A DNA stretch of 64,000 nt from an uncultured Kordiimonas sp. (GTDB taxonomy: Bacteria; Pseudomonadota; Alphaproteobacteria; Sphingomonadales; Kordiimonadaceae): the NCBI GenBank assembly GCA_947503625.1, contig CANNEK010000001.1:738152-802151 (forward strand), read 5' to 3'. The notes under the pieces were generated by a model. The model was not told where the DNA came from, did no database searches, and worked only from the letters and a program-made list of their open reading frames with translations. How positions within the stretch are numbered: the first letter of the stretch is position 1; each line of letters starts with the position of its first letter. The translations under genes were made by a program, and so were the position numbers. This document shows, piece after piece, positions 1 to 64,000 of the stretch.

Positions 1-884
1 TGATCATTACCAACGGTTCTGCCGAAGCAAACATTATCATGGTAATCTCCATGCTTCAGGCGGGAGACGAGCTGATTGTTATCGTGCCAAACTACTTGCA
101 AATCTGGGGGTTTGCCAAAGCCGTTGGTGTTGTTGTGAAAGAACTGCCGCTTAGAGAAGACATGGGCTGGCAACCTGACCTTGGCGCGCTCGCAGCCATG
201 GTAACAGAACGCACCAAGATGATTACAATCTGCCACCCCAACAACCCGACAGGCAGTACCTTGCCACGGAAAAGCATGGATGCTCTTGTGCAGTTTGCCC
301 GGGATCACGATCTATGGCTGCATGCTGACGAGGTCTACAAAGGCTCCGAGCTTGACGGAAATGAGGGTCCCAGCTTTGCTGATCTTTACGAGAAATCCAT
401 GGTAACATCGGGTCTCTCGAAAGCGCTGGCTCTTCCCGGCCTCAGAATCGGCTGGCTCGTGGGACCTGAGCCTGAAATCTACAAGACATGGCAAAGCAAG
501 GATTACATATCGATAACCGCAAGTGCCGTGAGCGAATATGTTGCAGATATTGTCGTTCAGCCCGCGAAGCGCGACGAGATATTGGCGCGTAGCCGACGCA
601 TCCTGAACGAAAATGTGTCAATTCTTTCAAACTGGCTCAACAACAACGCAAACCTGTTCTCGTGTATTTTACCTAAGGCGGGCGGCATGGCCTTTGTGCG
701 TTATACAATGGACATCAATTCGTCCGAACTTGTTCATAAATTGCGAGAACACCGCAGCATAATGCTACTACCTGGCGATGTTTATGGCATGGATCAATTC
801 ATCCGGCTTGGTATTGGTGCCCCGACAAGCCACATCGAAGAAGGCCTGAAACATCTATCCGACTATGTTCGGCAGAATTTCTAA
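1..884 (+). CDS. Pyridoxal-phosphate aminotransferase, class I/II (5' end cut off by the window)
   Basis: The frame is open from base 3 of the window, and the residues before the first in-window ATG (ITNGSAEANIIM) already read as the conserved glycine/alanine-rich entry to the PLP site, so the true start lies upstream. Visible family features are HPNNPTG (the Asn that contacts PLP), HADEVY (the Asp that pairs with the pyridine nitrogen) and SGLSKALALPGLRIGW, whose Lys forms the Schiff base. About 290 residues are present, so roughly 80-100 are missing. The substrate cannot be told from sequence; a transaminase or an amino-acid beta-lyase of this fold are both possible. It converges on the EAL-protein gene with 25 bp between the stop codons and no clear terminator. 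Confidence 0.85.
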   Translation, partial: IITNGSAEANIIMVISMLQAGDELIVIVPNYLQIWGFAKAVGVVVKELPLREDMGWQPDLGALAAMVTERTKMITICHPNNPTGSTLPRKSMDALVQFARDHDLWLHADEVYKGSELDGNEGPSFADLYEKSMVTSGLSKALALPGLRIGWLVGPEPEIYKTWQSKDYISITASAVSEYVADIVVQPAKRDEILARSRRILNENVSILSNWLNNNANLFSCILPKAGGMAFVRYTMDINSSELVHKLREHRSIMLLPGDVYGMDQFIRLGIGAPTSHIEEGLKHLSDYVRQNF

Positions 885-909
885 ATTGTAGTGCCCGAGC
901 CGTGCTGAA

Positions 910-2106
910 CTAAGCAATCCCGGGGATGGAAATCACTCCATCCTCATAGTCCTCAATCCAGATCAGGAACTCACTGGCCGACATTGGCTTGCCGATCAGA
1001 TACCCTTGCGCCACTTCAGCACCAAGCTCTTTGGCCAGTCTGAGTTGTGCTTCGGTTTCAACACCTTCAACTGTTGCCTGCAACTTGAGTTTTTTAGCCA
1101 AATCAACGGCGCTTTCAAAAATAATCCGCGCCGTCTCGTCTTCGCCTGCCCTTGTCAGAAACTCCCGGTCAATTACAATCTCGTCAAACGGTATCGCCTT
1201 GAGGCGCATCAGCGGTGCAAAACCTGCAGCAAAGTCATCCAACCCCAGCCCAAAGCCGCGAGCATGCAATCGTGCCATATTCTCAAGCGGTATACGTTCG
1301 ACAACCTCGAAATCTGCCTCGGTGACTTCAAGCCGCACCATGGAAGGATCGACACCAAACTGTTCAGCCAGCCCTGAAACCACGTCAGCAAAATCAGTTT
1401 TTCGCAGGTTTTCGCTGGAAGTATTGATCGACAGCGGCACGTCTTTGCCTTCCCGCCGCCACTTTCCCTGCTGCTGAAGCGCGAGTTCCAGCATCCGGTA
1501 TGTCAGAACGTCCATGTAGCCCTTTTCGCGAGCAACCTTGATCACTGCTCCGGCGCCGAGCAGCCCGCCGCCTGGGGCGCTCCAACGCGCAAAAGCTTCA
1601 GCACCAACGACTTTACCATTTCTCAGGTTTATTTTGGGCTGAAACACCGGAGCAAGTCCGTCGGTCATCAGCCCTCGCATAAATTCGGTTTCGGCCAGCC
1701 CTGTGCGCGCACCTTCACTGTCTGAGCCACCAAGGTTCGCAACATCAGTGAGCGTCGCGTTCAAAAGATCCCGATCCAGCGGGCTTCCAAGAGTTCCGAG
1801 CAAATCAACACTATATGCCATCGCATGATCGCGGATTTTCTGCCGAACCATCGGATCATTGTCGCAAATCAATATGATGGAAGGCTGCCGATCAAGTTCC
1901 GAGATCATTTCAATGAGCATCAAACCATCGAAATCGATCATCTGATATGTCGCGACGACCACATCGAAACGCTCTGTCTTAAGGATATCCCGCGCTTGTG
2001 CGCCGCCAGCAGCTCCCGCAACCATGAAGTCGGCCGCAGACAGATATCCGGCCAGGGTGCCCTGCAAACGTGCTGCATCATCTACAGCCAAAATGCGTTT
2101 GGTCAC
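910..2106 (-). CDS. Receiver-EAL protein (cyclic-di-GMP phosphodiesterase family) with a degenerate receiver
   Basis: A protein of 398 aa with an N-terminal CheY-like receiver (about residues 3-115) and a C-terminal EAL domain (about 140-390). In the receiver the acidic pair DD (9-10) is kept, but the phospho-acceptor position reads Thr-53 (DVVVATYQM) and the usual Lys before Pro is Ser (GSP), so normal phosphorylation is unlikely. The EAL domain keeps EAF for EAL, SINTS, LEVTE, LDDF, EGVET and QGY, but the usual Lys of the LKID-type motif is Val (IVID). I chose the GTG at 2106 because AGGGAAGGA lies just upstream; an in-frame GTG at 2145 has no ribosome binding site. It follows gcvPB on the same strand after 90 bp and may be read from the gcv operon. 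The active state is uncertain. Confidence 0.85.
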   Translation of the reverse strand: MTKRILAVDDAARLQGTLAGYLSAADFMVAGAAGGAQARDILKTERFDVVVATYQMIDFDGLMLIEMISELDRQPSIILICDNDPMVRQKIRDHAMAYSVDLLGTLGSPLDRDLLNATLTDVANLGGSDSEGARTGLAETEFMRGLMTDGLAPVFQPKINLRNGKVVGAEAFARWSAPGGGLLGAGAVIKVAREKGYMDVLTYRMLELALQQQGKWRREGKDVPLSINTSSENLRKTDFADVVSGLAEQFGVDPSMVRLEVTEADFEVVERIPLENMARLHARGFGLGLDDFAAGFAPLMRLKAIPFDEIVIDREFLTRAGEDETARIIFESAVDLAKKLKLQATVEGVETEAQLRLAKELGAEVAQGYLIGKPMSASEFLIWIEDYEDGVISIPGIA

Positions 2107-2196
2107 ACCAGATCCTTCCCTAGCAATCGGCGAGACACAGCCCACCGTTCAATCAAAGTTGATCAAATAGTAGGCTGCTATTGGTTAATATCTTAT

Positions 2197-3753
2197 TTAC
2201 TCTGCTGCTTCTGCCACCGTGTAACGCAGAACAGGCTGGCGGGCCGCTTGCGTTTCATCAAGACGTTTCCAGGGCGCGAAATAGGGTGCCCCCTCAAAGC
2301 GGGCAACCTCTCCGGCCCTTGCAGCCTCAGCCAAGCCACGCATGGACCGAATGAACTGGTCCATATTGTATTTCGACTCTGTTTCTGTTGGCTCTACAAG
2401 CATGGCACCGTGCACAACCAGCGGGAAATACATGGTCATTGGATGATAACCTTCGTCAATCATGGCCTTGGCGAAATCAAGTGTAGTGACGCCTGTGTCT
2501 TTCAGGAAGCGATCATCGAACAGGGCCTCGTGCATACATGGGCCTTCGAAGGAGGCTGACATTATATCCTGAAGGCTGGCCAACACATAATTGGCATTGA
2601 GCACAGCATCTTCGGAAGCCTGACGCAGTCCATCAGACCCATGGCTCAGCATATAGCTAAGCGCACGCACATACATGCCCATTTGGCCGTGATAGGCCGT
2701 CAGACGGCCAAGAGACTTTTCGTCGCCATATTCAACCAGATTGAAACCATCTTTACCGGATACAACATAAGGCATCGGCGCAAAGTCTTTCAGGGCGTCA
2801 GACAGAACAACAGGCCCGGAACCCGGGCCACCACCACCATGTGGCGTGGAAAAGGTTTTGTGCAGGTTGAGGTGCATCGCATCAACACCGAGGTCACCGG
2901 GGCGCGCCTTACCCATAATCGCGTTGAAGTTGGCTCCGTCGCAATAAAAGAACGCGCCAGCCTTGTGGATAGCGGCAGAAATATCTTTTACCTCAGTCTC
3001 GAACAAACCACAGGTGTTGGGGTTCGTTATCATCACAGCAGCAACGGTATCGTCAAGCGCCGCTTTCAAAGCATCAATGTCGACGCGACCATTTTCCTTG
3101 GCTGGAATCGATTTCACTTTATACCCGCAGAAGGCCGCAGTGGCCGGGTTGGTGCCATGGGCACTTTCCGGGCAAAGAACCACTTCGCGGGCATCACCAC
3201 GTGCTTCAAGCGCCGCACGGATCGCCATTACGCCGCATAGTTCACCGTGGGCACCGGCCTTGGGTGACAAAGCAACGGCAGGCATGCCGGTAAGGGTCGT
3301 GATCCAGTGGCTCAGTTCATTCATCAGCTCAAGTGCGCCTTGCACTGTGGAGAGTGGTTGAAGGGGATGCAAATCCCCGAAACCCGGCAACCTTGCCATC
3401 TTTTCATTCAGGCGGGGGTTGTGCTTCATTGTGCAGGAACCAAGCGGAAACACACCCATATCGATGCCATAGTTACGGCGCGAAAGGCGCGTGAAATGGC
3501 GCACTGTGTCAGGTTCGGCAAGGCCGGGGCAACCGATTTCACCAGTGCGCTCCAGACCTCCGATCGACATTTCGAAATCACCGGCCTCGTCAATGTCCAC
3601 GCCGGTTGTCTGTGTGGTGCCAAGTTCAAAGATCAGAGGCTCTGCAAGCCTTAATCCCTGATGACCCGAGAAACTCTCGAATACAGGGGTCATCTCACCT
3701 GTATCATTGCTTGCCGCCGGCATTGTTGGCCGCCCTTGCGAATTCATGCTCAT
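2197..3753 (-). CDS. gcvPB: Glycine dehydrogenase (decarboxylating) subunit 2, P-protein
   Basis: This is the C-terminal half of the split P-protein of the glycine cleavage system (518 aa). It decarboxylates glycine on PLP and hands the aminomethyl group to the lipoyl arm of GcvH in the cytoplasm. The PLP lysine is in [17 protein letters not shown], and [10 protein letters not shown] and ESAHGTNPA are typical of the subunit. The start ATG overlaps the gcvPA stop by 4 nt, which suggests translational coupling and a fixed 1:1 ratio. It is the last gcv gene of the operon controlled by the glycine riboswitch near 6.9 kb. Confidence 0.97.
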
Positions 3754-5102
3754 GACAGCGCCTCCGTTAGTTTGCTGGACAGATCAGCGATGTCTTCTTC
3801 GGTCACAGTTTCTGTCGCCGCCATAATCAACAGGTCATCCATGCCTTCGCCCGGGTACAGGCGCTCCATCGGCACTCCTGCCAAAACACCACTTTCAGCA
3901 AGCTGGTCAACAATTGCAGTTGCCGAACCGGGAACCCTGATGGTGATTTCGTTGAAAAACGCGGAATTCAGAACCTCAACGCCTTCAATCGCCGACATTG
4001 CATCCCTGAGGTCACATGCGCGTTTGTGGTTTACCCGCGCCAGCTGACGCAGGCCTTTTTCACCAAGCAGGCTCATATGCACCGTGAAAGCGAGGGAACA
4101 GAGGCCGGAATTGGTACATATGTTCGAAGTTGCTTTTTCGCGCCGGATATGTTGTTCGCGCGTCGAAAGCGTAAGAACAAAGCCCCGATTTCCATCGCTA
4201 TCCGTCGTCTCTCCGCACAGGCGGCCCGGCATCTGCCGGACATATTTTTGATTGGTGGCAAACAGACCAAGGTACGGGCCGCCGAAATTCAGGCCATTGC
4301 CAATCGACTGGCCTTCACCAACAACAATATCAGCTCCCATCTCACCCGGGCTTTTGATCAAACCAAGCGACATTACTTCTGTCACGACAACTATCAATAA
4401 TGCTTTGTGTGCATGCGCCGCTTCCGCCAATGGAGCAAGATCCAGAACACTTCCACAAACACCCGGGTTTTGAAACACCACACAACTTGTCTTATCATCA
4501 ATTGCGTCAATTGCGGCCTGAAGTTCTACCTGTGGGTCGGCAGGTACAGGGGCTTGAACCACAATATCGTCATCTGTGAACTGAGTAGTGGTTTCCACCA
4601 CTGCCCTATAATGAGCGTGGACGCTACCTGCCAGTACAGCGCGTTTCTTACGCGTCACCCGACGAGCCATCATAACAGCTTCTGCGGTTGCAGTAGAGCC
4701 ATCATACATGCTGGCATTCGCCACATCCATACCCGTCAATTGAGCGACCTGGGTCTGAAACTCGAACAGGTACTGAAGCGTTCCCTGTGCAATCTCCGGC
4801 TGGTAGGGCGTGTAGGCAGTGAGGAACTCGCCACGTTGGATCATGTGATCAACTGTCGAAGGCACATGGTGCTTGTATGCGCCGGTGCCCACAAAAAACG
4901 GCACAGAACCAGCCGCTGTGTTTTTGCCTGCCAGCCGAGAGAGATGGCGCTCTACCGACATTTCGCTCTGTCGTCGCGGGAGGTCAATTTCCGGGTTCAA
5001 ATCAGATTTTGGAACGTCACGAAAAAGATCGTCAATGTGACGCACGCCAATTTTCGCCAACATAGCCTGGCGGTCATCACTGGTTAGCGGCAGATAGCGC
5101 AT
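3750..5102 (-). CDS. gcvPA: Glycine dehydrogenase (decarboxylating) subunit 1, P-protein
   Basis: This is the N-terminal half of the split P-protein (450 aa), which pairs with GcvPB to form the active glycine decarboxylase. It begins [15 protein letters not shown], a usual start for this subunit, and carries the conserved [13 protein letters not shown] and [12 protein letters not shown] stretches. The start has a strong ribosome binding site (AAAGGAG, 7 nt spacing). The two-subunit form, rather than one fused chain, occurs in a subset of alphaproteobacteria. It lies 96 bp after gcvH. Confidence 0.97.
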
Positions 5103-5198
5103 ATGCGCACTCCTTTACTCACAAGTCACCACGCGCCTCGCTGCATGGCTCATTCACGTCAACACGGCCCCTCGCCGCTTTCATACAGTCGAAAATGC

Positions 5199-5570
5199 CT
5201 AGTCGAGACCGGCAACATGGGCGTTGTAAGCTGCTTCATCCATCAGATCGTCAAGGTCTGCAACGTTCGCCAACTTGATTTTAAAGAACCAGCCGTTTCC
5301 AGTTGAATCTGAATTTACCAGTGCGGGTTCACCCTCAAGGTCTTCATTGACTTCAACAATATCACCCGTGAGTGGTGCATAGACTTCGCTGGCTGCTTTA
5401 ACTGATTCAACGACCGCGACCTCGTCGCCTGCGCTGAATGTGGCGCCAACTTCGGGCAGCTCCACGAAAACAACATCGCCTAGTGCTTTTTGCGCATAAT
5501 CTGTAATCCCAACGGTTGCAACATCGCCGTCAATTTCAATCCATTCGTGGTCTTCGGTGTATTTGGTCAT
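5199..5570 (-). CDS. gcvH: Glycine cleavage system H protein (lipoyl carrier)
   Basis: A 123-aa lipoyl carrier. The lipoylation site is Lys-58 in [11 protein letters not shown], the canonical ESVKA motif on a beta hairpin; the protein opens with [20 protein letters not shown], typical of GcvH. It shuttles the aminomethyl group from GcvPA/GcvPB to GcvT and is reoxidised by dihydrolipoamide dehydrogenase, which is not in this window. It lies 22 bp after gcvT and is co-transcribed with it. Confidence 0.97.
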
Positions 5571-5592
5571 GCCTGTTTCCCCTCTTTACGGT

Positions 5593-6723
5593 CTATGACT
5601 GTTTACGTTTATATCGTTGCGGAACAAACGGTGTAGCTGTCACCGTTGCCTCATGGGCCTTGCCCCTGATCATCAGTTTGAGTTTGGTACCATTTTCAGA
5701 AAGGCTTGCCGGAACAAACCCCATGGCAACCGGGCCACCATAAGTTGGCCCGAAGCCACCCGACGTTATCTTTCCAACAATTTCGCCATCTTCACTGGCA
5801 ATTTCAGTACCCTCACGAGCGGGCGCCCTTCCAGACGGCACAATACCGACCCTGACATTGGCTGCGCCATTGCCAAGCTCGCCAAGAATACGCTCAGCGC
5901 CAACAAAATCCCCGTCTTCGCGGCGTTTCTTACCCAACGCAAAAATAACATTGGCCTCAACCGGGCTCGTGCTCGCGTCAAAGTCATGGCCAGACAAACA
6001 CAGCCCGGCTTCCAGCCTCAGACTGTCCCTTGCGCCCAAGCCAATCAACTCGACGTCGTCGCTTATGAGAAGGCGACGCGACAGGGCTTCAGCTTCATCG
6101 GAAGGAACCGAGATTTCGTAGCCGTCCTCTCCTGTATAACCAGATCTGGAAACCCAACACACAACGCCTTCAAGCGTAACCATTGTTGCTTCCATAAAAG
6201 CAAGGTCTGCGACTTCAGGTGCCAGCGCTGACAGCACTGCCTCTGCTTTTGGTCCCTGCAGGGCAATAAGAGCGCGGTCTTCAAGCGGCTCAAGAGTGAG
6301 CCGGTCCCCAAGCTTATCTTCGAGAATATCATAGTCTTTGTTTTTGCATGCGGCGTTAACAACGACATACAAAGTACCTTCAGGTTCAAATGTGCGCGTG
6401 ACCATCAGGTCATCTTCAATACCGCCATCATCATTGAGCAGAACAGAATAGCGCATTTTGCCCGCTTTCAGTACGGACAGGGCACTTGGCATCAGTTCTT
6501 CAATAATTTTGGCCGGGTCGCTACCATCTTTGGAGCGAATATAGGCCTGCCCCATGTGGGAAACATCGAACAAACCCGCTTTGTCCCGGGTGTGAAGGTG
6601 TTCGTTCATAATGCCCAGCGGATATTGTACCGGCATCGCGTATCCTGCGAACGGCACCATCTTGCCGCCCGCTTCCACATGAAGATCGTATAGAGGAGTT
6701 CTGAGTAGATTGTCGTCCGACAT
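5593..6723 (-). CDS. gcvT: Aminomethyltransferase (glycine cleavage T protein)
   Basis: The T protein (376 aa) takes the aminomethyl group from GcvH, releases ammonia and makes 5,10-methylene-tetrahydrofolate. Family signatures seen are TPLYDLHVEAGGKMVPFAGYAMPVQY at the N-terminus (GcvT folate fold), FDVSHMGQ, and the C-terminal barrel with KITSGGFGPTYGGPVAMGFV. I place the start at the ATG at 6723, with GGAG 6 nt upstream; a TTG further upstream is in frame but lacks a ribosome binding site. It is the first gene after the glycine riboswitch, so it is the proximal target of glycine control. Confidence 0.96.
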   Translation of the reverse strand: MSDDNLLRTPLYDLHVEAGGKMVPFAGYAMPVQYPLGIMNEHLHTRDKAGLFDVSHMGQAYIRSKDGSDPAKIIEELMPSALSVLKAGKMRYSVLLNDDGGIEDDLMVTRTFEPEGTLYVVVNAACKNKDYDILEDKLGDRLTLEPLEDRALIALQGPKAEAVLSALAPEVADLAFMEATMVTLEGVVCWVSRSGYTGEDGYEISVPSDEAEALSRRLLISDDVELIGLGARDSLRLEAGLCLSGHDFDASTSPVEANVIFALGKKRREDGDFVGAERILGELGNGAANVRVGIVPSGRAPAREGTEIASEDGEIVGKITSGGFGPTYGGPVAMGFVPASLSENGTKLKLMIRGKAHEATVTATPFVPQRYKRKQS

Positions 6724-6764
6724 GGCACACTCCGCGCGCAAAAACCGCCAGAAACCTGGCTAAT

Positions 6765-6955
6765 GCGCCCCCTCTGTCGCGGAACCTGAGAGATTCACAA
6801 GGTACCAAGCCCTTGCTTACCCCGTCGGTGAGAGTACTGAGCAGGCTCAGACTCTACTTTCCAGAGTGTCGAACGTATGCGCGGTCCTTCTGCCTGAGAG
6901 TTTCCGGGGCGGTTGCTCCTTCGGCGTCGGCGTATGCCAATCTCTCCCGCGCACG
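6765..6955 (-). promoter_or_regulatory. Tandem glycine riboswitch (two aptamers)
   Basis: On the minus strand this leader contains two copies of the glycine aptamer core. Aptamer 1 has GGGAGAGATTGG, then GCCGAAGGAGCAACC, then CTCTCAGGCAGAAGGACCG. Aptamer 2 has a helix around ACTCTGGAAAGTAGAGT, then CTCACCGACGGGGTAAGC, then AATCTCTCAGG. These are the hallmark GAAGG/GGGGUAA bulge and CUCUCAGG segments of the family. It ends about 40 nt before the gcvT start. Glycine binding is known to turn on gcv operons through such leaders; the expression platform here is short, and GGAG of the ribosome binding site could be its target, which is inference. Confidence 0.93.
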
Positions 6956-6957
6956 GC

Positions 6958-6980
6958 TGCCGGAAACAACGTTTCCGGCA
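6958..6980 (-). promoter_or_regulatory. Perfect 10-bp hairpin at the 5' side of the glycine riboswitch
   Basis: The arms TGCCGGAAAC and GTTTCCGGCA are exactly complementary with a 3-nt loop. It sits directly upstream of aptamer 1 in the transcript. No run of T follows on either strand, so it is not an ordinary terminator of the preceding gene. It may be an extra helix that protects or isolates the riboswitch leader. Confidence 0.6.
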
Positions 6981-6998
6981 CGACCTAAACGTGGAGTT

Positions 6999-7027
6999 GG
7001 TATGCCGGAGACAATGCTGAGAGTCAA
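6999..7027 (-). promoter_or_regulatory. Candidate promoter of the gcv leader
   Basis: On the minus strand TTGACT (-35) is followed after 17 nt by CATACC (a weak -10). A start about 7 nt downstream would place the 10-bp hairpin and both glycine aptamers in the leader. The -35 is good, the -10 poor; this is a motif match only. Confidence 0.4.
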
Positions 7028-7067
7028 TCGACAACAACACTCAAAGGCAAAAAGAGACAACAAAATA

Positions 7068-7760
7068 CTATTGCAGCACCGCACTCATGTTGAGCCAGGT
7101 CGTTTCCAGGCTCTTGAAAGCCTGCTTGTGCTGTTTGTCCTGTTGAAGCCAGGCGTCAAATGCTTTCAAATCCCTCGCCTTCACACCTGCCTCTTCAAGC
7201 ACCACGAGCCACCGACATGCTTCGCGAAGCAGGGCGTGATCTGTCTCGGGATTTAAAGCTTCAACGGCTCCGACAAGCTGCTTTTGGGATTTTGCATCGC
7301 CAGCTGTTGATTCGGCCACGCAATCTGCCGTGCTATTCACCAACTGCACATACCGCTGCAGAACACGTTTCTGTTTTTTCGAAAGTTGGGGGAGCTGTTC
7401 GCTGAACTCGCTTTGCTTTTCAGCATCCAGCCGTTTTTCAATCATCTGAATCAAGTGGCGGTACTGACGATGTTCTTCGATACTACCAAACAAGAAACGC
7501 CAAACACGTTTCGACAATCGCCTCGCCCGGCCCGCATGTTTACTTTTTGCCATCTGGCTGTTGGTTACTATCCACAACAGGTGGCCAAATACATAGAAAG
7601 TCGGGCGCCCATAATGTTCTCGCAGACGTATGAATACCTGCCTGCTCAACTTCTCAGCCTGCTTTTCATTTTCAACGTTTGCGGCGACATATTCACTGAT
7701 GTCCTTGTGCATGCCGCGGTACAGCATCGCAAACGGAATTTGAGTCATGTTATACTGCAT
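7068..7760 (-). CDS. ECF sigma factor-like protein fused to a FecR N-terminal (DUF4880-like) domain
   Basis: A 230-aa soluble protein. Residues about 5-80 read like sigma-70 region 2 of FecI-type ECF factors: LYRGMHKDISEYVAANVEN, QAEKLSRQVFIRLREHYG, then RPTFYVFGHLLWIVTNSQM in the place of the usual PRAFLFRIARNLAID. Residues about 125-170 (LSKKQKRVLQRYVQLV to QKQLVGAV) resemble region 4 with its helix-turn-helix. Residues about 178-228 (REACRWLVVLEEAG, DLKAFDAWLQQDKQHKQAFKSLE) match the cytoplasmic DUF4880 domain that starts FecR anti-sigma proteins. No membrane segment, FecR periplasmic domain or TonB receptor is nearby. The start has a good ribosome binding site (AAGGAG). The sigma part is divergent, so activity is uncertain. 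It could be a self-restrained sigma factor or an adaptor. Confidence 0.65.
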   Translation of the reverse strand: MQYNMTQIPFAMLYRGMHKDISEYVAANVENEKQAEKLSRQVFIRLREHYGRPTFYVFGHLLWIVTNSQMAKSKHAGRARRLSKRVWRFLFGSIEEHRQYRHLIQMIEKRLDAEKQSEFSEQLPQLSKKQKRVLQRYVQLVNSTADCVAESTAGDAKSQKQLVGAVEALNPETDHALLREACRWLVVLEEAGVKARDLKAFDAWLQQDKQHKQAFKSLETTWLNMSAVLQ

Positions 7761-7988
7761 AATGTCACTCCTTGGCTGAATCTTAACATATTATGGGAAA
7801 TAATTGCAAGTATGTCAGCAGAAAACGGCTGCAACCCCCATGACACAAGGAGGCACACACCATTGAAAGAACACGATTTTCCGTCGTTTTAAGACTTTAT
7901 GTAAGTGTGATAGGATAAAATACCGTAAAACGCCGACCCGGCTCAAAGAGGCCAACTCACGGAGGCCCGAGGTCAAAAGCAGACGCGT

Positions 7989-8495
7989 TTAACGTTCCAT
8001 GTTGAATGCGACGTCATCGACACTCAACTGAAAGCCGATCAGGAGTTCATAGTTATAGCGCCGCGCCTGTTCAATAGTAGGTACAAACTGGCTCAATATC
8101 TCTCGAGATGACGCGTAACCGTTTTCGTCAAATCGCAACGTCACATCGAAAATCCGTTTTGTAACAACTTCACTGTTGTCTTTCAGAACGGCCACAAAAT
8201 AAGGCAGGGTGACAGTCTCGTTTATTACCTTGCCCTCGGATTGCGCGCCCACATAGAAGCTGACTGCGGAAGTCACACTGTCGCCTTCGGTGCAAGACAC
8301 GCCAACATCGCTGATTGACGCGGTAAACATGACATCGTCTGCGGTGCGCCCTTCTCCGTCAAAGCGGGTCAGGGTTCCAGTATCGCCGACAATAGCAACA
8401 GCGGGACAGCGAGAGATGGTAACTTCAAGCGGATTGTCGGCACAGGCCGCCAGAGCTAAAGTCATTATCGCAACGCCAAGCAAACGAACATTCAT
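7989..8495 (-). CDS. Lipoprotein of unknown function
   Basis: A 168-aa protein with a clear lipoprotein signal: MNVRLLGVAIMTLALAAC, with lipobox LAAC and the modified Cys at about residue 18. The mature part is predicted to be beta-rich, with VSCTEGDSVTSAVSFYVGAQ in the middle, and contains two further Cys (in SRCPAVAIVG and VSCTEG) that could form a disulfide. I recognise no domain with a known function; similar small lipoproteins are common in alphaproteobacteria. It stands alone on the minus strand and is followed by 228 bp that must hold the promoter of the sigma/FecR-like gene. Confidence 0.8.
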   Translation of the reverse strand: MNVRLLGVAIMTLALAACADNPLEVTISRCPAVAIVGDTGTLTRFDGEGRTADDVMFTASISDVGVSCTEGDSVTSAVSFYVGAQSEGKVINETVTLPYFVAVLKDNSEVVTKRIFDVTLRFDENGYASSREILSQFVPTIEQARRYNYELLIGFQLSVDDVAFNMER

Positions 8496-8670
8496 ACCAA
8501 GTCTTTCAAAGCTAATGTCAAAGCCCTTAAATGATGGGCCAAAAACGCCGCGATCATAGGGTCAAGCCTACCAAAGAGCAAGCAGGCAATCGCGCCAATT
8601 CATTTAAAGGCTATAGGGGCTTCAGCTGGCCAAATTGTGGCGTGGTTACAAGCACAGGTGAAGTACAGGT

Positions 8671-9651
8671 TTAGTTTGCCCTCGTTGGAATTTTACAACG
8701 CGCCCCTACGCCTCGCGCATCAAAGGCTACTCTACCGCTATCCGCAGAAGCCCAGGCGCTGCCTTCAATCGTATCCACCGAAATTTGATCCCGGTACAAC
8801 CAAAGCATCAGCATTGGCACAAAATTACGGCCGGACCGGGAAGGCCACATTGCCTTCCTCAACATCAGGACATACTTTCTGGGGGCGCTTTCGTTGGTCT
8901 GAAAGGAAAAGCTGTCTCCACGGTCATGTAAATAAACCGGGTTGATCAAGGTTCTGCCGTCCATACCAACGCTGGTGGGCTTGCCTTCGTGAACGATATT
9001 AATAAAACACTCCATCTCGCGAGCGCGAAAAAACTTGGTGTGTATGCGATCAGTACGCCCGGAGACTAAAGAACCAGCTGCTATCGTGGCCTTGTTCAGC
9101 AGCCAGAGCCCCTCTTCGCCCAACGTCAGTTCGTGTAAGCTGCCATCGCATGCAAGGTCGATGGGCTCAGCATGAACTGCGGATTGTCCCCGAAACCAAA
9201 GAACCGGGCACGGCAATGCTTCGCCGATCTCACTGTTTACCAAAATATCGGCTACCGAGCCGACGGAAAAGTCGCCTCGCGGCGACACCGGAAAACGCTT
9301 CATCGTGACACCGCGAAGGTTCTCATCCACGGAAAAAGCCCAAAGTTCACGGCGTTTGACGGGCGCTGCTTTTGCGCCGTCATGCCATTCGGTCAAAAAC
9401 ACCGCCTGGCCCAAACTCGTCTGTTCTGTCGAACTGACTTTCAGATACATACGTTCATGCGGACCGCCTTCCCCGGCGCCAAAGGCATTTTCGAGAAATA
9501 TCTGCGGCTCCGTATCATAAATCCCTGGAAACCAACCTCGAATGTCCTGCAAAACAAATATTGCTTCGGTTTTGGACTGAGACCAGACAGGTGGGGTCAT
9601 TAGCAACAATGCGGGTAGTAACCCGGTCAAATATTTAAACAGTTTTCGCAT
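8671..9651 (-). CDS. Secreted protein resembling the CpcT/CpeT chromophore-lyase family
   Basis: A 326-aa protein with a Sec signal peptide (hydrophobic stretch LTGLLPALLLMTPPVWSQ). The order of motifs resembles CpcT/CpeT: a W-x-G-x-(Y/F)-x-(T/N)-x-x-Q segment (WFPGIYDTEPQIFLE), an ERMY then FLTEW segment, RRELWAF, a central CDGSLHELTLGEEG and a late DRGDSFSFQ. CpcT/CpeT proteins attach bilins to phycobiliproteins in cyanobacteria; homologues with no known substrate occur in heterotrophs. The similarity here is weak and by eye. The ATG at 9651 has GGAGGGG upstream. It diverges from ispH across 151 bp. Confidence 0.6.
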   Translation of the reverse strand: MRKLFKYLTGLLPALLLMTPPVWSQSKTEAIFVLQDIRGWFPGIYDTEPQIFLENAFGAGEGGPHERMYLKVSSTEQTSLGQAVFLTEWHDGAKAAPVKRRELWAFSVDENLRGVTMKRFPVSPRGDFSVGSVADILVNSEIGEALPCPVLWFRGQSAVHAEPIDLACDGSLHELTLGEEGLWLLNKATIAAGSLVSGRTDRIHTKFFRAREMECFINIVHEGKPTSVGMDGRTLINPVYLHDRGDSFSFQTNESAPRKYVLMLRKAMWPSRSGRNFVPMLMLWLYRDQISVDTIEGSAWASADSGRVAFDARGVGARCKIPTRAN

Positions 9652-9802
9652 CACGCCCCTCCGAATTTCACGCGTATCAATACAGAAAACACTGTGTCAC
9701 GATTGGGTTTTACCGAAATTGACGCAGATCAGCGGTCTTGCTTGACCCCTTGCGAGCATAAAGGTAGCAAGAAGCAATGAATATATTTAGTGAAAGCACG
9801 CC

Positions 9803-10780
9803 ATGACAAACGCAATTTCCAAGACCCCTTCAAAAGGCCACGACGAGTTGCGCATTTTGCTGGCCAATCCACGTGGATTTTGCGCAGGGGTTGATCGCGC
9901 GATCAAGATTGTCGAATTGTCTATAAAGAAGTTTGGCGCGCCCGTATATGTCCGGCACGAGATTGTTCACAATCGATATGTCGTAGAAGGTCTCGAAGCT
10001 ATTGGGGCCGTGTTTGTGGACGAGCTTAACGAAGTCCCTGGTGATGCTCCCGTTGTTTTTTCCGCGCACGGGGTACCAAAATCAGTGCCTGCGGAAGCCG
10101 AACAACGCAATATGATTTATGTGGATGCGACCTGCCCGCTGGTATCCAAGGTGCACCGGGCGGTAGAACGTCACCAGGCAGCAGGGCGGCATATTCTGAT
10201 GATTGGACATGCAGATCATCCTGAAGTTGTTGGCACAATGGGGCAGGTCCCCGAAGGCTCAATGTCACTTGTGGAAACCGTGGAGGATGCTGAAGCGCTG
10301 GACACGGAAAACCCGGGGAAACTCGCCTATGTGACGCAAACAACTCTATCAGTCGATGACACAGCCGACATCGTTAAAACACTGGAAAACCGGTTTCCGG
10401 ACCTCAACAACCCGAAGAAAGAAGATATCTGTTACGCGACCACAAACCGTCAGGTCGCAGTTAAAGAGATTGCCAAGCAAGCGGACCGCGTGATCGTAAT
10501 TGGTGCGCCAAACTCATCGAACAGCATGAGGCTCGTCGAAGTCAGCGAAAAATGCGGCTGTCCCGGCAAGCTGGTCCAGCGCGGAGCGGATGTGGACTGG
10601 GATTGGCTTGCAGGTGCAAAAACCGTTGGCATAACAGCGGGAGCAAGCGCCCCCGAAATTCTTGTCGAGGAAGTCATCGAGGCGATAAAAGAGCGGTATG
10701 CCGCGCGTGTAGAGCTTGTCACCACTGCTGAGGAAAACGTTGTATTCAAGGTTCCACCAGTGCTGAAGGATATCGCTTAA
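9803..10780 (+). CDS. ispH: 4-hydroxy-3-methylbut-2-enyl diphosphate reductase
   Basis: IspH (LytB, 325 aa) performs the last step of the MEP isoprenoid pathway, reducing HMBPP to IPP and DMAPP with a [4Fe-4S] cluster. The three cluster cysteines are in [21 protein letters not shown] and SEKCGCPGK; the active-site Glu lies in ATTNRQ-adjacent sequence and SSNSMRLVE is the substrate-binding stretch. The stop codon overlaps the thrB start (TAATG), so the two are translationally coupled. The ispH-thrB-rnhA order is common in alphaproteobacteria. Confidence 0.97.
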
Positions 10781-11739
10781 TGGCGGTCTATACTCATGTA
10801 GATGATCGCACTCTTGCGACATTCCTGAATGGCTACGATCTGGGTGAAGCGACCAGTTTCAAAGGTATTGCGGAGGGCGTCGAAAACTCAAACTACCTTC
10901 TGGAAACAGAGAAAACCCGAGCGATCCTGACGCTTTATGAAAAACGCGCCAACCCTGCAGACCTGCCCTATTTCCTGAATATGATGGAGCACCTTGCAGA
11001 CGCCGGACTTCCTGCACCACGGCCACTCCGGGACAAATCAGGGCAGGCTTTACAAATTCTGAAAAGCAAACCAGCATGTCTGATCAGCTTCCTTAGCGGC
11101 GTCAGTGTTGATGACACTGACGAAACTCACTGCGCGGCGCTGGGGACCAAGCTTGCTCGCATGCATCTGGCGCTTCTGGGCTTTAACGAGAGACGCGAAA
11201 ACGATCTTTCCGTTCAGGGTTGGCGGGGACTGACGGAAGAAACAATCAATCAAGCCGATACGGTTCAACAAGGGCTTGCCCATATTATCTCAACCGAAAT
11301 GTCATTTCTTGAAGCCAATTGGCCGTCAGACCTGCCCACAGGCACCATCCACGCCGACCTGTTTCCTGACAATGTTCTGTTTACGGGCCATCAGGTCACC
11401 GGCATTATTGACTTCTATTTTGGCTGTACTGACATGCTGGCATACGATCTCGCTGTATGCATTAATGCCTGGTGTTTTGACGAAAATCACCGATTTGTTG
11501 CCGCAAAAGCCAAGCGCCTAATCGAAATGTATGACGCTGAGCGCCATATGTCAGGTGCCGAGGTTGAAGCTCTGCCGACCCTGTGCCGCGGCGCTGCGAT
11601 GAGGTTTCTTCTTACCCGCCTGTATGATTGGTTAAATCCTGTGGAGGGTGCCGTGGTAAGGCCTAAAAACCCGCTTGAGTATCTCGCCAGACTGAAATTT
11701 CACCAGCAAGTTAAGGATACAGCCTCATATGTCGTCTAG
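10780..11739 (+). CDS. thrB: Homoserine kinase, aminoglycoside-phosphotransferase fold
   Basis: This is the second type of homoserine kinase (319 aa), an APH/choline-kinase-fold enzyme rather than a GHMP kinase. It phosphorylates homoserine for threonine synthesis. Seen: the N-terminal [11 protein letters not shown] nucleotide-binding strand, the catalytic loop [12 protein letters not shown] and the metal-binding [17 protein letters not shown]. It overlaps ispH by 1 nt and rnhA by 11 nt. Its pathway partner thrC lies about 13 kb away in this window. Confidence 0.95.
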
Positions 11740-12190
11740 AGCCAATAACGACGTCGTGGAAATCTACACGGACGGTGCCTGTTCCGGCAATCCCGGTCCG
11801 GGTGGCTGGGGCGTCTTGATGCTCTATGGTGAAAACGAAAAAGAACTGACCGGCGGCGAGTTTGAAACCACCAACAACCGAATGGAGTTGATGGCGGCCA
11901 TTCAGGCATTAAACGCCCTGAAACGCCCCTGCGAAGTCCATTTGCACACCGACAGCACGTATGTGAAAAAAGGCATAACGGAGTGGATCGAAGGCTGGAA
12001 GGCCAAAGGTTGGAAAAACTCGAGCAAAAAACCGGTAAAAAACTCCGATTTATGGAAAATGCTTGATGAAGCAGTAAAGCCTCACACCATTGACTGGCGT
12101 TGGGTCAAGGGACATTCCGGCGATCCCGGCAACGAGCGGGCCGACGCTCTCGCCAATCAGGGTATGGCGCTTTACAAGGGCGACATATAA
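11729..12190 (+). CDS. rnhA: Ribonuclease HI
   Basis: A 153-aa type 1 RNase H, which cuts the RNA strand of RNA-DNA hybrids. The four carboxylates are visible in order: Asp in [15 protein letters not shown], Glu in NNRMELMA, Asp in LHTDSTYV and Asp in GNERADALA; the His of GHSGDPGN is also kept. The length is normal. It starts inside the 3' end of thrB (11-nt overlap), so it is the last gene of the three-gene unit. Confidence 0.97.
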
Positions 12191-12217
12191 GTAGAAAAAC
12201 GAAGATGAGGTGAATTG

Positions 12218-13357
12218 ATGAAAACCCTTCTTTCATCACTGGTATCGTTACTATTTTTACAGCTGGGCCCAACTGCCCGTGCTGATGCTATCACAGATGA
12301 AATGCGTTCCCGCCTCGCGACCTTGGGGCAGGAAATCGTTTCCAGCACACCCGTGACCGGCATCACCATGGCCGTTGGACGAAACGGCGAAATCATTTTT
12401 ACTCAAGGCTTTGGTGTAGCCAGCATCAAAAGTGAGGCACCCGTTTTACCGTCAACAAAAATGCGCGCAGGCAGCGTCTCGAAGGTGATGACGGCTGCTT
12501 TGATGGGCAAGATGATAGAGAATAACAATCTGGACCTCGACGGGGCAGTCCAACGATATGTACCCTACTTTCCTGAAAAACGGTGGACAATAACCCTTCG
12601 CCAACTGGCGGCCCATACCAGCGGTGTGCGTCACTACCGTGGCAACGAAATTGGTCTCAATCGCTATTTCCCGACGGTAAGGGATGGCATTTCCCTTTTT
12701 GCAAACGACCCTCTGGAATTCGAACCTGATAGCCGCCGGCAATACTCCAGCTACGCATGGAATTTGATCAGCGCAGCGCTCGAGGGTATCGGCAACGATT
12801 CGTATCTGCACTTGATGCAAAGTCAGGTTTTCCAACCACTGGGTATGGTTGAAACACAGGCTGAGGACAAATCTCACCCCATCACAAACCTGAGCCAGTT
12901 TCATGAACAAAATTTCTTGCGCAAAACCATAACTTCTCCTGAAGTCGACAACAGCTACAAATGGGCCGGTGGCGGACTAATTACGACCGCCCGTGATATG
13001 GCACGCTTTGGCCTTGCCCATACCGACGATGGTTTTTTGAGGCAGGAAACTTTGGATCTTTTATTCAAGGAACATATCGATGCCCGAGGGAACCCAACAG
13101 GTTTCGGCGTCGGGTGGATGATGGCAACACAGTTGCGTTCCAGGCTATCCCGCAACAGTCTTCAGCACTTCGAAACCTCGGTACATGATCATTTGATATG
13201 GCATAGTGGCGGGTCCGTGGGCGCAGCAGCCCTGCTTCTGGTTGACCCTGAAGAAGACATCTCTATTGGCTTGATGACCAACCATGAAGACGGTTTTCCC
13301 GCCCTGATGGACCTTGGCATAACAGCCCTTCACACTGCTTTGCAGCCAACGCCCTAG
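12218..13357 (+). CDS. Secreted serine hydrolase, class C beta-lactamase/DD-peptidase family
   Basis: A 379-aa protein with a signal peptide (LSSLVSLLFLQLGPTARA, likely cut after ARA). The catalytic SxxK is SVSK in AGSVSKVMTAAL, followed by a YSSY tyrosine motif and the HSG box in WHSGGSVGAAALL. Such proteins act in the periplasm as esterases, D-aminopeptidases or peptidases; resistance activity should not be assumed. GAGG lies 7 nt before the ATG at 12218. It follows rnhA by 27 bp. Its stop and that of the convergent symporter gene share one CTAG palindrome (4-nt overlap). Confidence 0.9.
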   Translation: MKTLLSSLVSLLFLQLGPTARADAITDEMRSRLATLGQEIVSSTPVTGITMAVGRNGEIIFTQGFGVASIKSEAPVLPSTKMRAGSVSKVMTAALMGKMIENNNLDLDGAVQRYVPYFPEKRWTITLRQLAAHTSGVRHYRGNEIGLNRYFPTVRDGISLFANDPLEFEPDSRRQYSSYAWNLISAALEGIGNDSYLHLMQSQVFQPLGMVETQAEDKSHPITNLSQFHEQNFLRKTITSPEVDNSYKWAGGGLITTARDMARFGLAHTDDGFLRQETLDLLFKEHIDARGNPTGFGVGWMMATQLRSRLSRNSLQHFETSVHDHLIWHSGGSVGAAALLLVDPEEDISIGLMTNHEDGFPALMDLGITALHTALQPTP

Positions 13358-15147
13358 TGCTTGTGCGCCACGCCCGCACCCGTCGGGATACGTATATCGT
13401 CGACAAGCGCCTGCACGTCAGCCGGAGGACTGTCTGTCATGCGCGCAACAGCAAATGCCACCGTGAAGTTGATTAACATGCCAATGCTGCCGATACCCTC
13501 AGGTGAAATCCCCATCAACCAGTGATCTGCTGTGTTCACTGCGTCAAACCAGGATGATTTGAAGTAAGCGATATACCCGACAGTGAACAATAGTCCGGAC
13601 ACCATACCGGCAATAGCCCCTTCCCGGTTCATGCTTTTCACAAATATCCCCATCAGGATGGCAGGGAAAAGGCTGGCGGCAGCAAGACCAAACGCCAGAG
13701 CCACCACTTGCGCGACAAATCCGGGTGGATTGATGCCTAGATATCCGGCAACAGAAATTGCAAGGACAGCAGCTCCTCTGGCAGCCATCAATTCGGTGCG
13801 GTCCGATACGTCAGGCATGAATGTCTTCTTCAGCAAATCGTGGCTGATCGATGCTGATATCACAAGTAGCAATCCTGCGGCGGTAGACAGCGCAGCAGCG
13901 ATGCCACCAGCCGCGACAAGAGCAATAACCCAGGGCGGTAGTTTTGCGATTTCCGGGTTTGCCAGCACCATAATATCACGATCAACGTCAACTTCATTTG
14001 CGTTAGCAGTGGGCTCGTTACTCAAAAGGCGCTCACCGCTTGCTCCGCGTTTGCCGGAGAATTCGGCAGCTCCCTTAAAAGGGGAGCCCGCGGAATATTG
14101 AACAACACCATCTTCATTCTTATCGAGCCATCTGATAAGCCCGATATCTTCAAAAGTCTTGAAGAATTGGGGCGTTCCACCTTCTTTTTCGGTTTCGGCA
14201 TAGGTGGAGCCATTGACCGTCTCTATGAAATTAATCCGTGCAAAAGCACCAACAGCTGGCGCCGTAGTGTAAAGAAGCGCGATAAAAACAAGGGCATACC
14301 CTGCTGAAAGACGGGCATCAGACACTTTTGGTACGGTAAAAAAACGAACAATAACGTGTGGCAAGCCTGCCGTGCCAACCATAAGCGCCATAGTGATGGC
14401 GAAAATATCGGTCATCGATTTATTGGGCTGCGTGTAAGGCCTGAATCCCAGGTCAACCAGGGTGGCATCAAGTTTTTGCAAAACCGTTAGCCCGGAACCA
14501 TCAAGCACTTCAGACCCCAAACCCACCTGAGGCAACGGCGAACCGGTTATCAGCAACGAAATAAACACAGCAGGCGTCATATAGGCGAAAATCAACACAC
14601 AGTATTGCGCCACCTGAGTGTAAGTGATGCCTTTCATTCCTCCGAGGACCGCATAGAAAAAAACCACTGCCATGCCGACCAAAACACCCATCGCGATCGG
14701 GATATTGAGAAAATGCGAAAATACCACGCCGACGCCGCGCATCTGTCCGGCAATATAGGTGAAGGAAATTGCAATCAAACAAATCACAGCAACAACTCTT
14801 GCCGTTTTGGAATAGTAGCGTTCACCAATGAAATCAGGAACCGTGTACTGGCCGAATTTCCTTAAGTAAGGTGCGAGTAGAAGCGCCAGCAGAACATAAC
14901 CACCCGTCCACCCCATGAGATAAACGGAGCCGTCATAGCCCGAGAACGCAATGATACCTGCCATCGAAATGAAACTGGCAGCACTCATCCAGTCAGCCGC
15001 GGTAGCCATGCCATTGGCAATCGGATGAACACCGCCGCCAGCCACGTAAAAATCTTTGGTGGACCCTGCTCTGGACCAAATCGCAATCCCGATATAGAGC
15101 GCAAACGACAGGCCAACCACGAAGTAGGTGAGTAGCTGGGTACTCAT
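13354..15147 (-). CDS. Sodium:solute symporter, VC_2705/ActP-like subfamily, large subunit
   Basis: A 597-aa SSF permease with about 13 membrane segments; it begins TYFVVGLSFALYIGIAIWSRAGSTKDFYVAGGGVHP, the classic SSF opening, followed by ATAADWMSAASFISMAG. A soluble loop near residue 340 holds an EF-hand-like stretch (LDKNEDGVVQYS); loops of this kind are usual in the subfamily. Likely substrates are small carboxylates such as acetate, but the sequence does not decide. Its ATG overlaps the stop of the DUF4212 gene by 4 nt, the usual arrangement of this two-part transporter. Confidence 0.92.
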   Translation of the reverse strand: MSTQLLTYFVVGLSFALYIGIAIWSRAGSTKDFYVAGGGVHPIANGMATAADWMSAASFISMAGIIAFSGYDGSVYLMGWTGGYVLLALLLAPYLRKFGQYTVPDFIGERYYSKTARVVAVICLIAISFTYIAGQMRGVGVVFSHFLNIPIAMGVLVGMAVVFFYAVLGGMKGITYTQVAQYCVLIFAYMTPAVFISLLITGSPLPQVGLGSEVLDGSGLTVLQKLDATLVDLGFRPYTQPNKSMTDIFAITMALMVGTAGLPHVIVRFFTVPKVSDARLSAGYALVFIALLYTTAPAVGAFARINFIETVNGSTYAETEKEGGTPQFFKTFEDIGLIRWLDKNEDGVVQYSAGSPFKGAAEFSGKRGASGERLLSNEPTANANEVDVDRDIMVLANPEIAKLPPWVIALVAAGGIAAALSTAAGLLLVISASISHDLLKKTFMPDVSDRTELMAARGAAVLAISVAGYLGINPPGFVAQVVALAFGLAAASLFPAILMGIFVKSMNREGAIAGMVSGLLFTVGYIAYFKSSWFDAVNTADHWLMGISPEGIGSIGMLINFTVAFAVARMTDSPPADVQALVDDIRIPTGAGVAHKH

Positions 15148-15512
15148 ACGCCGTTCTCCGCTTCATCAGCGTCGTCGTCGACGCCAAATTCGCGTTCGAT
15201 AACATGCATCCGGCGCACATAAACAAAGATCAGAACGACAAAAACATAGATCGAGCCTTGTTGTGCAAACCAAAAGCCGAGGGGGAAGCCGGCAATTTCA
15301 AACTGATTCAGGCTTTCGGCAAACAGAATACCCGCACCGAAAGAAACCAGAAACCAGACCACAAGCAACCCGAGAAGCAAACGTATATTCGCGCGCCAGT
15401 AAGCTGCAACTTTTTGCTCGCTCAACACTTCCTCATCATGATGACTATGCACTGGCATGTTTGTTCCAACATGATGATAGGCATTGCTGGTGTCGTTTTC
15501 AGATGTGGTCAT
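15144..15512 (-). CDS. DUF4212 small subunit of the sodium:solute symporter
   Basis: A 122-aa membrane protein with two transmembrane segments (LLLGLLVVWFLVSFGAGILFA and GSIYVFVVLIFVYVRRM) between charged ends. KVAAYWRANIRLLLGLL and FPLGFWFAQQGSIYVF are typical of the family that precedes VC_2705-type symporters. The N-terminus is His-rich (HSHHDEE), which might bind metal. GGGGGAG precedes the ATG. It is co-translated with the permease. Confidence 0.92.
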   Translation of the reverse strand: MTTSENDTSNAYHHVGTNMPVHSHHDEEVLSEQKVAAYWRANIRLLLGLLVVWFLVSFGAGILFAESLNQFEIAGFPLGFWFAQQGSIYVFVVLIFVYVRRMHVIEREFGVDDDADEAENGV

Positions 15513-15590
15513 GGACTCCCCCTTCTCAATCTCACACGCCTAGCGTTACATGAAGGAACACAGAATGCCAAGCAAGTGGTCCTCAGAACG

Positions 15591-15626
15591 AAAAAAGCGA
15601 GCGCCTGACTTCCAGACACCCGCTTT
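15591..15626 (-). terminator. Rho-independent terminator after the M28 peptidase gene
   Basis: On the minus strand AGCGGGTGTCTG pairs fully with CAGGCGCTCGCT (three G-U pairs) around a GAAG-type loop and is followed by TTTTTT. It lies between the M28 stop and the DUF4212 start, so it separates the two transcripts. Confidence 0.8.
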
Positions 15627-15647
15627 CCACATCATGCTACATAACGC

Positions 15648-17330
15648 CTATTTTCCAGCGAACGTATCCCCGAAAAAGTCACCTTCATTCCATGTTGGTT
15701 TCTCGTCGCCGTTTGCGATATCGCTGGCAATCAGCCAGTTGGCGTAGGCAAATTTTGCAGCAGCATCGTAGTCGATACTTTGCGACAAGTCATCGGCTGG
15801 CGAATGGTAGGTTTTGCTCAGGAACTCCTGAAAAATCTTGCCGCCATCTTTGCCGTTAACCCCTTTGTTCCAACCCGTCATCAAGAACACTGAAGGGATC
15901 CCCTGTTGAACAAACCTGTAGTGATCACTGCGGGTAAAAATACCTTCCTGCGGGATCGGGTCAGGGCTCAGGGCAACATTCAGCTTGGCAAGCGCGGCTT
16001 CGGTAATTGGTCCAAGGCTGCTGCGCTCGGCGCCAAACGCAACCACATCGGTAAAATCATACAACAATAGCGGCATATCAAGGTTCACATTGGCCACCAT
16101 TGCCGACTTTTCGACGGTCGGATAATGAGCGAAATATTCTGCCCCCAACAAACCGCGCTCCTCGCCGGTAACAATTGCAAACAATATTGAACGGCGCGGC
16201 TTTTCGCCGGAGCGGGTATAGGCACGTGCCACTTCCAGCAACGTGGAAACGCCAGTTGCATTGTCGAGCGCCCCGTTATTGATCTTGTCATCTCCTTTCG
16301 CATTCTCAGAGATGCCGATATGGTCCAGGTGTGCCGACAGCACAACATACTCGTCCTTGAGCGCAGGGTCTGAACCTTCAAGTATCGCTACCACGTTGGG
16401 GCTATTGAAAGGTTCCGTCAAAATGCTCTCGCGTTTCATAGTCGCGTTAGCCAAAAGCACAAACCCTGAAGGCGCGCCCTTTTTTGCCTCGGAAAGTACA
16501 TCGTTGAAGGACTTGGGTGCGCCTTTGAATAGCTCTTTTGCCACACCCTGACTAACGGTTGCGGCCGCCTGTAAACGGCCGTTTTGACTTGCAGCCCCCG
16601 CAGGTTCGATCCAGTCAAAGCTTTCACGCCCCAAAAATCGCTTGAGCCGGGCGAACGGCCTGCGATTCTCGTCTGCCGCCGTGCTAACAGAAATATAACC
16701 GACGGCCCCGCGGCCGAGTATTTCTTTCAGTTTTGTGGTTGCCGATCCATGATGCGCCCGAATTTCCGTGTTGAAGGACGCTGGCGCGCCTGAGAAAGAC
16801 AAAGCGATTTTACCGCTAAGGTCCAACCCTTGGAGGTCATCATGGCCCAACTCTGGCGCATGAATACCAAAACCGACAAAAACGATGTCAGCTGTAACGT
16901 CACCATTAGGGTTCTTTACGCTACCACTCATGAAAAAGTCATCGCCTAACGACAAGGCCTGTTCTTCGTCGCCCACTCTGATCGTCATTGCGGCAGCTTC
17001 AACGTCCACTTTTGCTTTACGCATAGGCACTTCCTGGAAGTAAGTGTCCTTGTCTCCTGCAGGTGCGAGCCCCAAACGGGCGAACTCTGCAGCAACATAG
17101 TTTGCAGCAATTCGGTGTCCTTCTGAACCTGTATCCCGGCCACGAAGAAGATCGTCTGCCAGGAATGTAACGTCAGCTTCGATGCGTTTCGGACTAAACA
17201 TGTCGCGGTCGTTTGTTGCGCCGCCTTCCAGTGAAGTTCTCGACCCGCCGGCGCAACCACTTACCATCAATATCACAGCTGTAAGCCCAGCTGACCGCAG
17301 CATGCTGTATATTTTAGATCTAGCCCTCAT
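15648..17330 (-). CDS. M28-family zinc aminopeptidase, lipoprotein
   Basis: A 560-aa lipoprotein peptidase: the signal ends in lipobox VSGC (about residue 26), so it is anchored in the envelope. A PA-type insert lies about residues 120-290 and the M28 zinc domain about 320-520. Zinc ligands and catalytic residues visible are His and Asp in LSAHLDHIG, Asp in GALDNATGVS, the Glu pair in TGEERGLLG, Asp in NVNLDMP and a late His in TYHSPADD. It probably removes N-terminal residues from peptides in the periplasm or at the cell surface. AGGTGG precedes the ATG. It is monocistronic, with its own terminator. Confidence 0.93.
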   Translation of the reverse strand: MRARSKIYSMLRSAGLTAVILMVSGCAGGSRTSLEGGATNDRDMFSPKRIEADVTFLADDLLRGRDTGSEGHRIAANYVAAEFARLGLAPAGDKDTYFQEVPMRKAKVDVEAAAMTIRVGDEEQALSLGDDFFMSGSVKNPNGDVTADIVFVGFGIHAPELGHDDLQGLDLSGKIALSFSGAPASFNTEIRAHHGSATTKLKEILGRGAVGYISVSTAADENRRPFARLKRFLGRESFDWIEPAGAASQNGRLQAAATVSQGVAKELFKGAPKSFNDVLSEAKKGAPSGFVLLANATMKRESILTEPFNSPNVVAILEGSDPALKDEYVVLSAHLDHIGISENAKGDDKINNGALDNATGVSTLLEVARAYTRSGEKPRRSILFAIVTGEERGLLGAEYFAHYPTVEKSAMVANVNLDMPLLLYDFTDVVAFGAERSSLGPITEAALAKLNVALSPDPIPQEGIFTRSDHYRFVQQGIPSVFLMTGWNKGVNGKDGGKIFQEFLSKTYHSPADDLSQSIDYDAAAKFAYANWLIASDIANGDEKPTWNEGDFFGDTFAGK

Positions 17331-17474
17331 TATCCACCTATTTTTGTTACTTGTTGTGCTTGTATCTCGCAGTTGATTTTGACCAACACCATAAGATCAG
17401 GCGACGGCCAGTCAATTCATTGCTTATTCAAATAAACCAAGGTTTGGCTTCCTGAAGCCTACACAGCTGATCAG

Positions 17475-18776
17475 CTATTGCTTTAACGTCTCGACAATTG
17501 CCCACATTCTGTCTTGCCCCCAGAAAGTTTCATCCCCGGCCCTAAAGGTCGGCACGCCCCAGCTCCCACATCGGAACATTTCTTCCCGGTTTGCATCCGC
17601 CAGTTTTTCAGTCTCGGTTCTGGATAGCGCTTTGGCGATCCAGGATCTGTCAAGTCCTGCTTTTTCTAGAATTTTCGAAAGCCCTCTATCTGCAGAGCCA
17701 TCTATTCCTTCAGCCCAAACGCCTTTGGTAAAAGCCTTGAAGAAATCAAATGACTGTCCGAATTGCCCCGTCGCCTCTTCCTCCTTCATCAACGCGAAGC
17801 CGATGGCCATCGCCCGCCAGGTAGCTGCACCAAGGGGGTCAATTATGGTCCCGAACTCCACACCTTCCAGGTGCGCCTCCCTCGCAGTGTCGAGCAATAT
17901 ATAACGTGATTTGTCTTTGGGAACCTTCATGCCTCGCATGAGCATTGGCAATACCGGTTTCAGCTTCAAGATCACCCCTGTTTTACTTGCCAGATCCGAG
18001 ACAAGCTGCAGGCCAACGTAGCTGTAGGGGCTGCGCACAGAGAAAAAAACGTCAATTGTTTCACCGGTAAGAGACCGTTCAAGCTGGTTCAGTCCATACC
18101 GCCACAATCGATGGACTTCAAACTCCACTTGTTCATCGCCAAGCCCCAGATCATTGAGGCGACGCTCCAAATGATCGAGCCTGTCAAGGCCAACATAAAA
18201 TTCGCCCTCGTAATACAGGTTGGCGCTAGCATAGTGGCCGAGTGTCTTAAGGGTTGTTTCGTTTTGCTTCAGCGTTGCCTCGCCGAGGTCCGCGCTACCG
18301 CATAGCGAACGAACGGAGGCCAGGTCACGTCGCCAAAGTGCTGCGCCGACCTCTTCAGCCAAGGCAAAAAAAGACGGATCATCCTGCTTGCTGGCGAGAA
18401 ACCTGTTTGCCATACCAACAGCAAGACGGTCAGGTACCGTTGCATCCAGCGAAAACCCCAGTCCATAGAGCCGAGCGAGACGGCTTGCATCAATGATAGA
18501 ATACGCCTCATACCGAACAGGATCCGGATACATATTTGCAGGGAGCCGCTCGACGACCAGGGGTCTGACCTCAACGGCAAAACGCGACGCAATATCCGGC
18601 ATCACCTGCACCATCAACTGGCAGTATGGGTCATCAGCTCTATGGAAATAATAAACAGTATGCGGCCCGCGACGGATACGGCGTTTCAATTCCGCAACAA
18701 AGCGCCCAAGCCGAACACGAGTTCGGCTGGTCAGCCACTTTGCAACATTAGCTTTTACGGTGTTGGCCAAGCTCAT
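17475..18776 (-). CDS. Tandem DSBA-like/HCCA-isomerase protein (two thioredoxin-fold domains)
   Basis: A 433-aa protein that carries two DsbA-like domains of the 2-hydroxychromene-2-carboxylate isomerase type. Domain 1 (about residues 38-210) opens TVYYFHRADDPYCQLMVQV, with DPYC at the active-site position. Domain 2 (about 235-430) opens IDVFFSVRSPYSYVGLQLV, with the SPYS motif of the isomerase family, and ends SWGVPTFRAGDETFWGQDRM (cis-Pro motif GVPTF). Normal members have one domain of about 200 aa, so this is a duplication or fusion. There is no signal peptide. It is the last gene after SPFH and NfeD (17-bp gap). The substrate is unknown; glutathione-linked redox or isomerase chemistry is plausible. 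Confidence 0.85.
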   Translation of the reverse strand: MSLANTVKANVAKWLTSRTRVRLGRFVAELKRRIRRGPHTVYYFHRADDPYCQLMVQVMPDIASRFAVEVRPLVVERLPANMYPDPVRYEAYSIIDASRLARLYGLGFSLDATVPDRLAVGMANRFLASKQDDPSFFALAEEVGAALWRRDLASVRSLCGSADLGEATLKQNETTLKTLGHYASANLYYEGEFYVGLDRLDHLERRLNDLGLGDEQVEFEVHRLWRYGLNQLERSLTGETIDVFFSVRSPYSYVGLQLVSDLASKTGVILKLKPVLPMLMRGMKVPKDKSRYILLDTAREAHLEGVEFGTIIDPLGAATWRAMAIGFALMKEEEATGQFGQSFDFFKAFTKGVWAEGIDGSADRGLSKILEKAGLDRSWIAKALSRTETEKLADANREEMFRCGSWGVPTFRAGDETFWGQDRMWAIVETLKQ

Positions 18777-18793
18777 TTAACAGATATTTGTTG

Positions 18794-19255
18794 TTAGTCC
18801 TCAGCCGCTTCTACCACTAAAATCGTGCCTTCAACAGCAGTAACATGAGCCATGGCACCTTTTGGCAGGTCGGGGCCATTTGCCAGCCAGCGACTATCCC
18901 CCACCTGAACATGACCCTGTCCATTTTTTATCTGTTCGACAACCACAAAGTTTTTACCAACAAATCTTTTGCCACTCGTATTGACCTCAGCATCTGAGAT
19001 GGTTGCCGCACGGCGGTAAAAGAACCGGTTTCCTGTGTAGATTGAAACAGCTGAAAGTACAGCGAACAGCAAACCATGCCCTTCAAAACCAAGTTCAGGC
19101 AGAAGCCACGCAAAAACACCGGTCGCAATAGATGCCAAGCCTATCCAAAGCAGATAAACCCCGGGTATCAGCATTTCACCTGCCAGTAAAAGCACCCCTA
19201 CTGACCACCAAAGCCAGTGAGCGTTTTCCACCATCCAAATACCGGTTTCTTCCAT
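18794..19255 (-). CDS. NfeD-family membrane protein (short form)
   Basis: A 153-aa protein with two or three membrane segments (WLWWSVGVLLLAGEMLIPGVYLLWIGLASIATGVFAW) and a C-terminal OB-fold NfeD domain (GQGHVQVGDSRWLANGPDLPKGAMAHV). The long forms carry a ClpP-like protease domain; this one does not. NfeD proteins partner with SPFH/stomatin proteins, and here the SPFH gene lies directly upstream (43-bp gap). Confidence 0.93.
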   Translation of the reverse strand: MEETGIWMVENAHWLWWSVGVLLLAGEMLIPGVYLLWIGLASIATGVFAWLLPELGFEGHGLLFAVLSAVSIYTGNRFFYRRAATISDAEVNTSGKRFVGKNFVVVEQIKNGQGHVQVGDSRWLANGPDLPKGAMAHVTAVEGTILVVEAAED

Positions 19256-19298
19256 TTTTCAGCCTTTCACATATGAGCAACACCTGATCACCCAATAT

Positions 19299-20255
19299 TT
19301 AGTCCACTAGCGGTACACCTCCGGGGCGGTGGCCGGGCTTGTCACCACCAAAGCCTTTAAACAGTTCTGATATTCCGCCCAACGATCCGATAACACCGGA
19401 CGCTTCCATTGGCATAAATACCAATTTTTCATTGTTGGAGGATGCAAACCCGCTCAGAGCTTCAACATACTTTTGTGCGACGAAGTAATTGATTGCCTGA
19501 GGATCACCTTCCGCGATCGCGTTGGACACCATTTCCGTCGCTTTCGCTTCGGCTTGGGCTTCACGTTCACGCGCCTCAGCGTCGCGGAACGCTGCTTCGC
19601 GTCGGCCCTCTGCCTCCAGAATAGCTGACTTTTTGTCACCTTCCGCACGGAGAATCTCGGCAGCTCTCTCCCCTTCCGCTTCCAAAATGGATGCACGTTT
19701 GTCACGCTCTGCCTTCATTTGCCGGGCCATCGCGTCAACGATATCCCTCGGTGGTGCTATGTCCTTGATCTCGATACGGGTGATTTTCACGCCCCAAGGC
19801 TGCGTAGCCCCATCAACAACATTCATCAGCTTGGCATTGATCTCGTCTCGTTTGGACAACAGCTCGTCCAAATCCATCGACCCCATAACCGTCCGGAGGT
19901 TCGTCATTGTTAAATTAAGAATAGCAATTGTCAGGTTATTGACTTCATAACTGGCTTGTGATGCATCCAGCACCTGAAAAAAGACAACACCATCCGCAGC
20001 CACCATTGCATTGTCTTTAGTGATTACTTCCTGGGTTGGGATATCAAGTACCTGTTCCATCATGTTCATTTTCTGGCCAATGCGGTCAATGAACGGAATG
20101 ATAAGATGTAATCCGGGACGAATAGTGGTCGTGTAGCGACCGAATCGTTCAATTGTATATTCAAACCCCTGCCGCACTGTCACAACGGCCGAGAAAACCA
20201 GAATAATTGCAAAAAGAACGACCAATGCGACCAAAACTATTGACATTTCAGGCAT
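19299..20255 (-). CDS. SPFH/Band 7 membrane protein (stomatin/QmcA type)
   Basis: A 318-aa protein with one N-terminal membrane anchor (IVLVALVVLFAIILVFSAVVTV), an SPFH domain (RFGRYTTTIRPGLHLIIPFIDRI, then DIPTQEVITKDNAMVAADGVVFF) and an Ala/Glu-rich coiled coil (about residues 190-250: repeated EAEGER/AEGDKK). Such proteins form ring-like membrane assemblies. GGGAG lies 8 nt upstream of the ATG. It heads the SPFH-NfeD-double DSBA operon. Confidence 0.94.
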   Translation of the reverse strand: MPEMSIVLVALVVLFAIILVFSAVVTVRQGFEYTIERFGRYTTTIRPGLHLIIPFIDRIGQKMNMMEQVLDIPTQEVITKDNAMVAADGVVFFQVLDASQASYEVNNLTIAILNLTMTNLRTVMGSMDLDELLSKRDEINAKLMNVVDGATQPWGVKITRIEIKDIAPPRDIVDAMARQMKAERDKRASILEAEGERAAEILRAEGDKKSAILEAEGRREAAFRDAEAREREAQAEAKATEMVSNAIAEGDPQAINYFVAQKYVEALSGFASSNNEKLVFMPMEASGVIGSLGGISELFKGFGGDKPGHRPGGVPLVD

Positions 20256-20317
20256 TTAGCTAACTCCCAAATTATATTATTGAATACCCCAGATGTATAT
20301 ATGGGGATTCCAAAGGG

Positions 20318-20346
20318 CAAAAAAAGGGCAGTCGAAACTGCCCTGA
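20318..20346 (-). terminator. Rho-independent terminator after the peroxiredoxin gene
   Basis: On the minus strand AGGGCAGT and ACTGCCCT-type arms form an 8-bp stem with a TTCG-like loop, followed by TTTTTTT. It separates the peroxiredoxin gene from the SPFH operon downstream. Confidence 0.88.
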
Positions 20347-20370
20347 GAAAACTGATAGTTGTTAATCGCT

Positions 20371-20853
20371 TTAAAGCTGACCGATAATATGGTTCGCACT
20401 GGAAACCTGAAAGGCTCCCGGCTCCTCGATATTCAGCTCGGTCAAAACGCCGTTATCAACAATCATTGCGAAACGCTGCGACCGAATTCCCATGCCAAAC
20501 CCTGTGCCATCCAGCTCAAGGCCCAAAGCTTTTGTGAAGTCGCCATTGCCATCAGCAAGCATCACGACCTTGTCTTCAACACCGGCGTCTTTACCCCATG
20601 CATGCATGACAAAAACATCATTGACAGACATACAGGCAATAGCATCCACACCCTTGGAAAGGATATCATCTGCATGTTCAATAAACCCGGGCAAGTGCTT
20701 TGCGGAACATGTTGGCGTAAACGCGCCGGGTACCGCGAAAAGAACAACTTTTTTTCCTGCGAAAAACTCGTCGGTCACAACGGGACCCGGACCATCTGCT
20801 GTCATCGTCGTCAGGGTCGCTGTGGGGATTTTGTCGCCAACTGCTATCGTCAT
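20371..20853 (-). CDS. Prx5-type peroxiredoxin
   Basis: A 160-aa thiol peroxidase. The peroxidatic Cys is in VPGAFTPTCSAKHLPGF, the Prx5/AhpE-like motif, and the C-terminal half has the family's GMGIRSQRFAMIVDNGV. It reduces H2O2 or organic peroxides in the cytoplasm, using glutathione or thioredoxin. I place the start at the ATG at 20853 (GGAG 6 nt upstream); longer in-frame starts have no ribosome binding site. It is monocistronic with its own terminator. Confidence 0.95.
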   Translation of the reverse strand: MTIAVGDKIPTATLTTMTADGPGPVVTDEFFAGKKVVLFAVPGAFTPTCSAKHLPGFIEHADDILSKGVDAIACMSVNDVFVMHAWGKDAGVEDKVVMLADGNGDFTKALGLELDGTGFGMGIRSQRFAMIVDNGVLTELNIEEPGAFQVSSANHIIGQL

Positions 20854-20939
20854 CTTGCGCTCCATATTCAAAACTGCTGATTCCGGGCAACTGCGCCCGT
20901 CAAACAAGAACTTACACCGCCGATTGGTCAGAACAAGCG

Positions 20940-21806
20940 TTATTGTGACGGCAATTCAAAAAAACGATCAATGGCATTGCCGCGTCCATCAGACAGTGTC
21001 AATCGCACCTTCTTACCAGCCAGGTTCAGGCCTTTCTGAGTTGACATAACAGGCAAAACAAAGCGAATGGAACGCCCGTCTGCCAGTAATCGGGTTTTTG
21101 GCGAATGAAACTGCGTGGTCTCGTCCAGTTCCGCCAACAGGTCAGCCTGACTGAGCGGCGTATCTGCGCTGGCTTCCACCACCAAATTCTGGTGGCCCGG
21201 CATACCAGCATACCTTACTGATGTTATGGCAATGCCATCAGGCGCCTGCCCAAACCTGTTTGGAACCGTTTTTAGCGAATTGCGAACCCTTGTATCGGTA
21301 ACAATTGTTCCAACATCGCCTTCACCCAAGGTTAACTGGTAGCTCGCTTCAAACGGCACACAAATATCTTTGCAAACCATGAAATCCGCTTTCAGCTCAA
21401 CCTTCCCTGTTTTCACCGGAATTCGGAAAGGAATTGCAACCTGTTTACTATATCCAAATGTCTCAAGACCGAAGAGCTCAAAACGCTCTGGAAACGGATA
21501 GAGAATATCGAGTTCTGCACCATTGTGAAAAACGCGTACGGGCAAACCGGCTTCGCCTGGCGAGCGCCAATATGTCTTCCAGCCTTCTGCCAGGGTAGCT
21601 TCCCAGGCAAGCAGCGTTTGGCTTTCGTCTGGCGTATCAATCACAGCCGGAAATGCGTTAGCTACATCACTGGATGCAGCTATAATCCGCGTAGAGATCA
21701 TGCCCTGATGATCTTGCCATGAGGTTTGGCTTTGAGCGAAAGCGCTAGTGCTACCCATGATCACTAAAGCGGATACAATCCCTGAAACTGAAACAAATTT
21801 ACGCAT
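20940..21806 (-). CDS. Periplasmic DsbD N-terminal-domain protein (DsbD-alpha like)
   Basis: A 288-aa secreted protein: signal peptide ending SAFA, then a domain like the N-terminal immunoglobulin-fold part of DsbD (LAWEATLAEGWKTYWRSPGEAGLPV; MVCKDICVPFEASYQL). The Cys pair in VCKDIC is the redox pair that passes electrons to periplasmic partners in DsbD. The membrane and thioredoxin parts of DsbD are absent and are not encoded next door. AAGGAG precedes the ATG at 21806. It diverges from yqgE. The partner is unknown. Confidence 0.88.
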   Translation of the reverse strand: MRKFVSVSGIVSALVIMGSTSAFAQSQTSWQDHQGMISTRIIAASSDVANAFPAVIDTPDESQTLLAWEATLAEGWKTYWRSPGEAGLPVRVFHNGAELDILYPFPERFELFGLETFGYSKQVAIPFRIPVKTGKVELKADFMVCKDICVPFEASYQLTLGEGDVGTIVTDTRVRNSLKTVPNRFGQAPDGIAITSVRYAGMPGHQNLVVEASADTPLSQADLLAELDETTQFHSPKTRLLADGRSIRFVLPVMSTQKGLNLAGKKVRLTLSDGRGNAIDRFFELPSQ

Positions 21807-21972
21807 CGATAACTCCTTAACTGGAGATTATGTAGCAAGTCCGTGGTTTTTTTACCAATCCCGATCTTTCACAATACCGTCAACCAAAGCAATACCCCAA
21901 TCACCAAAGCAAACACCTGTCAATTGCGCCCGCTTGTCAGTACAGTTAAGCTGGAAACAAAGTGAGAAAGTA

Positions 21973-22536
21973 ATGTCGTCCTCCGTTTTTTTTGAAAACA
22001 AACTGCTGCTTGCGATGCCTTCAATGCAAGACCCGCGCTTTGAACGCAGCGTAATTTACATGTGTTCCCACGATGCGTCAGGTGCGATGGGGCTTGTGGT
22101 CAACCGTCCACTAGAACAACTTAATTTCGCAGGGCTGCTGGAACAACTGGATATAAAGACAGATGCGGAAGTCTCTGACATCGCGATTCATGCGGGAGGG
22201 CCCGTAGAGCCAGGGCGAGGTTTTGTTTTGCATTCAGCTGACTTTGTTCAGGATTCCACACTGATCGTGAGCCAGACGCTGGCTCTGACGGCAACAGTTG
22301 ATATCTTGAAAGCCCTAGCAGAGAACAAAGGCCCTCTTCATCACCTTCTGGCGTTGGGATATGCGGGTTGGGGTGCCAGCCAACTCGAGGAAGAAGTCGC
22401 GAACAATGTATGGATGATCGCTGAACCAGATGAAGAGATTTTGTTCAATACGGAATTAGACCTGAAATGGCCCCGCGCAATGGCCATGCTTGGAATTGAT
22501 ATCGCGATGTTATCCAGTGAGGCAGGACACGGATAA
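21973..22536 (+). CDS. yqgE: YqgE/AlgH-family protein
   Basis: A 187-aa cytoplasmic protein of the UPF0301 family. It opens NKLLLAMPSMQDPRFERSVIYMCSHDASGAMGLVVNRP, the family signature, and has AIHAGGPVEPGRGFVLHS and ALGYAGWGASQLEEE. The biochemical role of the family is not settled. The frame is open far upstream (to 21748), but conservation begins at the ATG at 21973. Downstream it converges on the PAS-protein gene with 18 bp between stops. Confidence 0.95.
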   Translation: MSSSVFFENKLLLAMPSMQDPRFERSVIYMCSHDASGAMGLVVNRPLEQLNFAGLLEQLDIKTDAEVSDIAIHAGGPVEPGRGFVLHSADFVQDSTLIVSQTLALTATVDILKALAENKGPLHHLLALGYAGWGASQLEEEVANNVWMIAEPDEEILFNTELDLKWPRAMAMLGIDIAMLSSEAGHG

Positions 22537-22554
22537 TATCGAAAGTCAGACTTA

Positions 22555-23247
22555 TCAGTTCACGACATCAGAAATGGTTGCCGCGGCAGTGGCTAAATTA
22601 ACGGATGGCAGCGCCATATCTAAGGACAGAAAACCAGCTGCGTTAAGCTCAAGAAGTCGCTGCATGTCCAAAACCCTCAAATCCAAGCCCTGAAGAGACA
22701 GAGATGCCTTCAACTCTGGTCCAATTTGATCTGGCATAATTACGTTTGGTGAGGGCAAAAGAAACATATCTTCAATATCCAGACAGAGGTCTTCGCGGCT
22801 ATCCTCAAATCCAAGGTTCTCGACAATAAACGGCCTTACAACGGAAACCATAACGGTTCCGCCCATAGCGCGCTCGTCGGCAAACGGAAGCGCAAGAACT
22901 TCAAATTCCTGCGAATAAGTTCCATCGAAAGTGAACGTGCCCTTACGCAGAAGTCCACACCCCCTCACTATCGACAAAGCATATATTTGTTCTGCGAGAC
23001 CCGAATCCTTGGAAGAGTCGAAAATTTCAGCGTAACTTCGATCCGTCATCCCAACGCCCATCGCTTCCTCAAGCGATGAGCCTGCCAGACGGAACCGCAG
23101 CGAACCATCGCTCCCCATTTCCATGATAAACATCCAACGCAGGATCGATGTAAGACGTCGCAGGTCAAGAGACCGTCGTTGCGGGACATGCTCTCCCCCG
23201 CCAAGCGAGCGCCAGTAATTTAAAAAATTGCAGAGTTCCGGACCCAA
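22555..23247 (-). CDS. PAS_5-type PAS domain protein
   Basis: A 230-aa protein with a PAS domain of the PAS_5 type found in alphaproteobacteria: NYWRSLGGGEHVPQRRSLDLRRLTSILRWMFIMEM, then LRFRLAGSSLEEAMGVGMTDRSYAEIF. A C-terminal part (about 160-230) has no recognised output domain. It starts at a TTG with AGGG upstream. A 6-bp inverted repeat (CAGCTA, 4-nt spacer, TAGCTG, 23260-23275) lies just before the start and may be an operator. Three shorter relatives occur at 34-41 kb. The ligand and role are unknown. Confidence 0.85.
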   Translation of the reverse strand: MGPELCNFLNYWRSLGGGEHVPQRRSLDLRRLTSILRWMFIMEMGSDGSLRFRLAGSSLEEAMGVGMTDRSYAEIFDSSKDSGLAEQIYALSIVRGCGLLRKGTFTFDGTYSQEFEVLALPFADERAMGGTVMVSVVRPFIVENLGFEDSREDLCLDIEDMFLLPSPNVIMPDQIGPELKASLSLQGLDLRVLDMQRLLELNAAGFLSLDMALPSVNLATAAATISDVVN

Positions 23248-23366
23248 TTGTTTTCCCTACAGCTACCCCTAGCTGCGGGATTAGTATCATTTTCAACTAA
23301 ATCCATCAACCACTGAAAACCGCCCTCCATAAAAGTGATTTGGGATCGTATTTTGCCTTCATTGGT

Positions 23367-24611
23367 TCAGTCACTTAAAAAAGGTGTCATAGCGCCACTA
23401 TCACCAACCGCGGCAACCGAAGTCTTCCCGCTCTCAAGCATTGTTCGCGCAACAGAAGCGACATCCGAAGGCTCAACACTCTCGACATTTCCAATCATTT
23501 CATCGACCGGTATCACTCTGTCGAACACTAGCAGCTGACGCCCTAACTGCTCCATCCGCGATGTCGTCGCCTCAAGGGCCATAAGGAGTCCGGCTTTTAA
23601 CTGAGCACTGGCAACAAGAAACTCTTGCTCGGTCAATCCTTCGACCAATGCTGCCATTTCGGCTTTCAACACAGGTGCCAGTTCATCGATCAGTTCGGGA
23701 CTGGTGCCTGCATATATGCCAAAAAGACCCGTGTCAGCGTGGCTACTGCTAAAGCTATATACGGAGTAAGCAAGGCCGCGGTGCTCCCTTACTTCCTGAA
23801 ACAATCGAGACGACATACCGCCACCCAGAACAGTTGAGTATATCTGGTGGGCATAATAGCGGTCGTCCGAATAGGAGACCCCGGGCCAGCCCAGGGTCAA
23901 ATGAAGCTGTTCCAGCTTTCGATCCTGAAGATGTATTCCGCCGACATATTTCGCTGTTTCCGGTTTCTCGCGCACACCTGTTGAAAGCCGTGCAAACTTC
24001 TCGGCCACCATATCCACAAGATCATCATGATCCAGATTTCCAACCGCAGAAACAACGATATTGCTGGCTAGATAGTGCGTCTCAAGAAACGCAAGTAAAT
24101 CATCGCGTTTGAAGCTACGGACCGTTTCGGCATCGCCCAAAATAGTCCGGCCAATTGCCTGGTCTTTAAACGCGACGTGCTGCAAATGGTCGAAGACTAT
24201 ATCGTCAGGTGTGTCCAGCGTTTGGCCGATCTCCTGCAAAATAACGTCTTTTTCGCGCTCCAGTTCCTCTTCATCACAAACACTGTCGATTACAAGATCG
24301 GCCAGCAAATCAATTGCCAGCGAAATATCCCCTTTCAGAACGCGGGCATAGTATGTCGTATTGTCCCGGGATGTGTAGGCATTCATATGGCCACCCACAG
24401 ATTCGATCTCAAACGCAATATCCCGCGCGCTTCGAGACTGCGTGCCTTTAAAAAGCATATGCTCAAGGCAATGTGTCAGGCCATTTTGCTCCAGCGTTTC
24501 GAAGCGCGCACCAACATCAACCCATACGCCAATTGTCACGGTCTCAACCGTTCTGCGACTTTCGCTAACGATACGCAGCCCGCTATCCAGAGTTGTCGTT
24601 CTAACGGTCAA
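23367..24611 (-). CDS. M16-family zinc metallopeptidase (processing-peptidase-like)
   Basis: A 414-aa M16B peptidase. The inverted zinc motif HxxEH is HCLEH (His-47, Glu-50, His-51), with the third ligand in EREKDVILQEI about 75 residues later. The R/Y pair region HRGLAYSVYSF is also kept. It resembles the beta subunit of mitochondrial processing peptidase. The start is a TTG whose TTGA overlaps the thrC stop, with AAGGGG 8 nt upstream; thrC followed by an M16 gene is a conserved pair in alphaproteobacteria. Confidence 0.95.
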   Translation of the reverse strand: MTVRTTTLDSGLRIVSESRRTVETVTIGVWVDVGARFETLEQNGLTHCLEHMLFKGTQSRSARDIAFEIESVGGHMNAYTSRDNTTYYARVLKGDISLAIDLLADLVIDSVCDEEELEREKDVILQEIGQTLDTPDDIVFDHLQHVAFKDQAIGRTILGDAETVRSFKRDDLLAFLETHYLASNIVVSAVGNLDHDDLVDMVAEKFARLSTGVREKPETAKYVGGIHLQDRKLEQLHLTLGWPGVSYSDDRYYAHQIYSTVLGGGMSSRLFQEVREHRGLAYSVYSFSSSHADTGLFGIYAGTSPELIDELAPVLKAEMAALVEGLTEQEFLVASAQLKAGLLMALEATTSRMEQLGRQLLVFDRVIPVDEMIGNVESVEPSDVASVARTMLESGKTSVAAVGDSGAMTPFLSD

Positions 24612-26005
24612 ACCGCTTGCCCCTTGACGATCATGGCTTTCAATTGTTGGTCATCGTTGGGAAGCGACACATACCTCTCTTCACGGTCATATAAATCTGC
24701 CATATGGGCGGGCAGGCGCGGAACAGACCCTGTAGCCTCTTCCACAGCAGCGCCAAACTTGACAGGATGTGCTGTGGAAAGCGTAACTCTCGGTGCCCCC
24801 CCTGCCGGTAGCTGACGACTTGCTTTCAATCCTACCGCTGTATGGGGGTCGGCAATATAACCCGTGCTGTCTTTCAACTCAGCCATGACCTGTCTGGTCG
24901 TTTCGTCATCAACCTGCTCTGCAAGAAAAATATCGCGGGCTTTCGCGATCTCTGTATCGGACAGGGAAATGGAGCCCTTTGCAGCAAACGACCGCATGTA
25001 ATCGGAGATCGTCTGGCCGTTACGGCCACTGAGGTCAAACATCATACGTTCGAAGTTACTCGAAACCTGAATATCCATACTGGGAGAAATTGTTGCGTGA
25101 ACATCACCACTTGAGTAACTGCCGGTCTGAAGCGTACGTGCCAGAATGTCGTTACTATTGGTTGCAATCACCAGCTTATCAATCGGCAAGCCCATTTCGC
25201 GCGCTATAAAACCAGCGTATATATCACCAAAGTTTCCGGTTGGAACACTGTATGAAATTCTCCTGCCAGGCGCGCCCAAAGCTGTCGCCGAAGCAAAATA
25301 ATAGACAATTTGAGCCATGACACGAGCCCAGTTTATTGAATTCACTGCAGTCAGACCAACCTGATCTCGAAACTCCAGGTCATTAAAACATGTTTTTACA
25401 AGGGCTTGGCAATCGTCGAACGTACCGTCCACCGCAACATTAATGACATTGGGCTCCAACACCGTCGTCATTTGCAAACGCTGCACATCTGAAACTCTGC
25501 CCTTCGGGTGCAGCATATAGATAGTTACATTTTCCCGCCCGCGACACGCTTCAATAGCCGCCGAGCCGGTATCGCCCGATGTTGCACCAAGAATAGTAAG
25601 CTTTTGACTACGCTTGGCCGTAAAGTGATCGAAAAAACGACCAAGCAGCTGCAATGCGAAGTCTTTGAAGGCAAGGGTCGGGCCATGAAACAGCTCCAGC
25701 ACCCAATCGTTTGGGCCCAGTTGCACCAAAGGGGCTACGGCAGAATGCCTGAACACAGATGCCCCATAGGTCTCGTCCAGCATTGCCTTCAGGCTGCTAT
25801 CATCGACCGATTCTCCAACAAACGGCTTGATCACCGCCAGTGCTATTTCTGAATAGGACTGACCAGCCATGTTGCTGATTCCCTGCTCGCTCAGACGCGG
25901 CAACGTATCAGGCACATACAAACCACCATCCCGCGCCAACCCGGTCAGTGTTACACCTTCGAAATCCAGTACATCCGCCTGACCACGCGTAGAAACATAT
26001 TTCAC
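24608..26005 (-). CDS. thrC: Threonine synthase
   Basis: A 465-aa PLP enzyme that converts O-phosphohomoserine to threonine. It opens KYVSTRGQADVLDFEGVTLTGLARDGGLYVP; the PLP lysine is in FHGPTLAFKDFALQLLGR, and GATSGDTGSAAIEA and SVPTGNFGDIYAGF bind cofactor and phosphate. I prefer the GTG at 26005, which gives the family's usual N-terminus; a TTG at 26020 is in frame. It follows the oxidase cluster by about 90 bp and is coupled to the M16 gene. Confidence 0.97.
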   Translation of the reverse strand: MKYVSTRGQADVLDFEGVTLTGLARDGGLYVPDTLPRLSEQGISNMAGQSYSEIALAVIKPFVGESVDDSSLKAMLDETYGASVFRHSAVAPLVQLGPNDWVLELFHGPTLAFKDFALQLLGRFFDHFTAKRSQKLTILGATSGDTGSAAIEACRGRENVTIYMLHPKGRVSDVQRLQMTTVLEPNVINVAVDGTFDDCQALVKTCFNDLEFRDQVGLTAVNSINWARVMAQIVYYFASATALGAPGRRISYSVPTGNFGDIYAGFIAREMGLPIDKLVIATNSNDILARTLQTGSYSSGDVHATISPSMDIQVSSNFERMMFDLSGRNGQTISDYMRSFAAKGSISLSDTEIAKARDIFLAEQVDDETTRQVMAELKDSTGYIADPHTAVGLKASRQLPAGGAPRVTLSTAHPVKFGAAVEEATGSVPRLPAHMADLYDREERYVSLPNDDQQLKAMIVKGQAV

Positions 26006-26095
26006 AATGACACCACTCAACTAACCGATTATTGCGCAAATTCGAGGCTCTCTCTTATAAGCCCCGTCATCAAGATGCAAGGGCAGACATAAGGG

Positions 26096-26803
26096 TTACG
26101 CTTGCTCCAGCGCTTTTTTTCGACCAAAAACAATATAGACGCCCACCAGAGCCGCTGCGATACCATACCAGGTAAGCATATACTCCAAATGATCATTGGG
26201 AATATTGACCCGTACCTGCCCCCCAAGGGGCAATGAACCCGTATCGGCAACATGGTCTTTAAAAAACCTGACATGATAGAAGTCCTTCGACCCGAGGCCA
26301 AAGTGTGTCGCCAGTTCAAATACATCGGCGGTAAACCATGTATCTGTTTCCGGGCTGTTGGGGGGCGTGAAACTGCCCGCTGTAGCACTTGGTACCAGAA
26401 CCCCTGACAAAGACACTTTGCCGACGGGCAACTGCGGCAGACGCTTTGCATCCATTGGCACCCAACCAAAATTCACCAGAACCACTCTGCCAAACTCTCG
26501 GACCACCGGTTTGTATAGATAGTAACCGGGCTGGCCCGCCAAGTTCGTTCCGAAGAGACGAACCGGGCTACGATCTAACGCTTCACCCTCAAATGTCATT
26601 CGCCTGAAAGCCATGGCTTCAGGGTCGTCCATATGCACAGGCAGTACCATTGGGTCTGCAGACAGCCCTTGCTCAATACTGTTAATCAGTTTCGTTTTGG
26701 GGCCAATTTTTTGTGCCTGCCATGTTCCCAACCCAATAAGAACAGCGCTTGCCAAAACCACAACTGCCGTTAACAACCTTCCGGGATTGAAAGATGCGGT
26801 CAT
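26096..26803 (-). CDS. SURF1-family cytochrome oxidase assembly protein
   Basis: A 235-aa membrane protein with one transmembrane segment at each end (LLTAVVVLASAVLIGLGTWQAQ and YMLTWYGIAAALVGVYIVF) and a soluble loop between them. GTWQ near the N-terminus and LTWYG near the C-terminus are SURF1 signatures. It helps insert heme a into cytochrome oxidase subunit I. Its ATG overlaps the DUF983 stop by 4 nt. It is the last oxidase-related gene of the cluster. Confidence 0.95.
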   Translation of the reverse strand: MTASFNPGRLLTAVVVLASAVLIGLGTWQAQKIGPKTKLINSIEQGLSADPMVLPVHMDDPEAMAFRRMTFEGEALDRSPVRLFGTNLAGQPGYYLYKPVVREFGRVVLVNFGWVPMDAKRLPQLPVGKVSLSGVLVPSATAGSFTPPNSPETDTWFTADVFELATHFGLGSKDFYHVRFFKDHVADTGSLPLGGQVRVNIPNDHLEYMLTWYGIAAALVGVYIVFGRKKALEQA

Positions 26804-27219
26804 GATTGCTTGTCTTTCTCGTCCAAAGCCCCTTCATGAGCGTCATGATGAAACTGCAATGCAATCAAGGTGGCTTTGATAACCCTGAGCATCCACACGC
26901 TGCCAGCCAAAATCACAAAGCCAAGAATGATGGCCAGCGCCCAGATTGGCAATCCCATCACACCGTAGAGAAGAAAGCCCATCAGAGCCGTTACAAAACC
27001 AAGAATTAAAATCACGAAAACCTGGGCACCATCGCCAGGGTCCGCATTGCTCAGATCAAAACCGCAGGCCGGACAAGCCGAGTGAACCTCAAGTATATTG
27101 TGGAAAAGGGGTGCTGCCGCACAATTCGGGCACACGCACCTGAAGCCGGCCTTATAAGGCGAAACCGACCGGGGAACCCGATCGGTTTCTTTATCACTCA
27201 AAAACGGTTCTTGTGCCAA
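26800..27219 (-). CDS. DUF983 membrane protein with a zinc ribbon
   Basis: A 139-aa protein with a four-Cys zinc ribbon (CPNCAAAPLF and CPACGFD, about residues 30-60) and two membrane segments (VFVILILGFVTALMGFLLYGV and WALAIILGFVILAGSVWML). Proteins of this family accompany ctaE and SURF1 in alphaproteobacterial oxidase operons. The precise job is unknown. The start appears to be a TTG 3 bp after the ctaE stop. Confidence 0.92.
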   Translation of the reverse strand: MAQEPFLSDKETDRVPRSVSPYKAGFRCVCPNCAAAPLFHNILEVHSACPACGFDLSNADPGDGAQVFVILILGFVTALMGFLLYGVMGLPIWALAIILGFVILAGSVWMLRVIKATLIALQFHHDAHEGALDEKDKQS

Positions 27220-27222
27220 GGG

Positions 27223-28074
27223 TCAGCCGCCCCAGATATAAACCGCAACGAACAGGAAGAGCCAAACCACATCGACAAAGTGCCAATACCAGGCGGCCGC
27301 TTCCAGACCAAAGTGATGATCCGGTGTAAAGTGCCCCTTGTAGACCCGTCCCAAACATACAGCGAGGAATATAGTCCCAACCAGCACGTGGAAACCATGG
27401 AAACCCGTCGCCATGAAGAAGGTCGCGCCGTAAATGCTTCCCGAGAAGCCAAAGGCGGCATGACCGTACTCGTATGCCTGAACCATGGTAAAGGCTGCGC
27501 CCAAAAGAACAGTCACCCAAAGTCCGTTTTTCAAGCCTTCTCTGTCACCATGGAGAACTGCATGGTGCGCCCATGTTACTGTCGTGCCGGACAGCAAAAG
27601 GATAAGAGTGTTGATGAATGGCAGGTGCCAGGGGTCAAATGTCTCAATGCCAACCGGAGGCCAAACAGCCTCTGTTCCAACAAGCTGCCAGAACGTTGCA
27701 CCGGACGTCGGAACAATCGGATAAAGAGACGCATTAAAAAACGCCCAAAACCACGCAACAAAAAACATAACCTCTGAGGCAATAAACAAGATCATGCCAT
27801 ATCGGAGGCCGATGCCGACAACCGGTGTATGATCACCAGTCTCCGCTTCTTTCACAACGTCTTTCCACCATGCAAACACAGTGTAAATCAAGAGCGCAAA
27901 CCCAATACCAAAACCCCACTGGCCCCAGCTACTGCCTTCGATGCCAAACATCGTTGCATCTGGTTTCATGGTGAAAACGGCACCAAGCAACATGACAAAA
28001 ATCGCCAATGATCCAACCGCTGGCCACGGGCTTGGGTCTACAAGATGGTAGTCGTGTTTTACATCGCCTGCCAT
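27223..28074 (-). CDS. ctaE: Cytochrome c oxidase subunit III
   Basis: A 283-aa integral membrane protein with seven predicted helices. Signatures are [13 protein letters not shown] at the N-terminus, [17 protein letters not shown] and the C-terminal [11 protein letters not shown] then [14 protein letters not shown]. It stabilises the aa3 oxidase core. It lies 54 bp after ctaG and 3 bp before the DUF983 gene. Confidence 0.97.
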
Positions 28075-28128
28075 TTATTCCTCCTCATCAAAGCGCCGGC
28101 CCCTCCGGCTGCCTCAAAATTCTGTGGG

Positions 28129-28683
28129 TCAGCGACCCGTTGTCGTATCAGCATCATCCATCACAAAAAAGGTATAGGATAATGTCATTTCTTTAACTTC
28201 GTTCAGGTTCCGGTCTTCTTCAATCAACGGATCAATGAAATAAACCACGGGCATGACAACCGTCTCCCCCGGTTTCAACACCTGCTCTGTAAAGCAGAAA
28301 CACTCAATCTTGGCGAAATATGTTCCAGCCTTATGTGGGGTCACATTGTAAGTAGCAGTCCCCACTATTGTCTGGTTGGTGGGATTGTGCGCTTCAAAGT
28401 AAGCGAGCCCTTGCTCTCCCACCTTGAGTTTTTGTGAAACCTGCTGCGGCACAAAATCCCATGGCATGTCACGGTGCACGTTGGCAGAAAACCGGACTTT
28501 CATATCCCTGTTGATCGCCTTTGCATCGAACAACTCGGCTCGCTGCGTCGTCCCGCCATAGCCGGTGACTTTGCAGAACAAATCGTAGAGCGGCACCGAA
28601 GCATAGGCGAGAGCAATCATGCCAACGACTACCCCGACGACCATACCTGCCATGCGGTTATTTTTCTGAGCAATAGCGGTCAA
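28129..28683 (-). CDS. ctaG: Cytochrome c oxidase copper-assembly protein (Cox11 type)
   Basis: A 184-aa protein with one N-terminal membrane anchor (MAGMVVGVVVGMIALAYASVPLYDLFC) and a periplasmic copper domain holding the CFCF motif (KIECFCFTEQ). It delivers copper to the CuB site of subunit I. The start is a TTG whose TTGA overlaps the stop of the small upstream gene, with AAGGGG 8 nt upstream. An ATG at 28653 has no ribosome binding site. Confidence 0.95.
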   Translation of the reverse strand: MTAIAQKNNRMAGMVVGVVVGMIALAYASVPLYDLFCKVTGYGGTTQRAELFDAKAINRDMKVRFSANVHRDMPWDFVPQQVSQKLKVGEQGLAYFEAHNPTNQTIVGTATYNVTPHKAGTYFAKIECFCFTEQVLKPGETVVMPVVYFIDPLIEEDRNLNEVKEMTLSYTFFVMDDADTTTGR

Positions 28684-28832
28684 GGCGTTAGCCCCTTAAT
28701 GCGAAAATAACTGATAACGCCAAGAGCAACAACAAATACAGCAAGCGACAGACCGACAACGCGGTTGCGCTTTTTCATTCGCGCTTCCGCCTCAGGGCTG
28801 AGATTTGATTGAGGTTGTTGCTGATCAGTCAT
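28680..28832 (-). CDS. 50-residue membrane protein of the oxidase cluster (CoxF position)
   Basis: A short gene that encodes [20 protein letters not shown], then a basic stretch, then one membrane segment rich in V, A and L, then YFRIKGLTP. It is 50 aa long. Its ATG overlaps the ctaB stop by 4 nt (ATGA) and its stop overlaps the ctaG start by 4 nt (TTGA), so it is translated as part of a chain ctaB-this-ctaG. Small single-pass proteins at this position are known in alphaproteobacterial cta operons (often called CoxF). The role in oxidase assembly is inferred from position only. Confidence 0.85.
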
Positions 28833-29755
28833 GCGAGAAACCCCGATATGATACGTTCCAGGCCAAGAGCGGCAAAAACTGCAAAAAGATACAAGATTGA
28901 AAACAGAAAGAGCTTTCGATCAGCCTTTTCTTCTCCTCGCCAGACGTAAAAGGCAAGAACAAGAAACACCGCTCCCAGAATACCGGAAACAGCGCCGTAA
29001 AACGGCCCGGCAAACCCCATAAAATATGGCGCCAAACCGCATGGCACGACTAACAAGCTATAGAGCCAGATCTGTTTTCTGGTCTCACGAGCGCCTGCAA
29101 CAACAGGCAGCATGGGGACACTAACTTTTTCGTAGTCTTTCTGGATCATGAGCGACAGCGCCCAGAAATGAGGCGGTGTCCACAGAAAAATAATCCCGAA
29201 CAATACGATGGATTCAATTGTAACACTGTCGGTTACAACGGCCCAACCAATCATGGGTGGGAAAGCGCCAGCTGCACCGCCAATAACAATATTTTGCGGC
29301 GTCCGGCGTTTTAGCCACATTGTGTAAACGACGGCGTAAAAAAAGATGGTTAGCGCCAAAAGAGCAGCCGACGTTACATTGGCAACAAGCCCCAACAACA
29401 CAACCGATGCGACCGAAAGGGTAAGCCCGAAGCCAAGAGCATCGCCAGCAGTCACACGGCCACCAGGAATTGGCCGGTTCGCTGTACGGGCCATTTCCGC
29501 GTCGATATCAGCGTCGTACCACATGTTAAGGGCACCTGAAGCACCTGCCCCAATTGCGATCAATGTAATAGCTGCAAGTGCCAGAACTGGATGCATGGTT
29601 CCAGGTGCCGCCAACATACCAACAAACGCAGTGAACACCACTAACGACATTACGCGCGGTTTCAACAGCGCAATAAAATCACCCGCCTCCGCACTTTGCC
29701 CATAGTGAACAGATGGGTGAACGGTTTGTTCCATATGTGTCGTTGTATCTGTCAA
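28829..29755 (-). CDS. ctaB: Protoheme IX farnesyltransferase (heme O synthase)
   Basis: A 308-aa UbiA-fold prenyltransferase with about nine membrane helices. It adds farnesyl to heme b to make heme O for the oxidase. The first Asp-rich motif is [19 protein letters not shown]; the second region is around [11 protein letters not shown] and [15 protein letters not shown]. It lies 48 bp after ctaD and overlaps the small gene downstream by 4 nt. Confidence 0.97.
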
Positions 29756-29803
29756 AACCTTGTCCCAGTTGCGGCCGGATGAACCGGCCGCCTGTTAGAA
29801 GTT

Positions 29804-31429
<1,626 letters not shown>

Positions 31430-32323
31430 TTATCGACCAACCGACTGGGCATCAGCTTCAGCGGTCATTGTACCACCTTGCAACGCTACCCAACGGGCGA
31501 AATCTTGTTTTGAGACCACTTCAACCGCGATCGGCATGAAAGCATGGTCCTTGCCGCACAATTCAGAACACTGGCCGTAGAATATGCCAGTCTGATTGAC
31601 CTCAAACCATGTTTCGTTCAAACGACCAGGTACAGCATCCAGTTTCACGCCGAAGGCCGGTACGGTCCATGCGTGCAGTACATCCGAAGCGGTCAATTGT
31701 ACTTTAATTTTGGTGTTAACAGGCAAAACCAGACGATAGTCTGTATCAAGTAAACGCGAATTCAATGATGCCGGCCACCCGAGGAAACTGGAAAGCTCGG
31801 CTTCCGCGGCCTGACGTGCAGAAGCATTGGTGAATGTCGCATCAGGAATCACGTTGGCTGTCAGTTCAACATCGCCATGATCAGGATAGCTGTACGTCCA
31901 GTTCCACTGGTTACCGGTAATATTGATAGCCATGTCAGTTTCAGGAACCTGATCCTGCCAATACAGAAGTGGCAATGAAATAACACCAATCACCACCAGA
32001 ATAATTATCGGAACAACAGTCCATACGATCTCGATAAAGGTATTGTGACTAACCTTCGAGGGAACCGGATTGGCCTTCTCGCGAAAACGCCACATCACAT
32101 AAAACATCAGCGCGAAAACGAAAACCGTTATCACGGCAATAATCCAAAGCAGCAATTCGTTGAAATCACCGATGCGCTGCGCTTGTTCACTGGCGGCTTC
32201 CTGCAGCCACAGACCTTTATCGGTTGGCTGTCCAATGCGCCCTTGAGCAATCGCGCCAGCCGTCATACCGAAAGTAGCAGAGATCGCTGCTATCAATCCG
32301 GCGATAAGCCTTTTGACGTTCAT
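31430..32323 (-). CDS. ctaC: Cytochrome c oxidase subunit II
   Basis: A 297-aa subunit with a signal peptide ending AIAQ, two membrane helices and a periplasmic CuA domain. The CuA motif is CSELCGKDHAFMPI and the aromatic patch is GNQWNWTYSYPDHG. It accepts electrons from cytochrome c. I place the start at the ATG at 32323 with AAGGAA upstream; the longer frame has no such site. It is the first gene of the cluster, so its promoter should lie in 32324-32734. Confidence 0.97.
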   Translation of the reverse strand: MNVKRLIAGLIAAISATFGMTAGAIAQGRIGQPTDKGLWLQEAASEQAQRIGDFNELLLWIIAVITVFVFALMFYVMWRFREKANPVPSKVSHNTFIEIVWTVVPIIILVVIGVISLPLLYWQDQVPETDMAINITGNQWNWTYSYPDHGDVELTANVIPDATFTNASARQAAEAELSSFLGWPASLNSRLLDTDYRLVLPVNTKIKVQLTASDVLHAWTVPAFGVKLDAVPGRLNETWFEVNQTGIFYGQCSELCGKDHAFMPIAVEVVSKQDFARWVALQGGTMTAEADAQSVGR

Positions 32324-32734
32324 AACTATGCTTTCCTTATCTCTTGACCCGTTGGCCCTGAATTCTCGGTCATCACCAAACCGGCACATTGGGCTTCCTG
32401 GCGCCTGACACGCCTTGGTTTGGAATACCCCAGTCCTTGTTCGACTTAAAGACCAGTCCTTCAGAAATCTTTAACAGCAGGCAAAATACCTGCCTAGCTC
32501 CTGATGAATTGGTGCCTCTTATACCAGAGGAAATAGAAGGCTCAAGCCTATGTAACGTCTTCTTGTCGTTTTTGTTGTCTCAGTTGCACAATTCGGCATG
32601 TTTTATCGCACAAATACTTGAGTTTTTAGCCTTCAACGCCCAATGTACCGATTGTGATGCCCAGACCAAATGTGGCAATTGGCCGCATTTTTTCTGGCGT
32701 TTTATCGTCAAGTTTCGTTTCCGGAGTATCTAAA
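32324..32734. other. 411-bp divergent intergenic region between ctaC and tldD
   Basis: No credible gene; the longest frame (114 codons on the plus strand) has no ribosome binding site or family resemblance. It must hold the promoters of the oxidase cluster (minus) and of tldD (plus). Two short inverted repeats are visible, GCAGG-N7-CCTGC near 32480 and CCTCT-N6-AGAGG near 32517; I cannot assign them to a regulator. Confidence 0.6.
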
Positions 32735-34168
32735 ATGGCCGAATCCACCCCTAGTCTCAATTTCTTCTTCAGCGAGAGCGACCTTGATGAAAACACCACC
32801 GTTGCCCTGGTGGAAGAGAACCTGCAGGGCATGGACGACGGTGAACTCTACCTGGAGTCAACACAGTCGGAATCATTCACATTTGACGATGGCCGTTTGA
32901 AGGGAGCGAGTTTCGATTCAAGTCAAGGTTTTGGACTGCGAGGCGTTTCCGGTGAAAGTACCGGCTTTGCTCATTCGAACGAGCTTTCGCATGACGCCAT
33001 TAAGAGAGCAGGCTCGACCATCCGTGCAATCAAATCTGGCGCGGGTGATGTAGTAAGCGCAGCACCTGTTCGAACCAACCGACAACTCTATAGTGCAGAG
33101 AACCCTCTGACAGGGGTCGATTTTGATAAAAAAGTAGCGCTGCTTCAGGAAATCGACGCTTACACACGCGCTCAAGATGATCGGATTCGTCAGGTGAGTG
33201 CGTCGATCCTCGGCAGCTGGCAATCAATCGAAATAATCCGCGCGGACGGCCACCGGGTTCGCGATGTACGACCTCTGGTCCGCCTGAATGTCTCTGTTGT
33301 CATGGGTGATGGAGACCGACAGGAAATGGGTTATGATGGCCAGGGTGGCCGTCAGGGCTATGATTTTCTGTTCGATGAAAACGCCTGGCAGGCTCAGGTG
33401 CAGGAAGCTATTCGACAAGCGGAGGTCAATCTGGAAAGCGTTGACGCCCCGGCCGGGGAGATGACGGTCGTATTAGGACCGGGCTGGCCGGGTGTTTTAC
33501 TCCACGAAGCCGTGGGGCACGGACTGGAAGGCGACTTCAATCGCAAGAAAACCTCTGCATTTGCCGGACTTCTGGGCGAACAAGTTGCTGCGAAAGGCAT
33601 TACAGTTGTCGATGATGGTACTCTGGAGGCAAAACGGGGTTCCCTTTCGGTCGACGACGAAGGTACGCCGACAGAGCGCACTGTTTTGATAGAAGACGGC
33701 ATTCTAAAAGGATACATGCAGGACAGACTGAATGCGCGGCTTATGGGCCTGCCTGCAACAGGCAATGGCCGCAGGCAAAGTTTCGCTCATGCACCAATGC
33801 CACGCATGACAAATACATTCATGCTGGCTGGCGATAAAGACCCGGCCGAAATTCTGGCCTCAGTCAACGACGGACTATACGCGGTCAACTTCGGTGGTGG
33901 TCAGGTGGACATCACTTCAGGTAAGTTTGTCTTCAGTTGCACCGAAGCCTATCGTATCGAAGGTGGCAAAATCGGGGCACCGGTCAAGGGGGCAACCTTG
34001 ATCGGCAATGGACCTGACGTACTGAAACGCGTGTCGATGATTGGCAACGATCTGAAACTGGATAACGGTGTCGGAACTTGCGGCAAAGGTGGCCAGACTG
34101 TCCCTGCAGGCGTCGGTCAACCTACTCTCCGTGTGGATGGTTTGACCGTCGGAGGCACCGCGACGTAA
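32735..34168 (+). CDS. tldD: TldD-type metallopeptidase
   Basis: A 477-aa TldD protein, the catalytic half of the TldD/TldE peptidase. The zinc site is HEAVGHGLEGDF, with the third ligand region in the C-terminal FSCTEAYRIEGGKIGAPVKGATLIGNGPDVL. TldD/TldE unfolds and cleaves peptides in the cytoplasm and is used for maturation of some ribosomal peptides. The ATG at 32735 has GGAG 8 nt upstream; upstream ATGs in frame lack one. TldE is not in the window. Confidence 0.96.
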   Translation: MAESTPSLNFFFSESDLDENTTVALVEENLQGMDDGELYLESTQSESFTFDDGRLKGASFDSSQGFGLRGVSGESTGFAHSNELSHDAIKRAGSTIRAIKSGAGDVVSAAPVRTNRQLYSAENPLTGVDFDKKVALLQEIDAYTRAQDDRIRQVSASILGSWQSIEIIRADGHRVRDVRPLVRLNVSVVMGDGDRQEMGYDGQGGRQGYDFLFDENAWQAQVQEAIRQAEVNLESVDAPAGEMTVVLGPGWPGVLLHEAVGHGLEGDFNRKKTSAFAGLLGEQVAAKGITVVDDGTLEAKRGSLSVDDEGTPTERTVLIEDGILKGYMQDRLNARLMGLPATGNGRRQSFAHAPMPRMTNTFMLAGDKDPAEILASVNDGLYAVNFGGGQVDITSGKFVFSCTEAYRIEGGKIGAPVKGATLIGNGPDVLKRVSMIGNDLKLDNGVGTCGKGGQTVPAGVGQPTLRVDGLTVGGTAT

Positions 34169-34215
34169 TCTTTTGATGTGGTAGTCTCTGGTTCTCAACA
34201 AATTACAAGGCGCCT

Positions 34216-34749
34216 ATGATCCACGAACATCAATCGGTAGTAGAAGACGCACTGAGCGAAACCGCCCGAGTGTTGACCTATGAAGAAGCTGTCAAAATTC
34301 CATCCTTTGACGGGCCGGTTAGCCTTTATGCGACATGGCGCTCGCTGCCCGGTGATGTGCCGCACTACAACCTGATTAAGCCGCACCTGTTTGAACCAGC
34401 ACAATTACCGTTGATGTACATTCTTGACGTCATCACTGAAGACGCGAGCGACAACAGCACCGGAGACGTTGACTTTCAGTTTCGTTTGTTTGGTACAGCA
34501 AACACGGACCACTATGGCAAGGAAGGGACCAGTCGGCGCCTGTCTCAAATGTCCCATGCCGGCTCTGGCAGCGGATTTGACATCACCAAGCTTGCATGGA
34601 GCACCAAAAGCGCGCGTTTCCTGTTTTGCGAATACTTCAAAAGCGCTATTTGCGTAAAAAACGGCAGTTTCGTTATCATGCCTTTGGCTGACGATGCAGG
34701 AAATATTGTCAGGATGTTCGGGTCTGCTATCTGGAGCGATCCGGCCTAG
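34216..34749 (+). CDS. PAS_5-like protein, paralogue 1 of 3 (177 aa)
   Basis: A 177-aa cytoplasmic protein related to the PAS_5 family. Features shared with the two other 177-aa copies are SLYATWRSLPGDVPHYNLIKP, LPLMYILDVITED, FQFRLFGTANTDHYG and the C-terminal MPLADDAGNIVRMFGSAIW. No output domain is attached. It begins 47 bp after tldD with AAGG upstream, and the second copy follows in tandem. Function unknown; a small-molecule sensor or regulatory adaptor is possible. Confidence 0.8.
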   Translation: MIHEHQSVVEDALSETARVLTYEEAVKIPSFDGPVSLYATWRSLPGDVPHYNLIKPHLFEPAQLPLMYILDVITEDASDNSTGDVDFQFRLFGTANTDHYGKEGTSRRLSQMSHAGSGSGFDITKLAWSTKSARFLFCEYFKSAICVKNGSFVIMPLADDAGNIVRMFGSAIWSDPA

Positions 34750-34876
34750 TCAAGTCACTCTGAAAGCAAAGGTCAGGCGGCAACGGCCAAATCCTCCCAC
34801 CAGCGAACTGGCACCTTGGGCCGGGATGGCGTATGTTTCAGCGTATTTTAGCGACTCAGTTTATTGGAGGGCTCGT

Positions 34877-35410
34877 GTGTCCAGCTTCGACTCCTACATT
34901 GAAGGACCAGCCGTTCATCAAAAAGGAATGGAAGCTTTCCCTGAAGAGATATCCGAAACAGATGCCCTACTGGACGACGGTTTCGCTTTAACATTCACAC
35001 TCCTGTCGAAATGGCAGAACATGCCAGGAAATATTCCCCACCATAAGAACGTGACGCCCACCGAAATCGGCTCTGCTATTCTACCTTTTCTTTTTATTCT
35101 GGACGTGGTGCTGGAAGACAATCAGGAACCCGATTTCAAGTGGCGACTGTTCGGCACTGCCATCAGTCAGCGCTACGGGATTGAGGCAACTGGTCATTTA
35201 TTGTCAAAAGCGATGAAACTGGATGCGTCCATTGCCGAAAGCCTGCGTTTGGCAAGACTGGTCTATTCTTTGAAACAACCGCGTTTCATGCGAACGCGCT
35301 TTGTCAAAGACGGCAGGCAATATCATCAAGCCAGAACAGTTATTTTACCCCTGTCCGGGGACAACGGCAATGTGGAAAGACTGTTTGGCTGCACGGCCTG
35401 GTCCAGATAA
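34877..35410 (+). CDS. PAS_5-like protein, paralogue 2 of 3 (177 aa)
   Basis: The frame is open from 34694, but GTG at 34877 has a strong ribosome binding site (TTGGAGG, 6 nt spacing) and gives 177 aa, exactly the length of the other two copies. Shared motifs are LLSKWQNMPGNIPHHKNVTP, LPFLFILDVVLED, FKWRLFGTAISQRYG and LPLSGDNGNVERLFGCTAW. It is in tandem with paralogue 1 (127 bp apart). Function unknown. Confidence 0.78.
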   Translation: MSSFDSYIEGPAVHQKGMEAFPEEISETDALLDDGFALTFTLLSKWQNMPGNIPHHKNVTPTEIGSAILPFLFILDVVLEDNQEPDFKWRLFGTAISQRYGIEATGHLLSKAMKLDASIAESLRLARLVYSLKQPRFMRTRFVKDGRQYHQARTVILPLSGDNGNVERLFGCTAWSR

Positions 35411-35455
35411 GCCAGCGCTGCCTACAGGACACAAACCCAAAAGCAAAAACTTAAT

Positions 35456-35935
35456 TTAAACCGGCTCAATGGAGATGGTAACCTGATACCGGATTGGCGT
35501 TTTTATGGACCTGGCAATGAAACACAGATCACCGACTTTGTGGTGCAATTGTTCAGCTTCAGCCGTTCGGCTGGCATCCTTGATTGTTACATGTGGCTGC
35601 AGTAAAACAGAGGAGAACTGGCCTGACCCGTTGGCATTTTCAACCATGGTACCGGATGCGTTGTCACTATAATCAGTAACAATAATACCTGCGGCGCTGC
35701 ACAAATGCAGATACCAGAGCATATGACACCCCGATACCGACGCTAAAAAAAGATCTTCCGGATTGTGGCGTTTTGGATCCCCGAGAAATGCAGGGTCAGA
35801 CGAGCCATGAATTGTAGGTTTCCCTTCAATTTCAATGCTATAGTCACGCGTATAATCCCTGTATCCTTTGGTCCCCTGCCCAAGGTTTCCTGTCCAGTTC
35901 AAAGTAGCTTGATATTTATGGTCTTTTGCGTTCAC
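35456..35935 (-). CDS. OsmC-family protein (thiol peroxidase-like)
   Basis: A 159-aa OsmC-fold protein. The two redox cysteines are in VSGCHMLWYLHL and GDLCFIARSI; DPKRHNPEDLFLASVSGCH is the usual lead-in. Members reduce organic hydroperoxides, but this YhfA-like branch may have another substrate. The start is GTG with GAGG 7 nt upstream. It converges on paralogue 2 of the PAS_5 set. Confidence 0.92.
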   Translation of the reverse strand: MNAKDHKYQATLNWTGNLGQGTKGYRDYTRDYSIEIEGKPTIHGSSDPAFLGDPKRHNPEDLFLASVSGCHMLWYLHLCSAAGIIVTDYSDNASGTMVENANGSGQFSSVLLQPHVTIKDASRTAEAEQLHHKVGDLCFIARSIKTPIRYQVTISIEPV

Positions 35936-36078
35936 GATGCCACCTCGCCCTATTCCACTTCAAACATGTTGAACCGCCATGAGGTCAGGTTCTGTCAACA
36001 AAATCAACTTCAATTCCTATTGGAAAATGTTTCAATTTCGGCTCCCGGCAACCTGCGAAATAAAAATGCCTTTTTTGC

Positions 36079-36107
36079 TTGCAAGGCGGATAACACGGAT
36101 ATATATG
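36079..36107 (+). promoter_or_regulatory. Promoter of tRNA-Thr
   Basis: TTGCAA (-35) and TATATG (-10) with a 17-nt spacer, ending 45 nt before the mature tRNA 5' end. A good match for a housekeeping promoter. Confidence 0.65.
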
Positions 36108-36152
36108 AATGCCGATCTCGCAAGAGACTCCAGTTCTTTTGGAAAATGAAGT

Positions 36153-36228
36153 GCCGGTATAGCTCAGTTGGTAGAGCAGTTGATTTGTAATCATCAGGCC
36201 CCGAGTTCGAATCTTGGTGCCGGCACCA
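36153..36228 (+). tRNA. tRNA-Thr (anticodon TGT)
   Basis: A 76-nt cloverleaf with encoded CCA. The acceptor GCCGGTA pairs with TGCCGGC; the D loop has AGCTCAGTTGGTAGAGC; the anticodon loop is TTTGTAA (anticodon TGT); the T arm has GAGTTCGAATC. Its 3' half is repeated 1.6 kb downstream. Confidence 0.97.
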
Positions 36229-36231
36229 TTT
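36195..36231 (+). repeat. 37-bp direct repeat, left copy (3' end of tRNA-Thr; attL-like)
   Basis: The last 34 nt of the tRNA plus three T are repeated without mismatch at 37791-37827. Partial identity continues back to the anticodon loop (TTGTAATC against CTGCAATC). Tyrosine integrases commonly use tRNA 3' ends in this way, leaving an intact tRNA at one end and a fragment at the other. Confidence 0.8.
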
Positions 36232-36714
36232 TTCCCTTGCCTTTCAATTATCTATAACGCTACGCGCAAAAGTGCTTCTCTGGCAATTGAGAACGATGTT
36301 CATTTCTTGCTGGTAGAATTATCCGGGCATTCGACAGGGATATCGAATGGCGCCGCAAGCCGGAAGTTAATCCATCGGGTAACGACCCGGAAAAAACATC
36401 ACTTACTTGCTGGAAGGATAGGCTGAAAAGCACAGCCATACATTGCGCCCGACAAACCCCAGCAAAATGCCTATTGGAGCGCTCCAAACGTGCGGTAAGA
36501 CATGACTGGCTGTACCAGTATATTTCTGAAACAATCGAAGAGGCTCAAGAGGCAACCCACGGTATGACTCTGATAGAATTCCGAACGGCCCACTATGACG
36601 CTCGGCAACATAACGCCAACACAAAAAACTAGCCATGGGCACTCCAATGGCTGCATAAAACAAGTCTATTTATGAAGCTCCCGATAAATGGGATAATATC
36701 AGATAGGAGACAAT
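36232..36714. other. 483-bp region between tRNA-Thr and the M23 peptidase gene
   Basis: No complete gene. One plus-strand frame is open from 36291 to the stop at 36632 (about 113 codons). Its translation looks protein-like, with a charged run near FDRDIEWRRKPE and later WLYQYISETIEEAQEATHG, but it has no usable start codon or ribosome binding site near the 5' end. It may be the tail of a decayed gene or chance. The minus-strand frames here are also open but have no start signals. AGGAGA for the next gene lies at the right end. Confidence 0.5.
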
Positions 36715-37650
36715 ATGCTGTTTTATGCGCTCGTCGCACAAAATATAGTCATGTTCGCCATCATCGCATTGGTGGCGTTTTCACCGGTGAAAACGCGAAG
36801 AAATTCAATTATTACCATCGCAGGAGCCGCGGCACTTCTTGCCGGTATAGCAGCAACAGGGGTGTGGATATATCCACCAGCATATGGACTGGCCTTCTAT
36901 TTCTTGCTTTTTGGGACAGCCTCTTTTTTCCGACTCCGACGATCACCAAAAATTGACAAAGTACAATCTCCCAAAAAAACTTATGCCGTGACTGCAGCTT
37001 CGGTTGTTGCTGGCGGTCTGCTCCTATGGCAAGGCGTTTCGGGAAGAACTCCGCCGACGGGCCATTATGTCGATCTGGCCCCACCACTCCAGCCAGGCCA
37101 AGACTTTTGCGTTCTCTCAGGGGGCGATTCTCTTCTACTTAACTTACATTATTTATTTGCCGGAAGTGAGGCAGACCGTTTTGAAATGCACGCTCTTGAT
37201 ATCACGCGCAAAAATCGGTTCGGCTTCAGGACCGTGCCATCATATTCAATAGCCCCGAAGCCACGAGACCCAGCGCATTATGCAATTTTTAATCAGCCTG
37301 TGTTTTCTCCCTGCGCAGGAGAGATTTTATCATCGGAAAATGGCCAACCTGATGTCCTGGCTGGAGATCAGTACCGGGTTCGAAGCGGAGCCAATCACGT
37401 CAGTATCAAATGCCACGATGCAATTGTCGTACTTGCACACCTTAAGCAAGGGTCTGTTCTCGTGAAACAAGGCCAAAGCGTGAATGTTGGCGACCAAATT
37501 GGATTGGTGGGAAATTCCGGAAACACAGAAGAACCTCACCTGCATGTACACGCACAAAGCCTGCCCAATCCAATGAGACCGGAAGCGTATAGCAATCCAA
37601 TACCTCTTCGGTTTGATGGCAGGTTTTTAGCTCGTGGTAACTGTTTGTAA
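36715..37650 (+). CDS. Membrane-anchored M23-family metallopeptidase
   Basis: A 311-aa protein with four hydrophobic segments in the first 110 residues (for example IVMFAIIALVAFSP, IAGAAALLAGIAATGVWIY, LAFYFLLFGTASFF, VTAASVVAGGLLLW) and a C-terminal M23 domain. Zinc ligands appear as FEMHALDIT, AHLKQGS and the HLHVH motif (EEPHLHVHAQS). M23 enzymes cut peptidoglycan cross-bridges or related peptides in the envelope. AGGAGA precedes the ATG. It is the only intact gene inside the tRNA-bounded segment. Confidence 0.85.
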   Translation: MLFYALVAQNIVMFAIIALVAFSPVKTRRNSIITIAGAAALLAGIAATGVWIYPPAYGLAFYFLLFGTASFFRLRRSPKIDKVQSPKKTYAVTAASVVAGGLLLWQGVSGRTPPTGHYVDLAPPLQPGQDFCVLSGGDSLLLNLHYLFAGSEADRFEMHALDITRKNRFGFRTVPSYSIAPKPRDPAHYAIFNQPVFSPCAGEILSSENGQPDVLAGDQYRVRSGANHVSIKCHDAIVVLAHLKQGSVLVKQGQSVNVGDQIGLVGNSGNTEEPHLHVHAQSLPNPMRPEAYSNPIPLRFDGRFLARGNCL

Positions 37651-38030
37651 CAGCATTTTAGAGCATGCCGGGATGCTTCTTTAGGTGTGTACAGCCTCAC
37701 AACAGAGGCAGCCATAAACGACGAAAAGAGCCGTTGGGCAATTTCCTTTTAACCCAAAGACTTGCTGCCTGTATCGGGAACTGCAATCCGCAGGCCCCGA
37801 GTTCGAATCTTGGTGCCGGCACCATTTACTTCTTTTCAAAACATAAACTTTTGGTTTGAATTTCTTGCGGCGTTAAACACCTGTGCTCCGCTGCATTCAT
37901 TTGCCCGACCGGCTTGTACACAAACACTCTTTCCTGCATCGAACTAAACCAAAGTGGTTGCTGAATTTTTATTGCTAAAAGCCCGCATAGTATCTTAGTC
38001 ATAACGACTGGGTTCATACAGGAGGGCACG
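37651..38030. other. 380-bp region between the M23 and the large M16 genes
   Basis: No gene. It contains the right copy of the 37-bp tRNA repeat, preceded by a 7-bp inverted repeat (AGGCAGC near 37706 and GCTGCCT near 37764) and a TTGGG/CCCAA pair. After the repeat about 200 bp hold the promoter of the M16 gene; AGGAGGG lies just before its ATG. Confidence 0.6.
37791..37827 (+). repeat. 37-bp direct repeat, right copy (attR-like tRNA fragment)
   Basis: Identical to 36195-36231. The 5' half of a tRNA is missing here, so it is a fragment, not a second tRNA gene. The two copies bound a segment of about 1.6 kb. Confidence 0.8.
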
Positions 38031-40916
38031 ATGTCGCGCAAAAGATTCAATCGATTCATACGGAATTCAATTCGTCCTGCAATCGTTGCAAGCCTGTCTT
38101 TGGCCCTTATCGGATGCAGTGATGCTTCAAATGAGGCACATGACACCGTCGATCAACGTGTTACTGAAAAACAAGGCCTTGTTCCGTTCGAGAGTTTTAC
38201 TCTGGACAATGGCTTGACGACAATCCTTCATATTGACAGATCAGACCCTGTTGTCGCGGTTGCCCTGACCGCACATGTCGGCTCGGCCCGGGAAAAAACC
38301 GGCCGTACAGGCTTTGCCCATTTATTCGAGCATTTGCTATTCCTCGAGTCTGAAAACCTTGGAAAAGGTGGCCTTGATAAATTGAGCGCACGCATTGGCG
38401 GTTCGGGTGCAAACGGCTCCACAAGCCGTGACCGCACCAACTATTTCCAGACTGTTCCCAAAAATGCTCTGGAAAAAATGCTGTGGGCGGAGGCCGACAA
38501 ACTTGGCTGGTTCATCAGTACGGTAACCGAACCTGTTCTGGCGAAGGAAAAGCAAGTTGTTAAAAACGAGAAAAGACAAGGGGTTGACAACCGCCCTTAC
38601 GGGCATGCCCAGTATGTAGCTGACAAAGCGCTGTACCCCGAAGGACATCCATACAGCTGGCAGGTCATTGGCTCATTGTCCGATCTCGATGCGGCAACGC
38701 TCGACGATGTAAAAGAGTTCTTTCGCCAGTGGTATGTTCCAAACAACGTAATTCTAACAATTTCGGGGGACTTTGACGCGGCACAAGCCAGAGAATGGGT
38801 CGAAAAATACTTCGGTGAGATTCCCCGGGGACCAGATATTGCCCGCCAACCCAAGCAGCCTGCGTCGCTGGACCAGATAAGGAACTTCTATTGGGAAGAC
38901 AATTTTGCGAGGCAGCCCCAACTGCAACTTACCTGGCCAACCGTCCCGGTCTATGACCCGGACAGCTATCCACTTGCTGTTCTCACCAGCCTGCTGACAG
39001 ACAGTAAAGAAGCCCCTTTCAACAAGGTGCTCATAGACGAGAAAAAGCTAACCACCGGCGTTGGTCTTTTCCCTTACGAGTCAGAGATTGCCGGGCAGTT
39101 GATCCTGTCTGTTCGCGCCGTAAGCGGGACAAAGCTGGATGATGTAAAATCTGCGATCGATGAAGCTTTTACACTGTTTGAGACAGAAGGCATTGACGAC
39201 GCGGATATGGAACGCATTAAAACGCAAGCGGAAGCAAGCTTTTACGGTGGGATAGAAAGTGTTCTGGGAAAAGGCTTCAACCTGGCCAACTATCAGGTCT
39301 ACACCGGGGACGCCGGATACATTGATACTGATCTTGAACGTATCAAAGGGGTCACCAAACAAGACGTAATGCGCGTCTACAATCAGTACATCAAAGACCA
39401 GCCCTATGTGGCCACCAGTTTTGTTCCAAAAGGACAATTGGAACTGGTGCTTGAGGGCGCGACGATAGCAGCCATCGAGGAAGAGCAGATCATTGCTGGT
39501 GCAGAAGATGATGTTGACCCGAACATAAACGCCGAATACGAACGAACACCGTCGACATTTGATCGAACTGTCGAACCGCCATACGGTCAGGAACCTACCA
39601 TTCCAACCCCTGCAATATGGACACATACTCACGAAAACGGTTTGGCCGTTTATGGTGTGGAAACCAACGAAATTCCTGTGGTTCAGTTCAGCCTGACGGT
39701 CAGTGGCGGACAACTCCTGGATACGGTCAATAAACCGGGCGTTGCCAACTTCGTTGCCGAGTTGATGAACAAGGGTACGAAAAACCGGACCACAGCGGAG
39801 CTTGAGAACACGCTGAATGCACTTGGTGCCTCAATTGAGGCAGCGGCAGGCCCTGAATCCTTGATTGTTACCGGCCGGACACTCGCACGGAATTTCGATA
39901 CCGTTATGGGTATATTGACCGAGATACTTTTGGAACCACGATGGGATGAAGAAGAATTTGCGTTGGCAAAAATACGCATCTCCGACCAACTCGAACGCCA
40001 GCAGGCAAACCCCAATGCAGTTGCTGATGCAGCCTTCAGGAAAAAAGTTTATGGTGAAAACCATATTTTATCTGGCAACATCCTTGGCACGCCGGGCTCC
40101 ATCGCATCCATTACTCTTTCCGATCTGAAAGCCTATTTTGGTAACAACCTGACGCCACAATTGGCGAAGTTACATGTGGTGGGTGCTGTCACGGAAGACG
40201 ACGCAAAAACCGCAAGTAAGATGCTTGGCTCCGCATGGCAACAACAGGCAGTCACTATCCCTGCAATTTCTGCACCTGCGGCACCGGAAAATTCCACCGT
40301 TTCCTTCCACAATATGCCGGGAGCCAAGCAGTCAATCCTGCGGCTAGGTTACTCCGGGCCTGCGATTGATGATGAAGACTACTATCCCTCAACTGTCATG
40401 AATTATATTTTGGGAGGCGGCGGTTTTGCCTCCCGCCTCACCCAACAGTTGCGAGAGGGCAAAGGTTATACGTATGGCATAGGATCAGGTTTTGTCGGGT
40501 TGCAACATTCGGGTTACTTCCGTGTTGGCTCCGGTGTCCGCTCCAACATCACCTTTGAAGCCGTGGACCTCGTGAAGTCCATAATGCAGGATTACCCCTC
40601 GACCTTTAGCGATGCAGACCTTGATGTCACCAAAAGTTTCCTGAGCAAAAGCCAGACCCGTGCCTTTGAAACGCTCGGCGCTAAGCTGCGAATGCTATCA
40701 AACATCAGCATCTATGGATTTCCAGTCGACTACGCACAGAAACGCGTAGAGTATGTGGAACGGGTAACTCTCGAAGATATTCGGGCTTTGGCCAGCAAGT
40801 ATATTCGCCCTGATGCCATGCACTATGTGATCGTTGGTGATGCGGAAACGCAACTGGAGCGGCTCGAAGGACTGGGTTTTGGTACGCCAGTACTGTTAAA
40901 TCCCGCAACTGAATAG
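38031..40916 (+). CDS. Large M16-family metallopeptidase, lipoprotein (PqqL-like, two-module)
   Basis: A 961-aa protein with a lipoprotein signal (LSLALIGCSDA) and two M16 modules. The first module holds the zinc motif HLFEH in FAHLFEHLLFLES, with the distal ligand in KQVVKNEKRQG. The second (from about residue 520) lacks HxxEH, as is normal for the non-catalytic half, and has the GKGYTYGIGSGF segment. It should degrade peptides in the periplasm. AGGAGGG precedes the ATG. A 26-bp inverted repeat region follows the stop. Confidence 0.94.
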   Translation: MSRKRFNRFIRNSIRPAIVASLSLALIGCSDASNEAHDTVDQRVTEKQGLVPFESFTLDNGLTTILHIDRSDPVVAVALTAHVGSAREKTGRTGFAHLFEHLLFLESENLGKGGLDKLSARIGGSGANGSTSRDRTNYFQTVPKNALEKMLWAEADKLGWFISTVTEPVLAKEKQVVKNEKRQGVDNRPYGHAQYVADKALYPEGHPYSWQVIGSLSDLDAATLDDVKEFFRQWYVPNNVILTISGDFDAAQAREWVEKYFGEIPRGPDIARQPKQPASLDQIRNFYWEDNFARQPQLQLTWPTVPVYDPDSYPLAVLTSLLTDSKEAPFNKVLIDEKKLTTGVGLFPYESEIAGQLILSVRAVSGTKLDDVKSAIDEAFTLFETEGIDDADMERIKTQAEASFYGGIESVLGKGFNLANYQVYTGDAGYIDTDLERIKGVTKQDVMRVYNQYIKDQPYVATSFVPKGQLELVLEGATIAAIEEEQIIAGAEDDVDPNINAEYERTPSTFDRTVEPPYGQEPTIPTPAIWTHTHENGLAVYGVETNEIPVVQFSLTVSGGQLLDTVNKPGVANFVAELMNKGTKNRTTAELENTLNALGASIEAAAGPESLIVTGRTLARNFDTVMGILTEILLEPRWDEEEFALAKIRISDQLERQQANPNAVADAAFRKKVYGENHILSGNILGTPGSIASITLSDLKAYFGNNLTPQLAKLHVVGAVTEDDAKTASKMLGSAWQQQAVTIPAISAPAAPENSTVSFHNMPGAKQSILRLGYSGPAIDDEDYYPSTVMNYILGGGGFASRLTQQLREGKGYTYGIGSGFVGLQHSGYFRVGSGVRSNITFEAVDLVKSIMQDYPSTFSDADLDVTKSFLSKSQTRAFETLGAKLRMLSNISIYGFPVDYAQKRVEYVERVTLEDIRALASKYIRPDAMHYVIVGDAETQLERLEGLGFGTPVLLNPATE

Positions 40917-40935
40917 ATACAGTTTAGTTAATACA

Positions 40936-40967
40936 CGCAAAAATTGAATTTTGTTTGCGTATACGCC
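40936..40967. promoter_or_regulatory. Overlapping inverted repeats upstream of PAS_5-like paralogue 3
   Basis: ACGCAAA and TTTGCGT form a 7-bp inverted repeat with a 12-nt spacer, and its right arm runs into a perfect 10-bp palindrome GCGTATACGC. It lies between the M16 stop and the PAS_5-like start. It could be an operator; a terminator is less likely because no T run follows. Confidence 0.4.
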
Positions 40968-41018
40968 AATCCACTCTATGATCTCCTTTGTGGCCTGCTG
41001 GCCACTATTGGGGGTCAT

Positions 41019-41552
41019 ATGCAAAAGCATGATGACATTGATGGCAGCAGCATACCTCGCGAGATGCTGCGGGAACTGGTTGGTGAGTTTGATGTTGTAT
41101 CGACTGATACAGCACTTGCTACGCCCCATTTCGAAAAACCTGCCATATTATACAGGCTATGGCGTTCATGGCCCGGAAAAACACCTCACTATGCGAACAT
41201 AAAACCTGGAGCTGTTGATCCGGAAATGATGCCTTACACCGTCATCATGGATGTCCTGGATAGCGGCAAGGATTATCGTTTTCGTTTTTACGGCACCGTT
41301 CATGTTGCACATTTTGGCGGCGACCTGACGGGGATGACAATTTCTGAAGTTGAGAAAGCAAACCCCGCCTCAAAAGTAATCCGCGAACTCTATGACAAGG
41401 TATTGGAAAAAAACAACGCCGTTTTTTTTCACCTGAACTATCTAAGTCGGCAACATGTTGTCAAGCGAGCGACAGGAGTAATGATGCCGCTCTCGGACGA
41501 TAGCGGAAACACTGTTCGACTGGTTGGCAATATGTACTGGTTCAAGGGCTAA
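41019..41552 (+). CDS. PAS_5-like protein, paralogue 3 of 3 (177 aa)
   Basis: The frame opens at 40944, but the ATG at 41019 (GGGGG upstream) gives 177 aa, the same as the other two copies. Shared motifs are LYRLWRSWPGKTPHYANIKP, MPYTVIMDVLD, YRFRFYGTVHVAHFG and MPLSDDSGNTVRLVGNMYW. No output domain. Function unknown. It converges on scoB, with only 1 bp between the stops. Confidence 0.78.
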   Translation: MQKHDDIDGSSIPREMLRELVGEFDVVSTDTALATPHFEKPAILYRLWRSWPGKTPHYANIKPGAVDPEMMPYTVIMDVLDSGKDYRFRFYGTVHVAHFGGDLTGMTISEVEKANPASKVIRELYDKVLEKNNAVFFHLNYLSRQHVVKRATGVMMPLSDDSGNTVRLVGNMYWFKG

Positions 41553-41553
41553 A

Positions 41554-42183
41554 TCAGCCTGTTATCACAGCCTCGGTTGCAGCCTTGACATCATCCAGAG
41601 TTACGTCTGGCGCAAGCTCAACAACTTTTAAGCCTTCATCAGCCACATCAAATACACCCAGATTGGTAATGATCCGATCAACCACACCGGTCCCGGTAAG
41701 CGGAAGTGTACATTCGCGCAGCAGCTTGGCTTCGCCTGCTTTATTTGTGTGGTCCATAATCACCACAACTCGCTTCACACCTGCCACCAGATCCATCGCA
41801 CCGCCCATACCCTTAACCATCTTGCCGGGGATCATCCAGTTTGCCAGATCACCATTCTCTGCAACTTCCATTGCACCAAGAATAGAAAGGTCAATGTGCC
41901 CTCCCCGGATCATGGCAAAACTGTCGGCGCTCGAAAAGTAGCTGCTGGTATCCAGCTCGGTGATTGTTTGCTTGCCAGCGTTGATCAGGTCTGCGTCAAC
42001 TTCGTCATCGAAAGGAAAAGGCCCCATCCCCAGCATGCCATTTTCTGACTGGAGCGTCACGTGCATGCCATCAGGAATATAGTTTGCAACCAGGGTCGGG
42101 ATTCCGATGCCAAGGTTAACATAAAAGCCGTCGCGCAATTCCTGCGCTGCTCTGGCAGCCATCTGGTTTCTGTCCCAAGACAT
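41554..42183 (-). CDS. scoB: 3-oxoacid CoA-transferase subunit B
   Basis: A 209-aa subunit holding the catalytic Glu in [14 protein letters not shown]. With ScoA it moves CoA from succinyl-CoA to acetoacetate or another 3-oxoacid, for ketone-body or branched-chain breakdown. GGGAGG precedes the ATG, which overlaps the scoA stop (TAATG). Confidence 0.95.
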
Positions 42184-42887
42184 TATACTTCCTCCCGGCT
42201 GCGTGTGGTTCTCTGTTCGATCCGCTTCTCGTGTTCGCCCTTTATCAGGCGCTGGACATATATTCCAGGTGTGTGAATATGGTCTGGATCAAGTGTTCCC
42301 GCTTCAACAATCTCTTCCACTTCAGCAATTGTAACCTTGCCCGCTGTTGCCATCATCGGATTAAAGTTTCGGGCAGTTTTGCGGTAAACAAGATTGCCTT
42401 CTGTATCAGCCTTCCAAGCCTTCACAAGCGAGACATCTGCGACAAGCCCGGTTTCCATAATGAAGGTTTCACCGTCAAACTCTCTGTGATCTTTGCCTTC
42501 GGCAATAAGTGTTCCAACACCCGTCTTCGTATAAAAACCAGGTATCCCGGCACCCCCGGCGCGGATACGCTCTGCCAGAGTTCCCTGAGGGTTGAACTCC
42601 AACTCCAGTTCACCCTCCAGATACTGCCGTTCGAACTCTTTGTTCTCTCCGACATACGAACTGATCATTTTTCTGATCTGCTTGGCATCCAGCAAAATAC
42701 CTAGTCCAAACCCATCTACCCCGCAGTTATTGGAAACAACTGTGATGTCCCTGACGCCGCTGCTGTGAACAGCCGAAATGAGGTTTTCCGGGATGCCGCA
42801 CAAGCCAAAGCCGCCAGCCATCATGGTCATTCCATCAAAAAGCAGGCCTTCAAGCGCCTTGTCTGCATCTGAATATATTTTATCCAT
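42183..42887 (-). CDS. scoA: 3-oxoacid CoA-transferase subunit A
   Basis: A 234-aa subunit with the CoA-binding [13 protein letters not shown] and [15 protein letters not shown] motifs and the [12 protein letters not shown] segment near the C-terminus. It forms the heteromeric transferase with ScoB. GAGG lies upstream of the ATG. A structured inverted repeat is found 30 nt before the start. Confidence 0.95.
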
Positions 42888-42916
42888 AGGGTAACCTCAT
42901 AAGATTGATACGGAGT

Positions 42917-42948
42917 TCCGCACTGACGTCGTTCAGTGTTCGTGCGGA
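42917..42948. promoter_or_regulatory. Nested inverted repeat upstream of scoA
   Basis: TCCGCAC and GTGCGGA form an outer 7-bp pair, and CACTGA/TCAGTG an inner 6-bp pair with a 6-nt loop; the pairs partly compete. It may be an operator or a leader hairpin for scoAB. Confidence 0.4.
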
Positions 42949-43160
42949 CGCCACGATCAAGAGTTATCGCAGGTCGATAGTCGTTTTCAACTCACAACAT
43001 GCCTGCGAGCCAAGATCCGTCTTGTGGGTGCATATCGCAATATAGTTTCAGGTGCAACTAATTGATCTGCCAATGTCGCTCAGCGGGGTGCCTTGAACCA
43101 GCCACAAATCATGCTTATGTTAACAGAATATAAAAAAAGACAGCGATTCAGGAGACCCTT

Positions 43161-43427
43161 ATGACGCGCTTGATATGCCGGATACTCGGTAGTGCGCTTT
43201 GTTTTTTCGGCATACTTGGTATGCTGACACCGATACCCTTTGGCCTTATTCTTTTCATCATTGGATTGTTGTTCCTGATTCCATCCACACCTTCGGCGGC
43301 GGGTGCCGTTCGCTGGGCGCGGCGTAAAATTCGCGTGTTTGATCGGATGATGAGCGCAACAACCAATCGGATGCCTTATCCATACCGTCGAATTTTACGT
43401 GAAACGGAAATCAAACCGGACTGGTAG
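43161..43427 (+). CDS. Small PGPGW-type membrane protein
   Basis: An 88-aa protein with two membrane segments (RLICRILGSALCFFGILGM and FGLILFIIGLLFLIPSTPS) joined by a proline-rich TPIPFG turn, followed by a basic tail (WARRKIRVFDRMM). The layout matches the PGPGW family of putative transmembrane proteins. AGGAGA precedes the ATG. A paralogue lies at 57.3 kb. Role unknown. Confidence 0.75.
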   Translation: MTRLICRILGSALCFFGILGMLTPIPFGLILFIIGLLFLIPSTPSAAGAVRWARRKIRVFDRMMSATTNRMPYPYRRILRETEIKPDW

Positions 43428-43443
43428 TCAACAGGACTGGTGC

Positions 43444-44133
43444 TTATCTGTTTTTACCCGTGACTTGTCGCTCCCAGGATTGCAACAGTCTGCCACCACC
43501 GCCATTAAATCGTTCCTCAAGCGTGCGCACCTGTTGCATACGATCGATTCTGAAGTGACGGAAATCGTTTCGGAGTTCACACCACGCAGCCAGTAACGTA
43601 CTTTCCGCAAAAAAGGCGACGGCGACGGGCCAAATGATTCTGGTGGTCACATTTTCCTTCAGGTCCGAATAGTCGATCGATATTTTTATCTCTTTACGAA
43701 TACATTCTCTGATCAACGCCATTTCACCTGCGTTATGGCTTGGCCAATAAGTTGGCGGTGCATACAACGGAATACGATCCATCCGGCTTTGCATTTGATC
43801 AGGTATCACTGATTTCACCTTCGAAAGCACTCGGTCCGCCGCCTTTTGAAGGTCTTTATCGGCACGCTGACCCGCCAGTCTTGCGCCGAGGACAATCGCT
43901 TCAAGCTCCTCGATAGTGAACATCAATGGCGGCATGTGAAAACCAGGGCGCAGCACATATCCGATTCCCGCTTCTCCCTCAATTGGCACGCCCTGCCCCT
44001 GAAGCCCTGAAATGTCTCGGTAAATAGTCCGCTCAGAAACGCCCAGTTCATGGGAGAGCTCCGCTGCTGTTACAGCTTTGGTGGTGGAGCGCATGGTTTC
44101 GATAATTTCAAACAGTCTGTCGGCTCTGCGCAC
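43444..44133 (-). CDS. YafY-type transcription regulator (HTH_11 + WYL domain)
   Basis: A 229-aa regulator. The N-terminal helix-turn-helix is RLFEIIETMRSTTKAVTAAELSHELGVSERTIYRDISGLQGQGVPIEGEAGIGYVL, cut here only to its landmarks TAAELSHELGVSERTIYRD. The C-terminal WYL-type domain (about 130-215) would bind a ligand. The start is GTG with GGAG 6 nt upstream. It diverges from the GST-VOC operon across 139 bp that holds an operator-like array, so it most likely controls those genes and itself. Confidence 0.93.
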   Translation of the reverse strand: MRRADRLFEIIETMRSTTKAVTAAELSHELGVSERTIYRDISGLQGQGVPIEGEAGIGYVLRPGFHMPPLMFTIEELEAIVLGARLAGQRADKDLQKAADRVLSKVKSVIPDQMQSRMDRIPLYAPPTYWPSHNAGEMALIRECIRKEIKISIDYSDLKENVTTRIIWPVAVAFFAESTLLAAWCELRNDFRHFRIDRMQQVRTLEERFNGGGGRLLQSWERQVTGKNR

Positions 44134-44176
44134 AGTTTGCTCCGGTTTTCAATTCGTTACGCAGTCTACTATATCA

Positions 44177-44220
44177 CTACTGACATATCCTGTCAGTAGC
44201 ATGTCAGTATGATGTCACCA
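44177..44220. promoter_or_regulatory. Operator array for the YafY-type regulator
   Basis: A perfect 9-bp inverted repeat CTACTGACA-N5-TGTCAGTAG (44177-44199) is followed by further half sites TGTCAGTA at 44202 and TGTCACCA at 44213. The half sites at 44191, 44202 and 44213 repeat every 11 bp, one turn of DNA. It lies between the divergent regulator and GST genes. Confidence 0.75.
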
Positions 44221-44272
44221 GTCCCGAGCACGACACGGACAGATACACGGAAATAACATGCGAGGAAATAAC

Positions 44273-45010
44273 ATGACAAACCCGAAAATCACCCTTTATG
44301 CGTTCGAAACCCCCGAGGGCTGCTTCAACATGAGCCCATATTGCACCAAAGCTGAGATACTGTTGAAGATGGCTGGCTTGCCTTACCAGCTTGAAATCCC
44401 CGAGGACTACAAGTCTTTCTCCAAAGGCAAGCTACCCGTAATGAAAGATGGCGATGCCGTTATTGAAGACAGTGAGTTCATTCGTCTTCATATTGCCGAA
44501 AAGCACGGGAAAACACTGGATAGGACGTTGACTGGCACAGCAATCGCCAGTGGGCATGCGATGATGCGAATGCTGGATGAGCGCACCATTCTCGGCCTTG
44601 TCACGGGCCGATGGGTTGATGATAGCGGCTGGCGGGTTATCGAGCCGATGTTTTTCGGCGAACTGCCACAGGAAGAACGAAAAGCTGTCGGACCCGCCAT
44701 GCGGGAACAAGTAAGCGAAGGCGTTAAAGCACAAGGATTTGGTCGTCATACACGGGAACAGCAAAACCGCCTTCTTGAAGCCGACATCAACAGCGTTGCA
44801 GCGCTTCTGGGTGAGAAAAACTGGCTGTTCAGCGACGAACCTACCTATCTTGATGCCTCGTTGTTCGGCTTCCTGGCCAACTTTTACGCGGCGCCGCCCG
44901 CGACAGTTTTGACTGAGCTGGTGGCAAAGCGCCCTAACCTTGTTGCGTATGTGAACCGCGGCCTCGAGAAGTGGTATCCGGCGGCGCGTTCCATTCTCAG
45001 TGCGGCATAA
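44273..45010 (+). CDS. Glutathione S-transferase family protein
   Basis: A 245-aa protein with an N-terminal thioredoxin-fold GST domain (TLYAFETPEGCFNMSPYCTKAEILLKMAG, KLPVMKDGDAVIEDSEFI) and a helical C-terminal domain. The DSEFI segment takes the place of the usual glutathione-binding ES. The start is unclear: GGAAATAACATG occurs twice in tandem, so ATG 44258 (250 aa) and ATG 44273 both have the same leader. It is probably controlled by the divergent YafY-type regulator. Confidence 0.9.
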   Translation: MTNPKITLYAFETPEGCFNMSPYCTKAEILLKMAGLPYQLEIPEDYKSFSKGKLPVMKDGDAVIEDSEFIRLHIAEKHGKTLDRTLTGTAIASGHAMMRMLDERTILGLVTGRWVDDSGWRVIEPMFFGELPQEERKAVGPAMREQVSEGVKAQGFGRHTREQQNRLLEADINSVAALLGEKNWLFSDEPTYLDASLFGFLANFYAAPPATVLTELVAKRPNLVAYVNRGLEKWYPAARSILSAA

Positions 45011-45053
45011 ATCACATCAATAAACGGAAATGATCAAAAGAGAGGAATGAAAA

Positions 45054-45434
45054 ATGATCGGATATGTAACTGTCGGCACCAACGACCTCGAAAAAGCAAC
45101 GGCTTTTTATGATGCTCTGCTCGGCGAGATGGGCGCTGAGCGTGCCATGGATATGGATACATTTAAGGTATGGTCCAATGGAGGTCAGTCAATGTTTTCG
45201 GTAACCATGCCGTTTAATCAGGAAACCGCGACTGTGGGTAACGGCGTTATGGTGGCAATTGCTGCGCCTGACCGCGCGAGTGTTGATAAACTGTATGAAA
45301 AAGCCATTGAGCTAGGTGCTACAGACGAAGGAGGCCCGGGGTTGCGTGGCGGTGATGACAGCAATTTCTATGCTGCATATTTTCGCGACCTTGATGGAAA
45401 CAAACTAAATTTCTTCCATTTCCCAACGGGCTAG
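45054..45434 (+). CDS. VOC-family (glyoxalase-like) protein
   Basis: A 126-aa single-module glyoxalase/bleomycin-resistance-fold protein: IGYVTVGTNDLEKATAFYDALLGEMG at the start and FRDLDGNKLNFFHF at the end, the usual metal-ligand Glu being Asn-Phe. It lies 43 bp after the GST gene in the same operon and ends before a bidirectional terminator. Substrate unknown; detoxification is suggested by the GST. Confidence 0.9.
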   Translation: MIGYVTVGTNDLEKATAFYDALLGEMGAERAMDMDTFKVWSNGGQSMFSVTMPFNQETATVGNGVMVAIAAPDRASVDKLYEKAIELGATDEGGPGLRGGDDSNFYAAYFRDLDGNKLNFFHFPTG

Positions 45435-45467
45435 TCATGCATTCAGGCGCCGTCAAGGCCACAGGAA

Positions 45468-45497
45468 CGAAAAACCCGGTCATGCCGGGTTTTTCTA
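45468..45497. terminator. Bidirectional Rho-independent terminator
   Basis: AAAAACCCGG and CCGGGTTTTT form a stem with a short loop and T/A runs on both sides. It serves the VOC gene on the plus strand and the serine-hydrolase gene on the minus strand. Confidence 0.88.
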
Positions 45498-45506
45498 CTT
45501 TCAAGG

Positions 45507-46664
45507 CTACTCCGCCAGACTGGAGTAACTCCAGGCCCATGGAAGCCCGGTTCGCCCCATCAACAGCTCAACGATTTGCGGGAAAACCTGATGACCTTTT
45601 GCCGTATTCATGAGCAGCAATACACATTGCTTTTTATCTATTAAACAAACCAGAATGTTATCTGTCTTGTCATTGTGACCACCCTGAAAGAAACCTCGCC
45701 CCTGCGGCCCCCTGAAAGTCTTCACACCCACACCGGCAGCGAGCGAAACATCTGCGTTCCGCGGGTTTTCGGCGGGGTCCCACGGCGGAAACTGGGCCTT
45801 CGACTTGATCGCAATGCCGGGGCTATAGAGCGCATCTCGCGCTTCCGGGGCAATCAGATTACCAGCCATGAAAGCAGCAACCCAACGCGAAAGATCATTC
45901 ACACTTGTATCCATTGACCCGGCCGCACGGGCATTGGATTGCATATTGTGGCCTTCGTTGACACCGCCAACGGTATAGCCCTGAGCAAAATTAGGCCGAA
46001 AACTCTCTTTCCAGGTCATGCTGGTTCGGTTCATGCCAAGCGGATCAAAAAATCTTTTCTTTAGCTCCGCCTCGGTCTTCAGACCTAACGCTTCCTCAAC
46101 CACCAGCTGTGCGATGTAATAGCCTTCGCCGGAATAGCCAAAGCGCGCACCAGGGTCAAACATGAACTCAAGTTTGGCATCGGGATGATACCCTCCTCCA
46201 GGCGGGAAAAACCGGAAATTCGGGAAACCACTTTGGTGCGACAATAACAAACGAAGTGTCAGAAGGCGCCACCGCTCATCACCTGCCAGATCCGAGTATC
46301 TCCCGTATTCTGGCAAAGGCCTCGGCAACAGGTTGGCTATAGAGGTATCGATATCTATATGACCTTCGTGGGCGAGTTGCATCACGAACGCCGAAAATAC
46401 AAATTTTGTTAGTGAAGCGCCATACATAACTGTATCTGCATCCAGTGGTGTTTTGGTTTCCACCTCTCTGAAGCCATAGGTTGCTGTGCGAGTGACCCTG
46501 CCCTCCTGTATGACAGCCAGAGCAAGGCCCGGGACATCATTTTTCTTCAACAAGTCCTGTATGCTGAGGTCAACACTCGCATCCGCCGTCAGGCCAAATA
46601 CTCCAGCCAACACCATCGCGCTGTGTAACAAGCTCGCTATCAAAACCCTTTGGATTCGTTTCAT
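45507..46664 (-). CDS. Secreted serine hydrolase, class C beta-lactamase family
   Basis: A 385-aa secreted protein (signal: MKRIQRVLIASLLHSAMVLA, basic then hydrophobic). The catalytic motif is SLTK in GASLTKFVFSAF, the tyrosine motif FGYSGEGYY and the third box QGGHND. It is a second, distant relative of the one at 12.2 kb and may act on peptides or esters in the periplasm. I start at the ATG at 46664 with AAGG upstream; the longer frame is basic and lacks a site. Confidence 0.9.
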   Translation of the reverse strand: MKRIQRVLIASLLHSAMVLAGVFGLTADASVDLSIQDLLKKNDVPGLALAVIQEGRVTRTATYGFREVETKTPLDADTVMYGASLTKFVFSAFVMQLAHEGHIDIDTSIANLLPRPLPEYGRYSDLAGDERWRLLTLRLLLSHQSGFPNFRFFPPGGGYHPDAKLEFMFDPGARFGYSGEGYYIAQLVVEEALGLKTEAELKKRFFDPLGMNRTSMTWKESFRPNFAQGYTVGGVNEGHNMQSNARAAGSMDTSVNDLSRWVAAFMAGNLIAPEARDALYSPGIAIKSKAQFPPWDPAENPRNADVSLAAGVGVKTFRGPQGRGFFQGGHNDKTDNILVCLIDKKQCVLLLMNTAKGHQVFPQIVELLMGRTGLPWAWSYSSLAE

Positions 46665-46919
46665 CTTTTTTGCCTTTTTTGTTTTTGATGATCGAAGTCT
46701 TGGCAAGTCATGTGATGCCTGCAAGATGAATATCCGGGACTTTCTAAATCAAATGAGCATCTGATGGTTTTTCATCCAATCTGTCTCTTGCTGCAAGCTG
46801 TTCGTCCCAAAAGTATATTTGATCATGCCGAGTATGGTGTGTATCTGCATAAGACTGGAAATGGCGACAACTCATATGGTTGCAGAGGGCCCAGTGATAC
46901 ACAAAACAGGAACAGCGTT

Positions 46920-48125
46920 TTGAACCAGCAAAAAAAAGACCGCATCGTACTCCTGGATATTGTCAGAGGTGCTGCAGTACTAGGCATCCTCCTGATGAAC
47001 ATCAGAATGTTCTCCGAGCCATCAGCAGCCTATTTTAATCCAATGGTTTATGGCACCCATGAAGGGTTCAACAAAATCTGGTGGGCTTTTCAGGCCCTTT
47101 TCGCAGACCAGAAGTTCATGGCCATCTTCTCAATGCTGTTTGGTGCCAGTACAGCGATCATATGTGACGGATTGGCGAGGCGCGGGGAGCCTGTCGCCTT
47201 CACTTACGCCAAACGCATCTTCGGCCTTTTTATCATTGGCCTTATACATGCCTATTTGCTTTGGAGCGGCGATATTCTGGTTTCCTACGCCATGGGAAGT
47301 TTCATACCCTTCCTTTTCAGAAACAAGAGCTGGAAGCTAATAGCGGTTGCCGGGCTTGGAATGCTCTTGTTTGGCACTCTTTCCAGCCTTGGAGCTTACT
47401 ATTCAATTTCCGAAGCACTTGCAGAGATACAGGCCAGCCTTGCTGAAGAATACTGGGCACCGCCACAATCGGCAATTGATGCAGAGGTGGTTGCACACCG
47501 GGGTGCATACGCGGAACATTTCGCTCTCCGGGTTTATCACTCGTTTGCTTTTCAGACCGAGATATTTCTTTCATGGGGAATATGGCGCGTCGGCGGCATG
47601 ATGCTGATTGGGTTAGCGCTTTACCGACAGGGGTTTCTTTCAGGCAAGCTTGAAAGCAAAACATATGGCTTGATAGCTGCAATTGGACTCGGTATCGGTT
47701 TTGCGCTCACATCCCATGGGCTTATTGAAAACGAAAACCACAACTGGTCGTTCCCCTATTCCTTTTTTGTCGGAAATCTATGGAACTACTGGGGGTCACT
47801 TTTTATCGCTCTTGGTTACGTAGCGATATTCGGCTGGCTGCTTGCGGCAACGAAATTTCGCTTCGGGTTCGCAGCTTTAAGCAACGTAGGTCGAGCAGCC
47901 CTGTCCAACTATTTGTTTCAAACTATTGCCTGCATAACCATCTTCTATGGTTTCGGCGGAGGGCTTTATGGTCAGATGGAAAGGCACCAAACGGCCATTG
48001 TCGTTATTGCCGTTTGGGCTGTGCAAATATTCTTGAGCACCGTTTGGTTCGGTACACATACAAAAGGCCCGGTCGAGGATATCTGGCATCGCTTCACTTA
48101 TGGTCGCTGGCTACGGTCCAAATGA
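46920..48125 (+). CDS. DUF418 (YeiB-like) membrane protein
   Basis: A membrane protein of about 401 aa with the N-terminal DIVRGAAVLGILLMNIRMF motif and a C-terminal DUF418 domain (LSNYLFQTIACITIFYGFGGGLYGQ, GPVEDIWHRFTYGRW). About ten membrane helices. The frame is open from 46764, but the TTG at 46920 (AGGA 8 nt upstream) places the start right before the conserved motif. The role of the family is not established. Confidence 0.88.
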   Translation: MNQQKKDRIVLLDIVRGAAVLGILLMNIRMFSEPSAAYFNPMVYGTHEGFNKIWWAFQALFADQKFMAIFSMLFGASTAIICDGLARRGEPVAFTYAKRIFGLFIIGLIHAYLLWSGDILVSYAMGSFIPFLFRNKSWKLIAVAGLGMLLFGTLSSLGAYYSISEALAEIQASLAEEYWAPPQSAIDAEVVAHRGAYAEHFALRVYHSFAFQTEIFLSWGIWRVGGMMLIGLALYRQGFLSGKLESKTYGLIAAIGLGIGFALTSHGLIENENHNWSFPYSFFVGNLWNYWGSLFIALGYVAIFGWLLAATKFRFGFAALSNVGRAALSNYLFQTIACITIFYGFGGGLYGQMERHQTAIVVIAVWAVQIFLSTVWFGTHTKGPVEDIWHRFTYGRWLRSK

Positions 48126-48168
48126 TAACCACAGACGACACACGTGTCTGTGATCGTTCTCGATTGGT

Positions 48169-48534
48169 TTAACGGTTCAGGACAGAATCTTTGAGGCCCG
48201 CAGCGGCGCTCATAACCTTGGTAACTAGAGGGGCAGGCACGTCCAGATCGACAAGTGTATTGTTTAAATGAGACGCAACAGCATCAAAATGAGCGTCCGA
48301 CAACCCGTGATCGTCCACCAGACCTTTGTGAGACCGGCGCATATAAGCGTCCGCTCCCGCAGTATCGCCTTTGAAAATTATGGTAAAAAATGCCTTCTGT
48401 TTACGACTTTGCCCCTCCATGTCAGTACTCGCGAAAAAAGGGATCAATAGTGGATCAGCGAGAACTTTTTGGTAGAAGATATCCACAGCAGCATTTACTG
48501 CTGCCTCGCCGCCAATCTCGTCAAATATGGTCAT
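48169..48534 (-). CDS. Group I truncated haemoglobin
   Basis: A 121-aa 2-on-2 globin. The proximal heme His is in RRSHKGLVDDHGL, and the FDEIGG start and FYQKVLADPLLIPFF helix are typical. Such proteins bind O2 or NO and can protect against nitrosative stress. AAGG lies upstream of the ATG. It is a single gene, with its stop close to that of the DUF418 gene. Confidence 0.93.
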   Translation of the reverse strand: MTIFDEIGGEAAVNAAVDIFYQKVLADPLLIPFFASTDMEGQSRKQKAFFTIIFKGDTAGADAYMRRSHKGLVDDHGLSDAHFDAVASHLNNTLVDLDVPAPLVTKVMSAAAGLKDSVLNR

Positions 48535-48633
48535 GGAAGTAGCCTTTCACCTCTCCCCAAATCGGCAAGAGAAACTCTGCCACAGCAAAAGTTAATTATT
48601 TGTATGACTTGCATGCACGAGGCTCTCACCAAC

Positions 48634-48661
48634 AAAAAACCCGGCAGAAGCCGGGTTTTCA
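48634..48661 (-). terminator. Rho-independent terminator after ppa
   Basis: On the minus strand AAAACCCGGC and GCCGGGTTTT form a stem with a short loop followed by a run of T. It lies 25 nt past the ppa stop. Confidence 0.87.
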
Positions 48662-48685
48662 TCGTCAGTACGCTGATACAAAGCG

Positions 48686-49219
48686 TTACTCCGAAGCTTC
48701 TTCAGCCTTGATGGCTTCCTCGATCAGGCTTGCCGCCTTCTCGGGACCCTCCCAACCAATAATCTTCACCCACTTGCCAGCTTCCAAGTCTTTATAATGC
48801 TGGAAGAAATGAGCAATCTGATCAAGAAACACTTGCGGGAGCTCTGTGTAGCTTTCGACACCACTGTAAAACGGATGCAGTTTGTCAACCGGCACCATCA
48901 GCAGCTTTTCATCCATCCCTGCTTCATCTTCCATGATCAGCACACCCAGGGGACGACAGCGCACTACGGCACCCGGCATAATGGGTGTGCGATTGGCGAT
49001 CAATACATCGACCGGATCACCGTCATCTGCCAGCGTATGCGGGATAAAACCATAATTGCACGGGTAGCGCATGCTCGTGTGCATGATGCGGTCGACAAAC
49101 AAAGCGCCGGACTCTTTGTCCATCTCGTATTTGACAGGCTCTGTGCCTACCGGCACTTCGATAATGACATTAACGTCCCAGGGGGCGTTCTCGCCAATGG
49201 AGATTTTACTGATATTCAC
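48686..49219 (-). CDS. ppa: Inorganic pyrophosphatase
   Basis: A 177-aa family I enzyme that hydrolyses pyrophosphate to drive biosynthesis. Signatures are VNVIIEVPVGTEPVKYEMDK, YPCNYGFIPHTLADDGDPVDVLI (the D-x-D-x-x-D metal site) and KLHPFYSGVESY. The start is most likely the GTG at 49219 with AAGGA upstream, giving the family's normal length. It has its own terminator. Confidence 0.97.
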   Translation of the reverse strand: MNISKISIGENAPWDVNVIIEVPVGTEPVKYEMDKESGALFVDRIMHTSMRYPCNYGFIPHTLADDGDPVDVLIANRTPIMPGAVVRCRPLGVLIMEDEAGMDEKLLMVPVDKLHPFYSGVESYTELPQVFLDQIAHFFQHYKDLEAGKWVKIIGWEGPEKAASLIEEAIKAEEASE

Positions 49220-49259
49220 CAATCTGTTCCTTGATGGGTGCTGATAATACAATTCACTG

Positions 49260-50204
49260 TTAAACGGAGATGTGGCCAGCAATTATGCTCAAGAGCACAA
49301 TTCCGCCAAATTCGATATTGGACCGAAACACCGACAAACAAACCCCGGGATCATCCAAATCAACCGCTTTAATCTGCGATACAAGCTGTGTGCCTGCCGC
49401 AGCGATGCCGACATAGAAGATTAAGCCAAGGTTTGCAAGCATTCCCGCAGCGATAACCCCAACAAAAAACAGTACATAAAAAACCCAGAGTGCTGCTTTG
49501 GTGTGATCACCCAGCGTCAATGCTGTAGAGCCGATGCCGATCAAGGCATCGTCTTCCTTGTCCTGCAGGGCGTAAATAGTGTCATAGCCAAGCGTCCAGA
49601 ACACGCAAGCGCAATAAAGGACGACTGCCGATATACTCAAAGCGCCGTCTAGAGCCGCCCAGCCCATCAGAGCGCCCCAATTGAAAGTCAGACCAAGCCA
49701 GGCCTGAGGCCAGCCGGTAATCCGCTTCATGAACGGATAGACCGCAACAAGCAAAAGCGATGCCATGCCCAGATAGATAGTAAACACATTGAACTGCAGC
49801 AGAACCACAAGCCCTACAAGTGACTGCGCAATAAGAAAAAGCCACGCCTGCACTACTGAAACCTCCCCCGCCGGAATGGGGCGAGATCGCGTACGCTCTA
49901 CTTTGAGATCAATATCGGCGTCGACAATATCATTATAGGTACAACCGGCGCCCCGCATCGCCAGCGACCCAACCGCAAACAACAGTGCGATGTAGCCAAG
50001 CTCAACCAGGCTGTAACCCGAGATAGACAAGCCCATTGACCACAAGCATGGCCACAAAAGAAGCCAGGTGCCAACAGGGCGATCCAGCCTCGCAAGCTTC
50101 AGATAAGGCCGCATAGCCCTCGGTGCACGCCTGTATACCCAACTGCCTTCAACGGCGTCGGCTGTTTCCACAATGGCTTGCTCGGTATTTTTGTTCATTT
50201 GCAT
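49260..50204 (-). CDS. ubiA: 4-hydroxybenzoate octaprenyltransferase
   Basis: A 314-aa membrane prenyltransferase with about nine helices. It attaches the isoprenoid tail to 4-hydroxybenzoate in ubiquinone synthesis. The two Asp-rich motifs are YNDIVDADIDLKVERTRSRP and YDTIYALQDKEDDALIG. The ATG at 50204 is preferred over a GTG just before it. Its stop lies 40 bp before ppa. Confidence 0.96.
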   Translation of the reverse strand: MQMNKNTEQAIVETADAVEGSWVYRRAPRAMRPYLKLARLDRPVGTWLLLWPCLWSMGLSISGYSLVELGYIALLFAVGSLAMRGAGCTYNDIVDADIDLKVERTRSRPIPAGEVSVVQAWLFLIAQSLVGLVVLLQFNVFTIYLGMASLLLVAVYPFMKRITGWPQAWLGLTFNWGALMGWAALDGALSISAVVLYCACVFWTLGYDTIYALQDKEDDALIGIGSTALTLGDHTKAALWVFYVLFFVGVIAAGMLANLGLIFYVGIAAAGTQLVSQIKAVDLDDPGVCLSVFRSNIEFGGIVLLSIIAGHISV

Positions 50205-50283
50205 CACAAAAGCTGTTTGTCGTTGTCAACATATCGCAGTATGCAGATAAACACGCAATTCCAATCATGAGTTTCGCGGCATA

Positions 50284-51015
50284 ATGTCCATTCGCCTGTA
50301 CATCGATGCTCCTTTGGAGCCGTTCAAAACGATACCACTGCCTAAGGATCAGTCACACTATCTGGTTAACGTGATGCGATTGAACGTCGGTGCAGACCTC
50401 GCAGTGTTTAATGGTCAGGACGGCGAATGGAATGCGACGATTGCTGAAACGGGCAAAAGACATGTATTGCTGGCGATTGGTGAACGCCTGAAAGAGCATA
50501 AAGAGGAACCTGACCTTTGGCTCGCTTTCGCGCCGATTAAAAAAGCAAGGCTGGATTTCATCGCGCAAAAAGCGACGGAACTGGGCATATCCCGCCTCGT
50601 TCCAATGATGACGCGGCGAACGATTGTTGACCGGGTAAAAACCGACCGCATGATCGCCAATGCAATTGAAGCCGCAGAACAGTGCGAGCGGCTCACAGTG
50701 CCTACGGTAGCCGATGCCATCAAACTGGATAAACTGCTTGAAAACTGGCCACACGACAGACGAATCATGTTCTGCGATGAAGACCTCTCGGGTCAACCGG
50801 CACAAATGGCTCTGGCGGAAGCTGCATCAAAGGCATCACCCGGGCCCTGGGCCATACTGATTGGTCCCGAAGGTGGCTTTGATGACCACGAACGTACCCT
50901 GATCAGGAGCCACCCAAATTGCACGGTCGTATCGTTGGGCCCACGGGTTCTGCGCGCAGACACCGCTGCAATGGCTGCCATCAGCCTCTGGCAATCGGCT
51001 CTGGGCGACTGGTAA
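50284..51015 (+). CDS. rsmE: 16S rRNA m3U1498 methyltransferase
   Basis: A 243-aa SPOUT-fold methyltransferase with an N-terminal PUA-like domain (SHYLVNVMRLNVGADLAVFNGQDGEW). The SAM-binding knot is in ILIGPEGGFDDHE and SLGPRVLRADTAAMAAI. It methylates U1498 of 16S rRNA. It diverges from ubiA across 79 bp. Confidence 0.97.
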   Translation: MSIRLYIDAPLEPFKTIPLPKDQSHYLVNVMRLNVGADLAVFNGQDGEWNATIAETGKRHVLLAIGERLKEHKEEPDLWLAFAPIKKARLDFIAQKATELGISRLVPMMTRRTIVDRVKTDRMIANAIEAAEQCERLTVPTVADAIKLDKLLENWPHDRRIMFCDEDLSGQPAQMALAEAASKASPGPWAILIGPEGGFDDHERTLIRSHPNCTVVSLGPRVLRADTAAMAAISLWQSALGDW

Positions 51016-51166
51016 ATAGTGAATCAAGCCGTTTGGTATATTCTTGCACACTAACGCCGGTAGTTAGCAGCAGCTTCCAAATAAACACCTCCCAAGCAGA
51101 ACTTTGAAAACAATTTTCGGATTTAACGTGGTATATTCATCCAAGTTATTGTCATAAATTAGCTTG

Positions 51167-51757
51167 ATGGGACTACGTAGCGATATGGACGGAGCATTTT
51201 GTTTCAGAAACGGCACACAACTTTCCAAGTTGATTAATGAAACCGCAGCCTTGACGCGGGAACTGGAAGATTGCAGCCACAGACCTGCAGTCGCCAGCTT
51301 GCTAAGGCTTGCCTTGCCTCACGTGAATACAATGCCGCCGGCTGATAGCACCGTCAATGAGCACGGCTATGCCCGTCAGATGCTACACGCAGACCCTGAT
51401 GGTCGGTTTAGCGTTATGCTAATTCGCTGGATGCCTGGTGCCTGCACCCCTATCCACGGACATAATGCCTGGGGGTGTGTTGGTGTTCTTGAAGGCGAAG
51501 TGGGCTGCGAAACCTTCGAACACAAAACATGTGAAACTCAGCCGTGCGTACCTGAAGCGCCGTGTCTTGTTTCAACGGGCAAGCTGCTTGCTGGCCCTGG
51601 CACCGTTGCGACCGTTGATCCGGATCCTTGCGGCATTCACAGGATTTTCAACCCTACAACGACGCCTGCGACCACTTTGCACATATACGGCATGGATCTC
51701 GATGATGAGCCAGAAGGCCTGAACAAGTGGTACCAGAACCAGGTTTCCAGCGCCTGA
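51167..51757 (+). CDS. Cysteine dioxygenase-like cupin protein
   Basis: A cupin of about 196 aa. The iron ligands appear as His-x-His in PIHGHNAWGCVGVLEGE and His in CGIHRIFNP; the layout fits the cysteine dioxygenase/thiol dioxygenase group, which oxidises cysteine or 3-mercaptopropionate. The protein is unusually Cys-rich around CETQPCVPEAPC. The start is uncertain (ATG 51167 or 51185; neither has a strong ribosome binding site). The next gene makes gamma-glutamylcysteine, so a link to thiol balance is plausible. Confidence 0.82.
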   Translation: MGLRSDMDGAFCFRNGTQLSKLINETAALTRELEDCSHRPAVASLLRLALPHVNTMPPADSTVNEHGYARQMLHADPDGRFSVMLIRWMPGACTPIHGHNAWGCVGVLEGEVGCETFEHKTCETQPCVPEAPCLVSTGKLLAGPGTVATVDPDPCGIHRIFNPTTTPATTLHIYGMDLDDEPEGLNKWYQNQVSSA

Positions 51758-51867
51758 AGACACCCCCGGTTAAGCTCACATAGCTGTGAACTTATTTTAA
51801 CTTGCTTGAAAGCATTGATGTCTAACCCTACCTTCGAGCCTTATCGAAGAGCAGGGACTTCGCATTT

Positions 51868-53232
51868 ATGCCAAGCGACAATAGTGTAATTGCCAGCAAA
51901 ACTCAGCTGGTTGAGTTTCTAGAGACCGGCTGCAAACCAGACAGATCGTCCTGGCGCATAGGTTCTGAACACGAAAAATTCATTTTTCACCGTGACAATC
52001 ATGGCCCTCTTTCCTACGACGGCGAGAATGGAAAGCCAGGTATTCATGATGTCATCATGGCATTTGTTGCCCGTGGCTGGGCCCCGGTAGAAGAAAACGG
52101 GTATGTGATTGCTGCTGTCCAGGACGGCGCTTCAATCACCCTTGAGCCCGGTGGTCAGTTTGAACTCTCTGGCGCACCGCTAGAGACCATACATCAAACA
52201 TGTAATGAGACGTCGTCTCACCTGCGTATGGCAAAAGAAATCGGCGAAGAACTGAATATCGGCTTTCTGGGGCTGGGCTTCCACCCTACTCTGAAGCGCG
52301 AAGATGTACCGATTATGCCGAAAGCGCGATACGAAATTATGCGCGCCTATATGCCTACTGTCGGGACCATGGGCCTCGATATGATGCTGCGAACCTGCAC
52401 CGTCCAGGTCAATCTGGATTTTGCCAGCGAGCAGGACATGGTCGATAAATTTCGCATCAGTCTGGCGTTGCAACCGCTTGCCACCGCATTGTTCGCGAAC
52501 TCTCCGCTGAAAGAAGGGCGTCCGAACGGCATGCGGTCTCTTCGGAGCCATGTCTGGACGGACACCGACGATGATCGGTGCGGGATGTTGCCATTTGTCT
52601 TTGAAAACGGCATGGGTTTCGAACGTTGGGTTGATCATGTTCTTGATGTGCCGATGTATTTTGTCCGCAGGGAAGGCAAATATATTAACGCGGCAGGCCA
52701 GTCTTTTCGTGATTTCATGAAAGGGGAGTTACCCGCTCTTCCCGGCGAATTGCCAACGATGGAAGACTGGCAGGATCATATGACAACCCTGTTCCCCGAG
52801 GTGCGGCTCAAAACGTTCCTTGAAATGCGCGGAGCAGATGGTGGGCCCTGGTCGCGTCTCTGCGCGCTACCGGCGATGTGGGTCGGCCTGCTGTATGATG
52901 ATGAAGCACAAGCTGAAGCCAAAGCGCTGGTGGATGAGTGGTCAATCGAAGAGATGACCAGCATGCGTGACAATGCGCCCAAAATGGGCCTTGCTACAGA
53001 AATTCAGGGACAATCGTTCCAGGAGTTGGCGAAACGCGTTTTGAAAATCGCTGATAAAGGGTTGAAAAACAGGAATCGCCTTTCTACGAGCGGTGAGACT
53101 GAACAAGGCTTTCTCAATGCGCTATGGGAAAGCGCCGAAACCGGGAAGACCCCGGCAGACCGCATATTGGAAGACCTGAATGGCCGCTGGGGTGGCGACG
53201 TAAACCGCATTTTTGGTGACTATTCCTACTAA
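51868..53232 (+). CDS. gshA: Glutamate-cysteine ligase (plant/alphaproteobacterial type)
   Basis: A 454-aa ligase that makes gamma-glutamylcysteine, the first step of glutathione synthesis. WRIGSEHEKFIF opens the active site; LEPGGQFELSGAP, PIMPKARYEIMRAYMP and MLRTCTVQVNLDF are signatures of the plant-like group. Length is normal. It follows the cupin gene by 110 bp. Confidence 0.95.
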   Translation: MPSDNSVIASKTQLVEFLETGCKPDRSSWRIGSEHEKFIFHRDNHGPLSYDGENGKPGIHDVIMAFVARGWAPVEENGYVIAAVQDGASITLEPGGQFELSGAPLETIHQTCNETSSHLRMAKEIGEELNIGFLGLGFHPTLKREDVPIMPKARYEIMRAYMPTVGTMGLDMMLRTCTVQVNLDFASEQDMVDKFRISLALQPLATALFANSPLKEGRPNGMRSLRSHVWTDTDDDRCGMLPFVFENGMGFERWVDHVLDVPMYFVRREGKYINAAGQSFRDFMKGELPALPGELPTMEDWQDHMTTLFPEVRLKTFLEMRGADGGPWSRLCALPAMWVGLLYDDEAQAEAKALVDEWSIEEMTSMRDNAPKMGLATEIQGQSFQELAKRVLKIADKGLKNRNRLSTSGETEQGFLNALWESAETGKTPADRILEDLNGRWGGDVNRIFGDYSY

Positions 53233-53395
53233 ACACTACCCGCACTGATAAACATTCCCGGAAACAAGACGAACAGTTCGCCGAGTGAGACGAGCGGTAC
53301 TGACTTTTGTTATCAAGTAACGTATTCTTTTGCCTGTAAGATGGGGAAAATTGTCGACAGACGACCCCCAAGACACCAAAAGAAGCGGGGAAATT

Positions 53396-53860
53396 ATGTC
53401 AGTTTCATTCACCATAAACGGTACACGCCGGTCTTTTGACGGCGATGAAGAAATGCCACTGCTATGGCATTTGCGAGAAGAAGCAGGCCTCAAAGGAACC
53501 AAGTTTGGTTGCGGCATCGGACAATGTGGCGCCTGCACCGTTCACCTTGATGGTGAAGCAGTTCGCAGTTGCTCTGTTCCCATGGCCTCATTGGATGGCG
53601 CAAACATTACCACCATCGAAGGCCTCGCCGAAGATGATGCCCTGCATCCCGTTCAGGAAGCCTGGATCGAAGAAGATGTTCCGCAGTGCGGTTATTGTCA
53701 GGCAGGCCAGATCATGGCCACGGTAGCTTTCCTCAAAGACACACCAAACCCAACAGATGAAGACATCAACACAGGGATAACCAATCTCTGTAGGTGCGGC
53801 ACGTATTATCGCATTCGGAAAGCAATAAAGCGAGCAGCAGTGGCAATGCAATCTGCCTAG
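53396..53860 (+). CDS. iorA: Isoquinoline 1-oxidoreductase-type small subunit, two [2Fe-2S] clusters
   Basis: A 154-aa iron-sulfur subunit of the xanthine-dehydrogenase family. The ferredoxin-type cluster ligands are in [14 protein letters not shown] with a later Cys in RSCSVPM; the second cluster uses [11 protein letters not shown] and [11 protein letters not shown]. It passes electrons from the molybdenum subunit encoded next. GGGG lies before the ATG at 53396. The natural substrate is unknown; IorAB-type enzymes oxidise N-heterocycles or aldehydes. Confidence 0.92.
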
Positions 53861-53920
53861 CGGCGATCTCACTACACCTGTTGTCATTCTAATTCGAAAT
53901 ATGCATCCGGGAGGCAAACA

Positions 53921-56113
53921 ATGCCCGCATTGTCCAGACGTGCTTTTTTACAGTCAAGCGCCGCAACCGCGACACTCGCTGTCGCCATTTCTGCAACGCC
54001 TTTCGTCATCGCTCAAGACAGCCAATCCAGCGGCGGGCATGTAACGCCCTGCTTGCGCATTGATGCAGACGGCAATATCACGCTGTGCGTTCCAATCCCG
54101 GACATGGGACAGGGAATGGAAACAACTGCTGCCCAAATGATAGCCGATGAATTGAATGTAAATCTTGATGACGTTTCGGTTGAATTAATGCCTTTTCTGG
54201 GCACGGTAAATGATGGAGGAAGAGCTGTATTTGGCCGTTTCTATCAGGGCGGCGGCGGCAGTGGCTCCACAATGAGAATATGGCACGAGATTCGTGGCAC
54301 AGCAGCCTATGCACGCGCACTGCTGCTGGAAGCTGCCTCCCGTCGGTGGCAAACTGTACGGTCCGGGCTCGTTGCCCGGGAAGGGGCGGTCTTCAACCCA
54401 GCCAGCGGCCAATCGCTACCATACGGGGACCTTGTGCCGCACACTGCCGGTATTAGCGATATCAGTGAAGCTGGTATGAAGCCCAAAACTGCCAACGAAC
54501 GCACTATAGTTGGAGCCGACGCCCGTAATGTTCATAGCCGCGCTATTGTCACAGGCAAGCCTCTTTTCGGTATTGACGCTGAAATACCCGATATGCTGCA
54601 CGCCGCGATCAGGCGATGCCCTCACCTGAACGGCCGGGTCATCAGTTTCGACGACACCGCTGCGCGGCAAATTCAGGGCGTAATAGATATTATCCCGGTT
54701 GATCGCATTCCCGAGGACACGGCCCAATGGAGGTCTGTTGCCGCCGGTCTTGCGGTCGTTGCCGAAAGCTACTGGGCGGCCAGAAAAGGCGCTGAAGCAC
54801 TTGAGGTAACGTGGGACGAAACTGTTTCCACTGGTGATGATACCGGGCTTTTACGTGAAAAATGTCTTGCTGCACTGGACGGTGACGGCATGACAACTTC
54901 AATTGAGGCAGGTGACCTTGATGCTGCGTTTTCCGAGGCAAGCCACTCAATAGAAGCTACCTATTTTCACCCACACTGGGCGCACACATGCATTGAACCA
55001 CACAGCTGCATTGCACATGTGAAAGATGATGAAGCTGAAATCTGGGTTGGGCATCAATTTATGAACAGCGCTATCAACGGCGTTAAAGATGCAACAGGCA
55101 TTGCGCCGGAGAAAGTCAAAGCCAATTTCTATCGCATGGGCACAGGCTTTGGCCGGAAAGCAGAGAATGATTTCATCATTGAAGCCGCTATCCTGTCTAA
55201 AGCCACAGGGCGTGCCGTCAAAGTCACCTGGACCCGTGAAGACGAGATGGAACAGGATTATGTGAACCAACTGGCCGCTTACAAACTGCGTGCCGCAGTC
55301 GGTCAAAACGGCGCCATAAGTGCTTGGCACCTTAAAGCTGCCGCTGACACGACACCTGCCGTTGTGACGAGAGAGTTCCCGGCACGATTGATTGACACCT
55401 ACAAAACCGAATATGAGCGTGTCCCCAACGGCGTGACGCGCGGCGCATGGCGGGGCCCACATCACAATGTGATAGCCTGGGTCATCCAGAGCTTTCTTGA
55501 TGAAGTAGCCGTTGAAACCGGTCAGGACCGGTTGGAAGCTTTGCTGTCTCTTTATGATCGAAAAACGGCCCTCAAGTCTCTCAACTGGCCTAACCGCGAC
55601 ATAACGTTTGACCGATTCCGTGGGGTTTTGCGCAAGGCGGCTGAAGAAGCGGGCTTTGGAAAATCAATGCCCGATGGATGGGGGCAAGGCATTGCCGTAC
55701 ATCATACCTTTGTCAGCGTCTGTGCCCATGTGGTTGACGTGCAAATGACAGGCGACCGAGACTATAGGGTGCACAAGGTAACGTCGGCAATTGATTGCGG
55801 GCTTGTCGTCAATCCCCTTGGGGTTCGGGCTCAGGTGGAAAGCGGCATCATGGACGGCCTATGCGCGGCGAAGTATGGAAAGTGGATTTTGGATAAAGGA
55901 CTGGTGACCACCAACAACTTCGACACCTACCAAAAGATGCGGATTAACGAAGCTCCTTCAGAAATCAATGTACATCTTCTCGACTTTGGTGATGAAGAGC
56001 CCCGAGGCACTGGCGAAGTGTCCCTGCCTCCAGTGATTCCTGCCCTTACAAATGCTATTTTTGCAGCGAGCGGCAAACGTATTCGCGAGCTGCCGATCAG
56101 TGAAAATCTATAA
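53921..56113 (+). CDS. iorB: Isoquinoline 1-oxidoreductase-type large subunit, molybdopterin-binding
   Basis: A 730-aa molybdenum subunit. A Tat signal is present (LSRRAFLQSSAAT, cut near VIAQ), so the enzyme is exported folded with its cofactor. Family features are GQGMETTAAQMIADEL, MGTGFGRKAENDF and GAWRGPHHNVIAWVIQSFLDE. With IorA it hydroxylates its substrate with water-derived oxygen. No cofactor-insertion (XdhC-like) or cytochrome gene lies nearby. Its stop overlaps that of the convergent DUF2007 gene by 6 nt. Confidence 0.92.
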   Translation: MPALSRRAFLQSSAATATLAVAISATPFVIAQDSQSSGGHVTPCLRIDADGNITLCVPIPDMGQGMETTAAQMIADELNVNLDDVSVELMPFLGTVNDGGRAVFGRFYQGGGGSGSTMRIWHEIRGTAAYARALLLEAASRRWQTVRSGLVAREGAVFNPASGQSLPYGDLVPHTAGISDISEAGMKPKTANERTIVGADARNVHSRAIVTGKPLFGIDAEIPDMLHAAIRRCPHLNGRVISFDDTAARQIQGVIDIIPVDRIPEDTAQWRSVAAGLAVVAESYWAARKGAEALEVTWDETVSTGDDTGLLREKCLAALDGDGMTTSIEAGDLDAAFSEASHSIEATYFHPHWAHTCIEPHSCIAHVKDDEAEIWVGHQFMNSAINGVKDATGIAPEKVKANFYRMGTGFGRKAENDFIIEAAILSKATGRAVKVTWTREDEMEQDYVNQLAAYKLRAAVGQNGAISAWHLKAAADTTPAVVTREFPARLIDTYKTEYERVPNGVTRGAWRGPHHNVIAWVIQSFLDEVAVETGQDRLEALLSLYDRKTALKSLNWPNRDITFDRFRGVLRKAAEEAGFGKSMPDGWGQGIAVHHTFVSVCAHVVDVQMTGDRDYRVHKVTSAIDCGLVVNPLGVRAQVESGIMDGLCAAKYGKWILDKGLVTTNNFDTYQKMRINEAPSEINVHLLDFGDEEPRGTGEVSLPPVIPALTNAIFAASGKRIRELPISENL

Positions 56114-56632
56114 ATACTTCAACCAATTAATCAGAAGGACTACGCCAAGAGCCGCCCCCCCCATAAACAGGCTCCACGCGAGGGCAATCGGTAACCCTGC
56201 AAACTGCCGGCGGCCCTCGCGAAAATAGCTGTCGCACTCAAGGCAATGGAACCATCCACCATCGGCAGAGGCTTCCAGCCTGACAAAAGGTACCAGCGTA
56301 GGAACCTCTCCCACAAAAGAGTGGACCCGATTGGAGCCACAATGCCGGCAGGCATGTTCTTCTCCATCAGGATCAAGCATCCGCCGACGTTGCGGTAAAA
56401 CATCCACTTTTGATAAAAACTGCTCTGCAGCCCGCCAGTCTTTCGCCTTTACAAACAAGTCAGTATGGCTAACAAAATTGAGGGACCCGACATTATCGTT
56501 TGCCAGAAATGTAGGAATGCCCTGCCCTTCCAGATTGAGCTTGAACATATTAGCCTGATGCCCGTCGAGGCCCGATCGTATGATCACAAGTTTGTCCAGG
56601 TCGGCTTGAGCATCACTCATGATGCTAGTCAT
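56108..56632 (-). CDS. DUF2007-domain protein with a zinc ribbon and a membrane segment
   Basis: A 174-aa protein: a DUF2007 signal-transducing-type domain (LVIIRSGLDGHQANMFKLNLEGQGIPTFLANDNV, about residues 15-80), then a four-Cys ribbon (CRHCGSN and CLECDSY), then one C-terminal membrane helix (LAWSLFMGGAALGVVLLINWL). Function unknown. Its start overlaps the stop of the upstream PNPOx-like gene, so the two are probably co-translated. Confidence 0.85.
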   Translation of the reverse strand: MTSIMSDAQADLDKLVIIRSGLDGHQANMFKLNLEGQGIPTFLANDNVGSLNFVSHTDLFVKAKDWRAAEQFLSKVDVLPQRRRMLDPDGEEHACRHCGSNRVHSFVGEVPTLVPFVRLEASADGGWFHCLECDSYFREGRRQFAGLPIALAWSLFMGGAALGVVLLINWLKYL

Positions 56633-57167
56633 TCAGGCCTGTTTCAAAGCCGTCGATTGACACCAGGTTGTTCTTCTGTTGATACTCCAAAATCGCTTCT
56701 TCACCTTTTTTGTCAGCCCATTTTTTAAGTGTATCACGATCCGTCATATTGTCGGCAAGTGGAACAGCATAACCGCAACTGGTCTGTGTGCTTTCCACCT
56801 CTAACAGTACGATTTGGCGATCCATCACATCCGCAGGAAATTTTTCTCGTAACATCTTGTAGTCGGGGTGATGCGGCCTCACCACGCGCCCCTTACCATA
56901 AAGCCTGTATATCAATGGGTTACGGGTGAAGCTATTGAACATGATTGTTAAACGACCATCGTTCTTGATATGGGCAGCTGTTTCGTTGCCACTGCCCCCA
57001 AGATCAAGGTAGCCGCAAAGATTTGGCGACAAAACCCTGAAACTATCATTTCCTTTGGGGCTAAGATTGATACGCCCCGACGCGCAAGCGCTTGCCGTGA
57101 AGAACATCGGCTGCTCGGCAATGAACTCAGCATGTTTATCGGTAATATGATCAAAAAAATCGGCCAT
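56625..57167 (-). CDS. Pyridoxamine 5'-phosphate oxidase-fold protein
   Basis: A 180-aa flavin-reductase-like split-barrel protein: FFTASACASGRINLSPKGNDSFRVLS and IMFNSFTRNPLIYRLYGKGRVV are characteristic of the FMN- or F420-type PNPOx-like group. The substrate is unknown. It overlaps the DUF2007 gene by 8 nt. Confidence 0.9.
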   Translation of the reverse strand: MADFFDHITDKHAEFIAEQPMFFTASACASGRINLSPKGNDSFRVLSPNLCGYLDLGGSGNETAAHIKNDGRLTIMFNSFTRNPLIYRLYGKGRVVRPHHPDYKMLREKFPADVMDRQIVLLEVESTQTSCGYAVPLADNMTDRDTLKKWADKKGEEAILEYQQKNNLVSIDGFETGLND

Positions 57168-57325
57168 GTTCGATCGCTTTCAGGTGTTGTCGGGCTTTCG
57201 CGATGTTTCCGTCTGCCCGTTGTTTGCTCAGGTTGGTATCTTGCCAAAAGTAGAAACAGAAATCACCTGACAATATATGGTCACAAAAGATTGGTATTCT
57301 TATCTGGTTAAATAAAGGAGCTCCG

Positions 57326-57610
57326 TTGCCACGACCGATCAAAAACCTGTTGCGCTGGACTGCGCTGCCTGTAGGCCTGATCATTTTTTTGATTGGAGCG
57401 ATAACCTTTCCATTGCCACTGCCGACCGGTTTGATATTGATGGTCGCCGGGCTGATGATCGCGGCCTTCAATCCGCTTGTTTTGCGCTGGATAAAACGAA
57501 CGCGGCCCCGATTTCCGCGCCTAAACGAAAAAATACGGGGCCTTACACCTCATATGCCGGGTTTCATAAAACGCTTCCTGAAGCGTACCGACAGTTCTCG
57601 GCGGATCTAA
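57326..57610 (+). CDS. Small PGPGW-type membrane protein, second copy
   Basis: A 94-aa protein with two membrane segments (WTALPVGLIIFLIGAITF and LPTGLILMVAGLMIAAF) around a PLPLPTG turn, then a basic tail (WIKRTRPRFPRL). It resembles the protein at 43.2 kb in layout. The start is a TTG with a near-perfect AAAGGAG 5 nt upstream. Role unknown. Confidence 0.75.
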   Translation: MPRPIKNLLRWTALPVGLIIFLIGAITFPLPLPTGLILMVAGLMIAAFNPLVLRWIKRTRPRFPRLNEKIRGLTPHMPGFIKRFLKRTDSSRRI

Positions 57611-57621
57611 AGCAACCGCAC

Positions 57622-58047
57622 CTAACCTGCCTGGAAATATTGCATTGCCAGATTGACGAACAACGCGATCAGAATAGAAGAGCTCAACGAAAACACGGTA
57701 AAACGATGCATCACCCGGTTATATGTGATGTGGATGATAGAGTGCACGACACGCAGGCCCACATAAATCCATGCAAGGCCAAGGGTGGTTTCACTGCCGA
57801 TGCCAGCAACCATTGCGCCGATACACATTGCATAAAACAGGACGGGTGCTTCAAATTGGTGATTGTAGTTTTCGGCAGCGAAACGAGCGGTTTTGGGTAA
57901 CAGCTGGCGAGTCTGCGGGTCCTGCATGGCCTCGTTGCTCGGTTTGGCGGCAAACATGGGAGGTAACCGCGTGGCATAGAGTGCCAACAACGTCACCAGT
58001 GTTAGACCCACCTGTGCGAGAACAGGCCCCATTAAAGCGTCAGACAT
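57622..58047 (-). CDS. MAPEG-family membrane protein
   Basis: A 141-aa protein with four membrane helices. LPKTARFAAENYNHQFEAPVLFYAMCI is the conserved MAPEG stretch, followed by WIYVGLRVVHSIIHITYNRV. MAPEG proteins include glutathione-dependent membrane enzymes; the activity here is unknown. The ATG at 58047 has AAGGAA upstream. Confidence 0.93.
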   Translation of the reverse strand: MSDALMGPVLAQVGLTLVTLLALYATRLPPMFAAKPSNEAMQDPQTRQLLPKTARFAAENYNHQFEAPVLFYAMCIGAMVAGIGSETTLGLAWIYVGLRVVHSIIHITYNRVMHRFTVFSLSSSILIALFVNLAMQYFQAG

Positions 58048-58215
58048 AAATTTTCCTTCAATCATCAAAAAAATATGTGCAGAATCTAGTTAAAACAGGC
58101 CTCTATATCCAACCCAAATTTATGCATGGCTGGAATTCAGACCGCGATACGTTGATCAGCAGCGATTTTTTGTCGCCAAAGCTGGAGGAATAATAGGTAG
58201 ATGAGAGGAGTTACC

Positions 58216-58713
58216 ATGGTTGAAGTTCGCGCTTACATGCCGTCAGACTGGCCCGAGGTTAAGCGCATATACACTGAAGGCATCGCTACCGGCACAGCCA
58301 CCTTTGAAACCACACCGAAGTCGCAGGACACTTGGGAAAGCGATAGCGTTACCCAATCTGCCATCGTCGCGCAAAGCGAGGCCGTAACAGACCTTCTGGG
58401 GTGGGCGACACTATGGCCCGTCTCCGACCGCTGCGCATACGCCGGTGTAGCAGAAGTCAGCGTCTATGTTGGTGAAAACGGTCGCGGCAGAGGTGTTGGC
58501 AAAGAACTGTTAAAGCAGCTAATTGTAGTTTCGGAACAACTGGGCATATGGACACTGCAGGCAGGTATTTTCGAAGAAAACCGTGCGTCCATTCTACTCC
58601 ATGAAAAGTGCGGCTTCCGGATAGTCGGTGTGCGGGAGCGCCTCGGTGCGCTGGATGGCACGTGGAAAAACATTGTTCTGATGGAACGGCGCAGCAACAT
58701 AGTGGGCACCTGA
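58216..58713 (+). CDS. GNAT N-acetyltransferase, phosphinothricin-acetyltransferase-like
   Basis: A 165-aa acetyltransferase. It starts VEVRAYMPSDWPEVKRIYTEGIATGTATFET, typical of the PAT/MnaT group, and binds acetyl-CoA through NGRGRGVGKELLKQL. Such enzymes acetylate methionine derivatives or related amines; the native substrate is unknown. GAGGAG precedes the ATG at 58216. Confidence 0.92.
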   Translation: MVEVRAYMPSDWPEVKRIYTEGIATGTATFETTPKSQDTWESDSVTQSAIVAQSEAVTDLLGWATLWPVSDRCAYAGVAEVSVYVGENGRGRGVGKELLKQLIVVSEQLGIWTLQAGIFEENRASILLHEKCGFRIVGVRERLGALDGTWKNIVLMERRSNIVGT

Positions 58714-58734
58714 GATACCTGCATGTGTATTTGA

Positions 58735-59094
58735 TCACAAATCTATACCAAGCTCAGTTCGTTTTCTCTTGCTGAGTTTGGCTGCAATGATTGTATGCGC
58801 GTCGTCCAGATAGCTTTCCAGGTCGGTATCGCTCATCGCCTCTTCATCCTGAATTTGCACCCATTTGGCGCGCGCAAGATACGGTGCAGGGATGATCCCA
58901 TCCAACTCACATAGTATCTGGTAGCTCAAGTCTGAGCACTTGAAGCTTATCTTCTGAAATTCGCCTTCACCCCAATAAGAACAAATGGCAAAGATTTTCC
59001 CGCCCACTTTCCACACGGATGCATTGCCCCACTGGACAACATTTTCCGTACTTGGAAGCGTGGCGCAATAGGCATTGAATTCATCGCGGTTCAT
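58735..59094 (-). CDS. MmcQ/YjbR-family protein
   Basis: A 119-aa protein with the CyaY-like DNA-binding fold of the MmcQ/YjbR family: MNRDEFNAYCATLPSTENVVQWGNASVWKVGGKIFA and FKCSDLSYQILCE. The function of the family is not well known. It lies 21 bp upstream of the uvrB stop and converges on the GNAT gene. Confidence 0.9.
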   Translation of the reverse strand: MNRDEFNAYCATLPSTENVVQWGNASVWKVGGKIFAICSYWGEGEFQKISFKCSDLSYQILCELDGIIPAPYLARAKWVQIQDEEAMSDTDLESYLDDAHTIIAAKLSKRKRTELGIDL

Positions 59095-59115
59095 GGTGAC
59101 CTGTCGCTATACTAG

Positions 59116-61275
59116 TCAATACATCTTCCGATGAGATTTGGCTTTTTTCGTGCGTGTTCCGGGGCGGCCACCAGTGGCACGCCCTCTGGGTTTCAGGCGT
59201 TTATCTTCAATACCAAGTTCTCCCGCTTCCAGCTTGCGGATTTCGTCACGCAAGCGCGCAGCCTCCTCAAATTCGAGGTTTTCCGCCGCCTCACGCATTT
59301 TCTTAGACAACGCTTCAATATGTTTTTTAAGGTTAGACCCCACCATATGCTGGGCATCTTCGCCAATATCGACAGTAACATGATCACCGGAAGCAACATG
59401 GCCCATGATGTCGCCAACATTCTTGGCAACCGTCTTTGGCGTGATGCCGTGCTTTAGGTTGTAAGCCTGCTGTTTTTCACGGCGACGGTTAGTCTCGCCA
59501 ATCGCCCTATCCATCGAACCGGTGACTTTATCGGCGTACAAGATAACCCGGCCATCTGCATTGCGAGCCGCACGACCAATGGTCTGTACCAATGACCTCT
59601 CGGATCGGAGAAAGCCTTCTTTGTCGGCATCCAAAATCGCAACCAGACCGCACTCAGGAATATCAAGCCCTTCGCGCAGAAGGTTAATGCCCACAAGCAC
59701 ATCAAACGCGCCTAAACGCAAATCCCTGATAATCTCAATTCGTTCCAGCGTATCGATATCGGAATGCATGTAGCGAACCTTGATTCCATTTTCGTGCAGA
59801 TATTCCGTTAGATCCTCGGCCATTCGCTTGGTCAGCGTCGTTACCAGAACCCGCAAACCCTTTTCGGCCATAATGCGGGCCTCATGCATCAGGTCATCGA
59901 CCTGACTTTCAACAGGCCTGATATCTATCTCGGGGTCAACAAGGCCAGTAGGGCGAATAATCTGTTCGGCAAAAACACCCCCTGTTTGTTCCATTTCCCA
60001 GTCGCCAGGTGTCGCCGACACATAGACCGTCTGTGGTCGCATGCCGTTCCATTCCTCGAACTTGAGAGGCCTGTTGTCCACACAACTGGGAAGCCTGAAT
60101 CCAAAGTCTGCGAGAACTGATTTGCGCTTGAAGTCGCCGCGGCTCATGCCGCCAACCTGAGTGACGCTGACATGGCTTTCGTCAACAAACAGCAAAGCGT
60201 TTTCAGGTATGTATTCAAAAAGTGTGGGCGGTGGTTCGCCTGGGTTGCGCCCTGTGAGATAGCGGGAATAATTCTCAATCCCGGCACAACTGCCTGTTGC
60301 TTCCAGCATTTCAAGGTCAAACGTGGTGCGCTGCTCCAGCCTTTGCAATTCGAGGATACGGCCTCTTGCTTCATATTCTTTCAAGCGACCATTCAATTCG
60401 TGTTTGATCTTCTTCACCGCCTGATCAAGCGTCGGGCGCGGCGTTACATAGTGACTGTTGGCATATATCTTTACGCCTTCAAGGATACGTATTTTCTCCC
60501 CTGTGAGCGGATCGAACTCGACGATTTCCTCGATCTCATCACCAAACATCATCAAGCGCCAGGCACGGTCTTCAAGGTGACTGGGGAAAATATCGATCAC
60601 ATCGCCCCGAACACGGAACGTGCCCCGCTGGAAAGCTGCATCATTGCGTGTGTATTGCATCGCAACAAGTCGACGAAGCAACTCGCGGTTATCTACCTCC
60701 TGACCAACTTTCAGGCCAAACGTCATGGCGGTATAGGTTTCAACCGACCCGATACCGTATATGCATGATACTGATGCAACAATGATCACATCATCGCGCT
60801 CGAGGATCGCTCTCGTCGCGGAATGGCGCATCCGGTCAATCTGCTCATTGATCGAAGCCTCTTTTTCCACAAACGTATCCGTTCGCGGCACATAGGCCTC
60901 AGGCTGGTAATAGTCATAATACGAGACAAAATATTCGACCGAGTTGTTGGGGAAAAATGCCTTGAACTCACCATAGAGCTGGGCTGCCAGTGTTTTGTTT
61001 GGCGCCATGATCAATGCCGGCCGCTGTGTTGCCTCAATGATCTTCGCCATGGTGTATGTCTTGCCTGACCCGGTGACACCGAGCAACACCTGATCCTGTT
61101 CGTCAGCCTTAATACCTGAAACCAGTTCGGCAATAGCGGTTGGCTGATCACCGGATGGTGTAAAGTCAGATACAACCTCAAACGGGACACCGCCCTCGGA
61201 CTTTTCGGGCCTCGCGGGCCGATGAGGCACAAAGGGTGCTGCGACTGGTTGATTTTGCTCGGGAAGGTCGGACAT
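59116..61275 (-). CDS. uvrB: Excinuclease ABC subunit B
   Basis: A 719-aa helicase-fold subunit of nucleotide excision repair. Walker A is [13 protein letters not shown]; the beta hairpin is near [15 protein letters not shown]; motif II is LLFVDESHV; motif VI is QTIGRAARN; the C-terminal UVR coiled coil is [19 protein letters not shown] basic tail ends the protein. I start at the ATG at 61275; an upstream ATG at 61317 is possible. Confidence 0.97.
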
Positions 61276-61682
61276 TTCGGCTCTTTTGTTTTTAATGCAC
61301 ACACTATAAATGTTCATGGTTTGTTTTCAAGGTGCAATTCGGAAAACATGCCGTTTCGCGCAGGCTCAAGTGTCACGATTGACACCAAAAGCATCTGTTT
61401 TTTTTTGCCGAGCGCCCAGAGCTAACTGAGCGGTTCCTTTTCACCAAAACAAAATCCAAAGCATCAAGGCTGTCGCATCTTCGATGCAGTAGTCTATTTT
61501 TTAACCAGTGACTATTATTTAATCATTATTAGTACAGCTATATTGACCAAATTCTGGGCAATTATTTTTTTATCTATTAATTTCAATGATTTATTTTACT
61601 TTTGATTCTGGCACATGCCTTGCTGACTAGAGGGCGTTGATTGAAAAATTTATAAAAAATTCGATACTCTCTGGAGGAATGC
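61276..61682. other. 407-bp divergent intergenic region between uvrB and the porin gene
   Basis: No gene seen. The half nearest the porin is very AT-rich (long A/T runs from about 61490 to 61610), as is common for regulator and IHF binding upstream of sigma-54 promoters. It contains the sigma-54 match listed separately and the ribosome binding site GGAGGAATGC of the porin gene. Confidence 0.6.
61609..61624 (+). promoter_or_regulatory. Sigma-54 (RpoN) promoter upstream of the porin gene
   Basis: TGGCACATGCCTTGCT matches the -24/-12 consensus (TGGCAC-N5-TTGCT), with GG and GC exactly 10 nt apart. It lies 59 nt before the ATG, with AT-rich sequence upstream. Confidence 0.75.
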
Positions 61683-62396
61683 ATGAAAACCCCAAGCACA
61701 AGGCAAATCAAAAACAGTTTGCTCGGATGTGCGTCAGTATTCGGAATTGCGGCAATTTCGCCAGCAGCTTCCGCACAAGACGGCAGTGCGTTTACGTTTA
61801 GCGGAAACGCCGCACTCGTAACAGATTACCGCTTTCGCGGCATTTCACTTTCAAACAAAGACACCGCCATCCAGGCCGGTTTTAACGTGAACCATGAAAG
61901 CGGCTTTTATCTCAGCACCTGGGGGTCTTCGATACAGGATTATAACGGCGCAGAGCTCGAGCTGGACATCTACGGCGGTTACGCGACAACAATTGGTAAC
62001 CTGAGCACCAACGTTGGTTTCCTGGCCTACACATACCCCGGCGCTTCAGACAATTCAGATTACTATGAAGTATATGGGTCCGTTGGTGGCTCGCTTGACA
62101 CCGTGAGCTGGTCACTGGGGGCAAACTATGCCTTCGAACAAGACGGCACCGGCGACCAGGACAATATCTATCTCTATCTGAGCACCAGCACACCCATTGG
62201 CAAAACACCCTTCTACGTGACAGGCAATATTGCCTACGAGGACGGTGCATTTGGAACCGACAAATGGGATTGGCTACTGGGGCTCAATTATTCGTTCAAA
62301 CAACTCTCTCTCTCAGTCAATTACATCGACACAGCCAATTCACAAACCAGCTCTGGTAACGCTGGGGTGATTGGCATGCTGTCCGCAAGTTTTTAA
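61683..62396 (+). CDS. TorF-family putative porin
   Basis: A 237-aa outer-membrane protein. Signal peptide ends SAASAQD-like; the mature part is a small beta barrel with FSGNAALVTDYRFRGISLSNKDTAIQAGFNVNH, the signature of the TorF (TIGR02001) family, and ends with an aromatic residue (LSASF), as barrel proteins do. GGAGG precedes the ATG. It has a sigma-54 promoter match, so nitrogen control is plausible; the family is often found near nitrogen-control genes. A structured RNA candidate follows in its 3' region. Confidence 0.9.
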   Translation: MKTPSTRQIKNSLLGCASVFGIAAISPAASAQDGSAFTFSGNAALVTDYRFRGISLSNKDTAIQAGFNVNHESGFYLSTWGSSIQDYNGAELELDIYGGYATTIGNLSTNVGFLAYTYPGASDNSDYYEVYGSVGGSLDTVSWSLGANYAFEQDGTGDQDNIYLYLSTSTPIGKTPFYVTGNIAYEDGAFGTDKWDWLLGLNYSFKQLSLSVNYIDTANSQTSSGNAGVIGMLSASF

Positions 62397-62443
62397 GGAG
62401 GCGCTATACGAAACATAACGACTGATTTTAAGTATCTTCCCTG

Positions 62444-62612
62444 GCCCGACTTTCCCATTGTCGGGCTGCACAGATGGCAAACCGGCACCGAGGTTCTCTC
62501 TCCCCGACGTGCTGGCGAGCCAATAGCAAGCCCGCACTTCCCATGTTAAGGGCTGCACAGATGGCATGCTGACGTAACGGATCTCTCTCCCCAGACCGTC
62601 AGCATGCCTTTT
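62444..62612 (+). ncRNA. Tandem double-hairpin RNA candidate (two 87-nt-period units)
   Basis: Two related units. Each has hairpin A (GCCCGAC/GTCGGGC at 62444-62466; AGCCC/GGGCT at 62529-62554) with TTCCCAT in the loop, then the shared linker (GGGCTGCACAGATGGCA at 62463 and 62550), then hairpin B with the shared loop TCTCTCTCCCC (62495 and 62582). The B stems differ in sequence but both pair: CCGGCAC/GTGCTGG in unit 1 and a perfect 12-bp stem GGCATGCTGACG/CGTCAGCATGCC in unit 2, the last followed by TTTT. The pyrimidine loops could pair with ribosome binding sites. It may be a 3'-UTR-derived sRNA, or simply a terminator with a duplicated relative. Confidence 0.55.
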
Positions 62613-62699
62613 CCATGGCGCTCATTCCCCAAAACACCATTCTTCGATCGTGTTGGCCCATAAAAAAGCGAAAACCCTCTATAAATCCTCAACTATTGA

Positions 62700-63980
<1,281 letters not shown>

Positions 63981-64000
63981 GATGGAAATAACGGATACAG

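Follow-up and report, generated by a model that had tools for sequence, protein, structure and literature searches.

Near the end of the window, by which we mean the whole stretch of 64,000 nucleotides analysed here, a gene for a TorF family putative porin (Gcw_chp) is followed on the same strand by an aspartate aminotransferase gene, and between the porin stop codon and the aminotransferase gene lies a structured element of four hairpins (Table 1). A first-pass annotation, made from the letters of the DNA, had described two hairpin-bearing units in direct repeat and proposed that they might be an undescribed family of small RNAs (sRNAs) released from the 3' region of the porin mRNA. In the following, we describe the architecture of this element, its occurrence in related genomes and its possible function.

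Table 1. Features of the porin–aminotransferase locus, with positions in the window
Feature	Position	Strand	Basis
Predicted sigma-54 (-24/-12) promoter TGGCAC-N5-TTGCT of the porin/RNA transcript	61609..61624	+	conservation in relatives
TorF family putative porin (Gcw_chp) ORF, host gene	61683..62396	+	PF09694 6.8e-49; TIGR02001 2.5e-35
Conserved leader AAGUAUCUUCCC of unit 1	62430..62441	+	10 of 12 columns invariant in 8 genomes
Hairpin A1: stem GCCCGAC/GUCGGGC, loop UUUCCCAUU	62444..62466	+	fold; helix A covariation
Hairpin B1: GGC(AAA)CCGGCAC ... GTGCTGG(CGA)GCC, loop with UUCUCUCUCCCC	62476..62521	+	repeat; covariation; covariance model R1
Hairpin A2: GCAAGCCC/GGGCTGC, CUUCCCAU inside; degenerate in own genome	62526..62556	+	folds
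Hairpin B2: 12-bp perfect stem, loop with AUCUCUCUCCCC, then TTTTCC	62563..62608	+	repeat; covariation; covariance model; z -5.48
Aspartate aminotransferase gene	62778..63980	+	best NCBIfam model below its cut-off

The repeat itself is real: two 43-nt copies, 77% identical, recur with a period of 87 nt, the 17-nt linker and the loop TCTCTCTCCCC read the same in both, the first stem is CCGGCAC/GTGCTGG with an additional outer GGC/GCC across a 3x3 internal loop, and the second is a perfect 12-bp inverted repeat (62563-62574/62597-62608). Its unit, however, is larger than had been claimed. The supposed linker GGGCTGCACAGATGGCA consists of the end of the 3' arm of a further hairpin (GGGC), a spacer and the start of the next stem (GGCA), and each tandem 87-nt unit therefore comprises two hairpins, A and B. 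The window copy thus has four hairpins in the order A-B-A-B and extends, with its leader, over positions 62430-62608. The A loops (UUUCCCAUU or CUCCCAU) carry UCCCAU, and the B loops (UUCUCUCUCCCC) carry UCUCUCUCCCC.

When the 3' untranslated region (3'UTR; 62397-62616) is folded as a whole, its z-score is -3.31. The B2 segment reaches -5.48 and hairpin A1 only -1.64, while the B1 segment, folded after its outer GGC had been cut off, stays within the ordinary range (-0.24). The earlier suggestion that the second stem and the TTTT behind it form a terminator is weak for the window copy, which has four T only; T-rich tails (TTTCTGTTTTTTT) follow the element in the relatives G006 and G014 (genomes are numbered, G000 being the window's own). 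A consensus scan of 61300-62850 returned no terminator-like site; as it allowed loops of at most 8, it was blind to B2.

By blastn (E<1e-4), the element is found in 8 of 59 genomes, its own included, all of one genus, with the next best match at E 0.012. All eight copies lie between the porin gene, or a remnant of it, and the aminotransferase gene, in sense orientation with both. Judged from folds, there are two A-B units in G000, G010, G015 and G016, and one in G003, G006, G014 and G018. Between G006 and G014, the element is 85% identical and the downstream noncoding stretch and the aminotransferase gene 81% each, which is little difference.

Comparative covariation is stronger evidence for structure than folding energy. 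Across the 12 B hairpins of the eight genomes, 94.2% of the 139 cells of helix B are paired, and pairing drops to 25-53% when the partner strand is slid as a control. Both sides of the helix have changed in 8 of 12 stem pairs, a number that 4 of 500 shuffles reach, and the covariation score (0.479, against 0.276 when shuffled) was as high in none of the 500; because the B units are related, these shuffle counts are not probabilities. Helix A, compared in the eight leading units, is 85% paired, with both sides changed in 5 of 8 pairs (18 of 500 shuffles) and a score attained by 0 of 500 shuffles, while its number of pair types is not above that of the shuffles (409 of 500). One row is off by a column in each alignment (G016_u1 for helix B, G014 for helix A), which lowers the pairing. 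The loop core CUCUCCCC is present in all 12 B units, these having been chosen by similarity. The covarying stems of both helices bear out the earlier view that the RNA structure is under selection.

A covariance model (R1) finds, in the own genome at E<1, the two known units only (B1, E=3.4e-9; B2, E=9.8e-13), and it does so by construction because both are training rows. When 196 genomes of the order were searched, only the eight training genomes gave strong matches (E<1e-6). The expected conservation in relatives was thus found, with the strong matches restricted to the genus and to the genomes that trained the model. At E<=0.5, 26 of the 196 genomes match, 18 of them beyond the training set at E 0.004-0.4. 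One of these weak matches, in G005, lies directly 3' of the G005 porin; another (E 0.004), in G019, a member of another genus of the family, lies away from the best porin match there and has the loop GGUCCUCCCCC (L044 1501-1543; G019:C6:219867-219909). The remaining 16 genomes are fewer than expected by chance from their E-values. With filters off, 25 loci gave 39 matches at E<=10. We rejected the matches found 3' of the porin in G001, G005, G011 and G012 (E 0.0003-0.02), since the other strand scores nearly as well and they therefore rest on the stem rather than on the loop.

The porin has five relatives in the named collection, four in assemblies labelled 'Alphaproteobacteria bacterium' and one in a Sphingobium assembly, at 41% identity. 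In the draft genome G015, the porin match (L084; G015:C125:32806-33509) runs over two frames, a split that reflects either a frameshift or an error of sequencing. The porin gene of the window contains CTCTCTCTCTCAGTC close to its 3' end (62304-62318, + strand), and this CU run is mostly retained in remnants of the gene in G003 and G014.

Upstream of the porin gene, the case for the predicted sigma-54 promoter lies in its conservation. We scanned 31 loci on the strand of the gene and found a strict match, one each, in 17 of the 19 loci where the aminotransferase gene was seen, and also in G001 and G008, where it was not; none of the ten other porin loci has one (five in which the aminotransferase was searched for and not found, and five distant paralogues for which it was not searched). 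In G013 and G017, the site reads TGGCACACCCCATGCA. Within the window alone, a similar pattern occurs twice against 0.76 expected, and 19 of 100 shuffles reach two, a count so near chance that it adds little weight of its own. The genome encodes rpoN once and Hfq once. About 100 nt upstream of the promoter at 61609, a stretch resembling TTAATCANTG or TTAATCANTGNTTATT recurs by eye, also in species without the RNA array, and may be an activator site. Upstream of its promoter, G000 has a palindrome that lacks conservation. Also by eye, several genomes have a promoter-like stretch between B2 and the start of the aminotransferase gene.

Beyond these eight genomes, hairpins with other C/U-rich loops lie downstream of the related porin in G005, G007, G008, G009, G011, G012 and G013, which do not have the loop of the element; their loop words, as read from folds, include CUUCCCUUCCCUUCCC, ACCUUCCC and CUCCCC, and the interval of G017 reads, by its sequence, much like that of G013. 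Summed over 21 of 26 such intervals, the porin strand has 83 copies of YUCCC and the opposite strand 3; the five left aside (G002, G025, G026 and the second copies in G013 and G017) all are without the aminotransferase gene, and the intervals of G004 and G008 were trimmed by eye. In 12 of the 21 intervals, the count is higher than in shuffled versions of the same interval (p<=0.05); it is 0 or 1 in G004, G021, G023 and G028.

Six of the eight genomes thus show the element in synteny with the porin gene and on its strand, and this arrangement, together with the remaining two, in which an orthologous porin is missing, supports the proposed origin in the 3' region of the porin mRNA. These two, G003 and G014, where the best porin matches are 26% identical, seem from their sequences to have lost the gene. 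Their loci keep the sigma-54 promoter, part of the 5' leader and the element, as well as about 110 and 55 nt, respectively, of the old porin 3' end (by eye), with some 350-390 nt from the presumed start to the last stem. Identities are 83-88% in the element, 78-81% in the aminotransferase gene and 51-81% in the downstream stretch, against 12-19% in the former porin coding region, large deletions counted in. In this region, the longest remaining open frames have 75 and 78 codons, but they are alike only near the end, so that a small protein is possible without being indicated. A tree of the aminotransferase (18 rows; G008 and G009 omitted) is unresolved around the two genomes and would agree with one or two losses of the porin. 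Retention of the element and its promoter after the apparent loss suggests a regulatory RNA in its own right. A more far-reaching version, which we put forward tentatively and consider possible rather than probable, is that a sigma-54-driven porin mRNA whose 3'UTR bears an anti-Shine-Dalgarno hairpin array has in some species shrunk to a regulatory RNA gene, its coding region having decayed in one or two losses while promoter and array were kept. If true, these closely related genomes would show an mRNA turning into a small-RNA gene.

What might such an RNA act on? The first-pass annotation had its C/U loops pair with ribosome-binding sites, which is plausible in view of known alphaproteobacterial sRNAs, although the signal at TonB-dependent receptor genes described below is also found where the element is absent (G021). 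In the eight genomes taken together, the pattern GGGGAGAG-N1-14-ATG has 148 matches and its reversed control 32; one of the 148 (in G018) is the element itself read backwards. Enrichment before ATG holds for any word like a Shine-Dalgarno sequence. Nor need a conserved GGGGAGAG site owe its conservation to the element, as is demonstrated by the L23 start site, which is identical in six genomes and was assigned to L23 in G000 only. Sites are clustered near the element in G003, G006 and G014.

Our survey of these sites covered 77 regions for 98 matches in G000, G003, G006 and G014, 70 of them with a frame of at least 35 codons, and omitted the L23 site in three genomes and other, mostly long-spaced, sites. 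Among the 19 regions of G000 are the starts of two TonB-dependent receptors with Plug domains (L130 and L146), where complementarity to loops B1 and B2, judged by eye, spans 12 and 13 nt. Orthologues in G003, G006 and G014 have a site in common at an SBF-family transporter, an MFS protein, a short-chain dehydrogenase and a hydrolase-like protein; none of the four genes is among the sites of G000. Three of these names were obtained by searching the N-terminal 90 residues of the G003 copies against Pfam, and 'hydrolase-like' is how we read the remaining one.

At receptor starts, GGGAG is found in 16 of 34 cases in G000, or 16 of 29 after dropping five with unsure starts, against 17 of 183; the corresponding counts are 12 of 21 against 6 of 80 in G008, 6 of 21 against 7 of 81 in G014, and 8 of 21 against 8 of 84 (p=0.003) in G021, which is without the array. 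The longer GGGGAG is enriched at receptor starts in G000 (9 of 34 against 6 of 183) and not significantly so in G014, which has the loop (3 of 21 against 3 of 81). These comparisons include 34 of 49 Plug matches in G000 and 21 each of 83, 30 and 56 in G008, G014 and G021, with gene starts taken from a simple ORF rule. Because array-free G021 shows a like enrichment, we set the receptors aside as proof of targeting. Pairing with the porin's own start was likewise discarded, its -11.1 kcal/mol being unexceptional against a background mean of -9.0. Within the window, GGGGAG lies upstream of one called gene. The strongest loop pairing predicted among the called genes of the window (-21.0 kcal/mol, far from the ATG) belongs to a small ORF that we read as globin-like (48169-48534, - strand), with GGGGAGAGG upstream of its start.

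Taken together, the comparison of genomes shows stems that covary and a loop core that is invariant, an unchanging strand and gene neighbourhood, conservation of a sigma-54-type promoter, and retention of both promoter and element in two species that have no orthologous porin. On balance, we lean towards an RpoN-controlled, structured RNA derived from the porin 3'UTR, whose C/U loops would pair with Shine-Dalgarno sequences. The sigma-54 promoter probably drives a porin mRNA that carries the hairpin array in its 3'UTR. This transcript may then be processed, perhaps by RNase E, or leave a decay-resistant tail, and the exposed UCUCUCUCCCC and UCCC loops would base-pair with G-rich Shine-Dalgarno sequences (GGGGAGAGA), blocking translation or triggering decay of several mRNAs, with each loop acting as one copy of a redundant seed. 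In this way, signals of the RpoN type could switch on the porin and simultaneously lower other transport or catabolic proteins. As the receptor-site signal also occurs in array-free G021, the anti-Shine-Dalgarno mechanism is our best inference and not a result.

The same hairpins could also act in cis, and only shield the 3' end of the porin mRNA from exonucleases or help to end transcription before the aminotransferase gene, with the loops playing a minor role. We consider this unlikely, if far from negligible: strong hairpins at a 3' end and the T-rich tails of G006 and G014 are what one would expect of such an element, yet such a role would neither preserve the same loop core on changing stems in 12 of 12 units nor need several loops, the element persists in two species without an orthologous porin, and the loop words vary by species yet remain C/U-rich. 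It also appears improbable that, rather than base-pairing with mRNAs, the loops sequester a partner, be it as an array for an RNA-binding protein or as a sponge for a G-rich small RNA. Many loop copies of one motif class, in numbers that vary by species, would suit this function, and sponge control of anti-Shine-Dalgarno sRNAs is described in Caulobacter (PMC12559287). Nevertheless, Shine-Dalgarno sequences, to which the motif is complementary, are a simpler partner.

Two further explanations receive little credit. That the pyrimidine-rich loops are YC sites of a Rho-utilisation region, serving Rho-dependent termination of the porin transcript, is very doubtful: the 3'UTR does have unpaired C/U-rich stretches, but C and G number only 66 and 51 over the 215 nt examined, and we know of no requirement of Rho for exact loop words on covarying stems. 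We hardly believe in an element of the minus strand, such as CsrA-type GGA loops on an antisense transcript, for although the loops' reverse complement reads GGGGAGAG and GGGAAG, the T-rich tails of the relatives, the sigma-54 promoter and the flanking genes all indicate the plus strand.

Returning to the porin-derived RNA with anti-Shine-Dalgarno loops, we asked how it relates to described families. The element has no Rfam match, neither at the gathering threshold in the whole window nor at E<=10 in 62380-62800; the region has two sub-threshold matches to other families, on the other strand. Nothing in this region thus reached a curated Rfam model above gathering, a result that would cover alpha-r14/NfeR1 only if Rfam 15 includes alpha-r14. 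No such element was found in the literature searched either, in agreement with its earlier description as undescribed. Elsewhere in the window is an ordinary glycine riboswitch (RF00504; 6872-6959, - strand, 68.8 bits), which, by our reading, apparently precedes glycine-cleavage genes of that strand. Cuckoo RNAs, to which the element bears some likeness, have the loop word CCUCCUCCC.

Alphaproteobacterial sRNAs that present identical C/U-rich anti-Shine-Dalgarno loops on variable stems are described as pairing with Shine-Dalgarno sequences, and the alpha-r14/NfeR1 RNAs of Rhizobiales (SmelA075, SmelA099) as consisting of three to four hairpins with an identical loop of this kind on differing stems (PMC10746234, PMC3927594). 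The element likewise has repeated hairpins, an invariant C/U loop and divergent stems. However, the alpha-r14/NfeR1 loops read CCUCCUCCC and those of the element CUCUCUCCCC or UUCCCAU, and the element differs in being located in a porin 3'UTR behind a sigma-54-type promoter. The CcsR1-4/cuckoo RNAs of Rhodobacter are reported to lie in tandem in the 3'UTR of the DUF1127 gene ccaF1, from which RNase E releases them, and to depend on an RpoHI/RpoHII promoter (PMC10253847, PMC8625941). Tandem arrangement and a position 3' of a protein gene are shared by the element, but its upstream gene is a PF09694/TIGR02001 porin and not a DUF1127 gene, its loop word is another, and its promoter is of the sigma-54 type rather than the RpoHI/RpoHII type given for CcsR. 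In Caulobacter, SisA-D (alpha-R8) are described as having a 10-mer anti-Shine-Dalgarno seed and as repressing, among others, mRNAs of TonB-dependent receptors (PMC12559287); by that description, they are separate sRNAs and not a 3'UTR hairpin array.

The related loci would offer a natural series of gene with RNA, RNA without gene, gene without RNA, and other loop words, and thereby a direct test of how 3'UTR-derived sRNAs evolve. Since loop word, host gene and, compared with CcsR, promoter type differ, we have not filed the element under either family: it is built like the alpha-r14/NfeR1 and CcsR/cuckoo RNAs but is not a member. If our reading is correct, the multi-seed anti-Shine-Dalgarno RNAs of Alphaproteobacteria would gain a porin-derived member linked to RpoN, and the expression of a porin would be tied to the silencing of other genes.
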